In this document: positions 1 to 64,000 of the stretch, piece after piece
Layout of the letters: every line of letters begins with the position of its first letter
Numbering within the stretch: the first letter of the stretch is position 1
NCBI RefSeq assembly: GCF_010731635.1
Contig: NZ_AP022583.1
Span: 2,666,001-2,730,000 of the forward strand
Direction: 5' to 3'
From: Mycobacterium noviomagense
GTDB taxonomy: Bacteria; Actinomycetota; Actinomycetes; Mycobacteriales; Mycobacteriaceae
Length of the DNA stretch: 64,000 bases
The notes under the pieces: model-generated
What the model saw: the letters and a program-made list of their open reading frames with translations, nothing else
The model's database searches: none
Told to the model about the DNA's origin: nothing
Position numbers and translations under genes: made by a program

Positions 1-1
1 G

Positions 2-283
2 GCGGTGGAGGTCAGCGACGAGGAGGTCGCCGACTATCACGCCCGCAACCCGATGCGATTCGCTGTAGCACCACGCGACGGTGACGGCTGGCGCACATCG
101 GCCTTGGTTGCCCCGCCTTTGGCGCAGGTTCGGCCCGCGATCACCGAACACCTGCGCGGCGCCGCGCGGCGCCGCGCCTTCCGGGTGTGGCTCGACGAGC
201 GCCGAGCCGCGCTCGTTCAGCTGGCTCCGGGCTACGAGCACCCCGGCGACCCGCGCCAACCCGACAACACCCACCGGCACTGA
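2..283 (+). CDS. 3' end of an unidentified gene (possible parvulin-like C-terminus)
   Basis: The frame is already open at the window edge and runs about 93 codons to a TGA, so this is the C-terminal part of a longer protein. The visible start resembles the 'sDEEVADYHARNP.rF' segment of SurA/PrsA-type peptidyl-prolyl isomerases. It is followed by a helix rich in Arg and Ala and a polar tail ending EHPGDPRQPDNTHRH. In M. tuberculosis the gene before the ROK kinase is annotated fabD2, but nothing here shows an acyltransferase motif. The stop lies 4 bp before the next start, so the two genes are probably co-transcribed. The coding call is good; the function is only a weak resemblance. Confidence 0.55.
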   Translation, partial: AVEVSDEEVADYHARNPMRFAVAPRDGDGWRTSALVAPPLAQVRPAITEHLRGAARRRAFRVWLDERRAALVQLAPGYEHPGDPRQPDNTHRH

Positions 284-287
284 TCAC

Positions 288-1193
288 ATGCTCACTCTCG
301 CCCTCGATATCGGCGGCACCACTATCGCCGCCGGACTCGTCGACCCCGTCGGTGCCCTAGTACATTCGGCCATCGTTGCGACACCGAATTCGCCACGCGC
401 AGAAGATATTTGGACTCCGGTGGCGAAGCTGATCACCGACGCGATGACCGTGGCCGACGGTGCTGTGCGCGCGGTCGGCATAGCGTCGGCCGGCCCGATC
501 GACGTCCCCAGCGGCACCGTCAGCCCGATCAACATCACCTGCTGGCGCGGCTTCCCGTTGCGCGATCGGGTCGCGGCCGTCGTACCCGACGTGCCCGTGC
601 GCCTGGCCGGTGACGGACTGTGCATGGTCCTCGCTGAGCACTGCCACGGCGCCGGGCGCGGCGCACGTTTCCTCCTCGGCATCGTGGTTTCCACCGGTGT
701 GGGCGGCGGATTGGTGCTCGACGGTAGCGGCTACCCCGGCCGCACCGGCAACGCCGGACACGTCGGCCACGTCGTCGTGGACCCGGACGGTCAGCCCTGT
801 TCCTGCGGGGGCCGCGGCTGCGTCGAGACTCTGGCAGCCGGCCCGGCCCTGGTCCGATGGGCGCGGGCCAACGGCTGGCGTGGCTCACCGGACGCAGGCG
901 CCAAACACCTCGCGGACGCCGCTTCCGCGGGCGATCCGGTGGCCCGGCAGGCATTCGGTCGCGGCGCTAAGGCGCTGGCGGCGATGATCGCCTCGGTCGC
1001 GGCGGTGTGCGACCTCGACCGGGTCGTCATCGGCGGGGGAGTGGCTAATGCGGGCCAGCTGCTGTTCGACCCGCTGCGCGCGGCGCTGGCCGAACACGCC
1101 GGCTTGGACTACCTCACCGGGCTGCGCGTAGTGCCCGCAGAGCTAGGCGCCGACGCCGGTCTGATCGGTGCGGCCATACTCGCCGGGCTCTGA
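288..1193 (+). CDS. ROK-family sugar kinase
   Basis: A 301-aa protein of the ROK (repressor, ORF, kinase) family, expected to phosphorylate a hexose or N-acetylhexosamine with ATP in the cytosol. The N-terminal phosphate-binding motif LDIGGTTIAAG begins at residue 6. A second glycine-rich motif, VSTGVGGGLVLDG, lies mid-protein. The ROK zinc/signature motif CSCGGRGCVE gives Cys171, Cys173 and Cys178. There is no DNA-binding N-terminal domain, so this is a kinase rather than a ROK repressor. The frame is open further upstream, but the ATG at 288 starts directly at the conserved first strand and follows the previous stop by 4 bp. Length and position before rplJ match Rv0650. The substrate cannot be told. 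Confidence 0.9.
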   Translation: MLTLALDIGGTTIAAGLVDPVGALVHSAIVATPNSPRAEDIWTPVAKLITDAMTVADGAVRAVGIASAGPIDVPSGTVSPINITCWRGFPLRDRVAAVVPDVPVRLAGDGLCMVLAEHCHGAGRGARFLLGIVVSTGVGGGLVLDGSGYPGRTGNAGHVGHVVVDPDGQPCSCGGRGCVETLAAGPALVRWARANGWRGSPDAGAKHLADAASAGDPVARQAFGRGAKALAAMIASVAAVCDLDRVVIGGGVANAGQLLFDPLRAALAEHAGLDYLTGLRVVPAELGADAGLIGAAILAGL

Positions 1194-1208
1194 GCGGGGA
1201 TCGCCGTT

Positions 1209-1237
1209 TTGGCTGATGGCGGCGACCACGCTATTGT
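1209..1237 (+). promoter_or_regulatory. candidate promoter of rplJ-rplL
   Basis: TTGGCT at 1209-1214 and TATTGT at 1232-1237, separated by 17 bp, form a sigma-A-like promoter. It would give a leader of about 205 nt before rplJ. The same TATTGT -10 occurs in the candidate rpoB and rpsL promoters. Inferred from sequence only. Confidence 0.45.
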
Positions 1238-1330
1238 GGTGGCCGATCCACCGAAGACCGTCGGTCACCGAGGAATCGGTTGAAAGCCCGGGATATCCCG
1301 GCGGCCCACGCAGGAGGACGAGGCCACCAG

Positions 1331-1380
1331 GTCGGCGCACGCCGACCATTCGCGCCCCGACCGCATCCTGCGTCGGGGCG
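1331..1380 (+). promoter_or_regulatory. L10 leader: two tandem hairpins
   Basis: Two perfect hairpins sit in the rplJ leader. GTCGGC/GCCGAC (1331-1336, 1341-1346) has a 4-nt loop. A 9-bp stem, CGCCCCGAC/GTCGGGGCG (1353-1361, 1372-1380), has a 10-nt loop and is followed by TTCGTCATTT. L10 leaders in other bacteria bind L10(L12)4 and control rplJL. A comparable autoregulatory or attenuation role here is inference. Confidence 0.4.
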
Positions 1381-1448
1381 TTCGTCATTTCCGGGGCCGT
1401 CCGGTCAAAGCCGTGGACCTGCAAGGACTTTCACCTCAGGAGGTATGC

Positions 1449-2024
1449 ATGGGCAGGGCTGAGAAGGCCACCGCCGTTGCAGACATCGCCGAGCAGTTCA
1501 AGGCCTCGACGGCGACTCTGATCACCGAATACCGCGGCCTCACGGTGGCCAACCTGGCCGAGCTGCGCCGCTCACTGGGCAGCTCGGCCACCTACTCGGT
1601 CGCCAAGAACACGCTAGTCAAGCGCGCTGCCACGGAGGCTGGCATCGAGGGCTTGGACGAGTTGTTTGTCGGCCCGACTGCCATCGCCTTCGTCAGCGGT
1701 GAGCCGGTCGATGCGGCCAAAGCCATCAAGACCTTCGCCAAAGAGCACAAGGCGCTGGTCATCAAGGGCGGCTACATGGACGGGCACCCGTTGACCGTCG
1801 CCGAGGTGGAGCGCATCGCCGACCTCGAGTCGCGTGAGGTGCTGCTCGCCAAGCTCGCGGGCGCGATGAAGGGCAACCTGGCCAAGGCGGCCGGACTGTT
1901 CAACGCGCCGGCATCGCAAGTGGCCCGGCTTGCCGCCGCACTGCAGGAAAAGAAAGAGGCCGCACCCGCACCTGCGCCCGCGGAAACTCCCGCCGCCGAA
2001 GCCCCGGCAGAGAGCCCGGAATAA
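1449..2024 (+). CDS. rplJ: 50S ribosomal protein L10
   Basis: A 191-aa protein that anchors the L7/L12 stalk on the large subunit. The sequence [20 protein letters not shown], the [17 protein letters not shown] segment and the conserved [20 protein letters not shown] helix identify it. The frame is open for 12 more codons upstream, but the ATG at 1449 is preceded by AGGAGGT at 1438-1444 and matches the conserved mycobacterial N-terminus. The C-terminus is an Ala/Pro/Glu-rich tail ([18 protein letters not shown]) where the end of L10 binds L12 dimers. rplL follows 47 bp later, as in all mycobacteria. Confidence 0.97.
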
Positions 2025-2071
2025 CCCCAAGACCCCCAGACCGCAATAAGAGATAAGGAAGGACCCCCACC

Positions 2072-2464
2072 ATGGCAAAGCTGTCCACTGACGAACTGCT
2101 CGACGCGTTCAAGGAAATGACGCTGTTGGAGCTCTCCGACTTCGTCAAGAAGTTCGAGGAGACCTTCGAGGTCACCGCGGCCGCCCCGGTTGCCGCCGTG
2201 GCCGCCGCTCCCGGCGCCGCAGCGGCTGCCGAGGAAGCCGGCGAAGAGCAATCCGAGTTCGACGTCATCTTGGAGTCGGCTGGCGACAAGAAGATCGGCG
2301 TGATCAAGGTGGTCCGCGAGATCGTCTCGGGCCTGGGCCTCAAGGAGGCCAAGGACCTCGTCGACAGCGCGCCCAAGCCGCTGCTGGAGAAGGTGGCCAA
2401 GGAGGCCGCCGACGAGGCCAAGAGCAAGCTCGAGGCCGCCGGCGCCACCGTCACCGTCAAGTAA
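2072..2464 (+). CDS. rplL: 50S ribosomal protein L7/L12
   Basis: A 130-aa stalk protein that recruits and stimulates translational GTPases. It has the N-terminal dimerisation helices ([20 protein letters not shown]), an Ala-rich hinge at about residues 37-58, and the C-terminal factor-binding domain with [20 protein letters not shown]. The ribosome site AAGGAAGG lies just upstream. The last 8 bp overlap the end of the convergent TetR gene, so no separate terminator lies between them. Confidence 0.98.
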
Positions 2465-3167
2465 GTCGACCCGAACGGCGGGCGGCGACCTGAATCGCCG
2501 CCCGCTGCGACTGCTGCACCTGCTCTGGTGAATCACCCAGGGCGACAAGCAGATTGGACGCTCCAGCGGCCAGCACCGGGCCCACTGCTGCACCGTCGGC
2601 CCCGTAGTGGCCGGCCAACTCCAGCATCACGAACCCGTGAATCAGCGCCCAGACCTGGGCGGCCACACTCACCACCGCGGCGTCGTCGTCAGGCGACCCC
2701 GCGGTAATCCGGCCAACCTGCATCGACCGGTGCACAGCCCGCACCAAGTGCGCAAAACTCGGGTAGTGGTCGCTGATCTCGGCCACGCTCAGCGCAAGCA
2801 AATCGCGTGCCGGTGCGTTGATGCCATGCGCGCTGGTGCTGCCGAACATCAGCCGATACATATGCGGACGCTCGATTGCGTACCGCCGATAGGCGATGCC
2901 GATGGCCACCAGGTCGGCGACCGGGTCCGGCGTTTCCGGCACCGCCAGCGCGGCGTCGAACTGACGTAACCCCTCCTCGGCGACGGCGGCGATCAACCCA
3001 CGCATCCCGCCGAAGTGCGTGTACACCGCCATCGTCGAGGTGCCCGCGGCGCTGGCCACCTTGCGTGTCTGCAGCGCATCCGGGCCGTGTTCGTCAAGCA
3101 ATCCGACAGCGGCATGCAGCAGCTTGTCGCGCACGCTGGGCTCACTCGCCGAACTCATCGTTGACAT
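2457..3167 (-). CDS. TetR-family transcriptional regulator
   Basis: A 236-aa TetR regulator. The N-terminal helix-turn-helix lies at about residues 15-60, with recognition helix region [18 protein letters not shown]. The rest is the helical ligand domain. ATG codons at 3167 and 3158 are both possible starts. It is divergent from the carotenoid oxygenase, with only about 55 bp between them holding a palindrome. It probably represses that gene and itself. Position and sequence match Rv0653c. The ligand is unknown. Confidence 0.9.
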
Positions 3168-3192
3168 CCTTACACAGACGGTCTACGGTGCA

Positions 3193-3217
3193 ATAACATC
3201 GTTATACCACCGTTATA
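3193..3217. promoter_or_regulatory. candidate TetR operator in the divergent promoter
   Basis: ATAAC-ATC-GTTAT (3193-3205) is a perfect palindrome. The heptamer CGTTATA appears at 3200-3206 and again at 3211-3217, just before the oxygenase ribosome site. AT-rich symmetry in this GC-rich intergenic gap fits an operator for the adjacent TetR protein. No binding data. Confidence 0.4.
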
Positions 3218-3226
3218 GGAGTGCCT

Positions 3227-4759
3227 GTGACCGCTACGTCTGCTTCGCCGATCCGTCAGAGCGCTGCGCCCGACAACCCGTACCTGCAGGGCTTCTTGGC
3301 GCCCGTCCACACCGAAGTGACCGCCACCGACTTACCGGTCACCGGCCAGATTCCCGACTACCTGGACGGGCGCTACCTGCGCAATGGTCCGAATCCGGTC
3401 GCCGAGGTCGACCCGGCGACCTACCACTGGTTCAGCGGAGACGGCATGGTTCACGGCGTGGCGCTGCGCGACGGCAAGGCCGCCTGGTACCGCAACCGCT
3501 GGATCCGAAGCCCGCGCGTGGCCAAGGTCCTCGGCGAGCCTGCGCCCACTCGGCTTAGCCCGCGCGCCGGAATGCTGTCCCTCGGCGCCAATACGAGCGT
3601 GCTCGCCCACGCCGGCCGCACGCTGGCGCTCGTGGAAGGCGGCGCCGCCAACTACGAGCTCACCGAAGACCTCGACACCGTCGGCACGTGCGACTTCGAC
3701 GGCACCCTGACCGGCGGTTACACCGCTCACCCGCACCGCGATCCGCAAACCGGGGAGCTGCACGCGGTTTCCTATTCTTTCGCGCGCGGCAACACCGTCC
3801 AGTATTCGGTGATCGACACGAACGGACGGGCACGCCGCACGGTCGACATCGAAGTGGGTGGGTCGCCGGCGATCCACGACTTTTCGCTGACCGACAAATA
3901 CGTCGTCATCTACGACCTGCCGGTGACGTTCGATCCGGTGCAGGCGCTACCGGCGAACGTTCCGCGCTGGCTTGGCTTACCTGCCCGGCTGGTGCTGCAG
4001 TCGCTGATCGGGCGCGTCCAGATGCCGAGCCCGATTTTGGCCAGGATCAACCGCGACCCGAAGGGTGGCAACCGCTACCCGTATGCGTGGAACCCGAAGT
4101 ACCAGGCCCGAATTGGCGTCATGCCACGAGAGGGCAGCAACGCCGACATCCGGTGGTTCGACATCGAACCGTGCTACGTCTTTCACCCGGTCAATGCGTA
4201 CTCGGAAACCCGCCAAGGCGCCGAAGTCCTCGTCCTCGACGTGGTGCGCTACGACCGGATGTTCGAGCGTGACCGGCGCGGACCCGGAGACAGCCGGCCG
4301 ACCTTGGATCGCTGGACCGTCAACCTGGCAACCGGGTCGGTGACAGCGGAACGATGGGACGACCGCTCGCAAGAGTTCCCTCGAATCAACGAGATTCTGA
4401 CCGGCCGTCGGCACCGCTTCGGCTACACCGTGGGCCTGGACGACGGATACTTGGTTGGTGGCGCGTCGGCGATGCGCACCTCGCTGTACAAGCACGACTA
4501 CCAGACCGGGTCCGCGACCGTCGCTCCTCTTGACCCGGATCTGATGATCGGGGAGATGTGCTTCGTGCCAGCACCGACTGGCGGTGCGCAAGGCGACGCT
4601 GAAGACAACGGCATCTTGATGGGCTACGGCCACCACCGCGGCAGCGACGAGGGGCAACTGCTGATCCTCGACGCCCAGACATGTGAATCGGTTGCCACCG
4701 TGCATCTGCCGCAGCGCGTACCGATGGGATTTCACGGCAATTGGGCGCCGAATAGGTGA
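3227..4759 (+). CDS. carotenoid cleavage oxygenase
   Basis: A 510-aa iron(II) dioxygenase of the carotenoid/apocarotenoid cleavage family (RPE65/CCD fold), orthologous to Rv0654. The four iron-ligand histidines of the family can be placed: His168 (TAHPHRD), His217 (IHDFS), His320 (FHPVNA) and His503 (GFHGNW). YLRNGPNP and DGMVHG near the N-terminus are typical. GTG codons at 3221 and 3227 are both in frame. The AGGA at 3216-3219 is well spaced only for 3227, which I chose. No signal peptide is seen, so it should be cytosolic or membrane-associated. It is probably controlled by the divergent TetR regulator. The natural substrate is not visible from sequence. Confidence 0.93.
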   Translation: MTATSASPIRQSAAPDNPYLQGFLAPVHTEVTATDLPVTGQIPDYLDGRYLRNGPNPVAEVDPATYHWFSGDGMVHGVALRDGKAAWYRNRWIRSPRVAKVLGEPAPTRLSPRAGMLSLGANTSVLAHAGRTLALVEGGAANYELTEDLDTVGTCDFDGTLTGGYTAHPHRDPQTGELHAVSYSFARGNTVQYSVIDTNGRARRTVDIEVGGSPAIHDFSLTDKYVVIYDLPVTFDPVQALPANVPRWLGLPARLVLQSLIGRVQMPSPILARINRDPKGGNRYPYAWNPKYQARIGVMPREGSNADIRWFDIEPCYVFHPVNAYSETRQGAEVLVLDVVRYDRMFERDRRGPGDSRPTLDRWTVNLATGSVTAERWDDRSQEFPRINEILTGRRHRFGYTVGLDDGYLVGGASAMRTSLYKHDYQTGSATVAPLDPDLMIGEMCFVPAPTGGAQGDAEDNGILMGYGHHRGSDEGQLLILDAQTCESVATVHLPQRVPMGFHGNWAPNR

Positions 4760-4872
4760 TGCGTGGGAAGCTTGTGGCGGCCTAAGGCAATGCTTAGCCG
4801 GGTGCGCTACAGTGACTCATACCACAGGCCACGGCTAGGTGGCGGGGAGCGACGTCGGAGGAAGGGTTTCCC

Positions 4873-5952
4873 ATGGGTACCGCTATTGAAGTCGAGGGAG
4901 TAACCAAGTCCTTCGGACCCGCGAGAGTCTTCGAAGACGTCACCATGGAGGTCCCCCCCGGTGAGGTCAGTGTGCTGCTGGGCCCATCCGGTACCGGTAA
5001 ATCGGTGTTCCTGAAGTGTCTGATCGGTTTGCTCAAGCCGGAGCGCGGCTCGATCGTCGTCGACGGCACCGACATCACGGAGTGCTCGGCCAAGGAGCTC
5101 TACGAGATCCGCCGGCTGTTCGGCGTCATGTTCCAGGACGGGGCGTTGTTCGGGTCGATGAACCTCTACGACAACGTCGCATTCCCGCTCCGCGAGCACA
5201 CCAAGAAAAAGGAAAGCGAAATCCGTGACATCGTCATGGAGAAGCTGGCCATGGTCGGTATGGCCGGTGACGAGAAGAAGTTCCCGGGTGAGATTTCCGG
5301 TGGTATGCGCAAGCGCGCCAGCCTGGCCCGCTCGCTCGTGCTGGACCCGGAAATCATCCTCTGCGACGAGCCGGACTCCGGTTTGGACCCCGTCCGCACC
5401 GCCTACTTGAGCCAGTTGCTGATCGACATCAACGCCCAGATCGACGCCACGATCTTCATCGTGACCCACAACATCAACATCGCCCGCACCGTCCCGGACA
5501 ACATGGGCATGCTGTTCCGCCGCAAGCTGGTGATGTTCGGTCCTCGGGAAGTGTTGTTGACCAGCGACGAGCCGGTCGTGCGCCAGTTCCTCAACGGCCG
5601 CCGCATCGGCCCGATCGGGATGTCCGAGGAAAAGGACGAGGCCACCATGGCCGAGGAGCAGGCCCACATCGAAGCCGGCCACCACGGCGGTGGTGTCGAG
5701 GAGCTTGAGGGTGTGCCGCCGCAGATCACCGCGACGCCGGGCATGCCGGAGCGCAAGGCGGTCAAGCGCCGCCAGGAGCGCGTCCGGCGCAACCTGCACC
5801 TGCTGCCCAAGGATGCCCAAGAAGCGATCCTGGAATCGTTCCGCAACGAGGGCGTCGAAGACGTGGGCTCGCGGCAGGACTACGACCGTGACAGCGGCCG
5901 CCATCGCGGCGACGAGGAAGAGACCGCGACGATGCCCGCGCAGCGGCAGTAA
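4873..5952 (+). CDS. mkl: Mce-transport ATPase (MceG/Mkl)
   Basis: A 359-aa ABC ATPase that powers the Mce lipid importers in the inner membrane. Its partner permeases (YrbE) and Mce proteins are encoded elsewhere. Walker A GPSGTGKS is at about residue 37, the signature SGGMRKRASLARSL at about 142, Walker B IILCDEPDSGLD at about 163, and the switch histidine is in VTHNINIAR. MlaF-like features (GVMFQDGALFGSMNLYDNV) separate it from other importers. The C-terminal 110 residues are a mycobacterial extension rich in Glu, Arg and His. Length equals Rv0655. The 402 bp that follow hold only the rpoB promoter region. Confidence 0.95.
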   Translation: MGTAIEVEGVTKSFGPARVFEDVTMEVPPGEVSVLLGPSGTGKSVFLKCLIGLLKPERGSIVVDGTDITECSAKELYEIRRLFGVMFQDGALFGSMNLYDNVAFPLREHTKKKESEIRDIVMEKLAMVGMAGDEKKFPGEISGGMRKRASLARSLVLDPEIILCDEPDSGLDPVRTAYLSQLLIDINAQIDATIFIVTHNINIARTVPDNMGMLFRRKLVMFGPREVLLTSDEPVVRQFLNGRRIGPIGMSEEKDEATMAEEQAHIEAGHHGGGVEELEGVPPQITATPGMPERKAVKRRQERVRRNLHLLPKDAQEAILESFRNEGVEDVGSRQDYDRDSGRHRGDEEETATMPAQRQ

Positions 5953-6021
5953 CCGACAGCCAGCCGTCCGCCCGGAAGGAAAGTCCTCAATAAACTCCAC
6001 GACAACTAGGCGCGTCACCTC

Positions 6022-6155
6022 TTGACGGACGGGCGCAAACGGGTCAGTCTGTTGGGCAGCATGCGTGCACGATTGGTCGAGACGCCAGCCAGCGCCCGAT
6101 ACGCGGATACCGCTCGTGCACGGTAGTTGAGGAATGCGCAGTCCTGCGCTATTGT
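6022..6155 (+). promoter_or_regulatory. rpoB promoter region
   Basis: The 402-bp gap between mkl and rpoB (5953-6354) has no convincing gene. The best promoter is TTGAGG (6127-6132), 17 bp, TATTGT (6150-6155), giving a leader near 190 nt. A second weaker candidate is TTGACG (6022-6027), 17 bp, CAGTCT (6045-6050). Two promoters would suit rpoBC, but only the sequence match supports them. Confidence 0.45.
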
Positions 6156-6219
6156 TGGACGTTGCGCTGGCTGCATCCTGCCCATCTCACCGCTACCTGA
6201 CACCGTGGTCTTAGCCTGA

Positions 6220-9861
<3,642 letters not shown>

Positions 9862-9881
9862 TCTTTCGATTTCGTCACTAA

Positions 9882-13856
<3,975 letters not shown>

Positions 13857-13964
13857 CGTTCCCTAGCGCGAGCAGCTGCCAGGGGGCTTCGCCCCGCGGT
13901 GGAAGATGAAAATTAGCACTGGCCGTTCGGCTGGGTGGGTGGTTGCTTCGCGGGCCGGTGCGGG

Positions 13965-14105
13965 TTGACGCTTTAGGGGTGTTTCGGTGACCCCGTTGCG
14001 TCTGTGTTGCCGGTGAGCACGGCGAGCAGCTTGGTGGCTGGAGGGCACCCCCTGGTGGTTGTGCGGGGGCGGTGGATTGTTGCCTGTGAGCACGTGAGTG
14101 AGACT
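13965..14105 (+). ncRNA. candidate bridge (guide) RNA of the IS110 element
   Basis: The non-coding left end contains four segments that fit a bridge RNA. TTGCGTCT (13996-14003) complements the target half AGACGCAA. GCGAGCAG (14022-14029) equals the other target half. CCCCCTGG (14048-14055) complements the element's own left end CCAGGGGG (13879-13886). GAGTGAG (14096-14102) equals the right end plus core (15511-15517). The first pair would form a target-binding loop and the second a donor-binding loop. Small hairpins (GGGGT/ACCCC, CAGC/GCTG) lie between them. Bridge RNAs are established for IS110 elements such as IS621. Boundaries and the call here are inference. Confidence 0.5.
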
Positions 14106-14177
14106 CCTGTTTTGTTTTCGCCCTCTCCGAAACACGCTCCACCACAAGATATCTGGACGGAAAGGGTGTGATCGGCC

Positions 14178-15466
14178 ATGGAGGTGATCCATCCGCGGTG
14201 CGCGGGCATTGATGTGTCGAAGAAAGACGCGAAGGTCTGCGTTCGGGTTCAGGGCCGAGGGCGGCGTGGCACGTCGACAACGGTCAGTACGTGGGGGTCG
14301 ACCACCGGCGAGATCCTGGCGTTACGCGAGCATCTGCTCGCTGAGCGGGTGTCCTGTGTGGTGATCGAATCCACCTCCGATTACTGGAAGCCGTTTTACT
14401 ACCTACTCGAAGGCCAGCTGAACGTGATGCTGGTCAATGCCAAGGCGGCGCGCAATGTGCCCGGGCGCAAGACCGATGTCTCGGATGCGGCGTGGCTGGC
14501 CGATCTGGGCGCCCACGGGCTGCTGCGCGCCTCGTTTGTGCCGCCGGAGCCGATTCGGGTGTTACGCGATCTGACCCGGGCTCGCACCACCATCACCCGG
14601 GCGCGCACCAAAGAGATTCAGCGGCTGGAGAAGCTGCTCGAAGACACCGGAATCAAACTCTCCGCGGTGGCCTCCAACATCGTCGGAGTCTCCGGGCGGG
14701 CAATGCTAGAAGCGCTGATCGCCGGCCAACGCGATTCGGTGGTCCTCGCTGATCTGGCCAAACAACGGATGCGTCAAAAAGATCCCAGCGCTCACCGAGG
14801 CGCTGCGCGGACGGTTCACCGAGCATCACGCCTTTATGGTGCGGTTGTATTTGGATCGCATCGATGCCCACACCGCCGATATCGCCCGCCTGGATGCACG
14901 CATCGAGGAGGCGATCGCTCCCTTTTCGACCCATCCGGGAGTTGCTGATGAGCATCCCGGGCTGGTCGCTGCTGGTGGCCGATGTGTTCATCGCCGAAAC
15001 CGGTGCGGACATGAGCGTATTTCCCACCGCCGCGCACCTGGCGTCGTGGGCCGGGGTGGTGCCGGGCTGCGACGAGTCAGCAGGCCGGGTCAAATCGGGC
15101 GCCACCCGCCCGGGCAACCGTCACCTTAAAGCCGCGCTCGGCGTGGCAGCCCTGTCGGCCGCTCGCACCAAAGACACCTACTACAGCATCCGCTACCGGC
15201 GCATCGCCGGCCGGCGCCGGGCCGCCCAATCGCGCAGAGACAAAACCGCCGGTATGTCGATCGCCGGCCAGATCGCCCTAGTCTCCATCGAACACAAGAT
15301 GCTCACCGACGCCTGGAACATGCTGACCAACGGCGCCTTCTACCGCGATCCCGGCCCCGACTACTACACCCGACACCAGCCCGGCAAAGCCAAGGCACGA
15401 GCCATCAAGCAATTGGAGAGCCTGGGATACAAAGTCACCCTCGAGCCACCCACCCAAGCCGCCTAA
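14178..15466 (+). pseudogene. IS110-family transposase, two frameshifts
   Basis: A serine/DEDD recombinase of the IS110 family. The N-terminal RuvC-like domain shows Asp12 (AGIDVSK), Glu64 (VVIESTSDYW), Asp100 and Asp103 (KTDVSDAAW). The C-terminal Transposase_20 domain has LMSIPGWS and the CDESAGRVKSGATRPGN segment expected to hold the catalytic serine. Against the other copy this one has one extra A near 14780 (A5 versus A4) and one extra T near 14934 (T4 versus T3). Removing both gives a 428-aa protein. Both changes are in homopolymers, so assembly error is a real alternative to decay. Confidence 0.85.
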
Positions 15467-15515
15467 CACCTAATGCCAGCGACTCATCAGCAAGGGGTCG
15501 CCTCATTTTCGAGTG

Positions 15516-15567
15516 AGACGCAAAGGCCCCCGCACGCACGGCGTGTCGGGGGCCTTTGCGTCTGCTC
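15516..15567 (+). terminator. hairpin terminator 1 (AGACGCAAA family), outer arm cut by IS110
   Basis: AGACGCAAAGGCCCCC (15516-15531) pairs perfectly with 15548-15563, followed by GCTC (15564-15567). The matching outer GAGC of the left arm is at 13870-13873, on the far side of the IS element. Rejoined, the arms are 20 bp and begin 13 bp after the rpoC stop, so this was probably the rpoBC terminator. Confidence 0.7.
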
Positions 15568-15974
15568 ACCACATCATCCCCAGCACTGACTTTCCACCAG
15601 CGAGCGCCGACGGCACCATTCGCCGCATGTTCGACGACGACATCTTCACCAGACGTCAGCTGCTCGACGTCATGAGCCGCAAACGCTTGGCCGAATTAGT
15701 CAAGATGGGCAAGCTCATTCGGGTGTGTCATGGCGTCTATACGTTCAGGGAGCCCGATGTGCTGCTGAAGTTGACGGCACTGGATCTGTTGGCTCGTCAG
15801 CCGATCGTCGCCTGTATGGGAACAGCGGCAGCGTTGTACGGCTTTGATATCGAGAGCACGTCGCGCGTTCACGTGCTTGATCCAGGCGTACGGATGCGAC
15901 CGTCGCCAAACGTGATGGTGCATCAGCGAATCGGCGCTCCGCTGCGGCGAGTCGAGGCTCGACTTGCCACAGGG

Positions 15975-15984
15975 CCGGCGTGGA
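15975..15984. repeat. target-site duplication, left
   Basis: CCGGCGTGGA here is repeated exactly at 17396-17405, bracketing the IS256-family element. IS256 elements usually duplicate 8-9 bp, so one or two of the ten bases may match by chance. Confidence 0.75.
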
Positions 15985-17395
15985 GTTGACGTCCCTGGGT
16001 GTGGTGGAAATGGCGGCGTGTCGGTTCTGATGTAGAGGGGGCCATCGCGTGAGTCTCTGTGGTGAAACCGCCAAGTATCACTACCGAGAGGAACATCGCG
16101 ATGGCCCTGGATCAGTCTGCCTTGCTGGAGGTGTTGGACGCACTACGCAATGCCGATGCCGCTGGCCGGATTAAGCAGGCCGCCGAAACCATTTATCAGG
16201 CGTTGATCGACGCCGAACTGACCGCGGTGATCGGCGCTGGCCCCTACGAGCGCAGCGAAGCCCGCACCAACCAGCGCAATGGCTCACGGCCGCGCACGCT
16301 TTCCACAGTGGCCGGGGATCTGGAGCTGCGGATCCCCAAGCTCCGCAGCGGATCGTTCTTCCCGGCGCTGCTGGAACGGCGCCGCCGGGTCGATCAGTGC
16401 CTGTTCGCGGTGGTCATGGAGGCCTACCTGCACGGCACCTCCACCCGCAAGGTCGACGATCTGGTCAAAGCCTTGGGCGCCGACAGCGGTATCTCCAAAT
16501 CCGAGGTGTCGCGCATCTGCGCTGATCTGGACACCGAAGTCGCCGCCTTTCGGGATCGGCCGCTGGCCGATCAACGATTCCCGTACATCTTCTTAGACGC
16601 CACCTACTGCAAGGCCCGCGTCAACCACCGCGTGGTCTCCCAAGCGGTGGTCATCGCGACCGGGGTCGCCGCCGACGGACGCCGCGAAGTGCTGGGTTTT
16701 GATGTCGGCGATTCCGAGGACGGCGCGTTTTGGACGGCGTTTTTGCGCTCGCTGAAATCGCGGGGTCTGTCTGGGGTGCAGTTGGTGATCTCCGATGCCC
16801 ACACCGGACTGCGCAACGCCATCGAGGCGATCCTGATCGGCGCGAGTTGGCAACGCTGCCGGGTGCATTTCCTGCGCAACCTGTTGGCTCAGGTTCCCAA
16901 AGGCTCGGCGGAGATGGTCGCCGCAGCGATCCGCACCATCTTCGCCCAACCCGACGCCGAGCACGTGCGCGAGCAGCTCGACACCATCGCCACCATGCTT
17001 GGCCGCCAATTTCCTAAAGTCGAAACGATGCTGCGCGATGCCGGCCCAGACATCACCGCATTCGCCGATTTCCCTGTGCCGCACTGGAAAAAGATCTGGT
17101 CGACCAATCCACTCGAGCGCCTCAACAAAGAGATCAAGCGCCGCACCGACGTCGTCGGAGTCTTTCCCAACCCCGCCGCACTGTTGCGGCTCGCCGGCTC
17201 GGTGCTCGTCGAGGCCCACGACGAATGGCAGGTCGCCGACAAACGCTACCTCTCCGAAACCACACTCGCCCTGCTCAATCCCGCCACCAAACCCGAGCAG
17301 AACGTTGCCACATCGGCAGCCCTCACGGCATAGTGAACAACCGCAGAGCCTCAGGCGAAACGCCCGCTTTACTTACACCACTCCACGGGGCACGA
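15985..17395 (+). mobile_element. IS256-family insertion sequence (IS1245/IS1311-like size)
   Basis: A 1411-bp element bounded by the 10-bp repeat. It holds one transposase gene and short flanks. The ends share imperfect inversion, with CCTGGGTGTGGTGG on the left resembling CCGTGGAGTGGTG on the reverse of the right. Size and a 410-aa transposase fit the IS1245/IS1311 group of mycobacterial elements; the exact name needs an ISfinder comparison. Confidence 0.82.
16101..17333 (+). CDS. IS256-family (mutator type) transposase
   Basis: A 410-aa DDE transposase. Asp166 (IFLDATYCK), Asp232 (VISDAHTG) and a Glu in NPLERLNKEIKRRTD (339 or 344) are the expected catalytic residues. The family's conserved CRVHFLRN and the NQRNGSRPR motif near the N-terminus are present. 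The frame is open 14 codons further upstream, but the ATG at 16101 has GAGAGGAA before it and gives the usual length. The gene is complete, so the element may still be able to move. Confidence 0.92.
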   Translation: MALDQSALLEVLDALRNADAAGRIKQAAETIYQALIDAELTAVIGAGPYERSEARTNQRNGSRPRTLSTVAGDLELRIPKLRSGSFFPALLERRRRVDQCLFAVVMEAYLHGTSTRKVDDLVKALGADSGISKSEVSRICADLDTEVAAFRDRPLADQRFPYIFLDATYCKARVNHRVVSQAVVIATGVAADGRREVLGFDVGDSEDGAFWTAFLRSLKSRGLSGVQLVISDAHTGLRNAIEAILIGASWQRCRVHFLRNLLAQVPKGSAEMVAAAIRTIFAQPDAEHVREQLDTIATMLGRQFPKVETMLRDAGPDITAFADFPVPHWKKIWSTNPLERLNKEIKRRTDVVGVFPNPAALLRLAGSVLVEAHDEWQVADKRYLSETTLALLNPATKPEQNVATSAALTA

Positions 17396-17405
17396 CCGGC
17401 GTGGA
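17396..17405. repeat. target-site duplication, right
   Basis: This is the second copy of CCGGCGTGGA (see 15975-15984). It marks the right edge of the IS256-family insertion and the point where the interrupted reading frame resumes. Confidence 0.75.
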
Positions 17406-17906
17406 CGGCGGTAGAAGTCGCGCGGACCTTGCGGCGACCGCGCGCGCTGGCGACGCTCGACGCTGCCCTGCATGTAGGGGCCTGTACCACAGGCGAATTG
17501 CATGCTGTGATACACGAGCAGAAAGGCCGTCGCGGCATCGTCAAAGTCCGCGAATTGATTGGGTACGCCGATGGCCGCGCCGAGTCGGCGATGGAAAGCG
17601 AGGCGCGACTGGTATTCATCGACGGCGGATTGCCGGTGCCACAGTTGCAGTACAGCATTGTGGACCACTACGGCCGACTCTGGCGTGTGGACTTCGCCTG
17701 GCCGGAAGCGATGGTTGTCGCCGAATACGACAGTGTGGAATGGCACGTGGGTCGCGACGCCTTGCTCCACGACCGGCTGAAAACCGCCCGACTCCAGGAA
17801 TGCGGCTGGACCACCATTCCGATGACCGTCGATGACGTCCGCGGCGACCCGATCGGGCTTGTTGAGCGCATCAACGCCCAGTTGCTGAGGCCTCGCTTAG
17901 CTGGCT

Positions 17907-17959
17907 GAGCAGACGCAAAAGCCCCCATTCCGCCACCCGAATTAGGGGCTTTTGCGTCT
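17907..17959 (+). terminator. hairpin terminator 2 (AGACGCAAA family), right arm cut by IS110
   Basis: GAGCAGACGCAAAAGCCCC (17907-17925) pairs with GGGGCTTTTGCGTCT (17945-17959). The last four bases of the right arm, GCTC, are at 19600-19603 beyond the right IS110 copy. It would terminate the interrupted gene, whose TGA overlaps the stem. Confidence 0.7.
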
Positions 17960-18008
17960 CACTCGAAAATGAGGCGACCCCTTGCTGATGAGTCGCTGGC
18001 ATTAGGTG

Positions 18009-19294
18009 TTAGGCGGCTTGGGTGGGTGGCTCGAGGGTGACTTTGTATCCCAGGCTCTCCAATTGCTTGATGGCTCGTGCCTTGGCTTTGCCGGGCTGGT
18101 GTCGGGTGTAGTAGTCGGGGCCGGGATCGCGGTAGAAGGCGCCGTTGGTCAGCATGTTCCAGGCGTCGGTGAGCATCTTGTGTTCGATGGAGACTAGGGC
18201 GATCTGGCCGGCGATCGACATACCGGCGGTTTTGTCTCTGCGCGATTGGGCGGCCCGGCGCCGGCCGGCGATGCGCCGGTAGCGGATGCTGTAGTAGGTG
18301 TCTTTGGTGCGAGCGGCCGACAGGGCTGCCACGCCGAGCGCGGCTTTAAGGTGACGGTTGCCCGGGCGGGTGGCGCCCGATTTGACCCGGCCTGCTGACT
18401 CGTCGCAGCCCGGCACCACCCGGCCCACGACGCCAGGTGCGCGGCGGTGGGAAATACGCTCATGTCCGCACCGGTTTCGGCGATGAACACATCGGCCACC
18501 AGCCGCGACCAGCCCGGGATGCTCATCAGCAACTCCCGGATGGGTCGAAAGGGAGCGATCGCCTCCTCGATGCGTGCATCCAGGCGGGCGATATCGGCGG
18601 TGTGGGCATCGATGCGATCCAAATACAACCGCACCATAAAGGCGTGATGCTCGGTGAACCGTCCGCGCAGCGCCTCGGTGAGCGCTGGGATCTTTTGACG
18701 CATCCGTTGTTTGGCCAGATCAGCGAGGACCACCGAATCGCGTTGGCCGGCGATCAGCGCTTCTAGCATTGCCCGCCCGGAGACTCCGACGATGTTGGAG
18801 GCCACCGCGGAGAGTTTGATTCCGGTGTCTTCGAGCAGCTTCTCCAGCCGCTGAATCTCTTTGGTGCGCGCCCGGGTGATGGTGGTGCGAGCCCGGGTCA
18901 GATCGCGTAACACCCGAATCGGCTCCGGCGGCACAAACGAGGCGCGCAGCAGCCCGTGGGCGCCCAGATCGGCCAGCCACGCCGCATCCGAGACATCGGT
19001 CTTGCGCCCGGGCACATTGCGCGCCGCCTTGGCATTGACCAGCATCACGTTCAGCTGGCCTTCGAGTAGGTAGTAAAACGGCTTCCAGTAATCGGAGGTG
19101 GATTCGATCACCACACAGGACACCCGCTCAGCGAGCAGATGCTCGCGTAACGCCAGGATCTCGCCGGTGGTCGACCCCCACGTACTGACCGTTGTCGACG
19201 TGCCACGCCGCCCTCGGCCCTGAACCCGAACGCAGACCTTCGCGTCTTTCTTCGACACATCAATGCCCGCGCACCGCGGATGGATCACCTCCAT
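18009..19294 (-). pseudogene. IS110-family transposase, one frameshift
   Basis: This copy reads intact from the ATG at 19294 through the DEDD domain (Asp12, Glu64, Asp100, Asp103). It shifts frame near 18419, where a run of four G in the left copy is three here, inside LASWAGVVPGCDESAG. Restoring the base gives the same 428-aa product as the corrected left copy. The A and T runs that are long in the left copy are normal here. Taken together the two copies define one intact parent gene. Confidence 0.85.
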
Positions 19295-19366
19295 GGCCGA
19301 TCACACCCTTTCCGTCCAGATATCTTGTGTTGGAGCGTGTTTCGGAGAGGGCGAAAACAAAACAGG

Positions 19367-19507
19367 AGTCTCACTCACGTGCTCACAGGCAACAATCCAC
19401 CGCCCCCGCACAACCACCAGGGGGTGCCCTCCAGCCACCAAGCTGCTCGCCGTGCTCACCGGCAACACAGACGCAACGGGGTCACCGAAACACCCCTAAA
19501 GCGTCAA
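19367..19507 (-). ncRNA. candidate bridge RNA, right IS110 copy
   Basis: This is the mirror of 13965-14105 with the same four guide-like segments. On the plus strand CTGCTCGC and AGACGCAA, the complements of the two target guides, can be read near 19441-19480. As the guides are unchanged, both copies should seek the same hairpin target. Inference only. Confidence 0.45.
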
Positions 19508-19611
19508 CCCGCACCGGCCCGCGAAGCAACCACCCACCCAGCCGAACGGCCAGTGCTAATTTTCATCTTCCACCGCGGGGCGAAGCCCCCCTGGCAGCTG
19601 CTCGCGCTAAG

Positions 19612-19627
19612 TAGACTGGCCGACGTG
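19612..19627 (+). promoter_or_regulatory. likely -10 box of a leaderless nfo start
   Basis: TAGACT at 19612-19617 lies 7 bp before the GTG start of nfo at 19625. That spacing suits transcription beginning at the start codon, a common mode in mycobacteria. The IS110 copy ends 14 bp upstream of this box, so the original -35 region has been replaced by element sequence. Confidence 0.4.
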
Positions 19628-20377
19628 CTCATTGGTTCGCACGTAAGCCCGAAGGACCCGCTCGCCGCCGCCGAAGCCGAAGGCGCCGACCTGGTGCAGA
19701 TCTTCCTCGGCAATCCGCAGAGCTGGAAGAAGCCCAGACCGCGCGACGACGCTGACCGGCTGAAAGCGTCAAGCCTGCCGATCTATGTGCATGCGCCGTA
19801 TCTGATCAACGTCGCCTCGGCCAACAACCGGATCCGGATCCCCTCGCGCAAGATCCTGCAGGACACCTGCGACGCCGCCGCCGACATCGCGGCCACGGCA
19901 GTGATCGTGCACGGCGGCCACGCCGACGACGACGACATCGCTGCCGGCTGCGAGCGGTGGCGCAAGACGATGGAGCGGCTGGAGACCGACGTCCCGGTCT
20001 ATCTGGAAAACACCGCCGGCGGAGACCACGCGATGGCCCGCCATTTCGAAACCATCGCCCGCCTCTGGGACGACATCGGCGACACGGGTATCGGCTTCTG
20101 CCTGGACACCTGCCACGCCTGGGCGGCGGGTGAGGCGCTCATCGACGCCGTCGACCGCATCAAGTCCATTACCGGCCGCATCGATCTGGTGCACTGCAAC
20201 GACTCCCGGGACGCGGCGGGCTCGGGCGCGGACCGGCATGCCAACATCGGCACCGGCAAGATCGATCCCGAACTGCTGGTGGCGGTGGTGAAAGCCGCTG
20301 GCGCGCCGGTCGTCTGCGAGACGGCCGATGAGGGCCGCAAAGACGACATCGCCTTTCTCCGCGACCACGTCTGCTAG
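19625..20377 (+). CDS. nfo: endonuclease IV (AP endonuclease)
   Basis: A 250-aa deoxyribonuclease IV that cuts DNA 5' to abasic sites in base-excision repair and uses three zinc ions. Metal-ligand motifs are in order: [51 protein letters not shown], and CETADEGRK at the end. The frame stays open upstream into the IS element, but the conserved start is (V/M)[19 protein letters not shown], so the GTG at 19625 is used. Length and neighbours match Rv0670. The M. tuberculosis gene between rpoC and nfo (Rv0669c) is absent here. Confidence 0.95.
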
Positions 20378-20383
20378 GACGCC

Positions 20384-21286
20384 GTGGTCGCTCGGCTTGC
20401 GGCGCTGCTCGGTGTGCTTGTCGCGATGTCGGGGTGTTCGGTGTTCCCGACCAGACCGGCGACACCCGAGTTCCCGGACGGTACCAGCGTCCATACCGTC
20501 AGCGTCGGTGGGCTGAACCGGTCATATCGCGTCTACAAGCCAGGCGGGCTGCCCGCGTCCGCCCCGCTGGTCGTCATGCTGCACGGCGGTTTCGGCAGCA
20601 CGGAACAGGCCGAAAAAGCTTACGGCTGGGACCAATTGGCCGATAGCGCGAAATTCGTGGTGGCCTACCCCGACGGAGTCGGCCACGCGTGGAACACCGG
20701 CGGCGGCTGCTGTGGCCGTCCCGCCCGTGAGGGTGTCGACGACGTCGGCTTCATTACCGCGGCCGTGGATGACGTGACCAAGAACGTCGGCATCGACGCT
20801 GCTCGCATCTATGCCACGGGCATCAGCAACGGCGGCATCATGGCCTACACGCTGGCCTGCAACACCGGCGTCTTCGCCGCGATCGGCCCCGACTCCGCCA
20901 CCCAACTCGATGCCTGCCGCTCTCCACATCCGACATCGGTCATGCACATCCACGGCACCGCCGACACCCGCATCCGCTATACCGGCGGACAGGGCGACGG
21001 CGCCGCGCGCATCAACGGTCCGCCCGTCCCGGACGTCAGCGCGTTCTGGCGCAACGTCGACCGGTGCCCGGCGGCAGTCGTCGATACCCGCGGATCGCTG
21101 ACCACGTCCACAGCCGATTGCCCCGACGGCCGCAGCGTCGTCCTCATCACCATCGACGGCGCGGGCCACCAATGGCCGGGCAGCGGGTTTACCGCCGTAC
21201 AGCGCGCATTAGGCCTCGACCCGCCGTCGGATGCGCTCAACGCCACCGAGACGTTCTGGCAGTTTTTCGCTGCCCACCACCGGTAG
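20384..21286 (+). CDS. lpqP: lipoprotein esterase LpqP (PHB-depolymerase-like)
   Basis: A 300-aa secreted lipoprotein of the alpha/beta-hydrolase fold, similar to polyhydroxybutyrate depolymerases and feruloyl esterases. The signal peptide ends in the lipobox VAMSGC, with lipidated Cys18. Catalytic elements are the oxyanion HGGFGS, nucleophile GISNGG, acid in GTADTR, and GAGHQWPG for the histidine. A CC pair in GGGCCGRP is family-typical. It starts 6 bp after nfo and is probably co-transcribed. The substrate is unknown. Confidence 0.88.
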   Translation: MVARLAALLGVLVAMSGCSVFPTRPATPEFPDGTSVHTVSVGGLNRSYRVYKPGGLPASAPLVVMLHGGFGSTEQAEKAYGWDQLADSAKFVVAYPDGVGHAWNTGGGCCGRPAREGVDDVGFITAAVDDVTKNVGIDAARIYATGISNGGIMAYTLACNTGVFAAIGPDSATQLDACRSPHPTSVMHIHGTADTRIRYTGGQGDGAARINGPPVPDVSAFWRNVDRCPAAVVDTRGSLTTSTADCPDGRSVVLITIDGAGHQWPGSGFTAVQRALGLDPPSDALNATETFWQFFAAHHR

Positions 21287-21318
21287 CAGTATTACGTCTC
21301 TTGTGCGGTTGTCGGCAA

Positions 21319-21329
21319 AGTGTAACACT
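21319..21329. promoter_or_regulatory. palindrome at the fadE8 promoter
   Basis: AGTGT-A-ACACT is a perfect 11-bp palindrome ending 6 bp before the fadE8 ATG. It overlaps where a -10 box would sit if the mRNA is leaderless. It is a candidate operator for the fadE8-echA4-paaX-echA5 operon. The PaaX-like protein encoded in the operon is one possible binder; this is untested. Confidence 0.35.
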
Positions 21330-21335
21330 GAACGC

Positions 21336-22964
21336 ATGCCAGACACCCATGTCGTCACCAACCAGGTTCCGCCGCTGGAGAACTACAATCCTGCGTCCTC
21401 CCCGGTGCTGGTCGAGGCGCTGATCCGCGAAGGCGGACAGTGGGGCCTCGACGAAGTCACCGAACTCGGCGCCGTTTCGGCCAGCCGTGAAGCGCAGCGC
21501 TGGGGCGAGCTTGCCGACCGCAACCGCCCGATCCTGCACACGCACGATCGCTACGGCCACCGTATCGACGAGGTGGAGTACGACCCCGCCTACCACGAGC
21601 TGATGCGTACGGCGATCCAGCACGGCTTGCATGCCGCACCGTGGGCCGACGACAGACCGGGCGCCCACGTCGTCCGCGCCGCCAAGACCGGCGTGTGGAA
21701 TGTCGAACCCGGTCATATGTGCCCGATTTCGATGACTTATGCCGTCGTCCCGGCGCTGCGCAACAATCCCGAACTTGCCGCCGTCTACGAGCCGCTGCTG
21801 ACCAGCCGTGAATACGACCCGGAGCTCACGGTGCCCACGACGAAAGCCGGTATCACCGCGGGCATGTCGATGACCGAAAAGCAGGGCGGCTCCGACGTGC
21901 GGGCCGGCACCACCCAGGCCATCCGCAACGCCGACGGCAGCTACAGCCTGACCGGTCACAAGTGGTTCACCTCGGCACCGATGTCCGACATCCTCCTGGT
22001 GCTCGCCCAGGCGCCGGGTGGCTTGTCATGTTTCCTGCTGCCCCGCGTGCTGCCCGACGGCACTCGCAACCGAATGTTGTTGCAGCGGCTCAAGGACAAG
22101 CTCGGTAATCACGCCAACGCCTCGAGCGAGGTCGAGTACGACGGTGCCACCGCGTGGCTGGTCGGCGAGGAGGGCCGCGGCGTGCCGACCATCATCGAGA
22201 TGGTCAACCTGACCCGGCTGGACTGCACGCTGGCGAGCGCCACCAGCATGCGCACCGGCGTCACCCACGCCATCCACCACGCCCAGCACCGCAAGGCGTT
22301 CGGCGCCTACCTGATCGACCAGCCGCTGATGCGAAACGTCTTGGCTGACTTGGCTATCGAAGCCGAGGCCGCCACGATCGTGGCGATGCGGATGGCCGGC
22401 GCCACCGACAGCGCGGTGCGGGGCGACGAAACGGAAACGCTTCTGCGGCGAATCGGATTGGCGGCCAGCAAGTACTGGGTCTGCAAGCGGGCCACCCCGC
22501 ATGCGGCCGAAGCGATGGAGTGCCTGGGCGGGAACGGCTATATCGAGGACTCCGGGATGCCGCGGCTGTACCGCGAGGCGCCGCTGATGGGCATCTGGGA
22601 GGGCTCCGGCAACGTCAGCGCCCTGGACACCTTGCGCGCCATGGCAACTCGGCCTGAATGCGTCGACGTGTTGTTCGCTGAGTTGGCCAAGACCGCCGGC
22701 CAAGACGGGCGGTTGGACGCCTACGTCGAGCAGCTCAAGCCGCAGTTCGGCGATTACGAGACCATCCACTACCGTGCCCGCAGCATCGCCGAACACATCA
22801 GCCTCGCGCTGCAGGGCTCGCTGCTGGTGCGCCACGGGCATCCAGCCGTCGCCGAGGCGTTCCTGGCCACCCGCCTCGACGGCCAGTGGGGCGGTGCGTT
22901 CGGAACCATGCCCACGGGTCTCGATCTTGCGCCGATCCTCGAGCGGGCGCTGGTCAAAGGATGA
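21336..22964 (+). CDS. fadE8: acyl-CoA dehydrogenase (AidB-like)
   Basis: A 542-aa FAD-dependent acyl-CoA dehydrogenase of the AidB type, the same length as Rv0672. It should catalyse the first, double-bond-forming step of a beta-oxidation route. Motifs are GMSMTEKQGGSDVRAGTT and the LTGHKWFTSAPMSD FAD loop, then CLGGNGYIEDSGMPRLYRE. IWEGSGNV closes the active site. The AidB-like adenine-binding C-terminus follows. The ATG at 21336 is chosen over upstream in-frame codons by conservation. The stop overlaps the echA4 start (ATGA), so they are translationally coupled. Confidence 0.95.
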   Translation: MPDTHVVTNQVPPLENYNPASSPVLVEALIREGGQWGLDEVTELGAVSASREAQRWGELADRNRPILHTHDRYGHRIDEVEYDPAYHELMRTAIQHGLHAAPWADDRPGAHVVRAAKTGVWNVEPGHMCPISMTYAVVPALRNNPELAAVYEPLLTSREYDPELTVPTTKAGITAGMSMTEKQGGSDVRAGTTQAIRNADGSYSLTGHKWFTSAPMSDILLVLAQAPGGLSCFLLPRVLPDGTRNRMLLQRLKDKLGNHANASSEVEYDGATAWLVGEEGRGVPTIIEMVNLTRLDCTLASATSMRTGVTHAIHHAQHRKAFGAYLIDQPLMRNVLADLAIEAEAATIVAMRMAGATDSAVRGDETETLLRRIGLAASKYWVCKRATPHAAEAMECLGGNGYIEDSGMPRLYREAPLMGIWEGSGNVSALDTLRAMATRPECVDVLFAELAKTAGQDGRLDAYVEQLKPQFGDYETIHYRARSIAEHISLALQGSLLVRHGHPAVAEAFLATRLDGQWGGAFGTMPTGLDLAPILERALVKG

Positions 22965-23899
22965 CTCACTCAATCAGGCCGGTCGACTTCGACAACCTCA
23001 AGACGATGACCTACGAGGTCACCGATCGGGTTGCGCGGATTACCTTCAACCGGCCGGAGAAGGGCAACGCGATCATCGCCGATACGCCGCTGGAACTTTC
23101 GGCACTGGTCGAGCGGGCTGACCTGGACGCAGGTGTCCACGTCATCTTGGTGTCCGGTCGCGGTGAAGGGTTTTGCGCCGGTTTCGATCTGAGCGCCTAC
23201 GCCGACCGGACGGCATCGGCAGGCGGTGGCAGCGCATACAAGGGCACGGTCCTCGACGGCAAGACGCAGGCGATCAACCATCTGCCGAACCAGCCGTGGG
23301 ACCCGATGATCGACTATCAAATGATGAGCCGGTTCGTACGCGGGTTTTCCAGCCTGATGCACGCCGATAAGCCCACCGTGGTCAAGATCCACGGCTACTG
23401 CGTGGCGGGCGGCACCGACATTGCTCTGCACGCCGATCAGATCATCGCCGCCGCCGACGCCAAGATCGGCTACCCGCCGACCAGGGTGTGGGGCGTTCCT
23501 GCCGCCGGCATGTGGGCGCACCGGCTCGGCGACCAGCGCGCCAAACGCCTTCTGCTGACCGGGGATTGCATCACCGGCAAGCAGGCCGCGGAATGGGGCT
23601 TGGCAGTCGAGGCGCCCGAACCCGACGAGCTCGACGAGCGCACCGAGCGGCTGGTAGAGCGAATCGCCGCGGTGCCGGTCAACCAGCTGGTCATGGTCAA
23701 GCTCGCGCTGAATTCGGCGCTGCTGCAACAGGGTGTGGCGACCAGCAGAATGGTCAGCACCGTCTTCGACGGCGTCGCGCGGCATACACCCGAAGGCCAT
23801 GCGTTTGTCGCCGACGCCGTCGAGCACGGCTTCCGCGAGGCGGTGCGTCACCGTGACGAGCCGTTCGGCGATTACGGCCGTCAAGCTTCCGGGGTGTAG
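22961..23899 (+). CDS. echA4: enoyl-CoA hydratase/isomerase family protein
   Basis: A 312-aa crotonase-fold protein, the same length as EchA4. The oxyanion-hole segments are GFCAGFDLSAY and KIHGYCVAGGTDIALHADQ. The substrate loop holds an insertion (about residues 85-120) not found in the shortest crotonases. ADAKIGYPPTRVWGVPAAG marks the active-site region, and the usual catalytic Glu pair is not obvious, so the exact reaction is uncertain. It starts inside the fadE8 stop and is followed 3 bp later by the PaaX-like gene. Confidence 0.92.
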   Translation: MTHSIRPVDFDNLKTMTYEVTDRVARITFNRPEKGNAIIADTPLELSALVERADLDAGVHVILVSGRGEGFCAGFDLSAYADRTASAGGGSAYKGTVLDGKTQAINHLPNQPWDPMIDYQMMSRFVRGFSSLMHADKPTVVKIHGYCVAGGTDIALHADQIIAAADAKIGYPPTRVWGVPAAGMWAHRLGDQRAKRLLLTGDCITGKQAAEWGLAVEAPEPDELDERTERLVERIAAVPVNQLVMVKLALNSALLQQGVATSRMVSTVFDGVARHTPEGHAFVADAVEHGFREAVRHRDEPFGDYGRQASGV

Positions 23900-23902
23900 C
23901 CG

Positions 23903-24637
23903 ATGCTGGAAGGGTTGGCTCGCATGACGGCCCGCTCAGTGGTGCTGTCCGTTTTGTTGGGTGCCCATCCCGCCTGGGCTACTGCAGCCGAATTAATCAG
24001 GCTCACCAGCGATTTCGGTATCAAGGACACCACGCTGCGGGTCGCGCTGACCCGGATGGTCAGCGCCGGCGACCTCGTCCGGTCCGCTGACGGCTACCGG
24101 CTCTCCGATCGGCTGCTGGCCCGGCAGCGGCGCCAGGACGAGGCCATCAGCCCGCGGGTGCGCCAGTGGCGCGGGTACTGGACCACCGTCGTCGTCACCA
24201 GCGTGGGAAACGATGCACGCACCCGTGCCGCATTGCGTACAACATTGCAAGACAAGCGCTTCGGCGAGCTACGCGAAGGGGTATGGATGCGCCCCGACAA
24301 CCTCGACCTAGAGCTGGAGTCGAAGGTCCGGGCGCGAGTGAGGATCCTGAAGGCTCGCGACGACGCACCCGCTGAGCTCGCCGAGCTTCTGTGGGACTTG
24401 AGCGGCTGGACACGAACTGGGCACCGCCTACTCGACGAGATGTCCGCCGCCTCAGATATTCCCGGGCGGTTCGTAGTGGCCGCGGCCATTGTGCGGCACC
24501 TGCTGACCGATCCGGTGTTGCCGAACGAGCTGCTGCCCGACGATTGGCCCGGCGCCCGGCTCCGCGCCGCCTACAACGACTTCGCCGCCGAGCTGCTGAG
24601 GCGGCGCGACCAAACCCAACTTGCGGAGGCGAGATGA
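23903..24637 (+). CDS. PaaX-family transcriptional regulator
   Basis: A 244-aa protein with an N-terminal winged helix (SVVLSVLLGAHPAWATAAEL, TTLRVALTRMVSAGDLVR) and the PaaX C-terminal domain. PaaX represses phenylacetate catabolism genes and responds to phenylacetyl-CoA. Here the context is acyl-CoA degradation, so it may sense another acyl-CoA. The ATG at 23903 or the one at 23924 could be the start. It lies between echA4 (3-bp gap) and echA5 (ATGA overlap), so the regulator is part of the operon it probably controls. Orthologue of Rv0674. Confidence 0.88.
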   Translation: MLEGLARMTARSVVLSVLLGAHPAWATAAELIRLTSDFGIKDTTLRVALTRMVSAGDLVRSADGYRLSDRLLARQRRQDEAISPRVRQWRGYWTTVVVTSVGNDARTRAALRTTLQDKRFGELREGVWMRPDNLDLELESKVRARVRILKARDDAPAELAELLWDLSGWTRTGHRLLDEMSAASDIPGRFVVAAAIVRHLLTDPVLPNELLPDDWPGARLRAAYNDFAAELLRRRDQTQLAEAR

Positions 24638-25401
24638 GCGACCAGGTACGCGTAGAGCACACCGGCCCGGTGACCACGGTGATCTTGAACCGCCCGCAGG
24701 CCCGCAATGCCGTCAACGGCCCGACGGCTGCTGCGTTGTTCGCAGCGTTCGAGCAGTTCGACCGCGACGACGACGCTTCGGTGGCGGTGTTGTGGGGAGA
24801 GGGCGGAACGTTCTGCGCCGGCGCCGATTTGAAGGCGTTCGGTACTCCCGAGGCTAACGCGGTGCACCGCACCGGCCCCGGGCCGATGGGGCCGACCCGG
24901 ATGGTGTTGTCCAAGCCGGTGATCGCCGCGGTCAGCGGTTACGCGGTCGCCGGAGGTCTGGAACTCGCGCTGTGGTGCGACCTGCGGGTGGCCGAAGAAG
25001 ACGCCGTGTTCGGGGTGTTCTGCCGACGCTGGGGTGTCCCCCTGATCGACGGCGGCACCGTCCGCCTGCCGCGGCTGATCGGGCACAGTCGCGCGATGGA
25101 CATGATCCTGACCGGCCGCGGCGTCAAGGCCGACGAAGCGTTGGCGATCGGGCTGGCCAATCGCGTTGTGCCCAAAGGGCAATCACGTCAGGCCGCCGAA
25201 GAACTGGCCGCCGAGCTGGCCGCGTTGCCGCAACAGTGCATGCGCTCGGATCGGCTGTCGGCATTGCATCAGTGGGGCCTGCCGGAGCCCGAGGCGCTCG
25301 ATTTCGAGTTCGCCAGCATTTCCCGGGTCTCCGCTGAGGCCATGGAAGGCGCGGGACGCTTCGCCGCCGGCGCCGGTCGTCACGGAACCCCGGCCGTCTA
25401 G
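24634..25401 (+). CDS. echA5: enoyl-CoA hydratase
   Basis: A 255-aa crotonase, usual family length. Oxyanion-hole motifs are FCAGADLKAFG and [16 protein letters not shown]. The segment FCRRWGVPLIDGGTVRLPRLIG lines the active site. The frame is open far upstream inside the PaaX gene, but the ATG at 24634 overlaps that gene's stop and has GGAGG before it. It is the last gene of the fadE8 operon. Its final 4 bp overlap the convergent DUF3060 lipoprotein gene. Confidence 0.93.
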   Translation: MSDQVRVEHTGPVTTVILNRPQARNAVNGPTAAALFAAFEQFDRDDDASVAVLWGEGGTFCAGADLKAFGTPEANAVHRTGPGPMGPTRMVLSKPVIAAVSGYAVAGGLELALWCDLRVAEEDAVFGVFCRRWGVPLIDGGTVRLPRLIGHSRAMDMILTGRGVKADEALAIGLANRVVPKGQSRQAAEELAAELAALPQQCMRSDRLSALHQWGLPEPEALDFEFASISRVSAEAMEGAGRFAAGAGRHGTPAV

Positions 25402-25826
25402 CCTTTGTTGATCGTGTTGCCCGAGCCGAGGTTTTCCACCTTCGGGTCACCGTTGTGGTAGGTAACGGTGTTGTTGAGGCCCACGACGCTGAGCAGCTTG
25501 TCGACCTTGTCGAAGGTGATCTTGTTGTCGGCGCCGCCGATGCTCACCGATGAGCAGGTGCCCTTGATGGTCAGCGTGTTGTTGGAGCCGCCGACGTTGA
25601 GCGATTTACCGTCCCCACAGTCGAGGTCGGCGGTGGTCCCGAACGATCCGTAATTGAGCGTGTTGCCCACTTGAAACTGGGCGGTGGAACTTCCCGCGCT
25701 GCTGGTTGTGGTTGACGGGTTCGCGGTGTTGTTCTTCTGACTGCATCCGGCAATCCCGGCGGCCGGAAGCACGATCGACAATGCCGAAACAAGCGCCGCC
25801 GCTGCCAATCTAGGGACGGTGCGCAT
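25398..25826 (-). CDS. DUF3060 lipoprotein
   Basis: A 142-aa secreted lipoprotein with a signal peptide ending in a lipobox-like AAGIAGCSQK. A low-complexity Ser/Thr linker is followed by the DUF3060 domain, built of repeated short beta segments (SNNTLTIKG, ADNKITFD, LNNTVTYHNGDP, GSGNTINKG). These repeats suggest a right-handed beta-solenoid. Function is unknown. A second, non-lipidated DUF3060 gene lies just upstream on the same strand. The position corresponds to Rv0679c. Confidence 0.85.
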   Translation of the reverse strand: MRTVPRLAAAALVSALSIVLPAAGIAGCSQKNNTANPSTTTSSAGSSTAQFQVGNTLNYGSFGTTADLDCGDGKSLNVGGSNNTLTIKGTCSSVSIGGADNKITFDKVDKLLSVVGLNNTVTYHNGDPKVENLGSGNTINKG

Positions 25827-25877
25827 TCTTCCTCGATTCGTCGGCTGATCAATGGGTGTTGGTCGATGTAGTGGCGC

Positions 25878-26279
25878 TCAAGCCGGCACCTTGCCGATGC
25901 GGTTGGGCATCCCCAGTTCGCGGCCGCGGTCCCAGATAACCGGCTCGCCGTTGTGGTAATACACCGTTTCGTCCCAGCCGTAGACCGTGATGTCGTTGAC
26001 GACCGTGTCGGCGACGACGGTGTTACCCGAGCCCATCATCGTCAAGGCCCAGCACGTTCCCAACGCGTTGACGGTATTGGAGGTGCCGTCGACCAAAAGC
26101 GTCGAATCATTGCAATCCACGGTCTGATTGACGCCCTGCCCGGTGATGTGCGTGTCCCCGTTCTTGGCATGGGCGGCCGGTGCACCGACGGCCAGCGCGG
26201 CCGGGATGGCGACGGGGCAGACAGCCAGCGTGCTGCTGACGGTTCTCCAGTTCACCGCGAGCCCCTCTCGCCATAGCAT
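25878..26279 (-). CDS. secreted DUF3060 protein
   Basis: A 133-aa protein with a cleavable signal peptide (predicted cut after GAPAAHA) and the DUF3060 repeats GVNQTVDCNDSTLLVDG, SNTVNALGTC and GSGNTVVADTVV. It has no lipobox, so it should be released or held in the envelope, unlike its lipoprotein neighbour. The start codon is uncertain: ATG 26279 or internal codons nearer the hydrophobic stretch. Two conserved cysteines could form a disulfide. Position corresponds to Rv0680c. Function unknown. Confidence 0.8.
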   Translation of the reverse strand: MLWREGLAVNWRTVSSTLAVCPVAIPAALAVGAPAAHAKNGDTHITGQGVNQTVDCNDSTLLVDGTSNTVNALGTCWALTMMGSGNTVVADTVVNDITVYGWDETVYYHNGEPVIWDRGRELGMPNRIGKVPA

Positions 26280-26372
26280 CTGCTCTGACCGCCTGAGCCT
26301 ACGTTCCTCCCGTAAGGCGATGGGTGACTTCGTCCATTTGGCGCAAGCTGCCGTAGCGCCCCTAAATGACTC

Positions 26373-26520
26373 CTCGCGCCGCTACCCGGCGCTCGTCGTC
26401 GTCGACTGGATCTGACTGGTCCGACTCCTCCTCGCGCCGCTACCCGGCGCTCGTCGTCGTCGACTGGATCTGACTGGTCCGACTCCTCCTCGCGCCGCTA
26501 CCCGGCGCTCGTCGTCGTCG
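26373..26520. repeat. 58-bp tandem repeat (2.5 copies)
   Basis: Units begin at 26373, 26431 and 26489, each opening CTCGCGCCGCTACCCGGCGC. The first two are full length (58 bp) and the third stops after about 32 bp. Each unit holds a GCGCCG/CGGCGC hairpin and a GTC-rich run. Copies are nearly identical. The array fills most of the 306-bp gap (26280-26585) and ends 4 bp before a TAGAGT box (26524-26529) upstream of the TetR gene. No coding content is seen. Confidence 0.9.
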
Positions 26521-26585
26521 GACTAGAGTTCTTTGCTGACCTCGCATCCCATCGAAGGGCTGACCCGACCCGAAGGGCGATCACC

Positions 26586-27260
26586 ATGGCAGCTCAGCCG
26601 GAACACCCCCCATCAGCGGGCGCTCGCCCGCGTTCGGCGGGCAGGACTCCGGCGCGCCAGGCCAAGCTGAGCCGCGAGATCATCGTCAACGCCGCGCTGA
26701 CTTTCCTCGACCGCGAAGGCTGGGACGCGCTGACCATCAACGCGTTGGCGACCCAACTCGGAACCAAGGGCCCGTCGCTCTACAACCACGTCGACAGCCT
26801 GGAGGACTTGCGCCGCACGGTGCGCATGCGGGTCATCGACGACATCATCACGATGCTGAACCGGGTGGGCGAGGGCCGGGCCCGCGACGACGCGGTGCTG
26901 GTAATGGCCGGCGCCTACCGCAGCTATGCCCATCACCACCCGGGCCGCTACGCGGCATTCACCCGCATGCCGCTGGGCGGCGACGACCCCGAGTACACCG
27001 CCGCAACCAAGGCCGCGGCGGCGCCGGTGATCGAGGTGTTGTCGTCCTACGGTCTCGACGGTGAAGAGGCGTTTTACGCGGCGCTGGAGTTCTGGTCGGC
27101 GTTGCACGGGTTCGTGCTGCTGGAAATGACGGGCGTCATGGACGACATCGACACCGACGTGGTGTTCTCCGATATGGTGTTGCGGCTGGCGGCCGGCCTG
27201 GAGCGGCGCAGCGGACTGACCGGAAGTGACCTGGAAACCGGGCGTTCTTCGTCACTTTGA
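26586..27260 (+). CDS. TetR-family transcriptional regulator
   Basis: A 224-aa TetR regulator. The helix-turn-helix lies at about residues 28-75, including REIIVNAALTFLDREGWDAL and GTKGPSLYNHVDSLEDLRR. The C-terminal domain resembles the TetR_C_33/WHG type (AHHHPGRYAAF, FWSALHGFVLLEM). The 28-residue Arg/Pro-rich N-terminus is longer than in Rv0681, so an internal start is possible. It lies just before rpsL; the rpsL -35 box overlaps its stop codon. Targets are unknown, and fatty-acid or envelope genes nearby are only a guess. Confidence 0.87.
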   Translation: MAAQPEHPPSAGARPRSAGRTPARQAKLSREIIVNAALTFLDREGWDALTINALATQLGTKGPSLYNHVDSLEDLRRTVRMRVIDDIITMLNRVGEGRARDDAVLVMAGAYRSYAHHHPGRYAAFTRMPLGGDDPEYTAATKAAAAPVIEVLSSYGLDGEEAFYAALEFWSALHGFVLLEMTGVMDDIDTDVVFSDMVLRLAAGLERRSGLTGSDLETGRSSSL

Positions 27261-27286
27261 CCTGCCCGTCCAGCGGCGGGTATTGT
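27257..27286 (+). promoter_or_regulatory. candidate promoter of the str operon
   Basis: TTGACC (27257-27262), 18 bp, TATTGT (27281-27286). It would give a leader of about 180 nt before rpsL. The -10 hexamer is identical to those proposed for rplJ and rpoB. Confidence 0.45.
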
Positions 27287-27473
27287 GGTTGCTCGTGCCT
27301 GGCGGCTCAAGGCGCTGGTAAGGCGCGCACGCCGGGCCAATTCGCATGTCCACGACGCAACGGATGAAATTCCGGGGCAAGCGCATGCGACACTCCCGGC
27401 CGCGGGGGACCGCAACGGGGCATAACTGCAGTACACAGACTTGAATCGAGAGCGCAACACAGGAAGCCGGTAG

Positions 27474-27848
27474 ATGCCAACCATTCAGCAGCTGGTCCGC
27501 AAGGGTCGTCGCGACAAGATCGCCAAGGTCAAGACCGCGGCCCTGAAAGGCAGCCCGCAGCGCCGTGGCGTGTGCACCCGCGTGTACACCACCACCCCGA
27601 AGAAGCCGAATTCGGCACTTCGGAAGGTGGCGCGCGTCAAGCTGACCAGCCAGGTTGAGGTCACCGCCTACATCCCCGGTGAGGGCCACAACTTGCAGGA
27701 GCACTCGATGGTCCTGGTGCGTGGCGGCCGGGTGAAGGACCTGCCCGGTGTGCGGTACAAGATCATCCGCGGCTCGCTCGACACCCAGGGCGTCAAGAAC
27801 CGCAAGCAGGCTCGCAGCCGCTACGGCGCCAAGAAGGAGAAGAGCTGA
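27474..27848 (+). CDS. rpsL: 30S ribosomal protein S12
   Basis: A 124-aa decoding-centre protein. Lys43 (in TTTPKKPNS) and Lys88 (in GGRVKDLPG), the two usual streptomycin-resistance positions, are both wild type. AGGAAG precedes the ATG. It is the first gene of the str operon; its TGA overlaps the rpsG ATG (TGATG). Confidence 0.98.
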
Positions 27849-28318
27849 TGCCGCGCAAGGGGCCCGCGCCCAAGCGTCCGCTGGTCAACGACCCAGTCTA
27901 CGGATCGCAGTTGGTCACCCAGCTGGTGAACAAAGTTCTTCTGAAGGGGAAGAAATCGCTCGCCGAACGCATTGTTTACGGTGCGCTCGAACATGCCCGT
28001 GAGAAGACCGGCACCGACCCGGTCATCACTCTCAAGCGTGCTCTCGACAATGTCCGGCCAGCGCTGGAGGTTCGCAGCCGGCGCGTCGGCGGTGCCACCT
28101 ACCAGGTGCCCGTCGAGGTGCGCCCGGATCGGTCCACCACGCTGGCACTGCGCTGGCTGGTCAACTTCTCCCGGCAACGTCGTGAAAAGACCATGATCGA
28201 GCGCCTGGCAAACGAGATTTTGGATGCCAGCAATGGCCTCGGGGCCTCAGTCAAGCGGCGTGAGGACACCCACAAGATGGCCGAGGCAAACCGCGCCTTC
28301 GCGCATTATCGCTGGTGA
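27848..28318 (+). CDS. rpsG: 30S ribosomal protein S7
   Basis: A 156-aa primary assembly protein of the 30S head. Conserved segments are [19 protein letters not shown] and [14 protein letters not shown]. The C-terminal [20 protein letters not shown] is also present. It overlaps rpsL by one base and is followed 81 bp later by fusA. Confidence 0.98.
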
Positions 28319-28399
28319 GAGGCACCGGCAGCGAGGCCGGTGACGACAACAACAGCGAACGACGAACTAGAAGCAACGACAAAGAGTGGGAAGACTTCT

Positions 28400-30505
28400 G
28401 TGGCACAGAAGGACGTGCTGACCGACCTGAGCAAGGTCCGCAACTTCGGCATCATGGCGCACATCGATGCCGGCAAGACGACGACGACCGAGCGCATCCT
28501 CTACTACACCGGTATCAACTACAAGATCGGTGAGGTGCACGACGGCGCCGCCACCATGGACTGGATGGAGCAAGAGCAGGAGCGGGGGATCACGATCACC
28601 TCCGCCGCCACCACCACGTTCTGGAAGGGCAACCAGCTCAACATCATCGACACCCCAGGCCACGTCGACTTCACCGTCGAGGTGGAGCGCAACTTGCGCG
28701 TGCTCGACGGTGCCGTCGCCGTCTTCGACGGCAAGGAAGGCGTCGAGCCGCAGTCCGAGCAGGTGTGGCGGCAGGCCGACAAATACAACGTTCCGCGGAT
28801 CTGCTTCGTCAACAAGATGGACAAGATCGGCGCCGACTTCTACTTCTCCGTCAAGACGATGGAGGAGCGGCTCGGCGCCAACGCGGTACCGATCCAGCTG
28901 CCGATCGGCTCCGAGAGTGAGTTCGAAGGCGTCGTCGACCTGGTCGAGATGAACGCCAAGGTGTGGAGCGGCGAAACGAAGCTCGGCGAGAAGTACGACG
29001 TCGTCGACATCCCGGCCGAACTGGCCGAGAGCGCCGAGGAGTACCGCACCAAGCTGCTGGAGATCGTCGCCGAGACCGACGAGGAGCTGCTGGAGAAGTA
29101 CGTCGGTGGCGAGGAGATCACCGTCGACGAGATCAAAGCCGCGATCCGCAAGCTGACGATCGCCAGCGAGATCTACCCGGTGCTGTGCGGCAGCGCGTTC
29201 AAGAACAAGGGTGTGCAGCCGATGCTGGACGCGGTGGTCGACTACCTGCCGTCCCCGCTGGACGTGCCGCCGGCGACCGGGCACGCGCCCGGCCACGAGG
29301 ACGTGGAGGTCGTCCGCCACGCGAGCACCGACGAACCGTTCTCCGCGCTGGCGTTCAAGATCGCCACGCATCCGTTCTTCGGCAAGCTGACCTACATCCG
29401 GGTCTACTCCGGAACGGTGGATTCTGGCAGCCAGGTCATCAACGCCACCAAGGGTAAGAAGGAGCGCCTGGGCAAGCTGTTCCAGATGCACTCCAACAAG
29501 GAGAACCCGGTCGACCGGGCCAGTGCCGGCCACATCTACGCGGTGATCGGCCTCAAAGACACCACCACCGGTGACACCCTGTCCGACCCCAACGACCAGG
29601 TCGTGCTGGAGTCGATGACCTTCCCCGACCCGGTGATCGAGGTGGCCATCGAGCCCAAGACCAAGAGCGACCAGGAGAAGCTCTCGGCGTCGATCCAGAA
29701 GCTCGCCGAGGAAGACCCGACCTTCAAGGTGCACCTCGACCAAGAGACCGGCCAGACCGTGATCGGCGGGATGGGTGAGCTGCACCTGGACATCCTGGTC
29801 GACCGCATGCGCCGCGAATTCAAGGTCGAGGCCAACGTTGGCAAGCCGCAGGTGGCGTACAAGGAGACCATCCGCCGCAAGGTGGAGCATGTCGAGTACG
29901 TCCACAAGAAGCAGACCGGCGGCTCGGGCCAGTACGCGAAGGTCATCATCACCGTCGAGCCGTTCAAGGGCGAAGACGGCGCGACCTACGAGTTCCAGAA
30001 CAAGGTCACCGGTGGGCGCATCCCACGCGAGTACATCCCGTCGGTGGACGCCGGCGCCCAGGACGCCATGCAGTACGGTGTGCTGGCCGGCTATCCGCTG
30101 GTGAACCTCAAGGTGACGCTCGAAGACGGCGCCTACCACGAGGTCGACTCCTCGGAAATGGCGTTCAAGATCGCCGGCGCGCAGGCGCTGAAGAAAGCAG
30201 CCGCAGCGGCTCAGCCGGTGATCCTCGAGCCGATCATGGCCGTCGAAGTCCTCACCCCGGAGGACTACATGGGCGACGTGATCGGTGACCTGAACTCCCG
30301 CCGTGGTCAGATCCAGGCCATGGAGGAGCGGGCAGGCACACGCGTCGTCAAGGCGCACGTGCCGCTGTCGGAGATGTTCGGCTATGTCGGCGACCTGCGG
30401 TCGAAGACTCAAGGCCGAGCGAACTACTCCATGGTGTTCGATTCCTACGCCGAAGTGCCGGCGCAGGTGTCGAAGGAGATCATCGCGAAGGCGACGGGCC
30501 AGTAA
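28400..30505 (+). CDS. fusA: elongation factor G
   Basis: A 701-aa translocase GTPase. G-motifs are [20 protein letters not shown] and NKMDK. Domains II-V follow in normal order, with [11 protein letters not shown] and the domain IV-V segment [18 protein letters not shown]. The frame is open 20 codons upstream to an ATG at 28340, but the GTG at 28400 ([11 protein letters not shown]) has GTGGGAAGA before it and gives the M. tuberculosis length. tuf follows after 88 bp. Confidence 0.98.
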
Positions 30506-30593
30506 ACCAGTAAGCTCCCCGTCGTTACCGCGGCACAACTGAACACATCAACACTGCTTTTACAAGCACCAACAAGTCCAGGAGGACACAAAA

Positions 30594-31784
<1,191 letters not shown>

Positions 31785-31796
31785 TTCTCTGCCCCA

Positions 31797-31848
31797 GCAG
31801 ACGCAAAAGCCCCCGAAATCTCGGATTTTCGGGGGCTTTTGCGTCTGC
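31797..31848 (+). terminator. str operon terminator (AGACGCAAA family, unoccupied)
   Basis: A perfect 22-bp stem (31797-31818 with 31827-31848) and 8-nt loop, starting GCAGACGCAAAAGCCCCC. The outer arms are the same as in the two hairpins hit by the IS110 copies. There is no long U-tract beyond the stem, so termination is inferred from stem strength and position. Confidence 0.75.
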
Positions 31849-31862
31849 TCGGCAAGCTAGCC

Positions 31863-32702
31863 ATGTGGTGGCGGTACCTGAAATGTCAGCTCATGGTCCT
31901 GCTGTGCGGCGGGCTGGTCGGACCGATCTTTTTGCTCACGTACTTCGCACTGGGCCAGATGGACCTGATGAAGTGGATGTTCTACGCCGGTCTGCTGATC
32001 ACCGCTGCCGATGTGCTGATCGCGCTCGTGCTCACCAACTACGGCGCCAAATCGGCCGCCAAAACCGCCGCGCTCGAACAAAGCGGAGTGCTGGCGCTCG
32101 CTCAAATTACGGGCATCACCGAGACCGGGACGCGTATCAACGAGCAACCGCTGGTCAAACTGGATCTACACATTGCTGGAGCCGGCTTCGAGCCTTTCGA
32201 CAGTCAAGACCGGGTGATCGCCAGCGTCAGCCGGCTCGGCAACATCACCTCCCGAAAGTTGGTGGTGCTCGTCGACCCGGCCACCCGGGAATACCGGATT
32301 GATTGGGAGCGAAGCGCTTTGGTCAACGGTCTGGTGCCGGCACAGTTGACCTTGGCCGAGGACAACACGACGTACGACTTGAGCGGGCAGGCCGGACCGC
32401 TGATGGAGATACTGCAGATCCTCAAGGCCAACAACGTTCCGTTGAACCGGATGGTCGACATTCGGTCCAATCCCATTCTGCGCCAACAGATTCAAACGGT
32501 GGTTCGGCGCGCGGCGGCCCAGCAGGCGCAAACGGCGACGGCTGCAACGGGGCCGCCCGCAGCCGCGACCGCGCCGGGCGGCATGCCACCGGAACAGACC
32601 ATCGCCCAGCGGCTGCAGGAATTGGAATCGCTGCATGCCGCAGGAGCGGTGACCGACCAGGAATACGCCAGCAAGCGGGCCGCGATCATCGCCGTGATCT
32701 AA
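31863..32702 (+). CDS. membrane protein with C-terminal SHOCT domain
   Basis: A 279-aa protein with two N-terminal membrane helices (about residues 8-30 and 37-56). A soluble beta-rich domain follows (about 75-185), then an Ala/Thr/Pro-rich linker. The C-terminal SHOCT motif is IAQRLQELESLHAAGAVTDQEYASKRAAIIA in pattern, at about 245-279. The frame is open into the tuf terminator; the ATG at 31863 lies beyond the stem and begins just before the first helix. It corresponds to Rv0686. SHOCT domains are found in many oligomeric membrane proteins, but no function is known here. Confidence 0.82.
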   Translation: MWWRYLKCQLMVLLCGGLVGPIFLLTYFALGQMDLMKWMFYAGLLITAADVLIALVLTNYGAKSAAKTAALEQSGVLALAQITGITETGTRINEQPLVKLDLHIAGAGFEPFDSQDRVIASVSRLGNITSRKLVVLVDPATREYRIDWERSALVNGLVPAQLTLAEDNTTYDLSGQAGPLMEILQILKANNVPLNRMVDIRSNPILRQQIQTVVRRAAAQQAQTATAATGPPAAATAPGGMPPEQTIAQRLQELESLHAAGAVTDQEYASKRAAIIAVI

Positions 32703-32741
32703 CTGGCCCGCGGCTAGAACACGTTTCAGTTTCGCTGCTAG

Positions 32742-33610
<869 letters not shown>

Positions 33611-33658
33611 CGGCGTCCGCCAATATCGCGGGCTGGCCAACGGTCCCGCGCCGCAATC

Positions 33659-34870
33659 GTGTATGAACTGCACGTGACCACTAGCGCAGGCGGACGTGGA
33701 GCCGGAAAAGGAATAGTGATCGTCGGCGGCGGCCTTGCTGCGGCCCGCACCTCCGAGCAACTGCGCCGGGCCAACTACACCGGTCCGATCACCATCGTCA
33801 GCGACGAAGTTCATCTGCCCTACGATCGCCCCCCGCTGTCCAAGGAAGTGCTGCGCAGCGAAGTCGACGACGTGACTCTTAAGCCGCGCGAGTTCTACGA
33901 CGAGCACGGCATCACGCTGCGGCTCGGTTCGGCCGCCACCGGCCTGGACACCGCAGAACAGACGGTCACCCTCGAGGACGGGACCGTGCTGGGTTACGAC
34001 GCGCTCGTCATCGCGACCGGCCTGGTGCCGCGGCGCATCCCATCATTTCCCGACCTCGAGGGCATCCGGGTGCTGCGGTTCTATGACGAAAGCATCGCCC
34101 TGCGCAGGCACGCAACCGAAGCGCGTCACGCCGTGGTAGTCGGTGCCGGCTTCATCGGCTGCGAGGTAGCTGCCAGCCTGCGCGGGCTTGGCGTTGACGT
34201 TGTGCTGGTCGAGCCGCAGCCGGCCCCACTGGCAGGGGTGCTCGGCACGCAGATCGGGGAACTCGTGGCGCGGCTGCACCGCGCCGAGGGTGTCGACGTG
34301 CGCACCGAAGTCGCGGTGGCCGAAGTTCGCGGTCAAGGCCATGTCAACTCCGTCGTACTTACCGACGGCGCCGAAGTGACAGCCGATTTGGTCGTGGTGG
34401 GCATCGGGTCGCGGCCTGCCACCGAGTGGCTGAACGGCAGCGGAATCAAAGTCGACAACGGCGTCATCTGCGACGAGGCCGGACGCACCAGCGCACCCAA
34501 CGTATGGGCGCTGGGCGACGTCGCATCCTGGCGCAACCCGATGGGACACCAAGTGCGCGTGGAACATTGGAGCAACGTCGCCGAACAAGCCAGGGTCGTG
34601 GTGCCCGCCATGCTCGGTCAACAGGCGCCGTCGCACGTGGTCGTCCCCTACTTCTGGAGCGACCAGTACGACGTCAAGATCCAATGCCTCGGCGAGCCGC
34701 AGGCCACTGACATCGTGCACCTGGTCGAAGACGACGGCCGCAAATTCCTGGCCTACTACGAACGCGACGGCATCGTGGCCGGAGTCGTCGGCGGCGGCAT
34801 GCCCGGCAAGGTCATGAAGACACGCGCCAAAATCGCTGTGGCCGCGCCGATCTCAGAAGTGCTGGGTTAA
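33659..34870 (+). CDS. NAD(P)H-dependent ferredoxin reductase (FAD)
   Basis: A 403-aa flavoprotein of the ferredoxin/putidaredoxin reductase family, Rv0688-like. The FAD motif IVIVGGGLAAARTSEQLRR starts near residue 20. The NAD motif HAVVVGAGFIGCEVAASLRG lies mid-protein, and a second FAD contact is VWALGDVASW. It would pass electrons from NAD(P)H to a ferredoxin serving a P450 or dioxygenase. The partner is not next door, though the P450 at 45352 is a possible user. GTG at 33659 and GTG at 33674 are both possible starts. Confidence 0.92.
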   Translation: MYELHVTTSAGGRGAGKGIVIVGGGLAAARTSEQLRRANYTGPITIVSDEVHLPYDRPPLSKEVLRSEVDDVTLKPREFYDEHGITLRLGSAATGLDTAEQTVTLEDGTVLGYDALVIATGLVPRRIPSFPDLEGIRVLRFYDESIALRRHATEARHAVVVGAGFIGCEVAASLRGLGVDVVLVEPQPAPLAGVLGTQIGELVARLHRAEGVDVRTEVAVAEVRGQGHVNSVVLTDGAEVTADLVVVGIGSRPATEWLNGSGIKVDNGVICDEAGRTSAPNVWALGDVASWRNPMGHQVRVEHWSNVAEQARVVVPAMLGQQAPSHVVVPYFWSDQYDVKIQCLGEPQATDIVHLVEDDGRKFLAYYERDGIVAGVVGGGMPGKVMKTRAKIAVAAPISEVLG

Positions 34871-34883
34871 AACTTCTTCGACG

Positions 34884-35933
34884 TTATTCCCAGATCACCG
34901 GCGGGCCGTGCGGCGCGCAGTCGGCCAGCACCCGGTCGTCGCCGCCCGGCCAGCTGCGGACCCGCAGCAAGAAGGCATGCGGAGTATCGGGGGTGCGGCG
35001 CTGCGGCTCCAGCATGAGATGCGCGAACGGAGAGCGGACCGTCGCGCAGGCAGCGACCGCATCGATACCGGCACGGACCGCGTTTTGCTCATCAGCGGAG
35101 AGGTATTGCCAGGTAATCGAATGCCACAGCACGGTCAGCGCGCCGTCGGCCACGGCGAGCTCGGCGACTGCGTCCGCCGCGGTGCTGCGCTGAAGCCTGG
35201 CAGGAACCTTGCGGGCCAGGCTGATCGCGCCACGCAACCGGTCCATGCGGACGGTCATGTCGGGCCAGACGTAGCTCAGCAACGCCAGTTCGCCCTCGGG
35301 GCTAGTGGCGTCGATAGGCGCGATGTCATAGCCATGCCGTTCGGTTATCGGCACTGCACCGGCAGGCGGCAGTTTGCCGCGCCAGGCGTCGTCGATGATC
35401 ACCGGCGAGTCGGTCGGGCCCCACTGACCGCCGGGGTAGCGGTAGCGGTAGTGATCGGCGCGTAGGTTCAACCCGGCACTGGATCCGATTTCGAAAAGCC
35501 TTACCGGCAGCGGGAATTGGCGTCTCAGGATCAGCAGGCCGCCAATGAGTGCAGCCGACCTGCCCACCTCGTTGGTTTGCGGCGGTTGATCAAGGGCAGC
35601 CCGCAGCGGGCTGATGTGCTCGGCGGCCGTAGTGGTGATATCCGGCCACGCCGCGTCGGCGTCCCAGCTGCCGCCGGTGCTCGGGTACCAGCGGCGCACC
35701 GCCGGTGCGCGGCCGTCGAGCACCAGCCGGTGCAGGCCGCCGAGCAGTCGAAGAGGGACCGCCAGTCGACCCGGGTCGTTTTCGTGGCCCGACAACACGG
35801 CCGCGAAGACACCGCCAGCCTGGACATCGGCGGCCACGCGGTCGAGCAGGTCCCCGTACATCGGGGAGCCCAGCGCCGCGCATGTCCGACCCTGCGAACG
35901 CAGGGTGGCCAGCAGGTGCTCAATGTCGCTCAC
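34884..35933 (-). CDS. DUF2332 protein
   Basis: A 349-aa protein of the DUF2332 family. Recognisable segments are [21 protein letters not shown] and VIDDAWRG-like [12 protein letters not shown]. The [14 protein letters not shown] stretch follows. The G-S-S-A-G-L-N pattern recalls a nucleotide- or SAM-binding loop, but the activity is unknown. The GTG at 35933 overlaps the mftR stop (GTGA), so it is translated in the same operon as mftR. The longer upstream frame runs antiparallel through mftR and is rejected. It corresponds to Rv0690c. Confidence 0.85.
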
Positions 35934-36526
35934 CGGTCCGGCTGGTCCAGGCCGGAGCCGACGACATCGAACGCGTCGCCAAGCGCCTGTGGCAACGAGA
36001 CCGACTCGTCGTCCAGCCAGTGCTCGTAGGCGCTCAACGCGACGCCGAGCATCATCCAGGCGACGGTCTGGGGCAGCAAGTCGGTGGTCTTGGTGTTCGA
36101 CCGGCGGGCCACGAACGCGGCGATGACCTCGCGCCATCCGGCATACATCGTCATCGAGTAGGCCTGTAATTCGGCAGTTTGCAAGATGACCCGCATCCGC
36201 TGCCGGTGCCGGAGGGTCTCCGACTCGTCAAAGGTGTTGAACGCCAACAACGCTGCCCGTAACGCCTCGCCCAGCGGCACTTCGGGTTCGACCTGGTCGA
36301 GCAGTTCGCGCAACTGCTGCAGATGGCCGTCGAAGTCCCCCCAGGGGATCGCGTTCTTGGAGGCGTAATAGCGAAAAACCGTGCGACGGGCGATCCCGGC
36401 GGCCTGGGCGACGTCGTCGACGCTGACGTTCTCGAAACCACGGGCGGCGAACAGCCGCAGCGCGACGTCGGAGATGTGGTGCGGTGTCGTGGAGCGGCGC
36501 CGGCCCACCCGGGACTCAGGCACCAT
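35930..36526 (-). CDS. mftR: mycofactocin system regulator MftR
   Basis: A 198-aa TetR-family protein that controls the mycofactocin genes. The DNA-binding domain is at the N-terminus: [20 protein letters not shown], then [20 protein letters not shown], with the FRYY variant typical of MftR. Family members have been reported to bind acyl-CoA. It is divergent from mftA with 98 bp between them. It is followed by the DUF2332 gene through a GTGA overlap. Confidence 0.93.
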
Positions 36527-36560
36527 AGACCCCGCCCTTCCATTTCGGCACTCGATGCCA

Positions 36561-36604
36561 TATTCTGACCAAGATTGTGACCAGCTCGACCCCGACTTGT
36601 CGAG
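36561..36604. promoter_or_regulatory. mftR/mftA divergent control region
   Basis: TATTCT (36561-36566) could be the mftA -10. TGACCA occurs at 36566-36571 and 36578-36583, a 12-bp period. CTCGAC-N8-GTCGAG (36585-36590, 36599-36604) is an inverted repeat just before the ribosome site AAGGAAGG. These are candidate MftR sites. I cannot tell which is the operator. Confidence 0.35.
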
Positions 36605-36624
36605 TCTTTAAGGAAGGCGGCTTC

Positions 36625-36714
36625 ATGGAACACGAGATCGACACCGACACCGAGCTCGTCACCGAGACCCTGGTAGAAGAGGTGTCCATCGACGGCATGT
36701 GCGGGGTCTACTGA
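36625..36714 (+). CDS. mftA: mycofactocin precursor peptide
   Basis: A 29-aa ribosomal peptide, too short for routine gene finding. Its C-terminus is IDGMCGVY. The terminal Val-Tyr is decarboxylated and cross-linked by MftC and cut out by MftE to give the redox cofactor core. The acidic leader ([15 protein letters not shown]) is the part recognised by MftB. AAGGAAGG at 36611-36616 and nearby bases precedes the ATG. Two bases separate its stop from the mftB GTG. Confidence 0.95.
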
Positions 36715-36716
36715 CC

Positions 36717-37016
36717 GTGCCCGCCCCCGCGCCGGCCCGTGCGGGGTTCGATCCCGATCTGGGCTGGCGACTGCATCCGCAGGTAGCGGTTCGACCCGAG
36801 CCATTCGGCGCGCTGCTGTATCACTTCGGTACCCGCAAGCTGTCGTTTCTGAAGAACCACACCATGCTCGCGGTGGTGCAGTCGCTGGGTGACCACCCCG
36901 ACGTCCGATCCGCCTGCCGCGCAGCCGGACTCGACGACACTGAGCTTGCCCCTTACCTGCACGCGCTGGGCGTGCTCGCCACCTCCAACATGCTGGTCGC
37001 GCGGGAGACCCGATGA
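36717..37016 (+). CDS. mftB: mycofactocin peptide chaperone MftB
   Basis: A 99-aa RiPP recognition element (PqqD-like winged helix) that binds the MftA leader and hands it to MftC. Conserved features are HPQVAVRPEPFGALLYHFG and TRKLSFLKN. I chose the GTG at 36717, 2 bp after the mftA stop, over the frame's upstream ATG inside mftA. Its stop overlaps the mftC ATG. Confidence 0.92.
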   Translation: MPAPAPARAGFDPDLGWRLHPQVAVRPEPFGALLYHFGTRKLSFLKNHTMLAVVQSLGDHPDVRSACRAAGLDDTELAPYLHALGVLATSNMLVARETR

Positions 37017-38182
37017 CCACGGCTGTTCCGCGGCTCGTCGAGCAGTTCGAACGCGGACTCGACGCGCCGATCTGCCTGACCTGGGAGCTGACCTATGCCT
37101 GCAACCTGGCGTGCGTGCATTGCCTGTCGTCGTCGGGCAAACGTGATCCACGGGAGCTTTCCACGCAGCAATGCAAGGACATCATCGACGAGCTGGAACG
37201 CATGCAGGTGTTCTACGTCAACATCGGCGGCGGGGAACCTACTGTACGGCCGGACTTTTGGGAATTGGTGGACTACGCGACCGCACATCATGTCGGAGTG
37301 AAGTTCTCCACCAACGGCGTACGGATCACCCCCGAAGTAGCCGCGCGGTTGGCCGCCAGCGACTACGTCGATGTCCAGGTTTCGCTCGACGGCGCGACCG
37401 CTGAAGTCAACGACGCCATCCGCGGGCCCGGCTCGTACGCCATGGCGGTGCGGGCTTTGGAAAACCTTGCTGCGGCCGGCTTTTCCGACGCCAAGCTCTC
37501 CGTCGTGGTGACCCGCCACAACGTCGACCAGCTCGACGACTTCGCCGCGCTGGCCAGCCGGTACGGCGCCACGCTGCGAATTACCCGGCTGCGCCCGTCC
37601 GGTCGGGGGGCGGATGTCTGGGACGAGCTGCACCCAACCGCCGACCAGCAGATTCAGCTCTACGGCTGGTTGGTCGCCAAGGGCAAACGGGTGCTGACCG
37701 GCGACTCGTTCTTTCATCTGTCCGGGCTGGGCGCTCCCGGTGCGCTCGCCGGCCTCAACATGTGCGGGGCCGGACGGGTGGTGTGCTTGATCGACCCGGT
37801 CGGCGACGTGTACGCTTGCCCGTTCGCCATCCATGAGCGCTTCCTTGCCGGAAACATCTTGTCCGACAGCGGGTTTGACAATATCTGGAGGAACGCTCCG
37901 CTTTTTCGTGAGCTGCGCGACCCGCAGTCTGCCGGCGCGTGCGGCAGCTGCGGCCACTACGACAGCTGCCGGGGTGGCTGCATGGCGGCCAAGTTCTTCA
38001 CCGGTCTGCCGATCGATGGACCGGATCCGGAATGCGTGCAGGGCTACGGCGTGGCCGCGCTGGCCGGCGACCGCGTCAAGCCGCGCCCTGCCGGCGACCA
38101 CTCGCATCGAGGCTCCCGACCGGTGCCGCTGACATTGACCACTCGCCCGCCGAAACGCCTCTGCAACGAGAGCCCGGTCTAG
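37013..38182 (+). CDS. mftC: mycofactocin radical SAM maturase MftC
   Basis: A 389-aa radical SAM/SPASM enzyme that decarboxylates and then cyclises the C-terminal Val-Tyr of MftA. The SAM-cluster motif is C30-x3-C34-x2-C37 (YACNLACVHC). GGGEPTVRPDF and VSLDGATAEVND are SAM-contact strands. The SPASM cysteines lie in NMCGAGRVVC, YACPFA and CGSCGHYDSCRGGCMAAK, ending DPECVQG. ATGA overlap with mftB and 2 bp to mftD show a tight operon. Confidence 0.97.
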   Translation: MTTAVPRLVEQFERGLDAPICLTWELTYACNLACVHCLSSSGKRDPRELSTQQCKDIIDELERMQVFYVNIGGGEPTVRPDFWELVDYATAHHVGVKFSTNGVRITPEVAARLAASDYVDVQVSLDGATAEVNDAIRGPGSYAMAVRALENLAAAGFSDAKLSVVVTRHNVDQLDDFAALASRYGATLRITRLRPSGRGADVWDELHPTADQQIQLYGWLVAKGKRVLTGDSFFHLSGLGAPGALAGLNMCGAGRVVCLIDPVGDVYACPFAIHERFLAGNILSDSGFDNIWRNAPLFRELRDPQSAGACGSCGHYDSCRGGCMAAKFFTGLPIDGPDPECVQGYGVAALAGDRVKPRPAGDHSHRGSRPVPLTLTTRPPKRLCNESPV

Positions 38183-38184
38183 TC

Positions 38185-39378
38185 ATGGCCCGCGATCTTT
38201 GGTTTGAGACGGTTGCCATCGCGCAGCAGCGCGCCAAGCGCCGGCTGCCCAAATCGGTCTACTCATCGCTGGTCGCCGCCAGTGAAAAGGGTGTGACCGT
38301 CTCCGACAACGTCGAGGCGTTCAGCGAGCTTGGTTTCGCGCCCCACGTCGTCGGTGCTGCGGGCAAGCGCGATCTTTCCACAACGGTTATGGGGCAACAT
38401 ATTTCGTTGCCCGTGATCATCTCTCCCACCGGTGTGCAAGCGGTGCACCCGGACGGTGAGATCGCCGTAGCGAGAGCGGCCGCGGCGCGCGGCACCGCGA
38501 TGGGGTTGTCCTCGTTTGCGAGCAAACCGATCGAGGAAGTCATCGCGGCATGCGACAAATTGTTCTTCCAGGTGTACTGGCTCGGTGGCCGCGACGCGAT
38601 CGCCGAGCGGGTGGAACGGGCACGTCAAGCCGGCGCAGTGGGCTTGATCGTCACCACCGACTGGACGTTCTCGCACGGACGCGACTGGGGTAGCCCGAAG
38701 ATTCCCGAAGAGATGAACATGCGCACCATGCTGCGGTTGTCGCCGGAAGCGATCACTCGGCCGGGCTGGCTGTGGAAGTACGCCAAGACCATGCGTCCAC
38801 CGAACTTGCGGGTCCCCAACCAGGCCAAGCCCGGCGAGCCCGGTCCACCGTTCTTTGCCGCCTACGGGGAATGGATGGCGACTCCACCACCCACCTGGGC
38901 GGACATCGCCTGGCTGAGAGAACTGTGGGGCGGCCCGTTCATGCTGAAAGGCGTCATCCGGGTCGACGACGCTAAAATAGCCGCGGACATTGGGGTTTCG
39001 GCGATCTCGGTGTCGAACCATGGCGGCAACAACCTGGACGGTACGCCGGCCACCATTCGGGCGCTCCCCGCCATCGCCGACGCAGTAGGCGACCAGATCG
39101 AGGTCTTGCTGGACGGCGGTATCCGGCGCGGCAGCGATGTGGTCAAGGCGCTGGCGCTGGGTGCCCGTGCGGTGATGATCGGCCGCGCCTACCTGTGGGG
39201 CCTGGCCGCGGCCGGCCAGCCGGGCGTGGAGAACGTGCTCGACATCCTTCGGGCTGGAATCGACTGCGCGTTGATGGGCCTCGGTCACGCCTCGGTGCAC
39301 GACATTGGCCCAGATGACGTCGTGGTCCCCCCGGGTTTTTCCCGTCCGCTCGGCGTCCCCGCCACCGGGGACGGCTAG
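38185..39378 (+). CDS. mftD: mycofactocin-associated FMN dehydrogenase MftD
   Basis: A 397-aa FMN-dependent alpha-hydroxy-acid oxidase-fold enzyme (annotated lldD1 in M. tuberculosis). MftD oxidatively deaminates the AHDP intermediate to premycofactocin. FMN and active-site motifs are SPTGVQAVHPDGE, TTDWTFSHGRDWG, the catalytic SNHGGNNLDGTPA, and DGGIRRGSDVVKALALGA. The frame is open far upstream within mftC; the ATG at 38185 is 2 bp after the mftC stop. Confidence 0.95.
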   Translation: MARDLWFETVAIAQQRAKRRLPKSVYSSLVAASEKGVTVSDNVEAFSELGFAPHVVGAAGKRDLSTTVMGQHISLPVIISPTGVQAVHPDGEIAVARAAAARGTAMGLSSFASKPIEEVIAACDKLFFQVYWLGGRDAIAERVERARQAGAVGLIVTTDWTFSHGRDWGSPKIPEEMNMRTMLRLSPEAITRPGWLWKYAKTMRPPNLRVPNQAKPGEPGPPFFAAYGEWMATPPPTWADIAWLRELWGGPFMLKGVIRVDDAKIAADIGVSAISVSNHGGNNLDGTPATIRALPAIADAVGDQIEVLLDGGIRRGSDVVKALALGARAVMIGRAYLWGLAAAGQPGVENVLDILRAGIDCALMGLGHASVHDIGPDDVVVPPGFSRPLGVPATGDG

Positions 39379-39481
39379 GCCTCCAGATCGGTCGCGGGGG
39401 AATTCTGATGCGGACGGGGCGGCCGTGGCTGAGGTGACGGCAAAAAATCCGTCCGGAGAAACAACAACCGATGCACGCCAG

Positions 39482-40231
39482 GTGAATTCGTCCTACCATC
39501 GGCAAGTGGCTGTCCTCGCCGAACTCGGGTGCTTGACCTCGAGCCAGCTACACACCATGCTGCCAGCAGTCCTTATCCCCGTGGGGTCCACCGAACAGCA
39601 CGGCCCCCACCTCCCGCTGGACACCGACACCCGCATCGCGACCGCGGTCGCTCGCGATGCCGCCGCGCGCCTCGCTGCACAGCTGCCAGACGCGGCGCAC
39701 TGGCTGGTGGCGCCGGCCATCGCGTACGGCGACTCCGGCGAGCACCAGAGCTTTGCCGGAACCATCTCCATCGGTACCCAGGCGCTGACCACGTTGCTGG
39801 TGGAGTACGGCAGGTCAGCCACCTGCTGGGCCCAGCGTCTTGTCTTCGTCAACGGCCACGGTGGCAACGTGACCGCTTTACGTCAGGCAGTTACCCGGCT
39901 GCGGAGCGAAGGGCGCAACGTCGGGTGGTGCCCGTGCGCCGCCAATGATGCCGACGCACATGCAGGCCACACCGAAACGTCTGTGCTGCTGCATCTTTCG
40001 CCAGCCGATGTGCGGACCGACCGGTTGCGCGCCGGTAACGGTGCACCGTTGCCAGAGCTGTTGCCGTCGATGCGCCGCGGCGGGGTCGCAGCCGTCAGCG
40101 AAGCTGGGGTATTGGGCGACCCGACAACCGCGACCGCCGCGGAGGGCGAGCGGATCCTTGCTGAAATGGTCGACGGCTGTGTGCGCCGGATCGTGCATTG
40201 GGCTCCGGGCGCCGACGGGATGCTGACATGA
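39482..40231 (+). CDS. mftE: mycofactocin peptidase MftE
   Basis: A 249-aa creatininase-fold metallopeptidase that releases the Val-Tyr-derived core from MftA. Metal and active-site motifs are [26 protein letters not shown] and [16 protein letters not shown] chose the GTG at 39482 (NSSYHRQV) because it matches the known mycobacterial start and length. The frame extends upstream (another GTG at 39425), so the start is not certain. About 100 bp separate it from mftD; its stop overlaps the mftF start. Confidence 0.93.
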
Positions 40232-41640
40232 CCCAGAGCCGGCTGCCAGACGGGTTCGCTGTACAAGTCGACCGCCGCGTCCGGGTACTCGGCGAGGGCT
40301 CGGCCCTCCTCGGCGGATCCCCGACGCGGCTGCTGCGATTGGCCCCGGCCGCCCGAGACATGCTCGACGGTGGCCGACTGAAGGTCCATGACGCGGTCAG
40401 CGCCGAGCTGGCCCGGACCCTGCTGGACGCGACCGTGGCTCATCCCCGTCCGGCGGGCGGGCCGTCACACCGCGACGTGACAGTTGTGATCCCGGTGCGC
40501 GACAACGCTTCTGGCCTACGACGGCTTGTGACGTCACTGCGTGGCCTGCACATCAGCATCGTTGACGACGGCTCGGCCGTGCCCGTCGAGCAAGACGACT
40601 TTGCCGGGACGGGCGCGGATGTCGAGGTACTGCGTCATGCTCAGAGCAGAGGACCGGCCGCCGCCCGCAACACCGGGCTAGCCGCTTGCTCGACCGACTT
40701 CGTCGCTTTTCTGGATTCCGACGTGGTACCGCGCCGCGGCTGGCTGGAGGCCCTGCTCGGCCATTTCTGCGACCCTACCGTCGCGCTCGTAGCGCCGCGG
40801 ATCGTCGGTCTGCCGCAAAGCGACCATCTGCTCGCACGCTACGAAGCGGTGCGTTCGTCCCTGGACCTGGGTCAGCGGGAAGCGCCGGTGATCCCGTACG
40901 GGCCGGTGTCGTATGTCCCGAGCGCAGCAATCATCGGCCGGACCAAAGCGCTCCGAGAGGTCGGCGGGTTCGACGAGACTCTACGGGCGGGCGAGGATGT
41001 CGACTTGTGCTGGCGCCTGGTCGAATCCGGCGCCCGGCTGCGCTATGAGCCGATCGCGCTGGTTGCGCACGACCACCGCACGCAGCTGCGGGATTGGCTT
41101 GCCCGCAAAGCCTTTTACGGCAGCTCTGCGGCTCCGCTATCGGCTCGCCACCCAGACAAAACAGCGCCGCTGGTGATCTCCGGTTCGGCGCTCGCGATGT
41201 GGATCCTGCTGGCGATCGGTTCGACGATCGGGTACGTGGCGTCGCTGGCCGTCGCTGCCCTCACCGGCCGACGCATAGCCAAGAAGATGCACGGCGCCGA
41301 AACGCAAATCTGGGACGTCGTGGCCGTCGCGGCACGCGGGTTGTGGTCAGCCGCGCTGCAATTGGCGTCGGCCGTTTGCCGGCACTACTGGCCTATCGCG
41401 CTGGCCGCTGCCATCGTGTCCCGGCACTGTCGACGGGCGGTGATCATCGCGGCGATCATCGACGGGGTCGTGGACTGGGCCAATCACAAGATCGACAGCG
41501 ACGGCGACATCAAACCGGTAGGGCTGCTGCCCTACCTAGTGCTGAAGCGACTCGACGATCTGGCCTACGGCCTCGGTGTGTGGGGCGGGGTGGTGCGGGA
41601 GCGCAACCTCGGCCCGCTCAAGCCGCAGATCCGGACCTGA
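40228..41640 (+). CDS. mftF: mycofactocin glycosyltransferase MftF
   Basis: A 470-aa family-2 glycosyltransferase that adds the beta-1,4-glucose chain to premycofactocin. The GT-A domain shows [22 protein letters not shown] and the DxD-type [29 protein letters not shown] follows. The C-terminal third has hydrophobic stretches ([20 protein letters not shown] and others) that suggest membrane association. Length equals Rv0696. ATGA overlap with mftE. Confidence 0.94.
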
Positions 41641-41648
41641 CGGCGGCC

Positions 41649-43094
41649 TTGACCGCAGCCATCCCGCACAGCGATGTGCTGATCGTGGGTGCGGGAAGTG
41701 CTGGATCTGTAGTAGCGGAACGGCTTTCCCGTGACCCCGGATGCGCGGTGACGGTATTAGAGGCCGGTGTAGGACTTACCGATCCCGATCTGCTGTCGCA
41801 GACGACCAACGGGTTGCAGTTGCCGATCGGTGCAGCCAGCCCGCTCGTCCGGCGTTACGATGCGCAGCTGACCGAGCGGCCGGCTCGCCGAATGCCGATT
41901 GTGCGCGGTGCGACTGTCGGCGGTTCGGGCGCGGTCAACGGCGGCTACTTCTGCCGTGGGTTGCCACGTGACTTCGACAGGATCGCCGCGCCGGGATGGC
42001 GATGGGCCGATGTACTGGACCACTTTCGTGCGATCGAGACAGACTTGGATTTCGACAGTCCAGCGCACGGCCGTAACGGCCCCATCCCGGTACGGCGCAC
42101 GAACGAAATAGTCGGCACCACAGAATCGTTCGTAGCCGCAGCCCAGCACGCCGGTTTCTCGTGGATCGACGATCTCAACGACGTCGGACTCGGCTGCGGG
42201 ATGCCCGCGGGCGTGGGTGCCGTGCCGCTCAACATCGTCGACGGTGTACGCACTGGGTCAGGCGCCGGATTCCTGCTGCCCGCACTGAAACGGGCCAACC
42301 TGACGCTCTTAGAGCGAATACGGGCGACACGGCTGCGGTTTTCCGGCACCCGCGCCGTCGGCGTCGATGCGATCGGGCCCGACGGACCCGTTACAGCAGC
42401 CGCTGATCGAATCGTTTTGTGCGCAGGGGCAATCGAATCAGCGCACATATTAATGCTTTCGGGCATCGGCAACGAGGCCATGTTGCGGGCCGTCGGCGTG
42501 CGCGTACTGGTACCGCTGCCGGTCGGGATGAAGTGCAGCGACCACCCCGAATGGGTGCTGCCCACCAGTTGGACCGTGGTCCCGTCGCGCGCGGTGCTGG
42601 AAGTGGTCCTCAGCACTGCCGATGACATTGAAATACGGCCATACACAGGAGGATTCGTGGCGATGGTCGGCGACCGCGGAAAGGGTCACCCGGATTGGCC
42701 GCATATTGGTGTCGCGCTCATGCAGCCCCGCGCGCGCGGGCGCATCACACTGGTCTCCGCCGATCCGCTTGTGTCCCCGCGCATCGAGCAACGCTATGAC
42801 AGCGAGCCCGATGACGTCGCCGCTTTGCGTCGGGGCAGCGAACTTGCACTTGAACTAGCCGGCGCGGCCGTGCAAGTCGGCGAACCGTTATGGTCGACGT
42901 CGCAACATCTATGCGGCAGTGCGCCGATGGGCGATCAGCACGACGCCGCTGCCGTGGTCGACCATCGTTGTCGGGTAAAAGGTATCGAGCGCCTCTGGGT
43001 GGTCGACGGCTCAATCCTTCCGGCAATCACCAGCCGCGGACCGCACGCCACCATCGTGATGCTCGCGCACCGGGCTGCCGAATTTGTCCAATAG
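41649..43094 (+). CDS. mftG: mycofactocin-associated GMC oxidoreductase MftG
   Basis: A 481-aa FAD enzyme of the glucose-methanol-choline family, reported to link reduced mycofactocin to the respiratory chain. The FAD motif is VLIVGAGSAGSVVAERLS. PIVRGATVGGSGAVNGGYFC is the second GMC signature. The C-terminal active-site region is QHLCGSAPMGDQHDAAAVV and WVVDGSILPAITSRGPHAT. No ATG or GTG lies near the conserved start. The TTG at 41649 is the best in-frame codon, 8 bp after mftF. The tail overlaps by 160 bp the broken convergent MFS gene. Confidence 0.9.
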   Translation: MTAAIPHSDVLIVGAGSAGSVVAERLSRDPGCAVTVLEAGVGLTDPDLLSQTTNGLQLPIGAASPLVRRYDAQLTERPARRMPIVRGATVGGSGAVNGGYFCRGLPRDFDRIAAPGWRWADVLDHFRAIETDLDFDSPAHGRNGPIPVRRTNEIVGTTESFVAAAQHAGFSWIDDLNDVGLGCGMPAGVGAVPLNIVDGVRTGSGAGFLLPALKRANLTLLERIRATRLRFSGTRAVGVDAIGPDGPVTAAADRIVLCAGAIESAHILMLSGIGNEAMLRAVGVRVLVPLPVGMKCSDHPEWVLPTSWTVVPSRAVLEVVLSTADDIEIRPYTGGFVAMVGDRGKGHPDWPHIGVALMQPRARGRITLVSADPLVSPRIEQRYDSEPDDVAALRRGSELALELAGAAVQVGEPLWSTSQHLCGSAPMGDQHDAAAVVDHRCRVKGIERLWVVDGSILPAITSRGPHATIVMLAHRAAEFVQ

Positions 43095-44669
43095 CGTTCG
43101 GACGAGCCGTAGTGGCGGACGTCGCGGCCGGGGGCCCACGCGCCGATGACCAGTGCCGCTATTGCGATGATGATCGCCAGTACCAGAAACGATGACTCCA
43201 TGGCTTGCTGAAACGCAGTGCGGCTGATCTCGGCAAGTGGACTGCCCTGCGGGCCAAGTCTTTCGGAGATCTGGAGGGCCTGAGCCAATGAGTGCGAAGC
43301 CGGCTCGCGGATCGATTCGGGAAACCCTGCGACAAGCGGTGCGACGATGTGTCCATACCACGCAGCCAAGATTGACCCGGCCAGCGCGATGCCTAGCGCC
43401 GCCCCCACTTCGCGGGTGGTGTCGTTGACGGCCGACGCAACGCCCTGTTTCTCATCAGGCACCGCTGCCATGATCGCCGATGTGCTTGGGGCGGTGCAGA
43501 AGCCGATTCCGGTGCTCATCACGAGCAACGGCCAGGCCATGTCCCAATATGGCGAGTGCACCTCGAGGACACGCATTGAGAAGAAGCCTGCCGCGATCAG
43601 CAGCAGGCCGGTGAACACCACCAGCCGCAGCCCCAATCGCGGTAGATACCACTGGGACAACGCGGACAGCGTCAACATCGGCAGCATCAGCGGGGTGAAG
43701 GCCAAGGCGGTCTTATCGGGCTGTAGCCCATCACGAGCTGAACGAACTGCATCATCACGAAAAAGAAGCCGAACATCGCCATGAAGAACGTCGTGATGGT
43801 GGCGGCGCCGGTGGCGAAGTCCGGTCTGCTGAACAGCCGGACATCGAGCAGGGGATGGCGCCGGCGCACTTCGACGAATCCGAAAATCACTGCTAATACG
43901 ACTCCGCCGGCACGGCACCCGCAGACCAACGGGTCGCCCCATCCATGAGCCGGCGCTTGGACTACACCGAGGACGAAAACCGCGACAGCAGCGCCGATCA
44001 CAGCGGCGCCTACCCAATCCAACGGGGTTGCCTCCTCGTCGCGTGATGACGACACCGTGCATGCCAACACGAAGATCAGCCCTGCAAAACCAGAGAAAGC
44101 CCAGAAGGTCGATTGCCACGACCGGAAATGCAGCAGTGTTCCGGATCCGAGCATGCCGATGACGCCGCCGCACCCGGCGACACCTGCCCAAATGCCCACC
44201 GCTTTCGTGCGTTCGTCGTTCCGGTGGGCAGCGGGGTGGCGGGCATGATGAACGCCGCGCCGGCGCCAGCGACCGCACGAGACACGATGATCGGCAGGGG
44301 GCTGGCGAAGACAGTCGGCACCACCGAGGCAACTGCGAAGATGGCCAAGCCGACAAGCAGAGCTCCACGCCGCCCATAGCGGTCGCCGATGGCCCCGGCG
44401 GGCAGCAGGCAGGCCAGCACCACGGTGTAGCCGTCGACCACCCACGTGAGTTGCGACTGGGTGGCCGAGGTCGCCACTGCAATATCCCCCAACGCCGTGT
44501 TCAGCGCGACCATCGACGCGATAACCAGGGATACGCCCATGCACGCCACGCCCATCGTCCAGATTCGAGGGCGACCCCCTATGAGCGCAGGACCGGGCGG
44601 CGCGCCAGTACCCTGGTCAGCTGAGGCAGGAGATCGAGCATGGGCGCGCTCCCTTCGGCGCCGAGACAC
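42935..44669 (-). pseudogene. MFS drug-efflux transporter (DHA2 type), multiply frameshifted
   Basis: Three frames together encode an EmrB/QacA-like permease. The first (from 44669) gives MGVACMGVSLVIASMVALNT through GDRYGRRGALLVGLAIFAV to GAAFIMPAT. The second gives DERTKAVGIWAGVAG through MQFVQLVMGYSP. The third gives DKTALAFTPLMLPMLTLSAL to the end. The first break, near 44215-44240, looks like a small deletion. The second, near 43720, fits one lost base (CCCGATAAG). The third frame has no stop until 42935 inside mftG, so the native C-terminus seems lost too. The divergent TetR gene is intact. Confidence 0.8.
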
Positions 44670-44674
44670 TTTTG

Positions 44675-44707
44675 AGACTAACCGTCTCGGTGGCAGACGG
44701 ATAGTCT
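44675..44707. promoter_or_regulatory. TetR operator between MFS and TetR genes
   Basis: AGACTAACCGTCT (44675-44687) and AGACGGATAGTCT (44695-44707) form a 13-bp inverted repeat with one mismatch and a 7-bp spacer. A shorter perfect palindrome GAGAC-TAACC-GTCTC overlaps the left arm. It fills the 54-bp gap between the divergent genes, as expected for a pump/repressor pair. Confidence 0.6.
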
Positions 44708-44723
44708 TGTTCGCAAACGGGAG

Positions 44724-45413
44724 GTGGTGCAGATCACGACAGGCAGTACCGATCCGCGCCCCGCCCGTTCTCGCGCACGTTTGCTGGAAGCCGCCACCGC
44801 ATTGCTTCGCTCCGGCGGGCCCCGGGCGGTGACCATCGATGCGGTCACTCGCGGCGCCAACGTAGCCCGAGCGACGTTATATCGGCACTTCCCGAGCGGA
44901 AACGATTTGCTGGCAGCCGCATTCAACAGCCTGCTCCCGCCGGCGCCGATGCCGCCTGAAGAGGGCTCGCTGCGCGACCGGCTCATCGCCTTGGTGTTGG
45001 CAGAGGCGGAATTGATCGCTGAGGCGCCCTTCATGCTGTCCGCGATGTCCTGGATGGCGCTCGGCGGTGAGCTAGAACAGTTGCCCGAACCGCGTCAGAC
45101 CCCTGATAGCCCTGCTCTCAGCAACCTGCGCGAGCGCATTGCCCAGCAGTACGCGGCGCCGTTCGACGCCATCTTCGATAGCCCCGAGGCTGCCGAGCTG
45201 GGTGACATCGACCGCTCCCAGGCGATCGCGCTGCTGATCGGCCCGCTGGTATTGGGCCGCATGAGCACCTTGCCCGATTTCGACTACCGCGAGTGTGCCC
45301 GCGCCGCGGTCGACGGATTCCTCTACGTGCAGCGCCAGCAAAGCAAGAGCATTACCGCAACTGATAGCGGATCGGCAGGTGCTTCAGACCACCGACAAAC
45401 ACGGTCGAGATGA
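44724..45413 (+). CDS. TetR-family transcriptional regulator
   Basis: A 229-aa regulator with the helix-turn-helix at about residues 15-60 (RSRARLLEAATALLRSGG, ANVARATLYRHFPSGNDLL). The C-terminus is like TetR_C_36-type efflux repressors. Two adjacent GTG codons (44724, 44727) can start it; GGGAGG lies just before. It is divergent from the MFS pump and shares the 13-bp inverted repeat with it, so it is probably the pump's repressor. Its last 62 bp overlap the convergent P450 gene. Confidence 0.87.
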   Translation: MVQITTGSTDPRPARSRARLLEAATALLRSGGPRAVTIDAVTRGANVARATLYRHFPSGNDLLAAAFNSLLPPAPMPPEEGSLRDRLIALVLAEAELIAEAPFMLSAMSWMALGGELEQLPEPRQTPDSPALSNLRERIAQQYAAPFDAIFDSPEAAELGDIDRSQAIALLIGPLVLGRMSTLPDFDYRECARAAVDGFLYVQRQQSKSITATDSGSAGASDHRQTRSR

Positions 45414-46602
45414 GTTGCGGGTCACCGCTGGGCTCAATGGATTTCAGCCGCGGCAGTAGCTCGGTGAAGAACCTGTTCACCTCCAGCCGGGCCAGTGCGG
45501 CACCAAGGCAGAAGTGTACACCGTACCCAAAAGCCAAGTGCTTGTTGGGGTCACGCCCGACATCGAAGCGGAACGGATCGTCGAACACCTCCTCGTCGCG
45601 GTTGCCGGAAACATAGGACAGATACACCGACTCCCCTTTCGCGATCGGCACGCCGCGGACGACGGTGTCCTCGGTGGCGGTGCGCATGAATTCCTTGACG
45701 GGCGTGACCCATCGGATCATCTCTTCGACCGCTAGCGGCATCAGATTCAGGTTCTCGGTGAGTCGCGCTCGCTGATCGGGGTTTTCGATCAGCGCCTGCA
45801 GGCCGCCCGCGATGGTCGCGCTGGTGGTGTCATGGCCAGCGGTGGCGATGATCACGTAGTACGAGGCGGTCTCGACGTCCGACAGTGGTTCACCGTCCAC
45901 GCGGGCATTGGCGATCGCCGACGCCAGGTCCTCGGTTGGGTGCTCACGTCGCGAAGCGGTGAGAGCGCTGAAATAGCCGAAGAAGTCAAGCAATACCTGG
46001 AGTTGCTCTTCGGGCGTGTTGCCGCGTTTGAATTCAGCGTCGTCGCCGCCGAAGAGCTCCTGGGTGAGCTTGAGCATCCGCGGGAAATCGGATTCCGGCA
46101 GGCCCAGCAGGGACATGATGACGTAGAGCGGGTAGTTCACGGCAACCTCTTGTACGAAGTCGCATTCGTTGCCGGCCGCCACCATCTTGTCGACGTAGAT
46201 CTTGGCCAGTTCGTCGACACGGACCTTCAGCGTCCGCATCGCCTTGGGCCGAAACCAGTCCGCGCCGATTGCGCGCACCACCCGATGCTGCGGGTCGTCC
46301 ATGTGGATCAGCGTGCGCAGGCCCATACCCGCCTCCAGTTGGGCGCGCGCGATGTCGTCGTTCTCCGCGGTCTGCAACAGCGGCCGGGGTTCGTTGATCC
46401 ACAAGTTGTTGGCCCGCTCGATTTCCATGATGTCGGCGTGTTTGGTGATTGCCCAGAACGGCCGGTACGGCGGACAGTCGACCAGCGACACCGGCGCGTG
46501 GGCGCGTAGATGAGTCAGTGCCGCGTGCAGGCGTGGCTCGTCGGCGTAGGCGGTCGGATCGGCGAAGACTTTCGCGGCTTCGTCAATGATCGGTGCGCTC
46601 AT
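45352..46602 (-). CDS. cytochrome P450
   Basis: A 416-aa haem monooxygenase of bacterial size. The I-helix oxygen-activation motif is IATAGHDTTSA, the ExxR motif is in VEEMIRW, and the haem loop FGYGVHFCLGAALARLE gives the cysteine ligand near residue 365. There is no membrane anchor, so it needs a separate ferredoxin and reductase; none is adjacent. The ATG at 46602 (MSAPIIDEAAK) is chosen; 9 codons upstream another ATG is possible. This gene is not part of the M. tuberculosis order here. The CYP family number and substrate cannot be assigned from sequence alone. Confidence 0.93.
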   Translation of the reverse strand: MSAPIIDEAAKVFADPTAYADEPRLHAALTHLRAHAPVSLVDCPPYRPFWAITKHADIMEIERANNLWINEPRPLLQTAENDDIARAQLEAGMGLRTLIHMDDPQHRVVRAIGADWFRPKAMRTLKVRVDELAKIYVDKMVAAGNECDFVQEVAVNYPLYVIMSLLGLPESDFPRMLKLTQELFGGDDAEFKRGNTPEEQLQVLLDFFGYFSALTASRREHPTEDLASAIANARVDGEPLSDVETASYYVIIATAGHDTTSATIAGGLQALIENPDQRARLTENLNLMPLAVEEMIRWVTPVKEFMRTATEDTVVRGVPIAKGESVYLSYVSGNRDEEVFDDPFRFDVGRDPNKHLAFGYGVHFCLGAALARLEVNRFFTELLPRLKSIEPSGDPQLISTVFVGGLKHLPIRYQLR

Positions 46603-46706
46603 CGGACTCCTCGCGTCGCGGGCTGTCATCAGTGTCAGTGATGGGCGACGCGGCGGCAGCGGTTTGCGTCGATCCGCTGGCCCTACCTTGTCCTAGGCTC
46701 GGTTTC

Positions 46707-48329
46707 GTGCGAATCGCACTACCACGCATGGGGGCCGTCGCGGTGTTGCTGACCGCGATGTTGGTGGCGGCATGCGGTCACGGCGGCGTCGCGCCACGGC
46801 AAAAGTCCGTGCCGGATCGCACGGGCCCGGCAGACGCCGGTGTGGTCCGCACCGCTTTGGGTTTGGTTCGTGGCCAGGTCGCCGCGGATTACCGGCTGTT
46901 CCAAGGCATTCCGTATGCGGCGCCCCCGGTGGGACCGCTGCGTTGGCAGCCGCCGCGCCCTCCGGCGGCGTGGCACGGGATGCGGGACGGCAGTAAGCCG
47001 GGTCCGCAATGCATGCAGGAAAGCCGCGGCCGAAAGGCGACCGGCGAAGACTGCCTGACGCTCAACGTGTGGACCCCACCGCTCAAGGCCCACGCTGAGA
47101 AACACCCGGTGATGGTGTGGATTCACGGCGGCGGCTTCGTCAACGGCAGCGGCGACATCTACAACTCGCGGTGGCTGGTGTCGCAGGGCCACATCGTCGT
47201 CGTGACGATCAACTACCGGCTGGGCACGCTTGGATTCCTGGCCCACCCTTCCCTCGGCGCGGGTGATCACGTCGGCAACTACGGTCTGGCCGACCAGCAA
47301 GCGGCGCTGCGTTGGGTTCGAGACAACATCGCCGACTTCGGCGGGGATCCGACCAGAGTGACCATCGCCGGGGAATCGGCAGGCGCGATGTCGGTGTGCG
47401 ATCACCTGGTGGCACCGGGATCGGTGGGGCTGTTCCGCGCGGCAATCATGCAAAGCGGGCCGTGCCAGGCGCAGGCCGATCTGGCGACGGAGCAGCGCAC
47501 CAGCCTGGACTATGCGGCGTCGGTGGGATGCACGGATCCGGGCACCGCCGCGCAGTGCTTGCGCACGCTCCCCGCCACGAAGCTGGCCCGGCCGCCCTGG
47601 TATATGCGTATCGGCGATTCCGACTCGTTGTCGGGCCCGGCGACCGGGACGGCGATACTGCCGGTCGACCCGGTCGCGGCGATCGCCGCCGGCCGCGCAG
47701 CCAAGGTTCCGGTGTTGATCGGCACCAACCAGGACGAATTCACGATGTTCACCGCGCTGCGGTATCTGCGGCTGGGCCGCACCATGACGGCCGCGGAGTA
47801 TCCGCGTGTGCTGACCGACATTTTCGGTCCCGACGGTCGGGCAGTGGTGTCGCACTATCCGCCTGAGCGCTACGTCGGCGACGTGTCGCTCGCCTACTCC
47901 GCCGCGGTTACCGACGGCGTATTCGCTTGTGTCGCTTACCGAATGGCCGAGGCGCTGCGGCGGGGATCGCCGGTGTATGCCTACGAGTTCGACGACCGCG
48001 GGGCTCCGGCGCCTGACCCGCTACGCCGGGCGCCGTTCCCGGTTGGTGCGAGCCATTCGCTGGAATTGCGGTACCTGTTCGGGGTCGGTGGAGCGCCGCC
48101 GCTGAGCCCGGCTCAGCGCCAGCTGTCCGGTCAGATGATCGATTACTGGACGCAGTTCGTCACCACTGGCGTACCCAAGGCAGCCGGCCAACCCGGCTGG
48201 CCGTCGCTGGGCGGCGACCCAGCGCACACCCCTTACATGTCGCTGCGGCCCGACGGCAGCAGGGTGGTCAGCAACTTCGCTGAGTCGCACCAATGCCCGT
48301 TCTGGGCCAGCTTGAAGGGAAAGCGCTGA
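46707..48329 (+). CDS. type-B carboxylesterase lipoprotein
   Basis: A 540-aa carboxylesterase/cholinesterase-fold enzyme exported as a lipoprotein. The signal peptide (ALPRMGAVAVLLTAMLVAAC) ends in the lipobox LVAAC. Features are GEDCLTLNVWTP, the oxyanion WIHGGGFVNG, the nucleophile elbow GESAGAMS with Ser224, GTNQDEFTMF and GASHSLELRYLF for the acid and histidine. The frame is open 38 codons further up; the GTG at 46707 directly precedes the signal peptide. It is divergent from the P450 gene with about 100 bp between starts. The substrate is unknown. Confidence 0.9.
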   Translation: MRIALPRMGAVAVLLTAMLVAACGHGGVAPRQKSVPDRTGPADAGVVRTALGLVRGQVAADYRLFQGIPYAAPPVGPLRWQPPRPPAAWHGMRDGSKPGPQCMQESRGRKATGEDCLTLNVWTPPLKAHAEKHPVMVWIHGGGFVNGSGDIYNSRWLVSQGHIVVVTINYRLGTLGFLAHPSLGAGDHVGNYGLADQQAALRWVRDNIADFGGDPTRVTIAGESAGAMSVCDHLVAPGSVGLFRAAIMQSGPCQAQADLATEQRTSLDYAASVGCTDPGTAAQCLRTLPATKLARPPWYMRIGDSDSLSGPATGTAILPVDPVAAIAAGRAAKVPVLIGTNQDEFTMFTALRYLRLGRTMTAAEYPRVLTDIFGPDGRAVVSHYPPERYVGDVSLAYSAAVTDGVFACVAYRMAEALRRGSPVYAYEFDDRGAPAPDPLRRAPFPVGASHSLELRYLFGVGGAPPLSPAQRQLSGQMIDYWTQFVTTGVPKAAGQPGWPSLGGDPAHTPYMSLRPDGSRVVSNFAESHQCPFWASLKGKR

Positions 48330-48348
48330 CGGGCTCGCCGGGCCCGGC

Positions 48349-48445
48349 CGAGAGTGCGGTCATGGCGCCGAGACTGCGGTCATGGCGCGCAATCGTGCTC
48401 GACACGCGCGGTGTGTGCAGCCTCGACGCCACCACCGCAGTCTCG
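48349..48445. repeat. intergenic repeat: 20-bp tandem unit with inverted partner
   Basis: CGAGAGTGCGGTCATGGCGC (48349-48368) is followed directly by CGAGACTGCGGTCATGGCGC (48369-48388). An inverted match ACCGCAGTCTCG (48434-48445) pairs with CGAGACTGCGGT. It lies between two convergent genes, so it may act as a bidirectional terminator or be a dispersed repeat. Function unknown. Confidence 0.6.
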
Positions 48446-48467
48446 ATGCCGCTGACGCACGCTCGCT

Positions 48468-48944
48468 CTATGGCGCCGGTGTCACCCAAGTGGTGATGTC
48501 GGCGTGCACCACTTCGGTCCCGTCGCGGTCTGTGACGCTGACCGGCACCACGACGTCGACGCCGTCGGTGATCGCAGCGAAGTCCGGCGGGTCTAGGCAG
48601 GCCTGCGCCCGCAGTGACGTCGTCGCCTTCTCCAGGTACTGCACGCTCATTGCCTTGGGGATCCAGCGATGACTGCTCGGCACGGTGGCCTCCATGAGCA
48701 TTCCCATGGCGACCTCCGCGGCGTTGCAGCATGCGATGGCGTGCACGGTGTGCAAGTGGTTGTAGGCCAAAAACCACTTGGGCACCTTGACCTCCGCGAA
48801 GCCCGGTTCCATACGCACCACGTGCGGAAGGATCGAGGCGAAATACGGCACCCGCGCCATCGTCGCCACCGAAAACAGGTGCGTGCCGCCCGGCAGGCGA
48901 GAGAGGCGCCGCCAAGCCTGATATGTAGTGCTCGGACCGGTCAT
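48468..48944 (-). CDS. DUF4442 hotdog-fold (thioesterase-like) protein
   Basis: A 158-aa protein matching the DUF4442 family, which adopts the hotdog fold of acyl-CoA thioesterases. Typical segments are VKVPKWFLAYNHLHTVHAIA and NAAEVAMGMLMEATVPSSHRWIP. The frame runs over 100 codons upstream, but the ATG at 48944 (MTGPSTTYQAWRRLSRLPGG) is the natural start. A TetR-type palindrome lies 11 bp before it. No active-site assignment is possible. It may act on an acyl-CoA. Confidence 0.8.
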   Translation of the reverse strand: MTGPSTTYQAWRRLSRLPGGTHLFSVATMARVPYFASILPHVVRMEPGFAEVKVPKWFLAYNHLHTVHAIACCNAAEVAMGMLMEATVPSSHRWIPKAMSVQYLEKATTSLRAQACLDPPDFAAITDGVDVVVPVSVTDRDGTEVVHADITTWVTPAP

Positions 48945-48954
48945 GGTGACGTAC

Positions 48955-48970
48955 CTTACTCGGGAGTAAG
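48955..48970. promoter_or_regulatory. TetR-type operator upstream of the DUF4442 gene
   Basis: CTTACTC-GG-GAGTAAG is a perfect 7+7 bp palindrome, 11 bp upstream of the DUF4442 ATG. TTACTC/GAGTAA dyads are common upstream of mycobacterial acyl-CoA genes under TetR control. The regulator here is not identified. Confidence 0.5.
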
Positions 48971-48998
48971 AAACCGCTGATCTCAGGCCGCCGAAGAT

Positions 48999-49029
48999 TT
49001 GGCCGATACCATGATCTAGGGCATACTGT
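48999..49029 (+). promoter_or_regulatory. candidate promoter of the S10 operon
   Basis: TTGGCC (48999-49004), 19 bp, TACTGT (49024-49029). It gives a leader of about 250 nt before rpsJ. The rest of the 344-bp gap (48945-49288) shows no gene; it may hold the S10 leader. The wide spacer lowers confidence. Confidence 0.3.
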
Positions 49030-49288
49030 TCAGGTTGCCTTGCGCCGGGTTCGCGCCTGGCCAGGCATCCGACCGGCGTCCGCACGGGCGCGTCCGGTCC
49101 CAACTTCGGAGCGCGACGAATTTCGATCGCGAACGAGGCTGCGCGTGGGCGACATACCCGAGCGCGGGGACCGGTGGACCAGGACAGGTAAACAGCGGCG
49201 CAATATCCGGCGCGACGCTGGATCGACCAAAGTCGATCGGCGCGCTGGGCACACGGTCCGGACATGGGAAGAGTGAGGTAGGAGAAGC

Positions 49289-49594
49289 GTGGCGGGACAG
49301 AAGATCCGCATCAGGCTCAAGGCCTACGACCACGAGGCCATTGACGCCTCGGCGCGCAAGATCGTCGAGACTGTCGTGCGGACGGGTGCCAGCGTGGTGG
49401 GTCCGGTGCCGCTGCCGACCGAAAAGAACGTGTACTGCGTCATTCGATCCCCGCACAAGTACAAGGACTCGCGGGAGCACTTCGAAATGCGCACCCATAA
49501 GCGGCTGATCGACATCCTCGACCCGACACCCAAGACGGTGGACGCGCTGATGCGCATCGATCTGCCGGCCAGCGTCGACGTCAACATCCAGTAG
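49289..49594 (+). CDS. rpsJ: 30S ribosomal protein S10
   Basis: A 101-aa protein, also NusE in antitermination. [20 protein letters not shown] and [20 protein letters not shown] are fully conserved. GTG start after GAGGTAGGAGAA. First gene of the S10 operon. Confidence 0.98.
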
Positions 49595-49608
49595 GAGTCT
49601 GCAGAGCT

Positions 49609-50262
49609 ATGGCGAGGAAGGGCATTCTCGGCACCAAGCTGGGCATGACGCAGGTGTTCGACGAGAACAACCGGGTTGTCCCGGTGACGGTGGTCAAGGC
49701 CGGGCCGAACGTGGTGACGCGTATCCGCACCCCCGAGCGCGACGGGTATAGCGCCATCCAGCTGGCGTACGGCGAAATCAGTCCCCGTAAGGTCAACAAG
49801 CCGCTGACCGGTCAGTACAACGCCGCGGGTGTGAACCCGCGCCGGCACCTGGCCGAGCTGCGGCTCGACGACCCGGAGGCGGCCGCCGAGTATCAGGTGG
49901 GCCAGGAGTTGACCGCCGAGATCTTCACCGACGGCAGCTACGTCGATGTGACCGGCACGTCCAAGGGCAAGGGCTTTGCCGGCACCATGAAGCGGCACGG
50001 TTTCCGCGGGCAGGGCGCCAGCCACGGCGCTCAGGCGGTGCACCGACGCCCCGGTTCGATCGGTGGTTGCGCCACGCCTGCTCGGGTGTTCAAGGGCACC
50101 CGGATGGCCGGCCGCATGGGCAACGACCGGGTGACGACCCAGAACCTGTTGGTGCACAAGGTCGACGCCGAGAACGGCGTGCTGCTGATCAAGGGCGCCA
50201 TCCCCGGGCGCCGAGGTGGCCTGGTGATGGTGCGCACCGCGATCAAAAAGGGTGAAAAGTAA
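49609..50262 (+). CDS. rplC: 50S ribosomal protein L3
   Basis: A 217-aa early assembly protein near the peptidyl-transferase centre. [18 protein letters not shown] and the central-loop [20 protein letters not shown] identify it. [13 protein letters not shown] is also present. Its TAA shares a base with the rplD ATG. Confidence 0.98.
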
Positions 50263-50918
50263 TGGCAGGCATCAAGGTTGACGTCAAGACGCCGGACGGC
50301 AAGACCGAGGGGTCGGTCGAACTGCCGGCCGAGCTGTTCGACGTCGAAGTGAACATCCCGCTGATGCACCAGGTCGTCACCGCGCAGCGGGCGGCCGCGC
50401 GCCAAGGCACCCACTCGACGAAGACGCGCGGCGAGGTGCGCGGCGGCGGCCGAAAGCCGTACCGGCAGAAGGGCACTGGCCGTGCCCGGCAGGGCTCGGT
50501 GCGGGCCCCGCAGTTCACCGGCGGCGGCACCGTGCACGGTCCCAAGCCCCGTGACTACAGCCAGCGCACCCCGAAGAAGATGATCGCCGCAGCGTTGCGC
50601 GGCGCGCTCTCGGATCGGGCCCGCAACGGCCGCATCCATGCGGTCACCGAAGTGGTGTCGGGTCAGACCCCGTCGACCAAGAGCGCCAAGGCGTTTCTGG
50701 CCACGCTGACCGATCGCAAGCAGGTGCTGGTGGTCATCGGGCGCAGCGACGAAACCGGAGCCAAGAGCGTGCGCAACCTACCGAATGTGCATGTCCTGGC
50801 GCCCGACCAACTCAACACCTATGACGTGCTGCGCGCCGACGACGTGGTGTTTTCCGTCGAGGCGCTCAACGCCTACATCGCCGCCAACAGAAATAACGCC
50901 GAGGAGGTTTCGGCCTGA
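50262..50918 (+). CDS. rplD: 50S ribosomal protein L4
   Basis: A 218-aa exit-tunnel protein. The tunnel loop [20 protein letters not shown] and [15 protein letters not shown] are intact, the region where macrolide-resistance changes occur. Overlaps rplC and rplW by one base each. Confidence 0.98.
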
Positions 50919-51220
50919 TGGCGACCGTCACCGACCCCCGCGACATCATCCTGGCGCCGGTCATCTCGGAGAAGTCCTACGGGCTGATCGACGACAACGT
51001 CTACACGTTTTTGGTGCACCCCGACTCGAACAAGACGCAGATCAAGATCGCGATCGAGAAGATCTTTTCCGTCAAGGTCGTGTCGGTGAACACCGCCAAC
51101 CGGCAAGGCAAGCGCAAGCGCACCAGGACCGGCTACGGCAAGCGCAAGAACACCAAGCGCGCCATCGTGACCCTGGCGCCCGGCAGCAAGCCGATCGACC
51201 TGTTCGGGGCACCGGCGTAG
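50918..51220 (+). CDS. rplW: 50S ribosomal protein L23
   Basis: A 100-aa protein at the tunnel exit where trigger factor and SRP dock. [20 protein letters not shown] and [12 protein letters not shown] are typical. ATG overlaps the rplD stop. Confidence 0.98.
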
Positions 51221-51245
51221 CCGAGGATAGGAAGACTTAGCAGAG

Positions 51246-52088
51246 ATGGGAATTCGCAAGTACAAGCCGACGTCTTCTGGCCGTCGCGGTGGCAGCGTCT
51301 CCGATTTCGCGGAGATCACCCGCTCGACCCCGGAGAAGTCGTTGGTGCGCCCGTTGCACGGCCATGGTGGGCGTAACGCGCACGGACGAATCACCACCCG
51401 CCACCGCGGCGGTGGGCACAAGCGCGCCTATCGAGTAATCGACTTCCGCCGCAACGACAAAGACGGCATCAACGCGAAGGTCGCGCACATCGAATACGAC
51501 CCCAACCGCACCGCCAACATCGCGCTGCTGCACTACCTCGACGGTGAAAAGCGCTACATCATTGCCCCGCAAGGTCTTTCGCAGGGTGATGTGGTGGAGT
51601 CGGGACCCAACGCAGACATCAAGCCAGGCAACAACCTGCCGTTGCGCAATATCCCCGCCGGTACGTTGATCCACGCCGTGGAGCTGCGGCCAGGGGGCGG
51701 GGCCAAGCTGGCCCGCTCGGCGGGGTCGAGCATCCAGTTGCTCGGCAAAGAAGGCACTTACGCGTCGCTGCGGATGCCCAGCGGTGAGATCCGCCGCGTC
51801 GACGTGCGGTGCCGGGCCACGGTCGGCGAGGTCGGCAACGCCGAGCAGGCGAACATCAACTGGGGCAAGGCCGGTCGGATGCGGTGGAAGGGCAAGCGCC
51901 CGTCCGTCCGCGGTGTCGTGATGAACCCGGTGGACCACCCGCACGGCGGTGGTGAGGGCAAGACCTCCGGTGGCCGTCACCCGGTCAGCCCGTGGGGCAA
52001 GCCCGAAGGCCGTACCCGCAGGCGGCACAAGCCCAGCGACAAGCTCATCGTCCGACGCCGGCGCACCGGCAAGAAACACTCGCGCTAG
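51246..52088 (+). CDS. rplB: 50S ribosomal protein L2
   Basis: A 280-aa protein needed for subunit joining and peptidyl transfer. [20 protein letters not shown] and the C-terminal [20 protein letters not shown] with its conserved histidine are present. Confidence 0.98.
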
Positions 52089-52097
52089 GAGTAGCCG

Positions 52098-52375
52098 ATG
52101 CCACGCAGCCTGAAGAAAGGTCCGTTCGTCGACGACCATCTGCTCAAGAAGGTCGACGCGCAGAACGAGAAGAACACCAAGCAGGTCATCAAGACCTGGT
52201 CGCGCCGGTCGACCATCATTCCGGACTTCGTCGGCCACACCTTCGCCGTCCATGACGGGCGCAAGCATGTGCCGGTGTTCATCACCGAGGCGATGGTCGG
52301 CCACAAGTTGGGCGAATTCGCGCCGACGCGCACCTTCAAGGGACACATCAAAGACGACCGGAAGGCCAGGCGCCG

Positions 52376-52379
<4 letters not shown>
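52098..52379 (+). CDS. rpsS: 30S ribosomal protein S19
   Basis: A 93-aa head protein beside S13. [20 protein letters not shown] and [17 protein letters not shown] identify it. The stop overlaps the rplV ATG. Confidence 0.98.
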
Positions 52380-53820
<1,441 letters not shown>

Positions 53821-53823
53821 ATC

Positions 53824-54240
53824 ATGTTGATTCCCCGCAAAGTCAAGCACCGCAAGCAGCACCATCCCCGCCAGCGCGGTATCGCCAGCGGCGGCACCAC
53901 GGTGAGCTTCGGCGACTACGGCATCCAGGCGTTAGAGCACGCCTACGTCACCAACCGGCAGATCGAGTCCGCGCGTATCGCCATCAACCGGCACATCAAA
54001 CGTGGCGGCAAAGTGTGGATCAACATCTTCCCGGACCGCCCGCTGACCAAAAAGCCCGCCGAGACCCGCATGGGTTCGGGGAAGGGTTCACCGGAGTGGT
54101 GGATCGCCAACGTCAAACCGGGCCGGGTGCTGTTCGAGCTGAGCTACCCCAATGAAGCCGTCGCCCGGGCCGCGCTCACCAGGGCAATACACAAGTTGCC
54201 GATCAAAGCCCGCATCGTGACCCGAGAGGAGCAGTTCTGA
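53824..54240 (+). CDS. rplP: 50S ribosomal protein L16
   Basis: A 138-aa protein of the A-site tRNA elbow region. [18 protein letters not shown] and [19 protein letters not shown] are conserved. Stop overlaps rpmC. Confidence 0.98.
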
Positions 54241-54473
54241 TGGCAGTGGGCGTTTCCGCCGGCGAACTGCGTGAGCTCACTGACGACGAGCTGGTCGAGC
54301 GCCTGCGCGAATCCAAGGAGGAGCTGTTCAACTTGCGGTTCCAGATGGCGACTGGCCAGCTCAGCAACAACCGTCGGCTGCGGACCGTGCGTCAGGAGAT
54401 CGCACGCATCTACACCGTGCTGCGCGAACGAGAACTGGGTCTGGCGTCCGGGCCCGGGGGTGAGGAATCGTAA
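54240..54473 (+). CDS. rpmC: 50S ribosomal protein L29
   Basis: A 77-aa two-helix protein at the tunnel exit: [20 protein letters not shown] and [20 protein letters not shown]. One-base overlaps with both neighbours. Confidence 0.97.
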
Positions 54474-54868
54474 TGGCAGAGGCTAAGACCGGCACGAAGG
54501 CCCCAGCGAAGAAGGCCGCCACCAAGGCGTCGAAGGCCGCTCCGACGAAGGCGGCTGCCAAAGATGCCGCGCCGCCGAAAGAAAAGGGTCCCAAGCACAC
54601 TCCGCGTACACCGAAGCCGCGGGGCCGGCGCAAGACCGCGATCGGCTACGTCGTCAGCGACAAGATGCAGAAGACGATCGTGGTGGAGCTGGAGGACCGC
54701 GTGCGGCACTCGCTCTACGGCAAGATCATCCGCACCACCAAAAAGGTCAAGGCACACGACGAGAACAGCGTCGCCGGCATCGGCGACCGCGTCTCGCTGA
54801 TGGAGACCCGTCCGCTGTCGGCGACCAAACGCTGGCGGCTGGTCGAGATCCTCGAAAAGGCCAAGTAA
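54473..54868 (+). CDS. rpsQ: 30S ribosomal protein S17 with N-terminal Lys/Ala extension
   Basis: A 131-aa protein. The S17 domain (about residues 55-131) holds [20 protein letters not shown] and [20 protein letters not shown]. The first 50 residues are Lys/Ala/Pro-rich ([20 protein letters not shown]), like the L22 tail. Last gene of the S10 operon before the sulfatase island. Confidence 0.97.
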
Positions 54869-55001
54869 GACCGAACTGCGGCTGGTTCTCGGCTATCTGG
54901 TCGAGACGGCATACCTGCGCGCCGTCCGGGCGCCCGAGTTCTACCCCTATTCGACATGTGACGGGTATAGGCTCGCGGCACCGAGAAGAACGGAGCGGGT
55001 G

Positions 55002-57350
55002 ATGGCAACGCAGTTTCAGGGCAAGATCGGGCTGGATATCCGTGACTCCGAGCCGGATTGGGGTCCATACGCCGCACCGACCGCACCGGAAAACGCGCCG
55101 AACATCCTCTACGTGGTGTGGGACGACGTCGGGATAGCGACATGGGATTGCTTCGGCGGGCTGGTGGACATGCCTGCCATGAGCAGAATCGCCGACAACG
55201 GTGTGCGGTTGTCGCAGTTTCACACCACAGCGCTGTGCTCGCCGACTCGGGCGTCGTTGCTGACCGGTCGCAACGCCACCACAGTGGGCATGGCCACCAT
55301 CGAAGAGTTCACCGACGGTTTTCCGAACTGCAACGGCCGCATCCCGGTCGACACCGCGTTGCTCTCCGAAGTGCTGGCCGAGCGCGGCTACAACACCTAC
55401 TGCGTCGGCAAATGGCATCTCACACCGCTTGAGGAGTCGAATCTGGCTTCGACTAAACGGAATTGGCCGCTTTCGCGAGGTTTCGAGCGGTTCTACGGCT
55501 TCATGGGCGGGGAGACCGACCAGTGGTATCCGGATCTGGTCTACGACAACCACCCGGTGGCGCCACCGGCTAGTCCTGAAGACGGCTACCACCTGTCGAA
55601 GGACATCGCCGACAAGACGATCGAGTTCATTCGCGACGCAAAGGTGATCGCACCCGACAAGCCTTGGTTTGCGTATGTCTGCCCCGGCGCAGGCCATGCC
55701 CCTCACCATGTGTTCAAGGAATGGGCGGACAAATACGCCGGCCGCTTCGACATGGGGTACGAAAAGTACCGCGACATCGTGCTGGAGCGACAGAAGGCAA
55801 TGGGCATCGTGCCGCCGGATACCGAACTGTCGCCTGTTAATCCGTATTTGGATGTGAAAGGGCCGCAAGGCGAACCGTGGCCCCTGCAAGACACGGTGCG
55901 GCCCTGGGACTCGCTGGCCGCCGATGAGAAGAGATTGTTTTCCCGGATGGCCGAGGTGTTCGCCGGTTTCTTGAGCTACACCGACGCTCAGATCGGCCGA
56001 GTGCTCGACTATCTCGAGGACTCCGGGCAGTTGAACAACACTTTGATCGTGGTGATCTCCGACAACGGCGCCAGCGGTGAAGGCGGACCGAACGGCTCGG
56101 TGAACGAGACGAAGTTCTTCAACGGGTACATCGACACCGTCGAAGAGAGCCTGAAATATTTCGACCGGCTCGGTGGGCCCGAGACCTACAACCACTATCC
56201 GATCGGGTGGGCGATGGCGTTCAACACGCCGTACAAGTTGTTCAAGCGCTACGCCTCACATGAGGGCGGCATCGCCGATACAGCAATCATCTCTTGGCCC
56301 AACGGGATTGCCGTACGCGGGGAGGTGCGCGACAACTACGTCAACGTCTGCGACATCACCCCGACCGTCTACGATCTTCTCGGCATCACGCCGCCGGAGA
56401 CGGTCAAAGGCATCGCCCAGCGTCCGCTGGATGGCGTCAGTTTCAAAGCTGCCCTGGCAGATCCGAGTGCCGTGGTCAAGGAAACGCAGTTCTACACCAT
56501 GCTGGGCACACGGGGCATTTGGCACAACGGCTGGTTCGCCAACACCGTCCACGCCGCCACACCCGCCGGTTGGTCGCACTTCGACGCTGATCGCTGGGAA
56601 CTCTTCCACATCGAAGCCGATCGCAGCCAATGCCGCGACATTGCCGCCGAGCAGCCCGAGAAGCTCGAGGAGCTGAAGGCGCTGTGGTTTTCCGAAGCCG
56701 CCAAATACAACGGGCTTCCGCTCGCGGATTTCAACCTGCTGGAAACGTTGTCGCGCTGGCGGCCCTACCTGGCCGGCGAACGGTCCACGTACACTTACTA
56801 TCCCAACACCGCCGACGTCGGCATTGGGGCAGGCGTCGAAATCCACGGCCGGTCATTCTCGGTGCTGGCCGAGGTGACGGTGGACACCACCGGTGCCGAA
56901 GGGGTGTTGTTCAAACAGGGCGGTGCCCACGGCGGACACGTCCTGTTCATCCAGGGCGGACGGCTCCACTACGTCTACAACTTCCTCGGTGAACAGGAGC
57001 AGATCGTGTCCTCACCCGGCGCGGTTCCGCTGGGCCGACACTTGTTTGGCGTCCAATACGTCCGGACTGGCACCGTGGAAAACAGCCACACCCCACTGGG
57101 CGAATCCACGCTCTACATCGACGACACCGCGGTCGCGGCGTTGCCGGACATGAAGACTCATCCCGGCACATTTGGCTTAGCCGGGGCCGCGATTAGCGTC
57201 GGACGCAACAGCGGTTCCGGAGTGTCGAGCCGCTACAACGCGCCGTTCGCGTTCACCGGCGGAGCGATTGCTCACGTCACGGTCGACCTCTCTGGCGCTG
57301 CCTACACGGATCTCGGAAACAAACTAGCCCTGGCGTTTTCGCGCGACTGA
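55002..57350 (+). CDS. atsA: arylsulfatase
   Basis: A 782-aa type-I sulfatase that hydrolyses sulfate esters. The maturation motif CSPTR at Cys79 (in TTALCSPTRASLLTGRNAT) is the site turned into formylglycine. YVVWDDVGIATWDCFGG supplies metal-binding aspartates, CVGKWHLTP the conserved Lys and His, and VVISDNGASGEGG further ligands. A C-terminal beta-sandwich of about 170 residues is typical of the mycobacterial AtsA. No signal peptide is seen. GTG 54999 lies directly upstream and could also start it. Its activating enzyme (FGE) is two genes downstream. Orthologue of Rv0711. Confidence 0.95.
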   Translation: MATQFQGKIGLDIRDSEPDWGPYAAPTAPENAPNILYVVWDDVGIATWDCFGGLVDMPAMSRIADNGVRLSQFHTTALCSPTRASLLTGRNATTVGMATIEEFTDGFPNCNGRIPVDTALLSEVLAERGYNTYCVGKWHLTPLEESNLASTKRNWPLSRGFERFYGFMGGETDQWYPDLVYDNHPVAPPASPEDGYHLSKDIADKTIEFIRDAKVIAPDKPWFAYVCPGAGHAPHHVFKEWADKYAGRFDMGYEKYRDIVLERQKAMGIVPPDTELSPVNPYLDVKGPQGEPWPLQDTVRPWDSLAADEKRLFSRMAEVFAGFLSYTDAQIGRVLDYLEDSGQLNNTLIVVISDNGASGEGGPNGSVNETKFFNGYIDTVEESLKYFDRLGGPETYNHYPIGWAMAFNTPYKLFKRYASHEGGIADTAIISWPNGIAVRGEVRDNYVNVCDITPTVYDLLGITPPETVKGIAQRPLDGVSFKAALADPSAVVKETQFYTMLGTRGIWHNGWFANTVHAATPAGWSHFDADRWELFHIEADRSQCRDIAAEQPEKLEELKALWFSEAAKYNGLPLADFNLLETLSRWRPYLAGERSTYTYYPNTADVGIGAGVEIHGRSFSVLAEVTVDTTGAEGVLFKQGGAHGGHVLFIQGGRLHYVYNFLGEQEQIVSSPGAVPLGRHLFGVQYVRTGTVENSHTPLGESTLYIDDTAVAALPDMKTHPGTFGLAGAAISVGRNSGSGVSSRYNAPFAFTGGAIAHVTVDLSGAAYTDLGNKLALAFSRD

Positions 57351-57351
57351 G

Positions 57352-58029
57352 ATGGCGAGGCGCTGGGGTGTCGTGCTCTGCTCGGCCCTTCTGGCGGCCG
57401 CCTTGGCCAGTTGTGTCAAAACCACTGGGGGCACGGCGATTCTGGCGCCGGGGGCGAGTTCCCCGACGAGCGCTGGACAGCCACAGCCAGATCCAATTAC
57501 CGGCGTTCCCGGTGTCGAGACGACGCTGCCCGCTCAGATACCGCCCGATGCACTGGAATGCTTACCGCCGGCCACCGTTGTCGGCAAGCCAACCACCGCC
57601 ACCGTGGCCGACCCGGCCGCGCCCAAAATCACCATCAGCGTGCCGGACGGCTGGACGTCGACCCCCGGCGACGGTGACGTGGCCCTGGCGTTAGCAGGAC
57701 CGGACGGCATGACGGGAAAGGTCACTATCGCGTCGACGATCCTCACGCCTGCCGCGGCCTTCGCCCAATACGACTCGATGATGCGATCGAAGGCCGGTGC
57801 CGAAGTAACCATCACCCCGGCGCCCTTCTGCGGGTACAGCAGCCAGCAGCTGACCGGGACGTACCGGGGATCGTCAGGCGCAATCGCCTTCGCCGACCGC
57901 ATCGCTCATATCTGGACCAACACGAAGGGCTATCTGGTCGCCATCCACCAGGAAGGGCCTACCGGGCTGCTTGGTTTCGACGCGGCCAAAATCGCGCTGA
58001 TGGCCGACTTCGCAGTTGTCATACCCTGA
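57352..58029 (+). CDS. LpqN/LpqT-like lipoprotein
   Basis: A 225-aa secreted lipoprotein. The signal peptide RRWGVVLCSALLAAALASC ends in the lipobox LASC. A Pro/Ser/Thr linker follows, then a domain with ITISVPDGWTSTPGDGD and a C-terminal GYLVAIHQEGPTGLLGFD segment, like the Lpp-LpqN family. It begins 1 bp after the sulfatase stop and ends 3 bp before FGE. It has no counterpart at this place in M. tuberculosis. Function unknown. Confidence 0.75.
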   Translation: MARRWGVVLCSALLAAALASCVKTTGGTAILAPGASSPTSAGQPQPDPITGVPGVETTLPAQIPPDALECLPPATVVGKPTTATVADPAAPKITISVPDGWTSTPGDGDVALALAGPDGMTGKVTIASTILTPAAAFAQYDSMMRSKAGAEVTITPAPFCGYSSQQLTGTYRGSSGAIAFADRIAHIWTNTKGYLVAIHQEGPTGLLGFDAAKIALMADFAVVIP

Positions 58030-58032
58030 ATC

Positions 58033-58908
58033 ATGCTGACCGAGCTGGTTGAGCTGCCCGGCGGAGCGTTTCGCATGGGCTCGACGAGCTCCTACCCCGA
58101 AGAAGCTCCCATCCACACTGCTTCCGTGGCCCCGTTTGCGATGGAACGGCATCCGGTGACCAACGCGCAATTCGCCGAATTCGTCGCTGCCACAGGCTAT
58201 GTGACCGTCGCGGAACAACCGATCGATCCCGCGCAGTATCCCGGTGCGAATCCCGACGACCTTGTCCCGGGCGCGCTGGTATTCCGCCCGACGTCGGGTC
58301 CCGTCGACCTGCGCGACTGGCGGCAGTGGTGGCACTGGGTACCGGGCGCATGCTGGCGCCACCCATTCGGACCCGACAGCGATGTCGGCGCGCGGGCCGA
58401 TCACCCGGTGGTGCAGATCGCCTATCCCGATGCCGCGGCCTACGCGCAGTGGGCAGGGCGGCGGCTACCCACTGAGGCCGAGTGGGAATACGCGGCCCGC
58501 GGCGGGACCTCCACCACCTACGCCTGGGGCGACGAGGAGAAGCCCGGCGGCCAATTGATGGCCAACACCTGGCAGGGCAGATTCCCGTACCGCAACGACG
58601 GCGCCCTGGGCTGGACGGGGACCTCGCCTGTAGGAACTTTCCCGCCGAATCGGTTCGGGTTGCTCGACATGATCGGCAACGTCTGGGAGTGGACCACCAC
58701 CGAATTCGGGGCCCACCATCGGCTCGATCAGCCACCTAAGGCCTGCTGCACACCGAGCGGCCCCGCCGATCCTTCCGTCAATCAGACGCTCAAGGGCGGT
58801 TCTCACCTGTGCGCACCGGAGTACTGCCACCGCTACCGGCCCGCCGCGCGCTCGCCCCAGTCGCAGGACACCGCGACGACGCATATCGGATTCCGCTGCG
58901 TGTCCTGA
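58033..58908 (+). CDS. formylglycine-generating enzyme
   Basis: A 291-aa copper-dependent oxidase that converts the cysteine of C-x-P-x-R in sulfatases to formylglycine; the AtsA two genes upstream is its likely client. MVELPGG-type start (LTELVELPGGAFRMGS), PVTNAQFAEFVAATGY, RLPTEAEWEYAARGG and DMIGNVWEWT are family motifs. The active-site cysteines are Cys260 and Cys265 in LCAPEYCHRYRPAARS. Orthologue of Rv0712. Confidence 0.95.
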   Translation: MLTELVELPGGAFRMGSTSSYPEEAPIHTASVAPFAMERHPVTNAQFAEFVAATGYVTVAEQPIDPAQYPGANPDDLVPGALVFRPTSGPVDLRDWRQWWHWVPGACWRHPFGPDSDVGARADHPVVQIAYPDAAAYAQWAGRRLPTEAEWEYAARGGTSTTYAWGDEEKPGGQLMANTWQGRFPYRNDGALGWTGTSPVGTFPPNRFGLLDMIGNVWEWTTTEFGAHHRLDQPPKACCTPSGPADPSVNQTLKGGSHLCAPEYCHRYRPAARSPQSQDTATTHIGFRCVS

Positions 58909-58915
58909 GCGACGG

Positions 58916-59116
58916 TTACCTGCGGTTATTGTCGTGTCGGCCTGTTGCCTCACGTGAACGTGCGCGCTTGTTGACTTGCCCTTTGGCGGTGGGTCCAGCC
59001 TGGCGGGTGGTGATGGCGAGCAGCCGGGCGACCAGGGCTTGGATCTGGCGCTGGGTGGCGGCGGGATCGAACAGAGAGTAACCCCGGGTCAGCGCCGCAA
59101 TGCGCGCCACGGTCAT
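58916..59116 (-). CDS. short unrecognised ORF (possible remnant)
   Basis: A 66-codon frame (MTVARIAALTRGYSLF...) with a predicted helix QRQIQALVARLLAITTRQAG and a basic tail. It lies in the 250-bp gap between FGE and vapB, next to other remnants. I recognise no family. It may be a fragment of a degraded mobile gene or not coding at all. Confidence 0.2.
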   Translation of the reverse strand: MTVARIAALTRGYSLFDPAATQRQIQALVARLLAITTRQAGPTAKGQVNKRARSREATGRHDNNRR

Positions 59117-59158
59117 GGCCGGTGGTCGATCGCGCGATGAAACGGGGACCGTCGAGGT

Positions 59159-59207
59159 GTGGCACAAATACGATGCACGTGGCACAATTCATGCATGGAT
59201 GCCACAC
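59159..59207 (+). promoter_or_regulatory. candidate vapBC operator
   Basis: GTGGCACAA occurs at 59159-59167 and 59179-59187, exactly 20 bp (two helical turns) apart. GTGTGGCA (59157-59164) is mirrored by TGCCACAC (59200-59207) inside the first codons. Autoregulation by the antitoxin-toxin complex would fit. Confidence 0.4.
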
Positions 59208-59437
59208 TTCGGCTCGGCAAGCAAGGCCGACTCGTCATACCTGCTGAGATACGCGAGGCACTTGGGCTAGCACCGGGTGATCGCGTCCACGTCCGCCTTG
59301 ACGGACTGCGGATCGTCATGGAAAGGCCAGCAGACGCGATCGACGAACTCCGTGCACTTGGCCGGGATAAGGCGCCGAATCGTTCCCTCGTGGAGGAGCT
59401 CCTCGCAGAGCGCCGCGCCGAGGCGCACGACAAATGA
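59195..59437 (+). CDS. VapB-type antitoxin, AbrB/MazE DNA-binding fold
   Basis: An 80-aa antitoxin with a SpoVT-AbrB domain at residues 1-45 (LRLGKQGRLVIPAEIREALG, LAPGDRVHVRLDG) and a C-terminal helix that would bind the toxin (NRSLVEELLAERRAEAHDK). I chose the ATG at 59195 because the domain begins directly after it. The upstream in-frame GTG lies in the repeat. The stop overlaps the toxin ATG (ATGA). Confidence 0.88.
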   Translation: MDATLRLGKQGRLVIPAEIREALGLAPGDRVHVRLDGLRIVMERPADAIDELRALGRDKAPNRSLVEELLAERRAEAHDK

Positions 59438-59814
59438 CCGTTCTCGACGCGTCGGCGCTGCTGGCGTTGGTTCACGAAGAGCCCGGTGCCGACCTGGTCG
59501 CCCAGGCGCTGACCGGATCGATCATTGGCACGCCGAATCTTGCCGAGGTGATCGGCAAACTTGTGGACGTGCACATTGACGCCTCTGCTGTCCGCCAACT
59601 TGTGGTCGCCGCTGGTGTCACCATCGAACCGGTGACCGCCGATGACGCGGAGCTTGCCGGCGCTCTGCGTGCTATCACGGGCGGCCAACAACTCTCTCTC
59701 GGCGACCGATGCTGCCTTGCCCTGGCCATCCGCAGTACGCCGCCGATCGTTATGACCGCCGACCGTTTTTGGGCGGACTTAGACCTGCCGATCGAAGTTA
59801 GCCTCATTCGCTAG
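59434..59814 (+). CDS. VapC-family PIN-domain ribonuclease toxin
   Basis: A 126-aa PIN-domain protein. The acidic metal-binding residues are Asp5 (MTVLDAS), Glu38 (PNLAEVIGK), Asp91 (LSLGDRCCLALA) and Asp110 (MTADRFW), so the nuclease site is complete. VapC toxins cleave specific tRNAs or rRNA when their antitoxin is lost. It is translationally coupled to the AbrB-type antitoxin. In M. tuberculosis no toxin-antitoxin pair lies at this position, so it is likely acquired. The RNA target is unknown. Confidence 0.9.
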   Translation: MTVLDASALLALVHEEPGADLVAQALTGSIIGTPNLAEVIGKLVDVHIDASAVRQLVVAAGVTIEPVTADDAELAGALRAITGGQQLSLGDRCCLALAIRSTPPIVMTADRFWADLDLPIEVSLIR

Positions 59815-59819
59815 CCCTC

Positions 59820-60026
59820 AATCCGCATGGCCCAGTCACCGCAGCCGGGGCGCCACCCGACTACTGCTGCGACCGAACGGCGATGCTGCCCAAACGCCGG
59901 CGCACCCGAGCCCACGACCGAGCCCAGCGCATCGCCACCGAACGCCGCCACAACCACAACGCCCGCATCGCCAACCGAGAAAAACGCCTCAGCTACTTCG
60001 ACCGACCCAACCCGCACCGACGACGA
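59820..60026 (+). pseudogene. remnant of a 13E12/DUF222-type HNH gene 3' end
   Basis: One frame reads RAQRIATERRHNHNARIANR and the next reads DPTRTDDDEPSPF. Together these resemble the C-terminal tail of mycobacterial DUF222 (13E12 repeat family) HNH proteins. The two parts are in different frames and lack the HNH domain, so this would be a decayed fragment. Identification is by resemblance only. Confidence 0.4.
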
Positions 60027-60062
60027 CGAGCCCTCGCCTTTTGGGTGGTGCAGGATAGCCAG

Positions 60063-60599
60063 ATGCGCCTCGAGCTGCCGCAGCTCGCTGCCGAAGATCA
60101 CACCTGCGATGTGTGCGACATGGTCTACCAGCGGATCAGCGTCGACGACGCCGTCACTGCGATCGCCGACCTACCGGCCGCGGTGCGTGAGGCCGTCCTG
60201 GGTATTCCCCCCGAGGCGCGGCGGTGGCGCCCCAGCCCGCAGGTATGGTCGGTCGCCGAATACGTCTGCCATCTGCGCGACGTGTACATGAGCTTCACCA
60301 TCCGGCTGCACCGCGCGCGCAAGGAGGATTGCCCGGCAGTCGAACCGATGTTCAATGACTTACGGGCGCGACGGTTCCGCTACAACGATTGCGACCTCGC
60401 TGCCACGCTGGCCGAGCTCGCAGCAGCCGCATCCGGGTTCTGCGAGGAAGTGGCCCGCATGAAAGATCGCGACTGGGACCGCGTCATCACCCGGTTGCCC
60501 GACGAGCAGCGCACGGCTCGTTGGCTCGTCCGCCAAGCGATGCACGAAGGCATTCACCACCTCGGCGATATCCGCAGGATCGCCAGCTTAAGCGGCTAG
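60063..60599 (+). CDS. DinB-superfamily protein
   Basis: A 178-aa four-helix-bundle protein of the DinB/YfiT metalloenzyme group. The metal-binding histidines are probably in YVCHLRDVY and AMHEGIHHLGDIRR. An N-terminal CDVCDM may form a small extra metal site. Members of this group include bacillithiol/mycothiol transferases, but no specific reaction can be assigned. The ATG at 60063 starts after the upstream remnant; longer frames are rejected. It lies just before the spc operon promoter. Confidence 0.8.
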   Translation: MRLELPQLAAEDHTCDVCDMVYQRISVDDAVTAIADLPAAVREAVLGIPPEARRWRPSPQVWSVAEYVCHLRDVYMSFTIRLHRARKEDCPAVEPMFNDLRARRFRYNDCDLAATLAELAAAASGFCEEVARMKDRDWDRVITRLPDEQRTARWLVRQAMHEGIHHLGDIRRIASLSG

Positions 60600-60607
60600 C
60601 GGAAAAT

Positions 60608-60636
60608 TTGGCGCTGAGCAGGTCGTCACCTAGACT
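60608..60636 (+). promoter_or_regulatory. candidate promoter of the spc operon
   Basis: TTGGCG (60608-60613), 17 bp, TAGACT (60631-60636) gives a leader of about 185 nt before rplN. This gap (60600-60829) holds no gene. A separate promoter is expected since the sulfatase island splits S10 from spc. Confidence 0.5.
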
Positions 60637-60829
60637 CTAGGGGTTGCCGTGGGCAGACCTCGGCCGGCGCAAGGTGACGGCCCCGCGTGCCTTTCGGCGA
60701 CGAAGACCACGCACGCCAGGTCTTTGGTGGGCACTGCCCACCGGGACGGCACGGCCTGCCGTGCACATGTTCAACCCGGTTGCAGCGAGGGATGCAGCGG
60801 AGTGGCCGGGACAGGATTGAGGAGATCTG

Positions 60830-61198
60830 GTGATTCAGCAGGAATCGCGACTGAAGGTGGCCGACAACACCGGCGCCAAGGAGATCTTGTGCATCCGCGT
60901 GCTCGGCGGCTCATCGCGACGCTACGCCGGAATCGGCGACGTCATCGTGGCCACGGTCAAAGACGCGATCCCCGGCGGCAACGTCAAACGCGGCGATGTG
61001 GTCAAGGCCGTGGTGGTGCGCACCGCAAAAGAGCGTCGCCGCCCCGACGGCAGCTACATCAAGTTCGACGAGAACGCGGCAGTGATCATCAAGCCCGACA
61101 ACGACCCGCGCGGCACCCGCATCTTCGGCCCTGTCGGCCGCGAGCTGCGGGAGAAGCGCTTCATGAAGATCATCTCGCTGGCCCCGGAGGTGTTGTAG
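60830..61198 (+). CDS. rplN: 50S ribosomal protein L14
   Basis: A 122-aa protein at the L14-L19 intersubunit bridge and site of RsfS binding. [20 protein letters not shown] and [20 protein letters not shown] identify it. GTG start after GAGGAGAT. First gene of the spc operon. Confidence 0.98.
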
Positions 61199-61516
61199 AT
61201 GAAGGTGCACAAGGGCGACACCGTCCTGGTCATCTCCGGTAAAGACAAAGGCGCCAAGGGCAAGGTGCTCAAGGCATACCCAGCCAAGAACAAAGTGCTC
61301 GTCGAGGGCGTCAACCGGATCAAGAAGCACACGCCCATCTCGACCAACCAGCGCGGCGCGCGCTCGGGCGGGATCGTCACCCAGGAAGCGCCCATCCACG
61401 TTTCCAACGTGATGGTGGTCGACTCCGACGGCAAGCCCACCCGCATCGGCTACCGGGTCGACGAGGAGACCGGCAAGAAAGTCCGCATCTCCAAGCGCAA
61501 CGGCAAGGACATCTGA
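61199..61516 (+). CDS. rplX: 50S ribosomal protein L24
   Basis: A 105-aa KOW-domain assembly initiator: [20 protein letters not shown] and [19 protein letters not shown] follows the rplN stop directly. Confidence 0.98.
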
Positions 61517-62079
61517 TGACGACCGCAGAAAAGGTTCAGCCGCGGCTCAAAGTCCGCTACCGCGAAGAGATCCGCGACGCGCTGCAAAAGCAATTCGGGT
61601 ACCGCAACGTGATGCAGATCCCGACGGTAGTCAAGGTTGTCGTCAACATGGGTATCGGGGAGGCCGCCCGCGACGCCAAGATGATCAACGGCGCTGTCAC
61701 CGACTTGTCGTTGATCACCGGGCAGCGACCGGAGATCCGGCGGGCCCGCAAATCCATCGCGCAGTTCAAGCTTCGTGAGGGCATGCCGATCGGCGTGCGC
61801 GCCACATTGCGCGGCGATCGCATGTGGGAGTTTCTGGACCGGCTGACTTCCATTGCGCTGCCTCGTATCCGCGACTTCCGCGGCTTGTCGCCTGCGCAGT
61901 TCGACGGCTCCGGGAACTACACGTTCGGGCTGGCCGAGCAGTCGGTGTTCCACGAGATCGACGTGGACACCATCGACCGGACCCGAGGCATGAACATCAG
62001 CGTCGTCACCTCGGCGGCGACCGACGAGGAAGGACGCGCGCTGTTGCGGGCCCTCGGCTTCCCGTTCAAGGAGAACTGA
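61516..62079 (+). CDS. rplE: 50S ribosomal protein L5
   Basis: A 187-aa 5S rRNA-binding protein: [19 protein letters not shown] and [20 protein letters not shown]. One-base overlap with rplX. Confidence 0.98.
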
Positions 62080-62083
62080 ACAG

Positions 62084-62269
62084 ATGGCAAAGAAGGCACT
62101 GGTCAACAAGGCTCAGCGCAAACCCAAGTTCAAGGTGCGGGCCTACACCCGCTGCAGTAAATGCGGCCGCCCGCACTCGGTGTACCGCAAGTTCGGGCTG
62201 TGCCGGATCTGCCTGCGCGAGATGGCGCACGCGGGTGAGCTGCCCGGCGTGCAGAAGAGCAGTTGGTGA
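62084..62269 (+). CDS. rpsN: 30S ribosomal protein S14, zinc-binding type
   Basis: A 61-aa S14 of the C+ type with two zinc knuckles: [20 protein letters not shown] gives C-x2-C...C-x2-C. Mycobacteria also carry a cysteine-free S14 elsewhere for zinc starvation. The 105 bp to rpsH hold no gene. Confidence 0.97.
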
Positions 62270-62374
62270 AACGCAGCAGGCCCGAATCGGGAACCGCTGC
62301 GGGAAAGGTGACACGGCTGTCATGACCGCGCTATCGACGATGCAGAGCGCAGCGATGAAGAGGAGTAGCGCTCG

Positions 62375-62773
62375 ATGACTATGACGGACCCGATCGCAGA
62401 TTTTTTGACGCGTCTGCGCAACGCCAATGCGGCGTACCACGACGAAGTGACGCTGCCGCACTCGAAGATCAAGGCGAACATCGCCGAGATCCTCAAGACC
62501 GAGGGGTACATCAGCGACTACCGCGTCGAAGATGCTCGGGTCGGCAAAGCGCTAGTCATCCAGCTCAAATACGGGCCGAACCGCGAGCGCAGCCTGGCCG
62601 GCTTACGCCGGGTATCCAAGCCGGGACTGCGGGTCTACGCGAAATCCACCAACCTGCCGCGGGTGCTCGGCGGCCTGGGCGTGGCGATCATTTCGACGTC
62701 CTCGGGCCTGCTCACCGACCGTCAGGCAGCCAGACAGGGCGTGGGCGGCGAAGTCCTCGCATACGTGTGGTGA
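62375..62773 (+). CDS. rpsH: 30S ribosomal protein S8
   Basis: A 132-aa protein that binds 16S rRNA helix 21: [20 protein letters not shown] and [23 protein letters not shown] at 62375 (MTMTDP) is the mycobacterial start; 62381 is a second ATG. Confidence 0.98.
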
Positions 62774-62788
62774 GGAGGAGCTTGGGCT

Positions 62789-63328
62789 ATGTCGCGTATT
62801 GGTAAGCAGCCGATTCCGATTCCCGCCGGCGTCGACGTCACGATCGACGGCCAGAACGTGTCGGTGAAGGGCCCCAAGGGTGCGTTGTCACTGACCGTCG
62901 CCGAGCCAATCACGGTGTCGCGCAACGACGACGGCGCGATCGTGATCAGCCGTCCCGACGACGAGCGGCGCAGCCGCTCGCTGCATGGGCTCTCGCGCAC
63001 GTTGGTGTCCAACTTGGTCACCGGCGTGACGCAGGGCTACACCACCAAGATGGAGATCTTCGGGGTGGGCTACCGCGTGCAGCTGCGGGGCAACAACCTG
63101 GAGTTCGCCTTGGGCTACAGCCATCCCGTGGTGGTCGAGGCGCCCGAAGGCATCACGTTCGCTGTCGAGTCGCCCACCAAGTTCTCGGTCTCGGGGATCG
63201 ACAAGCAGAAGGTCGGCCAGATCTCGGCGAACATCCGCCGGTTGCGCCGCCCCGACCCGTACAAGGGCAAAGGCGTGCGCTACGAGGGCGAGCAAGTGCG
63301 CCGCAAGGTCGGAAAGACAGGTAAGTAG
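62789..63328 (+). CDS. rplF: 50S ribosomal protein L6
   Basis: A 179-aa protein: [20 protein letters not shown] and [26 protein letters not shown] precedes the start. Confidence 0.98.
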
Positions 63329-63330
63329 TC

Positions 63331-63738
63331 ATGGCTGCAACACAATCGGGGACCGCGCCGGGAAAACTGGTGGGACAGAGCGTCTCTGCCGCCCGTCGGG
63401 CCAGCCGGCTGCGCCGGCACGCGCGGCTGCGCAAGAAGATTTCAGGCACCCCGGAGCGTCCGCGGCTGGTGGTGCACCGGTCGTCTCGGCACATCCACGT
63501 GCAACTGGTGAACGACCTCAACGGAACCACCCTGGCCGCCGCCTCGTCGATCGAGGCCGACGTCCGCGGCGTCGAGGGCGACAAGAAGGCCCGCAGCGTG
63601 CGGGTCGGCCAGCTGATCGCCGAACGGGCCAAGGCCGCCGGAATCGAGACCGTGGTGTTCGATCGCGGCGGATACAAATACGGTGGTCGCATCGCGGCGC
63701 TGGCCGACGCTGCCCGGGAAAACGGATTGAAGTTCTGA
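63331..63738 (+). CDS. rplR: 50S ribosomal protein L18
   Basis: A 135-aa 5S rRNA-binding protein: [20 protein letters not shown] and [20 protein letters not shown]. The first 20 residues are a mycobacterial extension. Two bases after rplF. Confidence 0.97.
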
Positions 63739-63775
63739 TGATTGGCTTTTCGAACGAGACTGGAAGGACTGCAGT

Positions 63776-64000
63776 ATGACGGAGCAGCCGACTGCAGCGG
63801 GCGCCGCTCCGGATACCGGCAGTGCGCCCCGTAGTGAAGGACGCGCCGAAGGCCGCGAAAGCCGCAGGAGCCGCGACGGCGGCCGCGGTCGCGAACGGGA
63901 CGGCGACAAAAGCAATTACCTGGAACGCGTCGTTGCGATCAACCGCGTCTCCAAGGTGGTCAAGGGCGGCCGGCGGTTCAGCTTCACCGCGCTGGTGATC
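63776..64000 (+). CDS. rpsE: 30S ribosomal protein S5, 5' part
   Basis: 75 codons to the window edge. [18 protein letters not shown] is the acidic mycobacterial lead. An Arg/Gly/Glu-rich stretch follows, then the S5 domain start [26 protein letters not shown] lies before the ATG, and the gene continues beyond the window. Confidence 0.96.

What the first reader, a model, noticed from the sequence alone, without database searches (positions are those of the whole stretch)
13965..14105. Candidate bridge RNA with matching target and donor guides
Seen: the non-coding left end carries TTGCGTCT (complement of one target half) and GCGAGCAG (same as the other half). Further on are CCCCCTGG (complement of the element's left end) and GAGTGAG (same as its right end plus core). 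Both pairs have the same order: complement of the right side first, copy of the left side second. Established: IS110 bridge RNAs use two loops to pair with target and donor DNA. Inference: this is the guide RNA and explains the hairpin target. The order relative to IS621 and the loop folds were not verified, and short matches can arise by chance.
Basis: partly seen in the sequence, partly recalled or inferred. Interest (0 to 1): 0.8.

Follow-up and report, generated by a model that had tools for sequence, protein, structure and literature searches.

The report
RNA-guided insertion element at gene-end hairpins
A mobile DNA element in a mycobacterium appears to carry its own guide RNA that steers it into hairpin-forming DNA just behind genes, and its relatives have naturally rewritten that guide to match other sites, in a layout that mixes features of two known kinds of such elements.

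Summary
A covariance model places it at 13979-14135 (+), and in a second copy at 19337-19493 (-). The genome holds 10 copies, all at the same place in one arm of GCGAGCAG|ACGC-type hairpins; 8 of 10 lie just behind a probable gene. Target guides are TTGCGTCT (13996-14003) and GCGAGCAG (14022-14029); the right-end donor guide is GAGTGAG (14096-14102). Across relatives, mostly Actinomycetota, guides track targets (0 of 2000 or 5000 shuffles as high), and the fold shows compensatory changes. The unusual point is polarity: on the transposase strand the guide order is opposite to IS621 and as in IS1111, and the core is AG (CT on the other strand). The clade also has 6-8 bp sub-terminal inverted repeats, an IS1111 trait, yet keeps its RNA upstream as in IS110. 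A new variant of a known kind. Expression and activity are untested.

The parts
13868..13875 (+). left flank GCGAGCAG: interrupted half of the target arm; core AG at 13874-13875
   Evidence: same 8 bases left of all 10 genomic copies
13876..15517 (+). IS110-type element, 1642 bp including the right core AG; this copy's transposase is frameshifted
   Evidence: ends defined by 10 copies at different sites
13908..13913 (+). left sub-terminal inverted repeat GAAAAT
   Evidence: family-wide covariation with the right-end repeat, 0 of 5000 shuffles, n=52
13979..14135 (+). bridge RNA (structured part)
   Evidence: covariance-model hit, E 9.6e-22 (another copy of this element, L009, is one of the 32 seed sequences)
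13979..13987 (+). helix 1, 5' strand GUGUUUCGG, pairs with 14127-14135
   Evidence: 8 of 9 pairs with changes on both sides
14127..14135 (+). helix 1, 3' strand CCGAAACAC
13995..14003 (+). left target guide GTTGCGTCT (last 8 match; complement of core plus right flank)
   Evidence: 0 of 5000 shuffles, n=51
14005..14021 (+). hairpin of the target-binding loop (helix 3)
14022..14029 (+). right target guide GCGAGCAG (copy of left flank plus core)
   Evidence: 0 shuffles
14030..14031 (+). handshake guide 1, CT = first two bases of the left end
   Evidence: 1.93/2 against 1.12 shuffled, 0 of 5000 (junction chosen with these bases included)
14040..14046 (+). helix 4, 5' strand GGAGGGC, donor-binding loop; pairs with 14120-14126
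   Evidence: 6 of 7 pairs with changes on both sides
14073..14081 (+). tentative left donor guide UGGAUUGUU
   Evidence: best of 57 offsets (5.25/7 paired against mean 2.65, SD 0.50) but no covariation
14078..14094 (+). hairpin of the donor-binding loop (helix 6)
14096..14102 (+). right donor guide GAGTGAG
   Evidence: 0 of 2000; 4.78/5 against 2.92 shuffled, 0 of 5000, n=51
14103..14104 (+). possible handshake guide 2, AC = first two bases of right flank
   Evidence: matches here, but no family-wide signal (2382 of 5000 shuffles as high)
14178..14948 (+). transposase, first part (DEDD_Tnp_IS110), frameshifted
14864..15466 (+). transposase, second part (Transposase_20)
15505..15510 (+). right sub-terminal inverted repeat ATTTTC
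15518..15567 (+). rest of the target hairpin behind rpoC
17958..19597 (-). second copy of the element (bridge RNA 19337-19493); ends by arithmetic and the copy length

Best explanation
The left end encodes a bridge RNA, read from the transposase strand. It pairs through one loop with the genomic target and through a second loop with the element's own joined ends, so that the DEDD/serine recombinase inserts the circular element at an AG (CT on the other strand) dinucleotide. Here the target guides spell the arm of a repeated hairpin found behind genes, so insertion falls between a gene and the rest of its hairpin. Shown computationally: the conserved fold, guide-target tracking, right-donor-guide tracking, handshake guide 1, and the common target of the 10 copies. 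Inferred: transcription, binding by the transposase, RNA-DNA pairing and recombination chemistry, by homology to IS621. The donor/target polarity is inverted relative to the gene and RNA strand, compared with IS621.
For: Covariance model R1 (34 pairs; 98.2% of cells paired; 18 pairs with changes on both sides; 0 of 500 shuffles). It finds 48 of 48 relatives outside its alignment (E 7.3e-6 or better) plus both window copies, and 0 of 3 IS621 copies; some of the 48 are close to seed members. G.U cells outnumber A.C cells 169 to 5, fixing the strand. Guide tracking. Similar RNAs (scaffolds 86-90% alike) with different guides match their own sites (7 pairs, which share elements: own 5.14/6, swapped 1.86/6). 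All 10 own copies have the same left flank, and joining the flanks gives a predicted hairpin in 10 of 10 (-28.9 to -63.1 kcal/mol). Pfam IS110 domains. The IS621 catalytic serine aligns with the conserved serine here.
Against: No RNA-seq or activity data. The left donor guide is uncertain and shows no covariation. Handshake guide 2 shows no signal family-wide. LTG tracking is modest (2.96 of 7) and limited to about 4 core-proximal bases; L087/L088 do not match on that side. Of 100 loci with both motifs, 10 had a left-junction match below 8/10, some of them with too little flank. Where several motif candidates existed, the one followed by an AG-ending 8-mer was preferred, which favours AG cores. 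Boundaries used for RTG, handshake 1 and RDG were chosen by the match itself; one search is the test without that filter.
Confidence: 0.93

Rival explanations
1. The structured left end is only a 5' leader that regulates transposase translation, and the matches to flanks are DNA-level recombinase recognition sites, not RNA guides.
For: The RNA ends 43 bases before the transposase start, so a leader role is possible in addition.
Against: Short segments at fixed places in one RNA fold change together with both target halves and with the right end; a DNA-binding model does not predict this.
Confidence: 0.04
2. The guide RNA is real but transcribed from the other strand.
For: Inverted polarity relative to IS621 might suggest it.
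Against: G.U cells are 169 and A.C cells 5 on the transposase strand; on the other strand the copy/complement pattern would match neither the IS621 nor the IS1111 arrangement as read here.
Confidence: 0.02
3. The matches arise by chance or as captured target fragments without function.
Against: 0 of 2000 and 0 of 5000 shuffles and natural guide swaps.
Confidence: 0.01

Closest known systems
IS621 / ISCro4 (IS110 family; bridge RNA; PMC11208160, PMC11208158)
   Same: DEDD plus serine recombinase (PDB matches 8wt6, 9t56); upstream RNA; two loops with left and right guides that include a CT core; handshake bases after the right target guide
   Different: CT core and guide order are on the opposite strand relative to transposase and RNA; long-range helix encloses both loops; donor loop is a multiloop; transposase 428 aa against 326; sub-terminal repeats of about 6-8 bp against 2-3 bp reported for the IS110 group
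IS1111 group (IS5075/IS4321, ISEc11, ISPa11; seekRNA, PMC11187229)
   Same: guide order: complement of right flank first, copy of left flank second (PMC11187229; in IS5075 by eye AAAACGGAA and then only a short TATTT); sub-terminal inverted repeats; multiloop donor region (PMC11208160, section 12)
   Different: RNA upstream, not downstream, of the transposase; extensions outside the repeats about 32-41 and 7 bp against 7 and 3 bp; best local BLASTP match weaker than to IS621 (4e-4 against 3e-8)
ISArsp3 (Arthrobacter sp. FB24; named member of this clade)
   Same: 67.6% identical transposase; same left-end architecture; guide AAGTGAG equals its left flank and ATGTCAG its right end (by eye)
   Different: different target
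REP-targeting ISs (PMC1525189, seen in a search listing and in reference lists only)
   Same: repeated extragenic palindromes used as insertion sites
   Different: not compared in detail here

Membership tests
IS110 family | DEDD_Tnp_IS110 plus Transposase_20 domains | tested here: met
   (intact copy L009)
IS110 family | catalytic serine aligned with IS621 S241 | tested here: met
IS110 group (IS621/ISEc21 type) | long non-coding region with guide RNA upstream of transposase | tested here: met
IS110 group (IS621/ISEc21 type) | bottom-strand match 5' of top-strand match (transposase strand as top) | tested here: not met
   opposite order; AG core at 57 of 60 left and 50 of 51 right boundaries (guide choice preferred AG; the ends of multi-copy sets do not depend on guides)
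IS110 group (IS621/ISEc21 type) | no or only 2-3 bp sub-terminal inverted repeat | tested here: not met
   9-base window, own 6.75/9, shuffled 5.83, 0 of 5000, n=52
IS1111 group | guide RNA downstream of transposase | tested here: not met
IS1111 group | top-strand match 5' of bottom-strand match | tested here: met
IS1111 group | sub-terminal repeats with 7 bp left and 3 bp right extensions | tested here: not met
   about 32-41 and 7
bridge RNA | target-binding loop whose two guides covary with the target | tested here: met
bridge RNA | donor-binding loop with two guides to the element ends | tested here: inconclusive
   right donor guide met; left donor guide only positional
bridge RNA | RNA expressed, bound by and required for the recombinase | not testable with these tools
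   needs RNA-seq, co-purification and an activity assay

The most novel reading that the evidence does not exclude
This 420-430 aa actinobacterial IS110 clade is a third architecture: IS110-type upstream RNA combined with IS1111-type polarity, a multiloop donor region and sub-terminal repeats. The reported 'reversed guide order' of IS1111 against IS110 would then not be a different way of reading DNA. It would be an inversion of the recombinase-plus-RNA cassette relative to the attachment site, and this clade would be the link between the two groups.
Probability: 0.5. Interest if true: 0.72.

Novelty: new variant of a known kind. Interest (0 to 1): 0.62.

Why it matters
It gives a large set of natural guide-target pairs in a second bridge-RNA architecture, which makes the pairing rules testable outside the IS621 group. 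It also offers a concrete explanation for the reversed guide order between IS110 and IS1111, and a compact class of possibly programmable recombinases from Actinomycetota. Targeting hairpins behind genes also suggests how such an element can multiply with little harm to its host.

Tried and rejected
Rfam search of 13800-15700: only two sub-threshold matches, so no known family. CCCCCTGG as left donor guide: rejected on relatives, though a 13-base wobble pairing is possible in this element. LDG covariation: none (own 3.93 against shuffled 3.99). Handshake guide 2: no family-wide signal. Controls with no or much weaker signal: RTG in the right region (42 of 2000 shuffles as high), reversed RTG (101 of 2000), RDG in the left region (693 of 2000). 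A junction promoter of the IS621 kind was looked for by eye only and not found; the promoter scan was not run. No structure prediction was run, because sequence already places the recombinase next to 8wt6/9t56. Published wording on guide order in the 395-455 aa IS110 subgroup was looked for and not seen; the figures of PMC11208160 (ISAar29, ISHne5) are not held and may show related cases.

Rows dropped: of 130 loci examined had a truncated transposase start; of the remaining 117, 17 lacked the motif pair. Of the 100 left, 64 distinct representatives with enough flank were used. For one search, 90 of the 100 passed the 8/10 junction filter (count); 10 of these had no loop anchor and 80 remained, giving 60 distinct RNAs, of which 52 had a right end and 51 enough flank beyond it. 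Alignment A3 left out 4 of the 36 rows of A2.

Full report
WHAT IS THERE. The window lies in a single-contig 4.78 Mb genome. It is Mycobacterium in the GTDB sense (inference): a 'same genus' handle, G018, has contigs of the same lengths (51369 and 247146) as Mycobacterium pinniadriaticum contigs returned. The element spans 13876-15517, behind rpoC. Ten near-identical copies exist. They differ at 15 alignment columns, substitutions and single-base indels. Three carry an intact 428-codon transposase and one a 427-codon frame; the window copy is split into 256 and 200 codons. The intact protein has Pfam DEDD_Tnp_IS110 and Transposase_20.

TARGET. Each of the 10 copies has GCGAGCAG at its left; 9 of 10 continue on the right with ACGC (one of these, L011, after an extra TGAG) and one with CCGC. 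Joining the flanks in a script gives a predicted hairpin in 10 of 10, from -28.9 to -63.1 kcal/mol; for L011 the extra TGAG was left out. Seven of ten copies lie 7-19 bases behind the stop codon of a frame that runs off the fetched stretch, one of them rpoC, and one lies just behind a tRNA-Asn; L010 and L012 are unclear. The arm TTGCGTCTGCTCG occurs 75 times in this genome, with none for the reversed control pattern on either strand. It is found in 73 of 201 genomes searched, and is numerous in a few other members of the genus. These look like repeated terminator-like hairpins; that label is inference. A mycobacterial terminator family called TRIT is recalled from the RNIE paper, which is not held; I saw it only as cited in PMC3526491 (passages), and did not show that these are TRITs.

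THE RNA. A 32-sequence alignment of left ends (A3) gives a consensus of 34 pairs. Counted against controls, 98.2% of cells pair, 18 pairs have changes on both sides (shuffled mean 8.2), and the covariation score is 0.363 (shuffled 0.178); 0 of 500 shuffles reach any of these, and slid versions fall to 33-52% paired. The fold has a 9-bp long-range helix (8 of 9 pairs with changes on both sides) enclosing a target-binding loop with one hairpin and a donor-binding multiloop with two. G.U cells outnumber A.C cells 169 to 5, so the RNA is on the transposase strand. The model finds 13979-14135 (+) and 19337-19493 (-) in the window, 48 of 48 other relatives given, and none of three IS621 copies. In its class, 16 of 197 genomes have a match under stricter filters, and ten copies in this genome are found.

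GUIDES. Positions were fixed by the motif before each guide, not by the match to the flank; where several candidates existed, one followed by an AG-ending 8-mer was preferred (script). In 64 representatives with 36 distinct right target guides, the guide matches its own left region at 7.05/8 against 5.80 in elements with a different guide; guide plus the next two bases reaches 8.92/10 against 6.87; the right donor guide matches its own right region at 6.80/8 against 5.91; 0 of 2000 shuffles reach any of these. Once the junctions are placed (60 distinct RNAs; 51 with a usable right end), RTG6 is 5.18 against 2.73, handshake guide 1 is 1.93/2 against 1.12, and RDG5 is 4.78 against 2.92, each 0 of 5000. 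These three are flattered because the junction was chosen by the match, and 10 of 100 loci had been dropped for a match below 8/10. The LTG test is not, because the right end is placed by another guide: 2.96/7 against 2.01, 0 of 5000, with signal at the four core-proximal positions. An offset scan puts the LTG peak at the expected place. Results against: handshake guide 2 shows nothing family-wide (0.706 against 0.695); the left donor guide does not covary (3.93 against 3.99), though UGGAUUGUU is the best of 57 offsets (5.25/7 paired with wobble against mean 2.65, SD 0.50). Because both it and the left end are conserved in related sequences, that peak is few independent observations. It also overlaps predicted stems.

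NATURAL REPROGRAMMING. Seven pairs of elements have RNA scaffolds at least 85% alike but right target guides differing at three or more of six bases. Guides match their own flank at 5.14/6 and the partner's flank at 1.86/6. The pairs share elements (ten in all) and come from the 90 loci that passed the junction filter, so they illustrate rather than prove.

POLARITY. In three IS621 copies fetched as controls, compared by eye, the RNA strand carries first a copy of the left flank (ATCGGGCCT against ATCAGGCCT or ATCGGGTCT) and then GTAG, the complement of CT plus right flank; the core on the transposase strand is CT. PMC11187229 (abstract and sections 6, 9, 12, 13 and 14 read) reports that order for ISEc21 and the opposite for IS1111 elements. 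Here the complement of the right flank comes first and the copy of the left flank second. The core on the transposase strand is AG at 57 of 60 left and 50 of 51 right boundaries. IS5075, an IS1111 element, shows the same order by eye, clear for the first segment and short for the second. Read on the CT strand, the present RNA has the IS621 order. So pairing geometry appears to be kept while the gene-plus-RNA cassette is turned round relative to the attachment site (inference). The clade also has sub-terminal inverted repeats, about 6-8 bp by eye, that covary between ends (9-base window: own 6.75, shuffled 5.83, 0 of 5000). PMC11187229 treats these as a mark of IS1111, and PMC11208160 (sections 6 and 12 and passages read) gives 2-3 bp for the IS110 group.

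HOW IT PROBABLY WORKS. By homology to IS621 (PMC11208158, passages read), the recombinase binds the RNA, the target loop reads the hairpin arm, the donor loop reads the joined ends, and exchange occurs at the core. The two bases after the right target guide equal the first two of the left end, as a handshake guide should. None of this chemistry was tested.

RELATION TO THE KNOWN. The clade includes the named ISArsp3 (67.6% identity), whose guides also fit its own site by eye. The recombinase matches IS621 and ISCro4 in the PDB at about 1e-17 with a profile. It is an IS110-family member by protein and RNA position, but fails two features that mark the IS621/ISEc21 type and two that mark IS1111. 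Papers on guide polarity in this subgroup were not seen; the figures of PMC11208160 that show ISAar29 and ISHne5 are not held.

Noticed in passing
window 17958-19597 (-): A second copy of the same element in opposite orientation, 2.4 kb away, also in a hairpin arm; its longest transposase frame is 366 codons.
   Followed up: partly
window 15513-17908: A reading frame with a sub-threshold AbiEi_4 match ends near where an IS256-type element (Transposase_mut, E 2e-135, frame 16059-17333) begins; a further frame follows it without a Pfam match. Described only.
   Followed up: partly
L011 right junction; also L086 and L094: An extra TGAG between the right end GAGTGAG/GAGTAAG and the right flank. 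The repeated GAG/TGAG contains a second AG, so a 4-base register shift in core choice is possible.
   Followed up: no
G000, G029, G058, G011: Hairpin arm TTGCGTCTGCTCG is present 75, 69, 51 and 22 times in these genomes, while 128 of 201 genomes searched have none; a candidate repeated terminator.
   Followed up: no
L176 847-993: A strong bridge-RNA match (E 4.9e-25) about 1.5 kb upstream of the transposase, suggesting an interrupted or cargo-carrying element.
   Followed up: no
window 13881-13886: The window copy lacks one G of the CAGGGGGG run present in the other nine copies.
   Followed up: no
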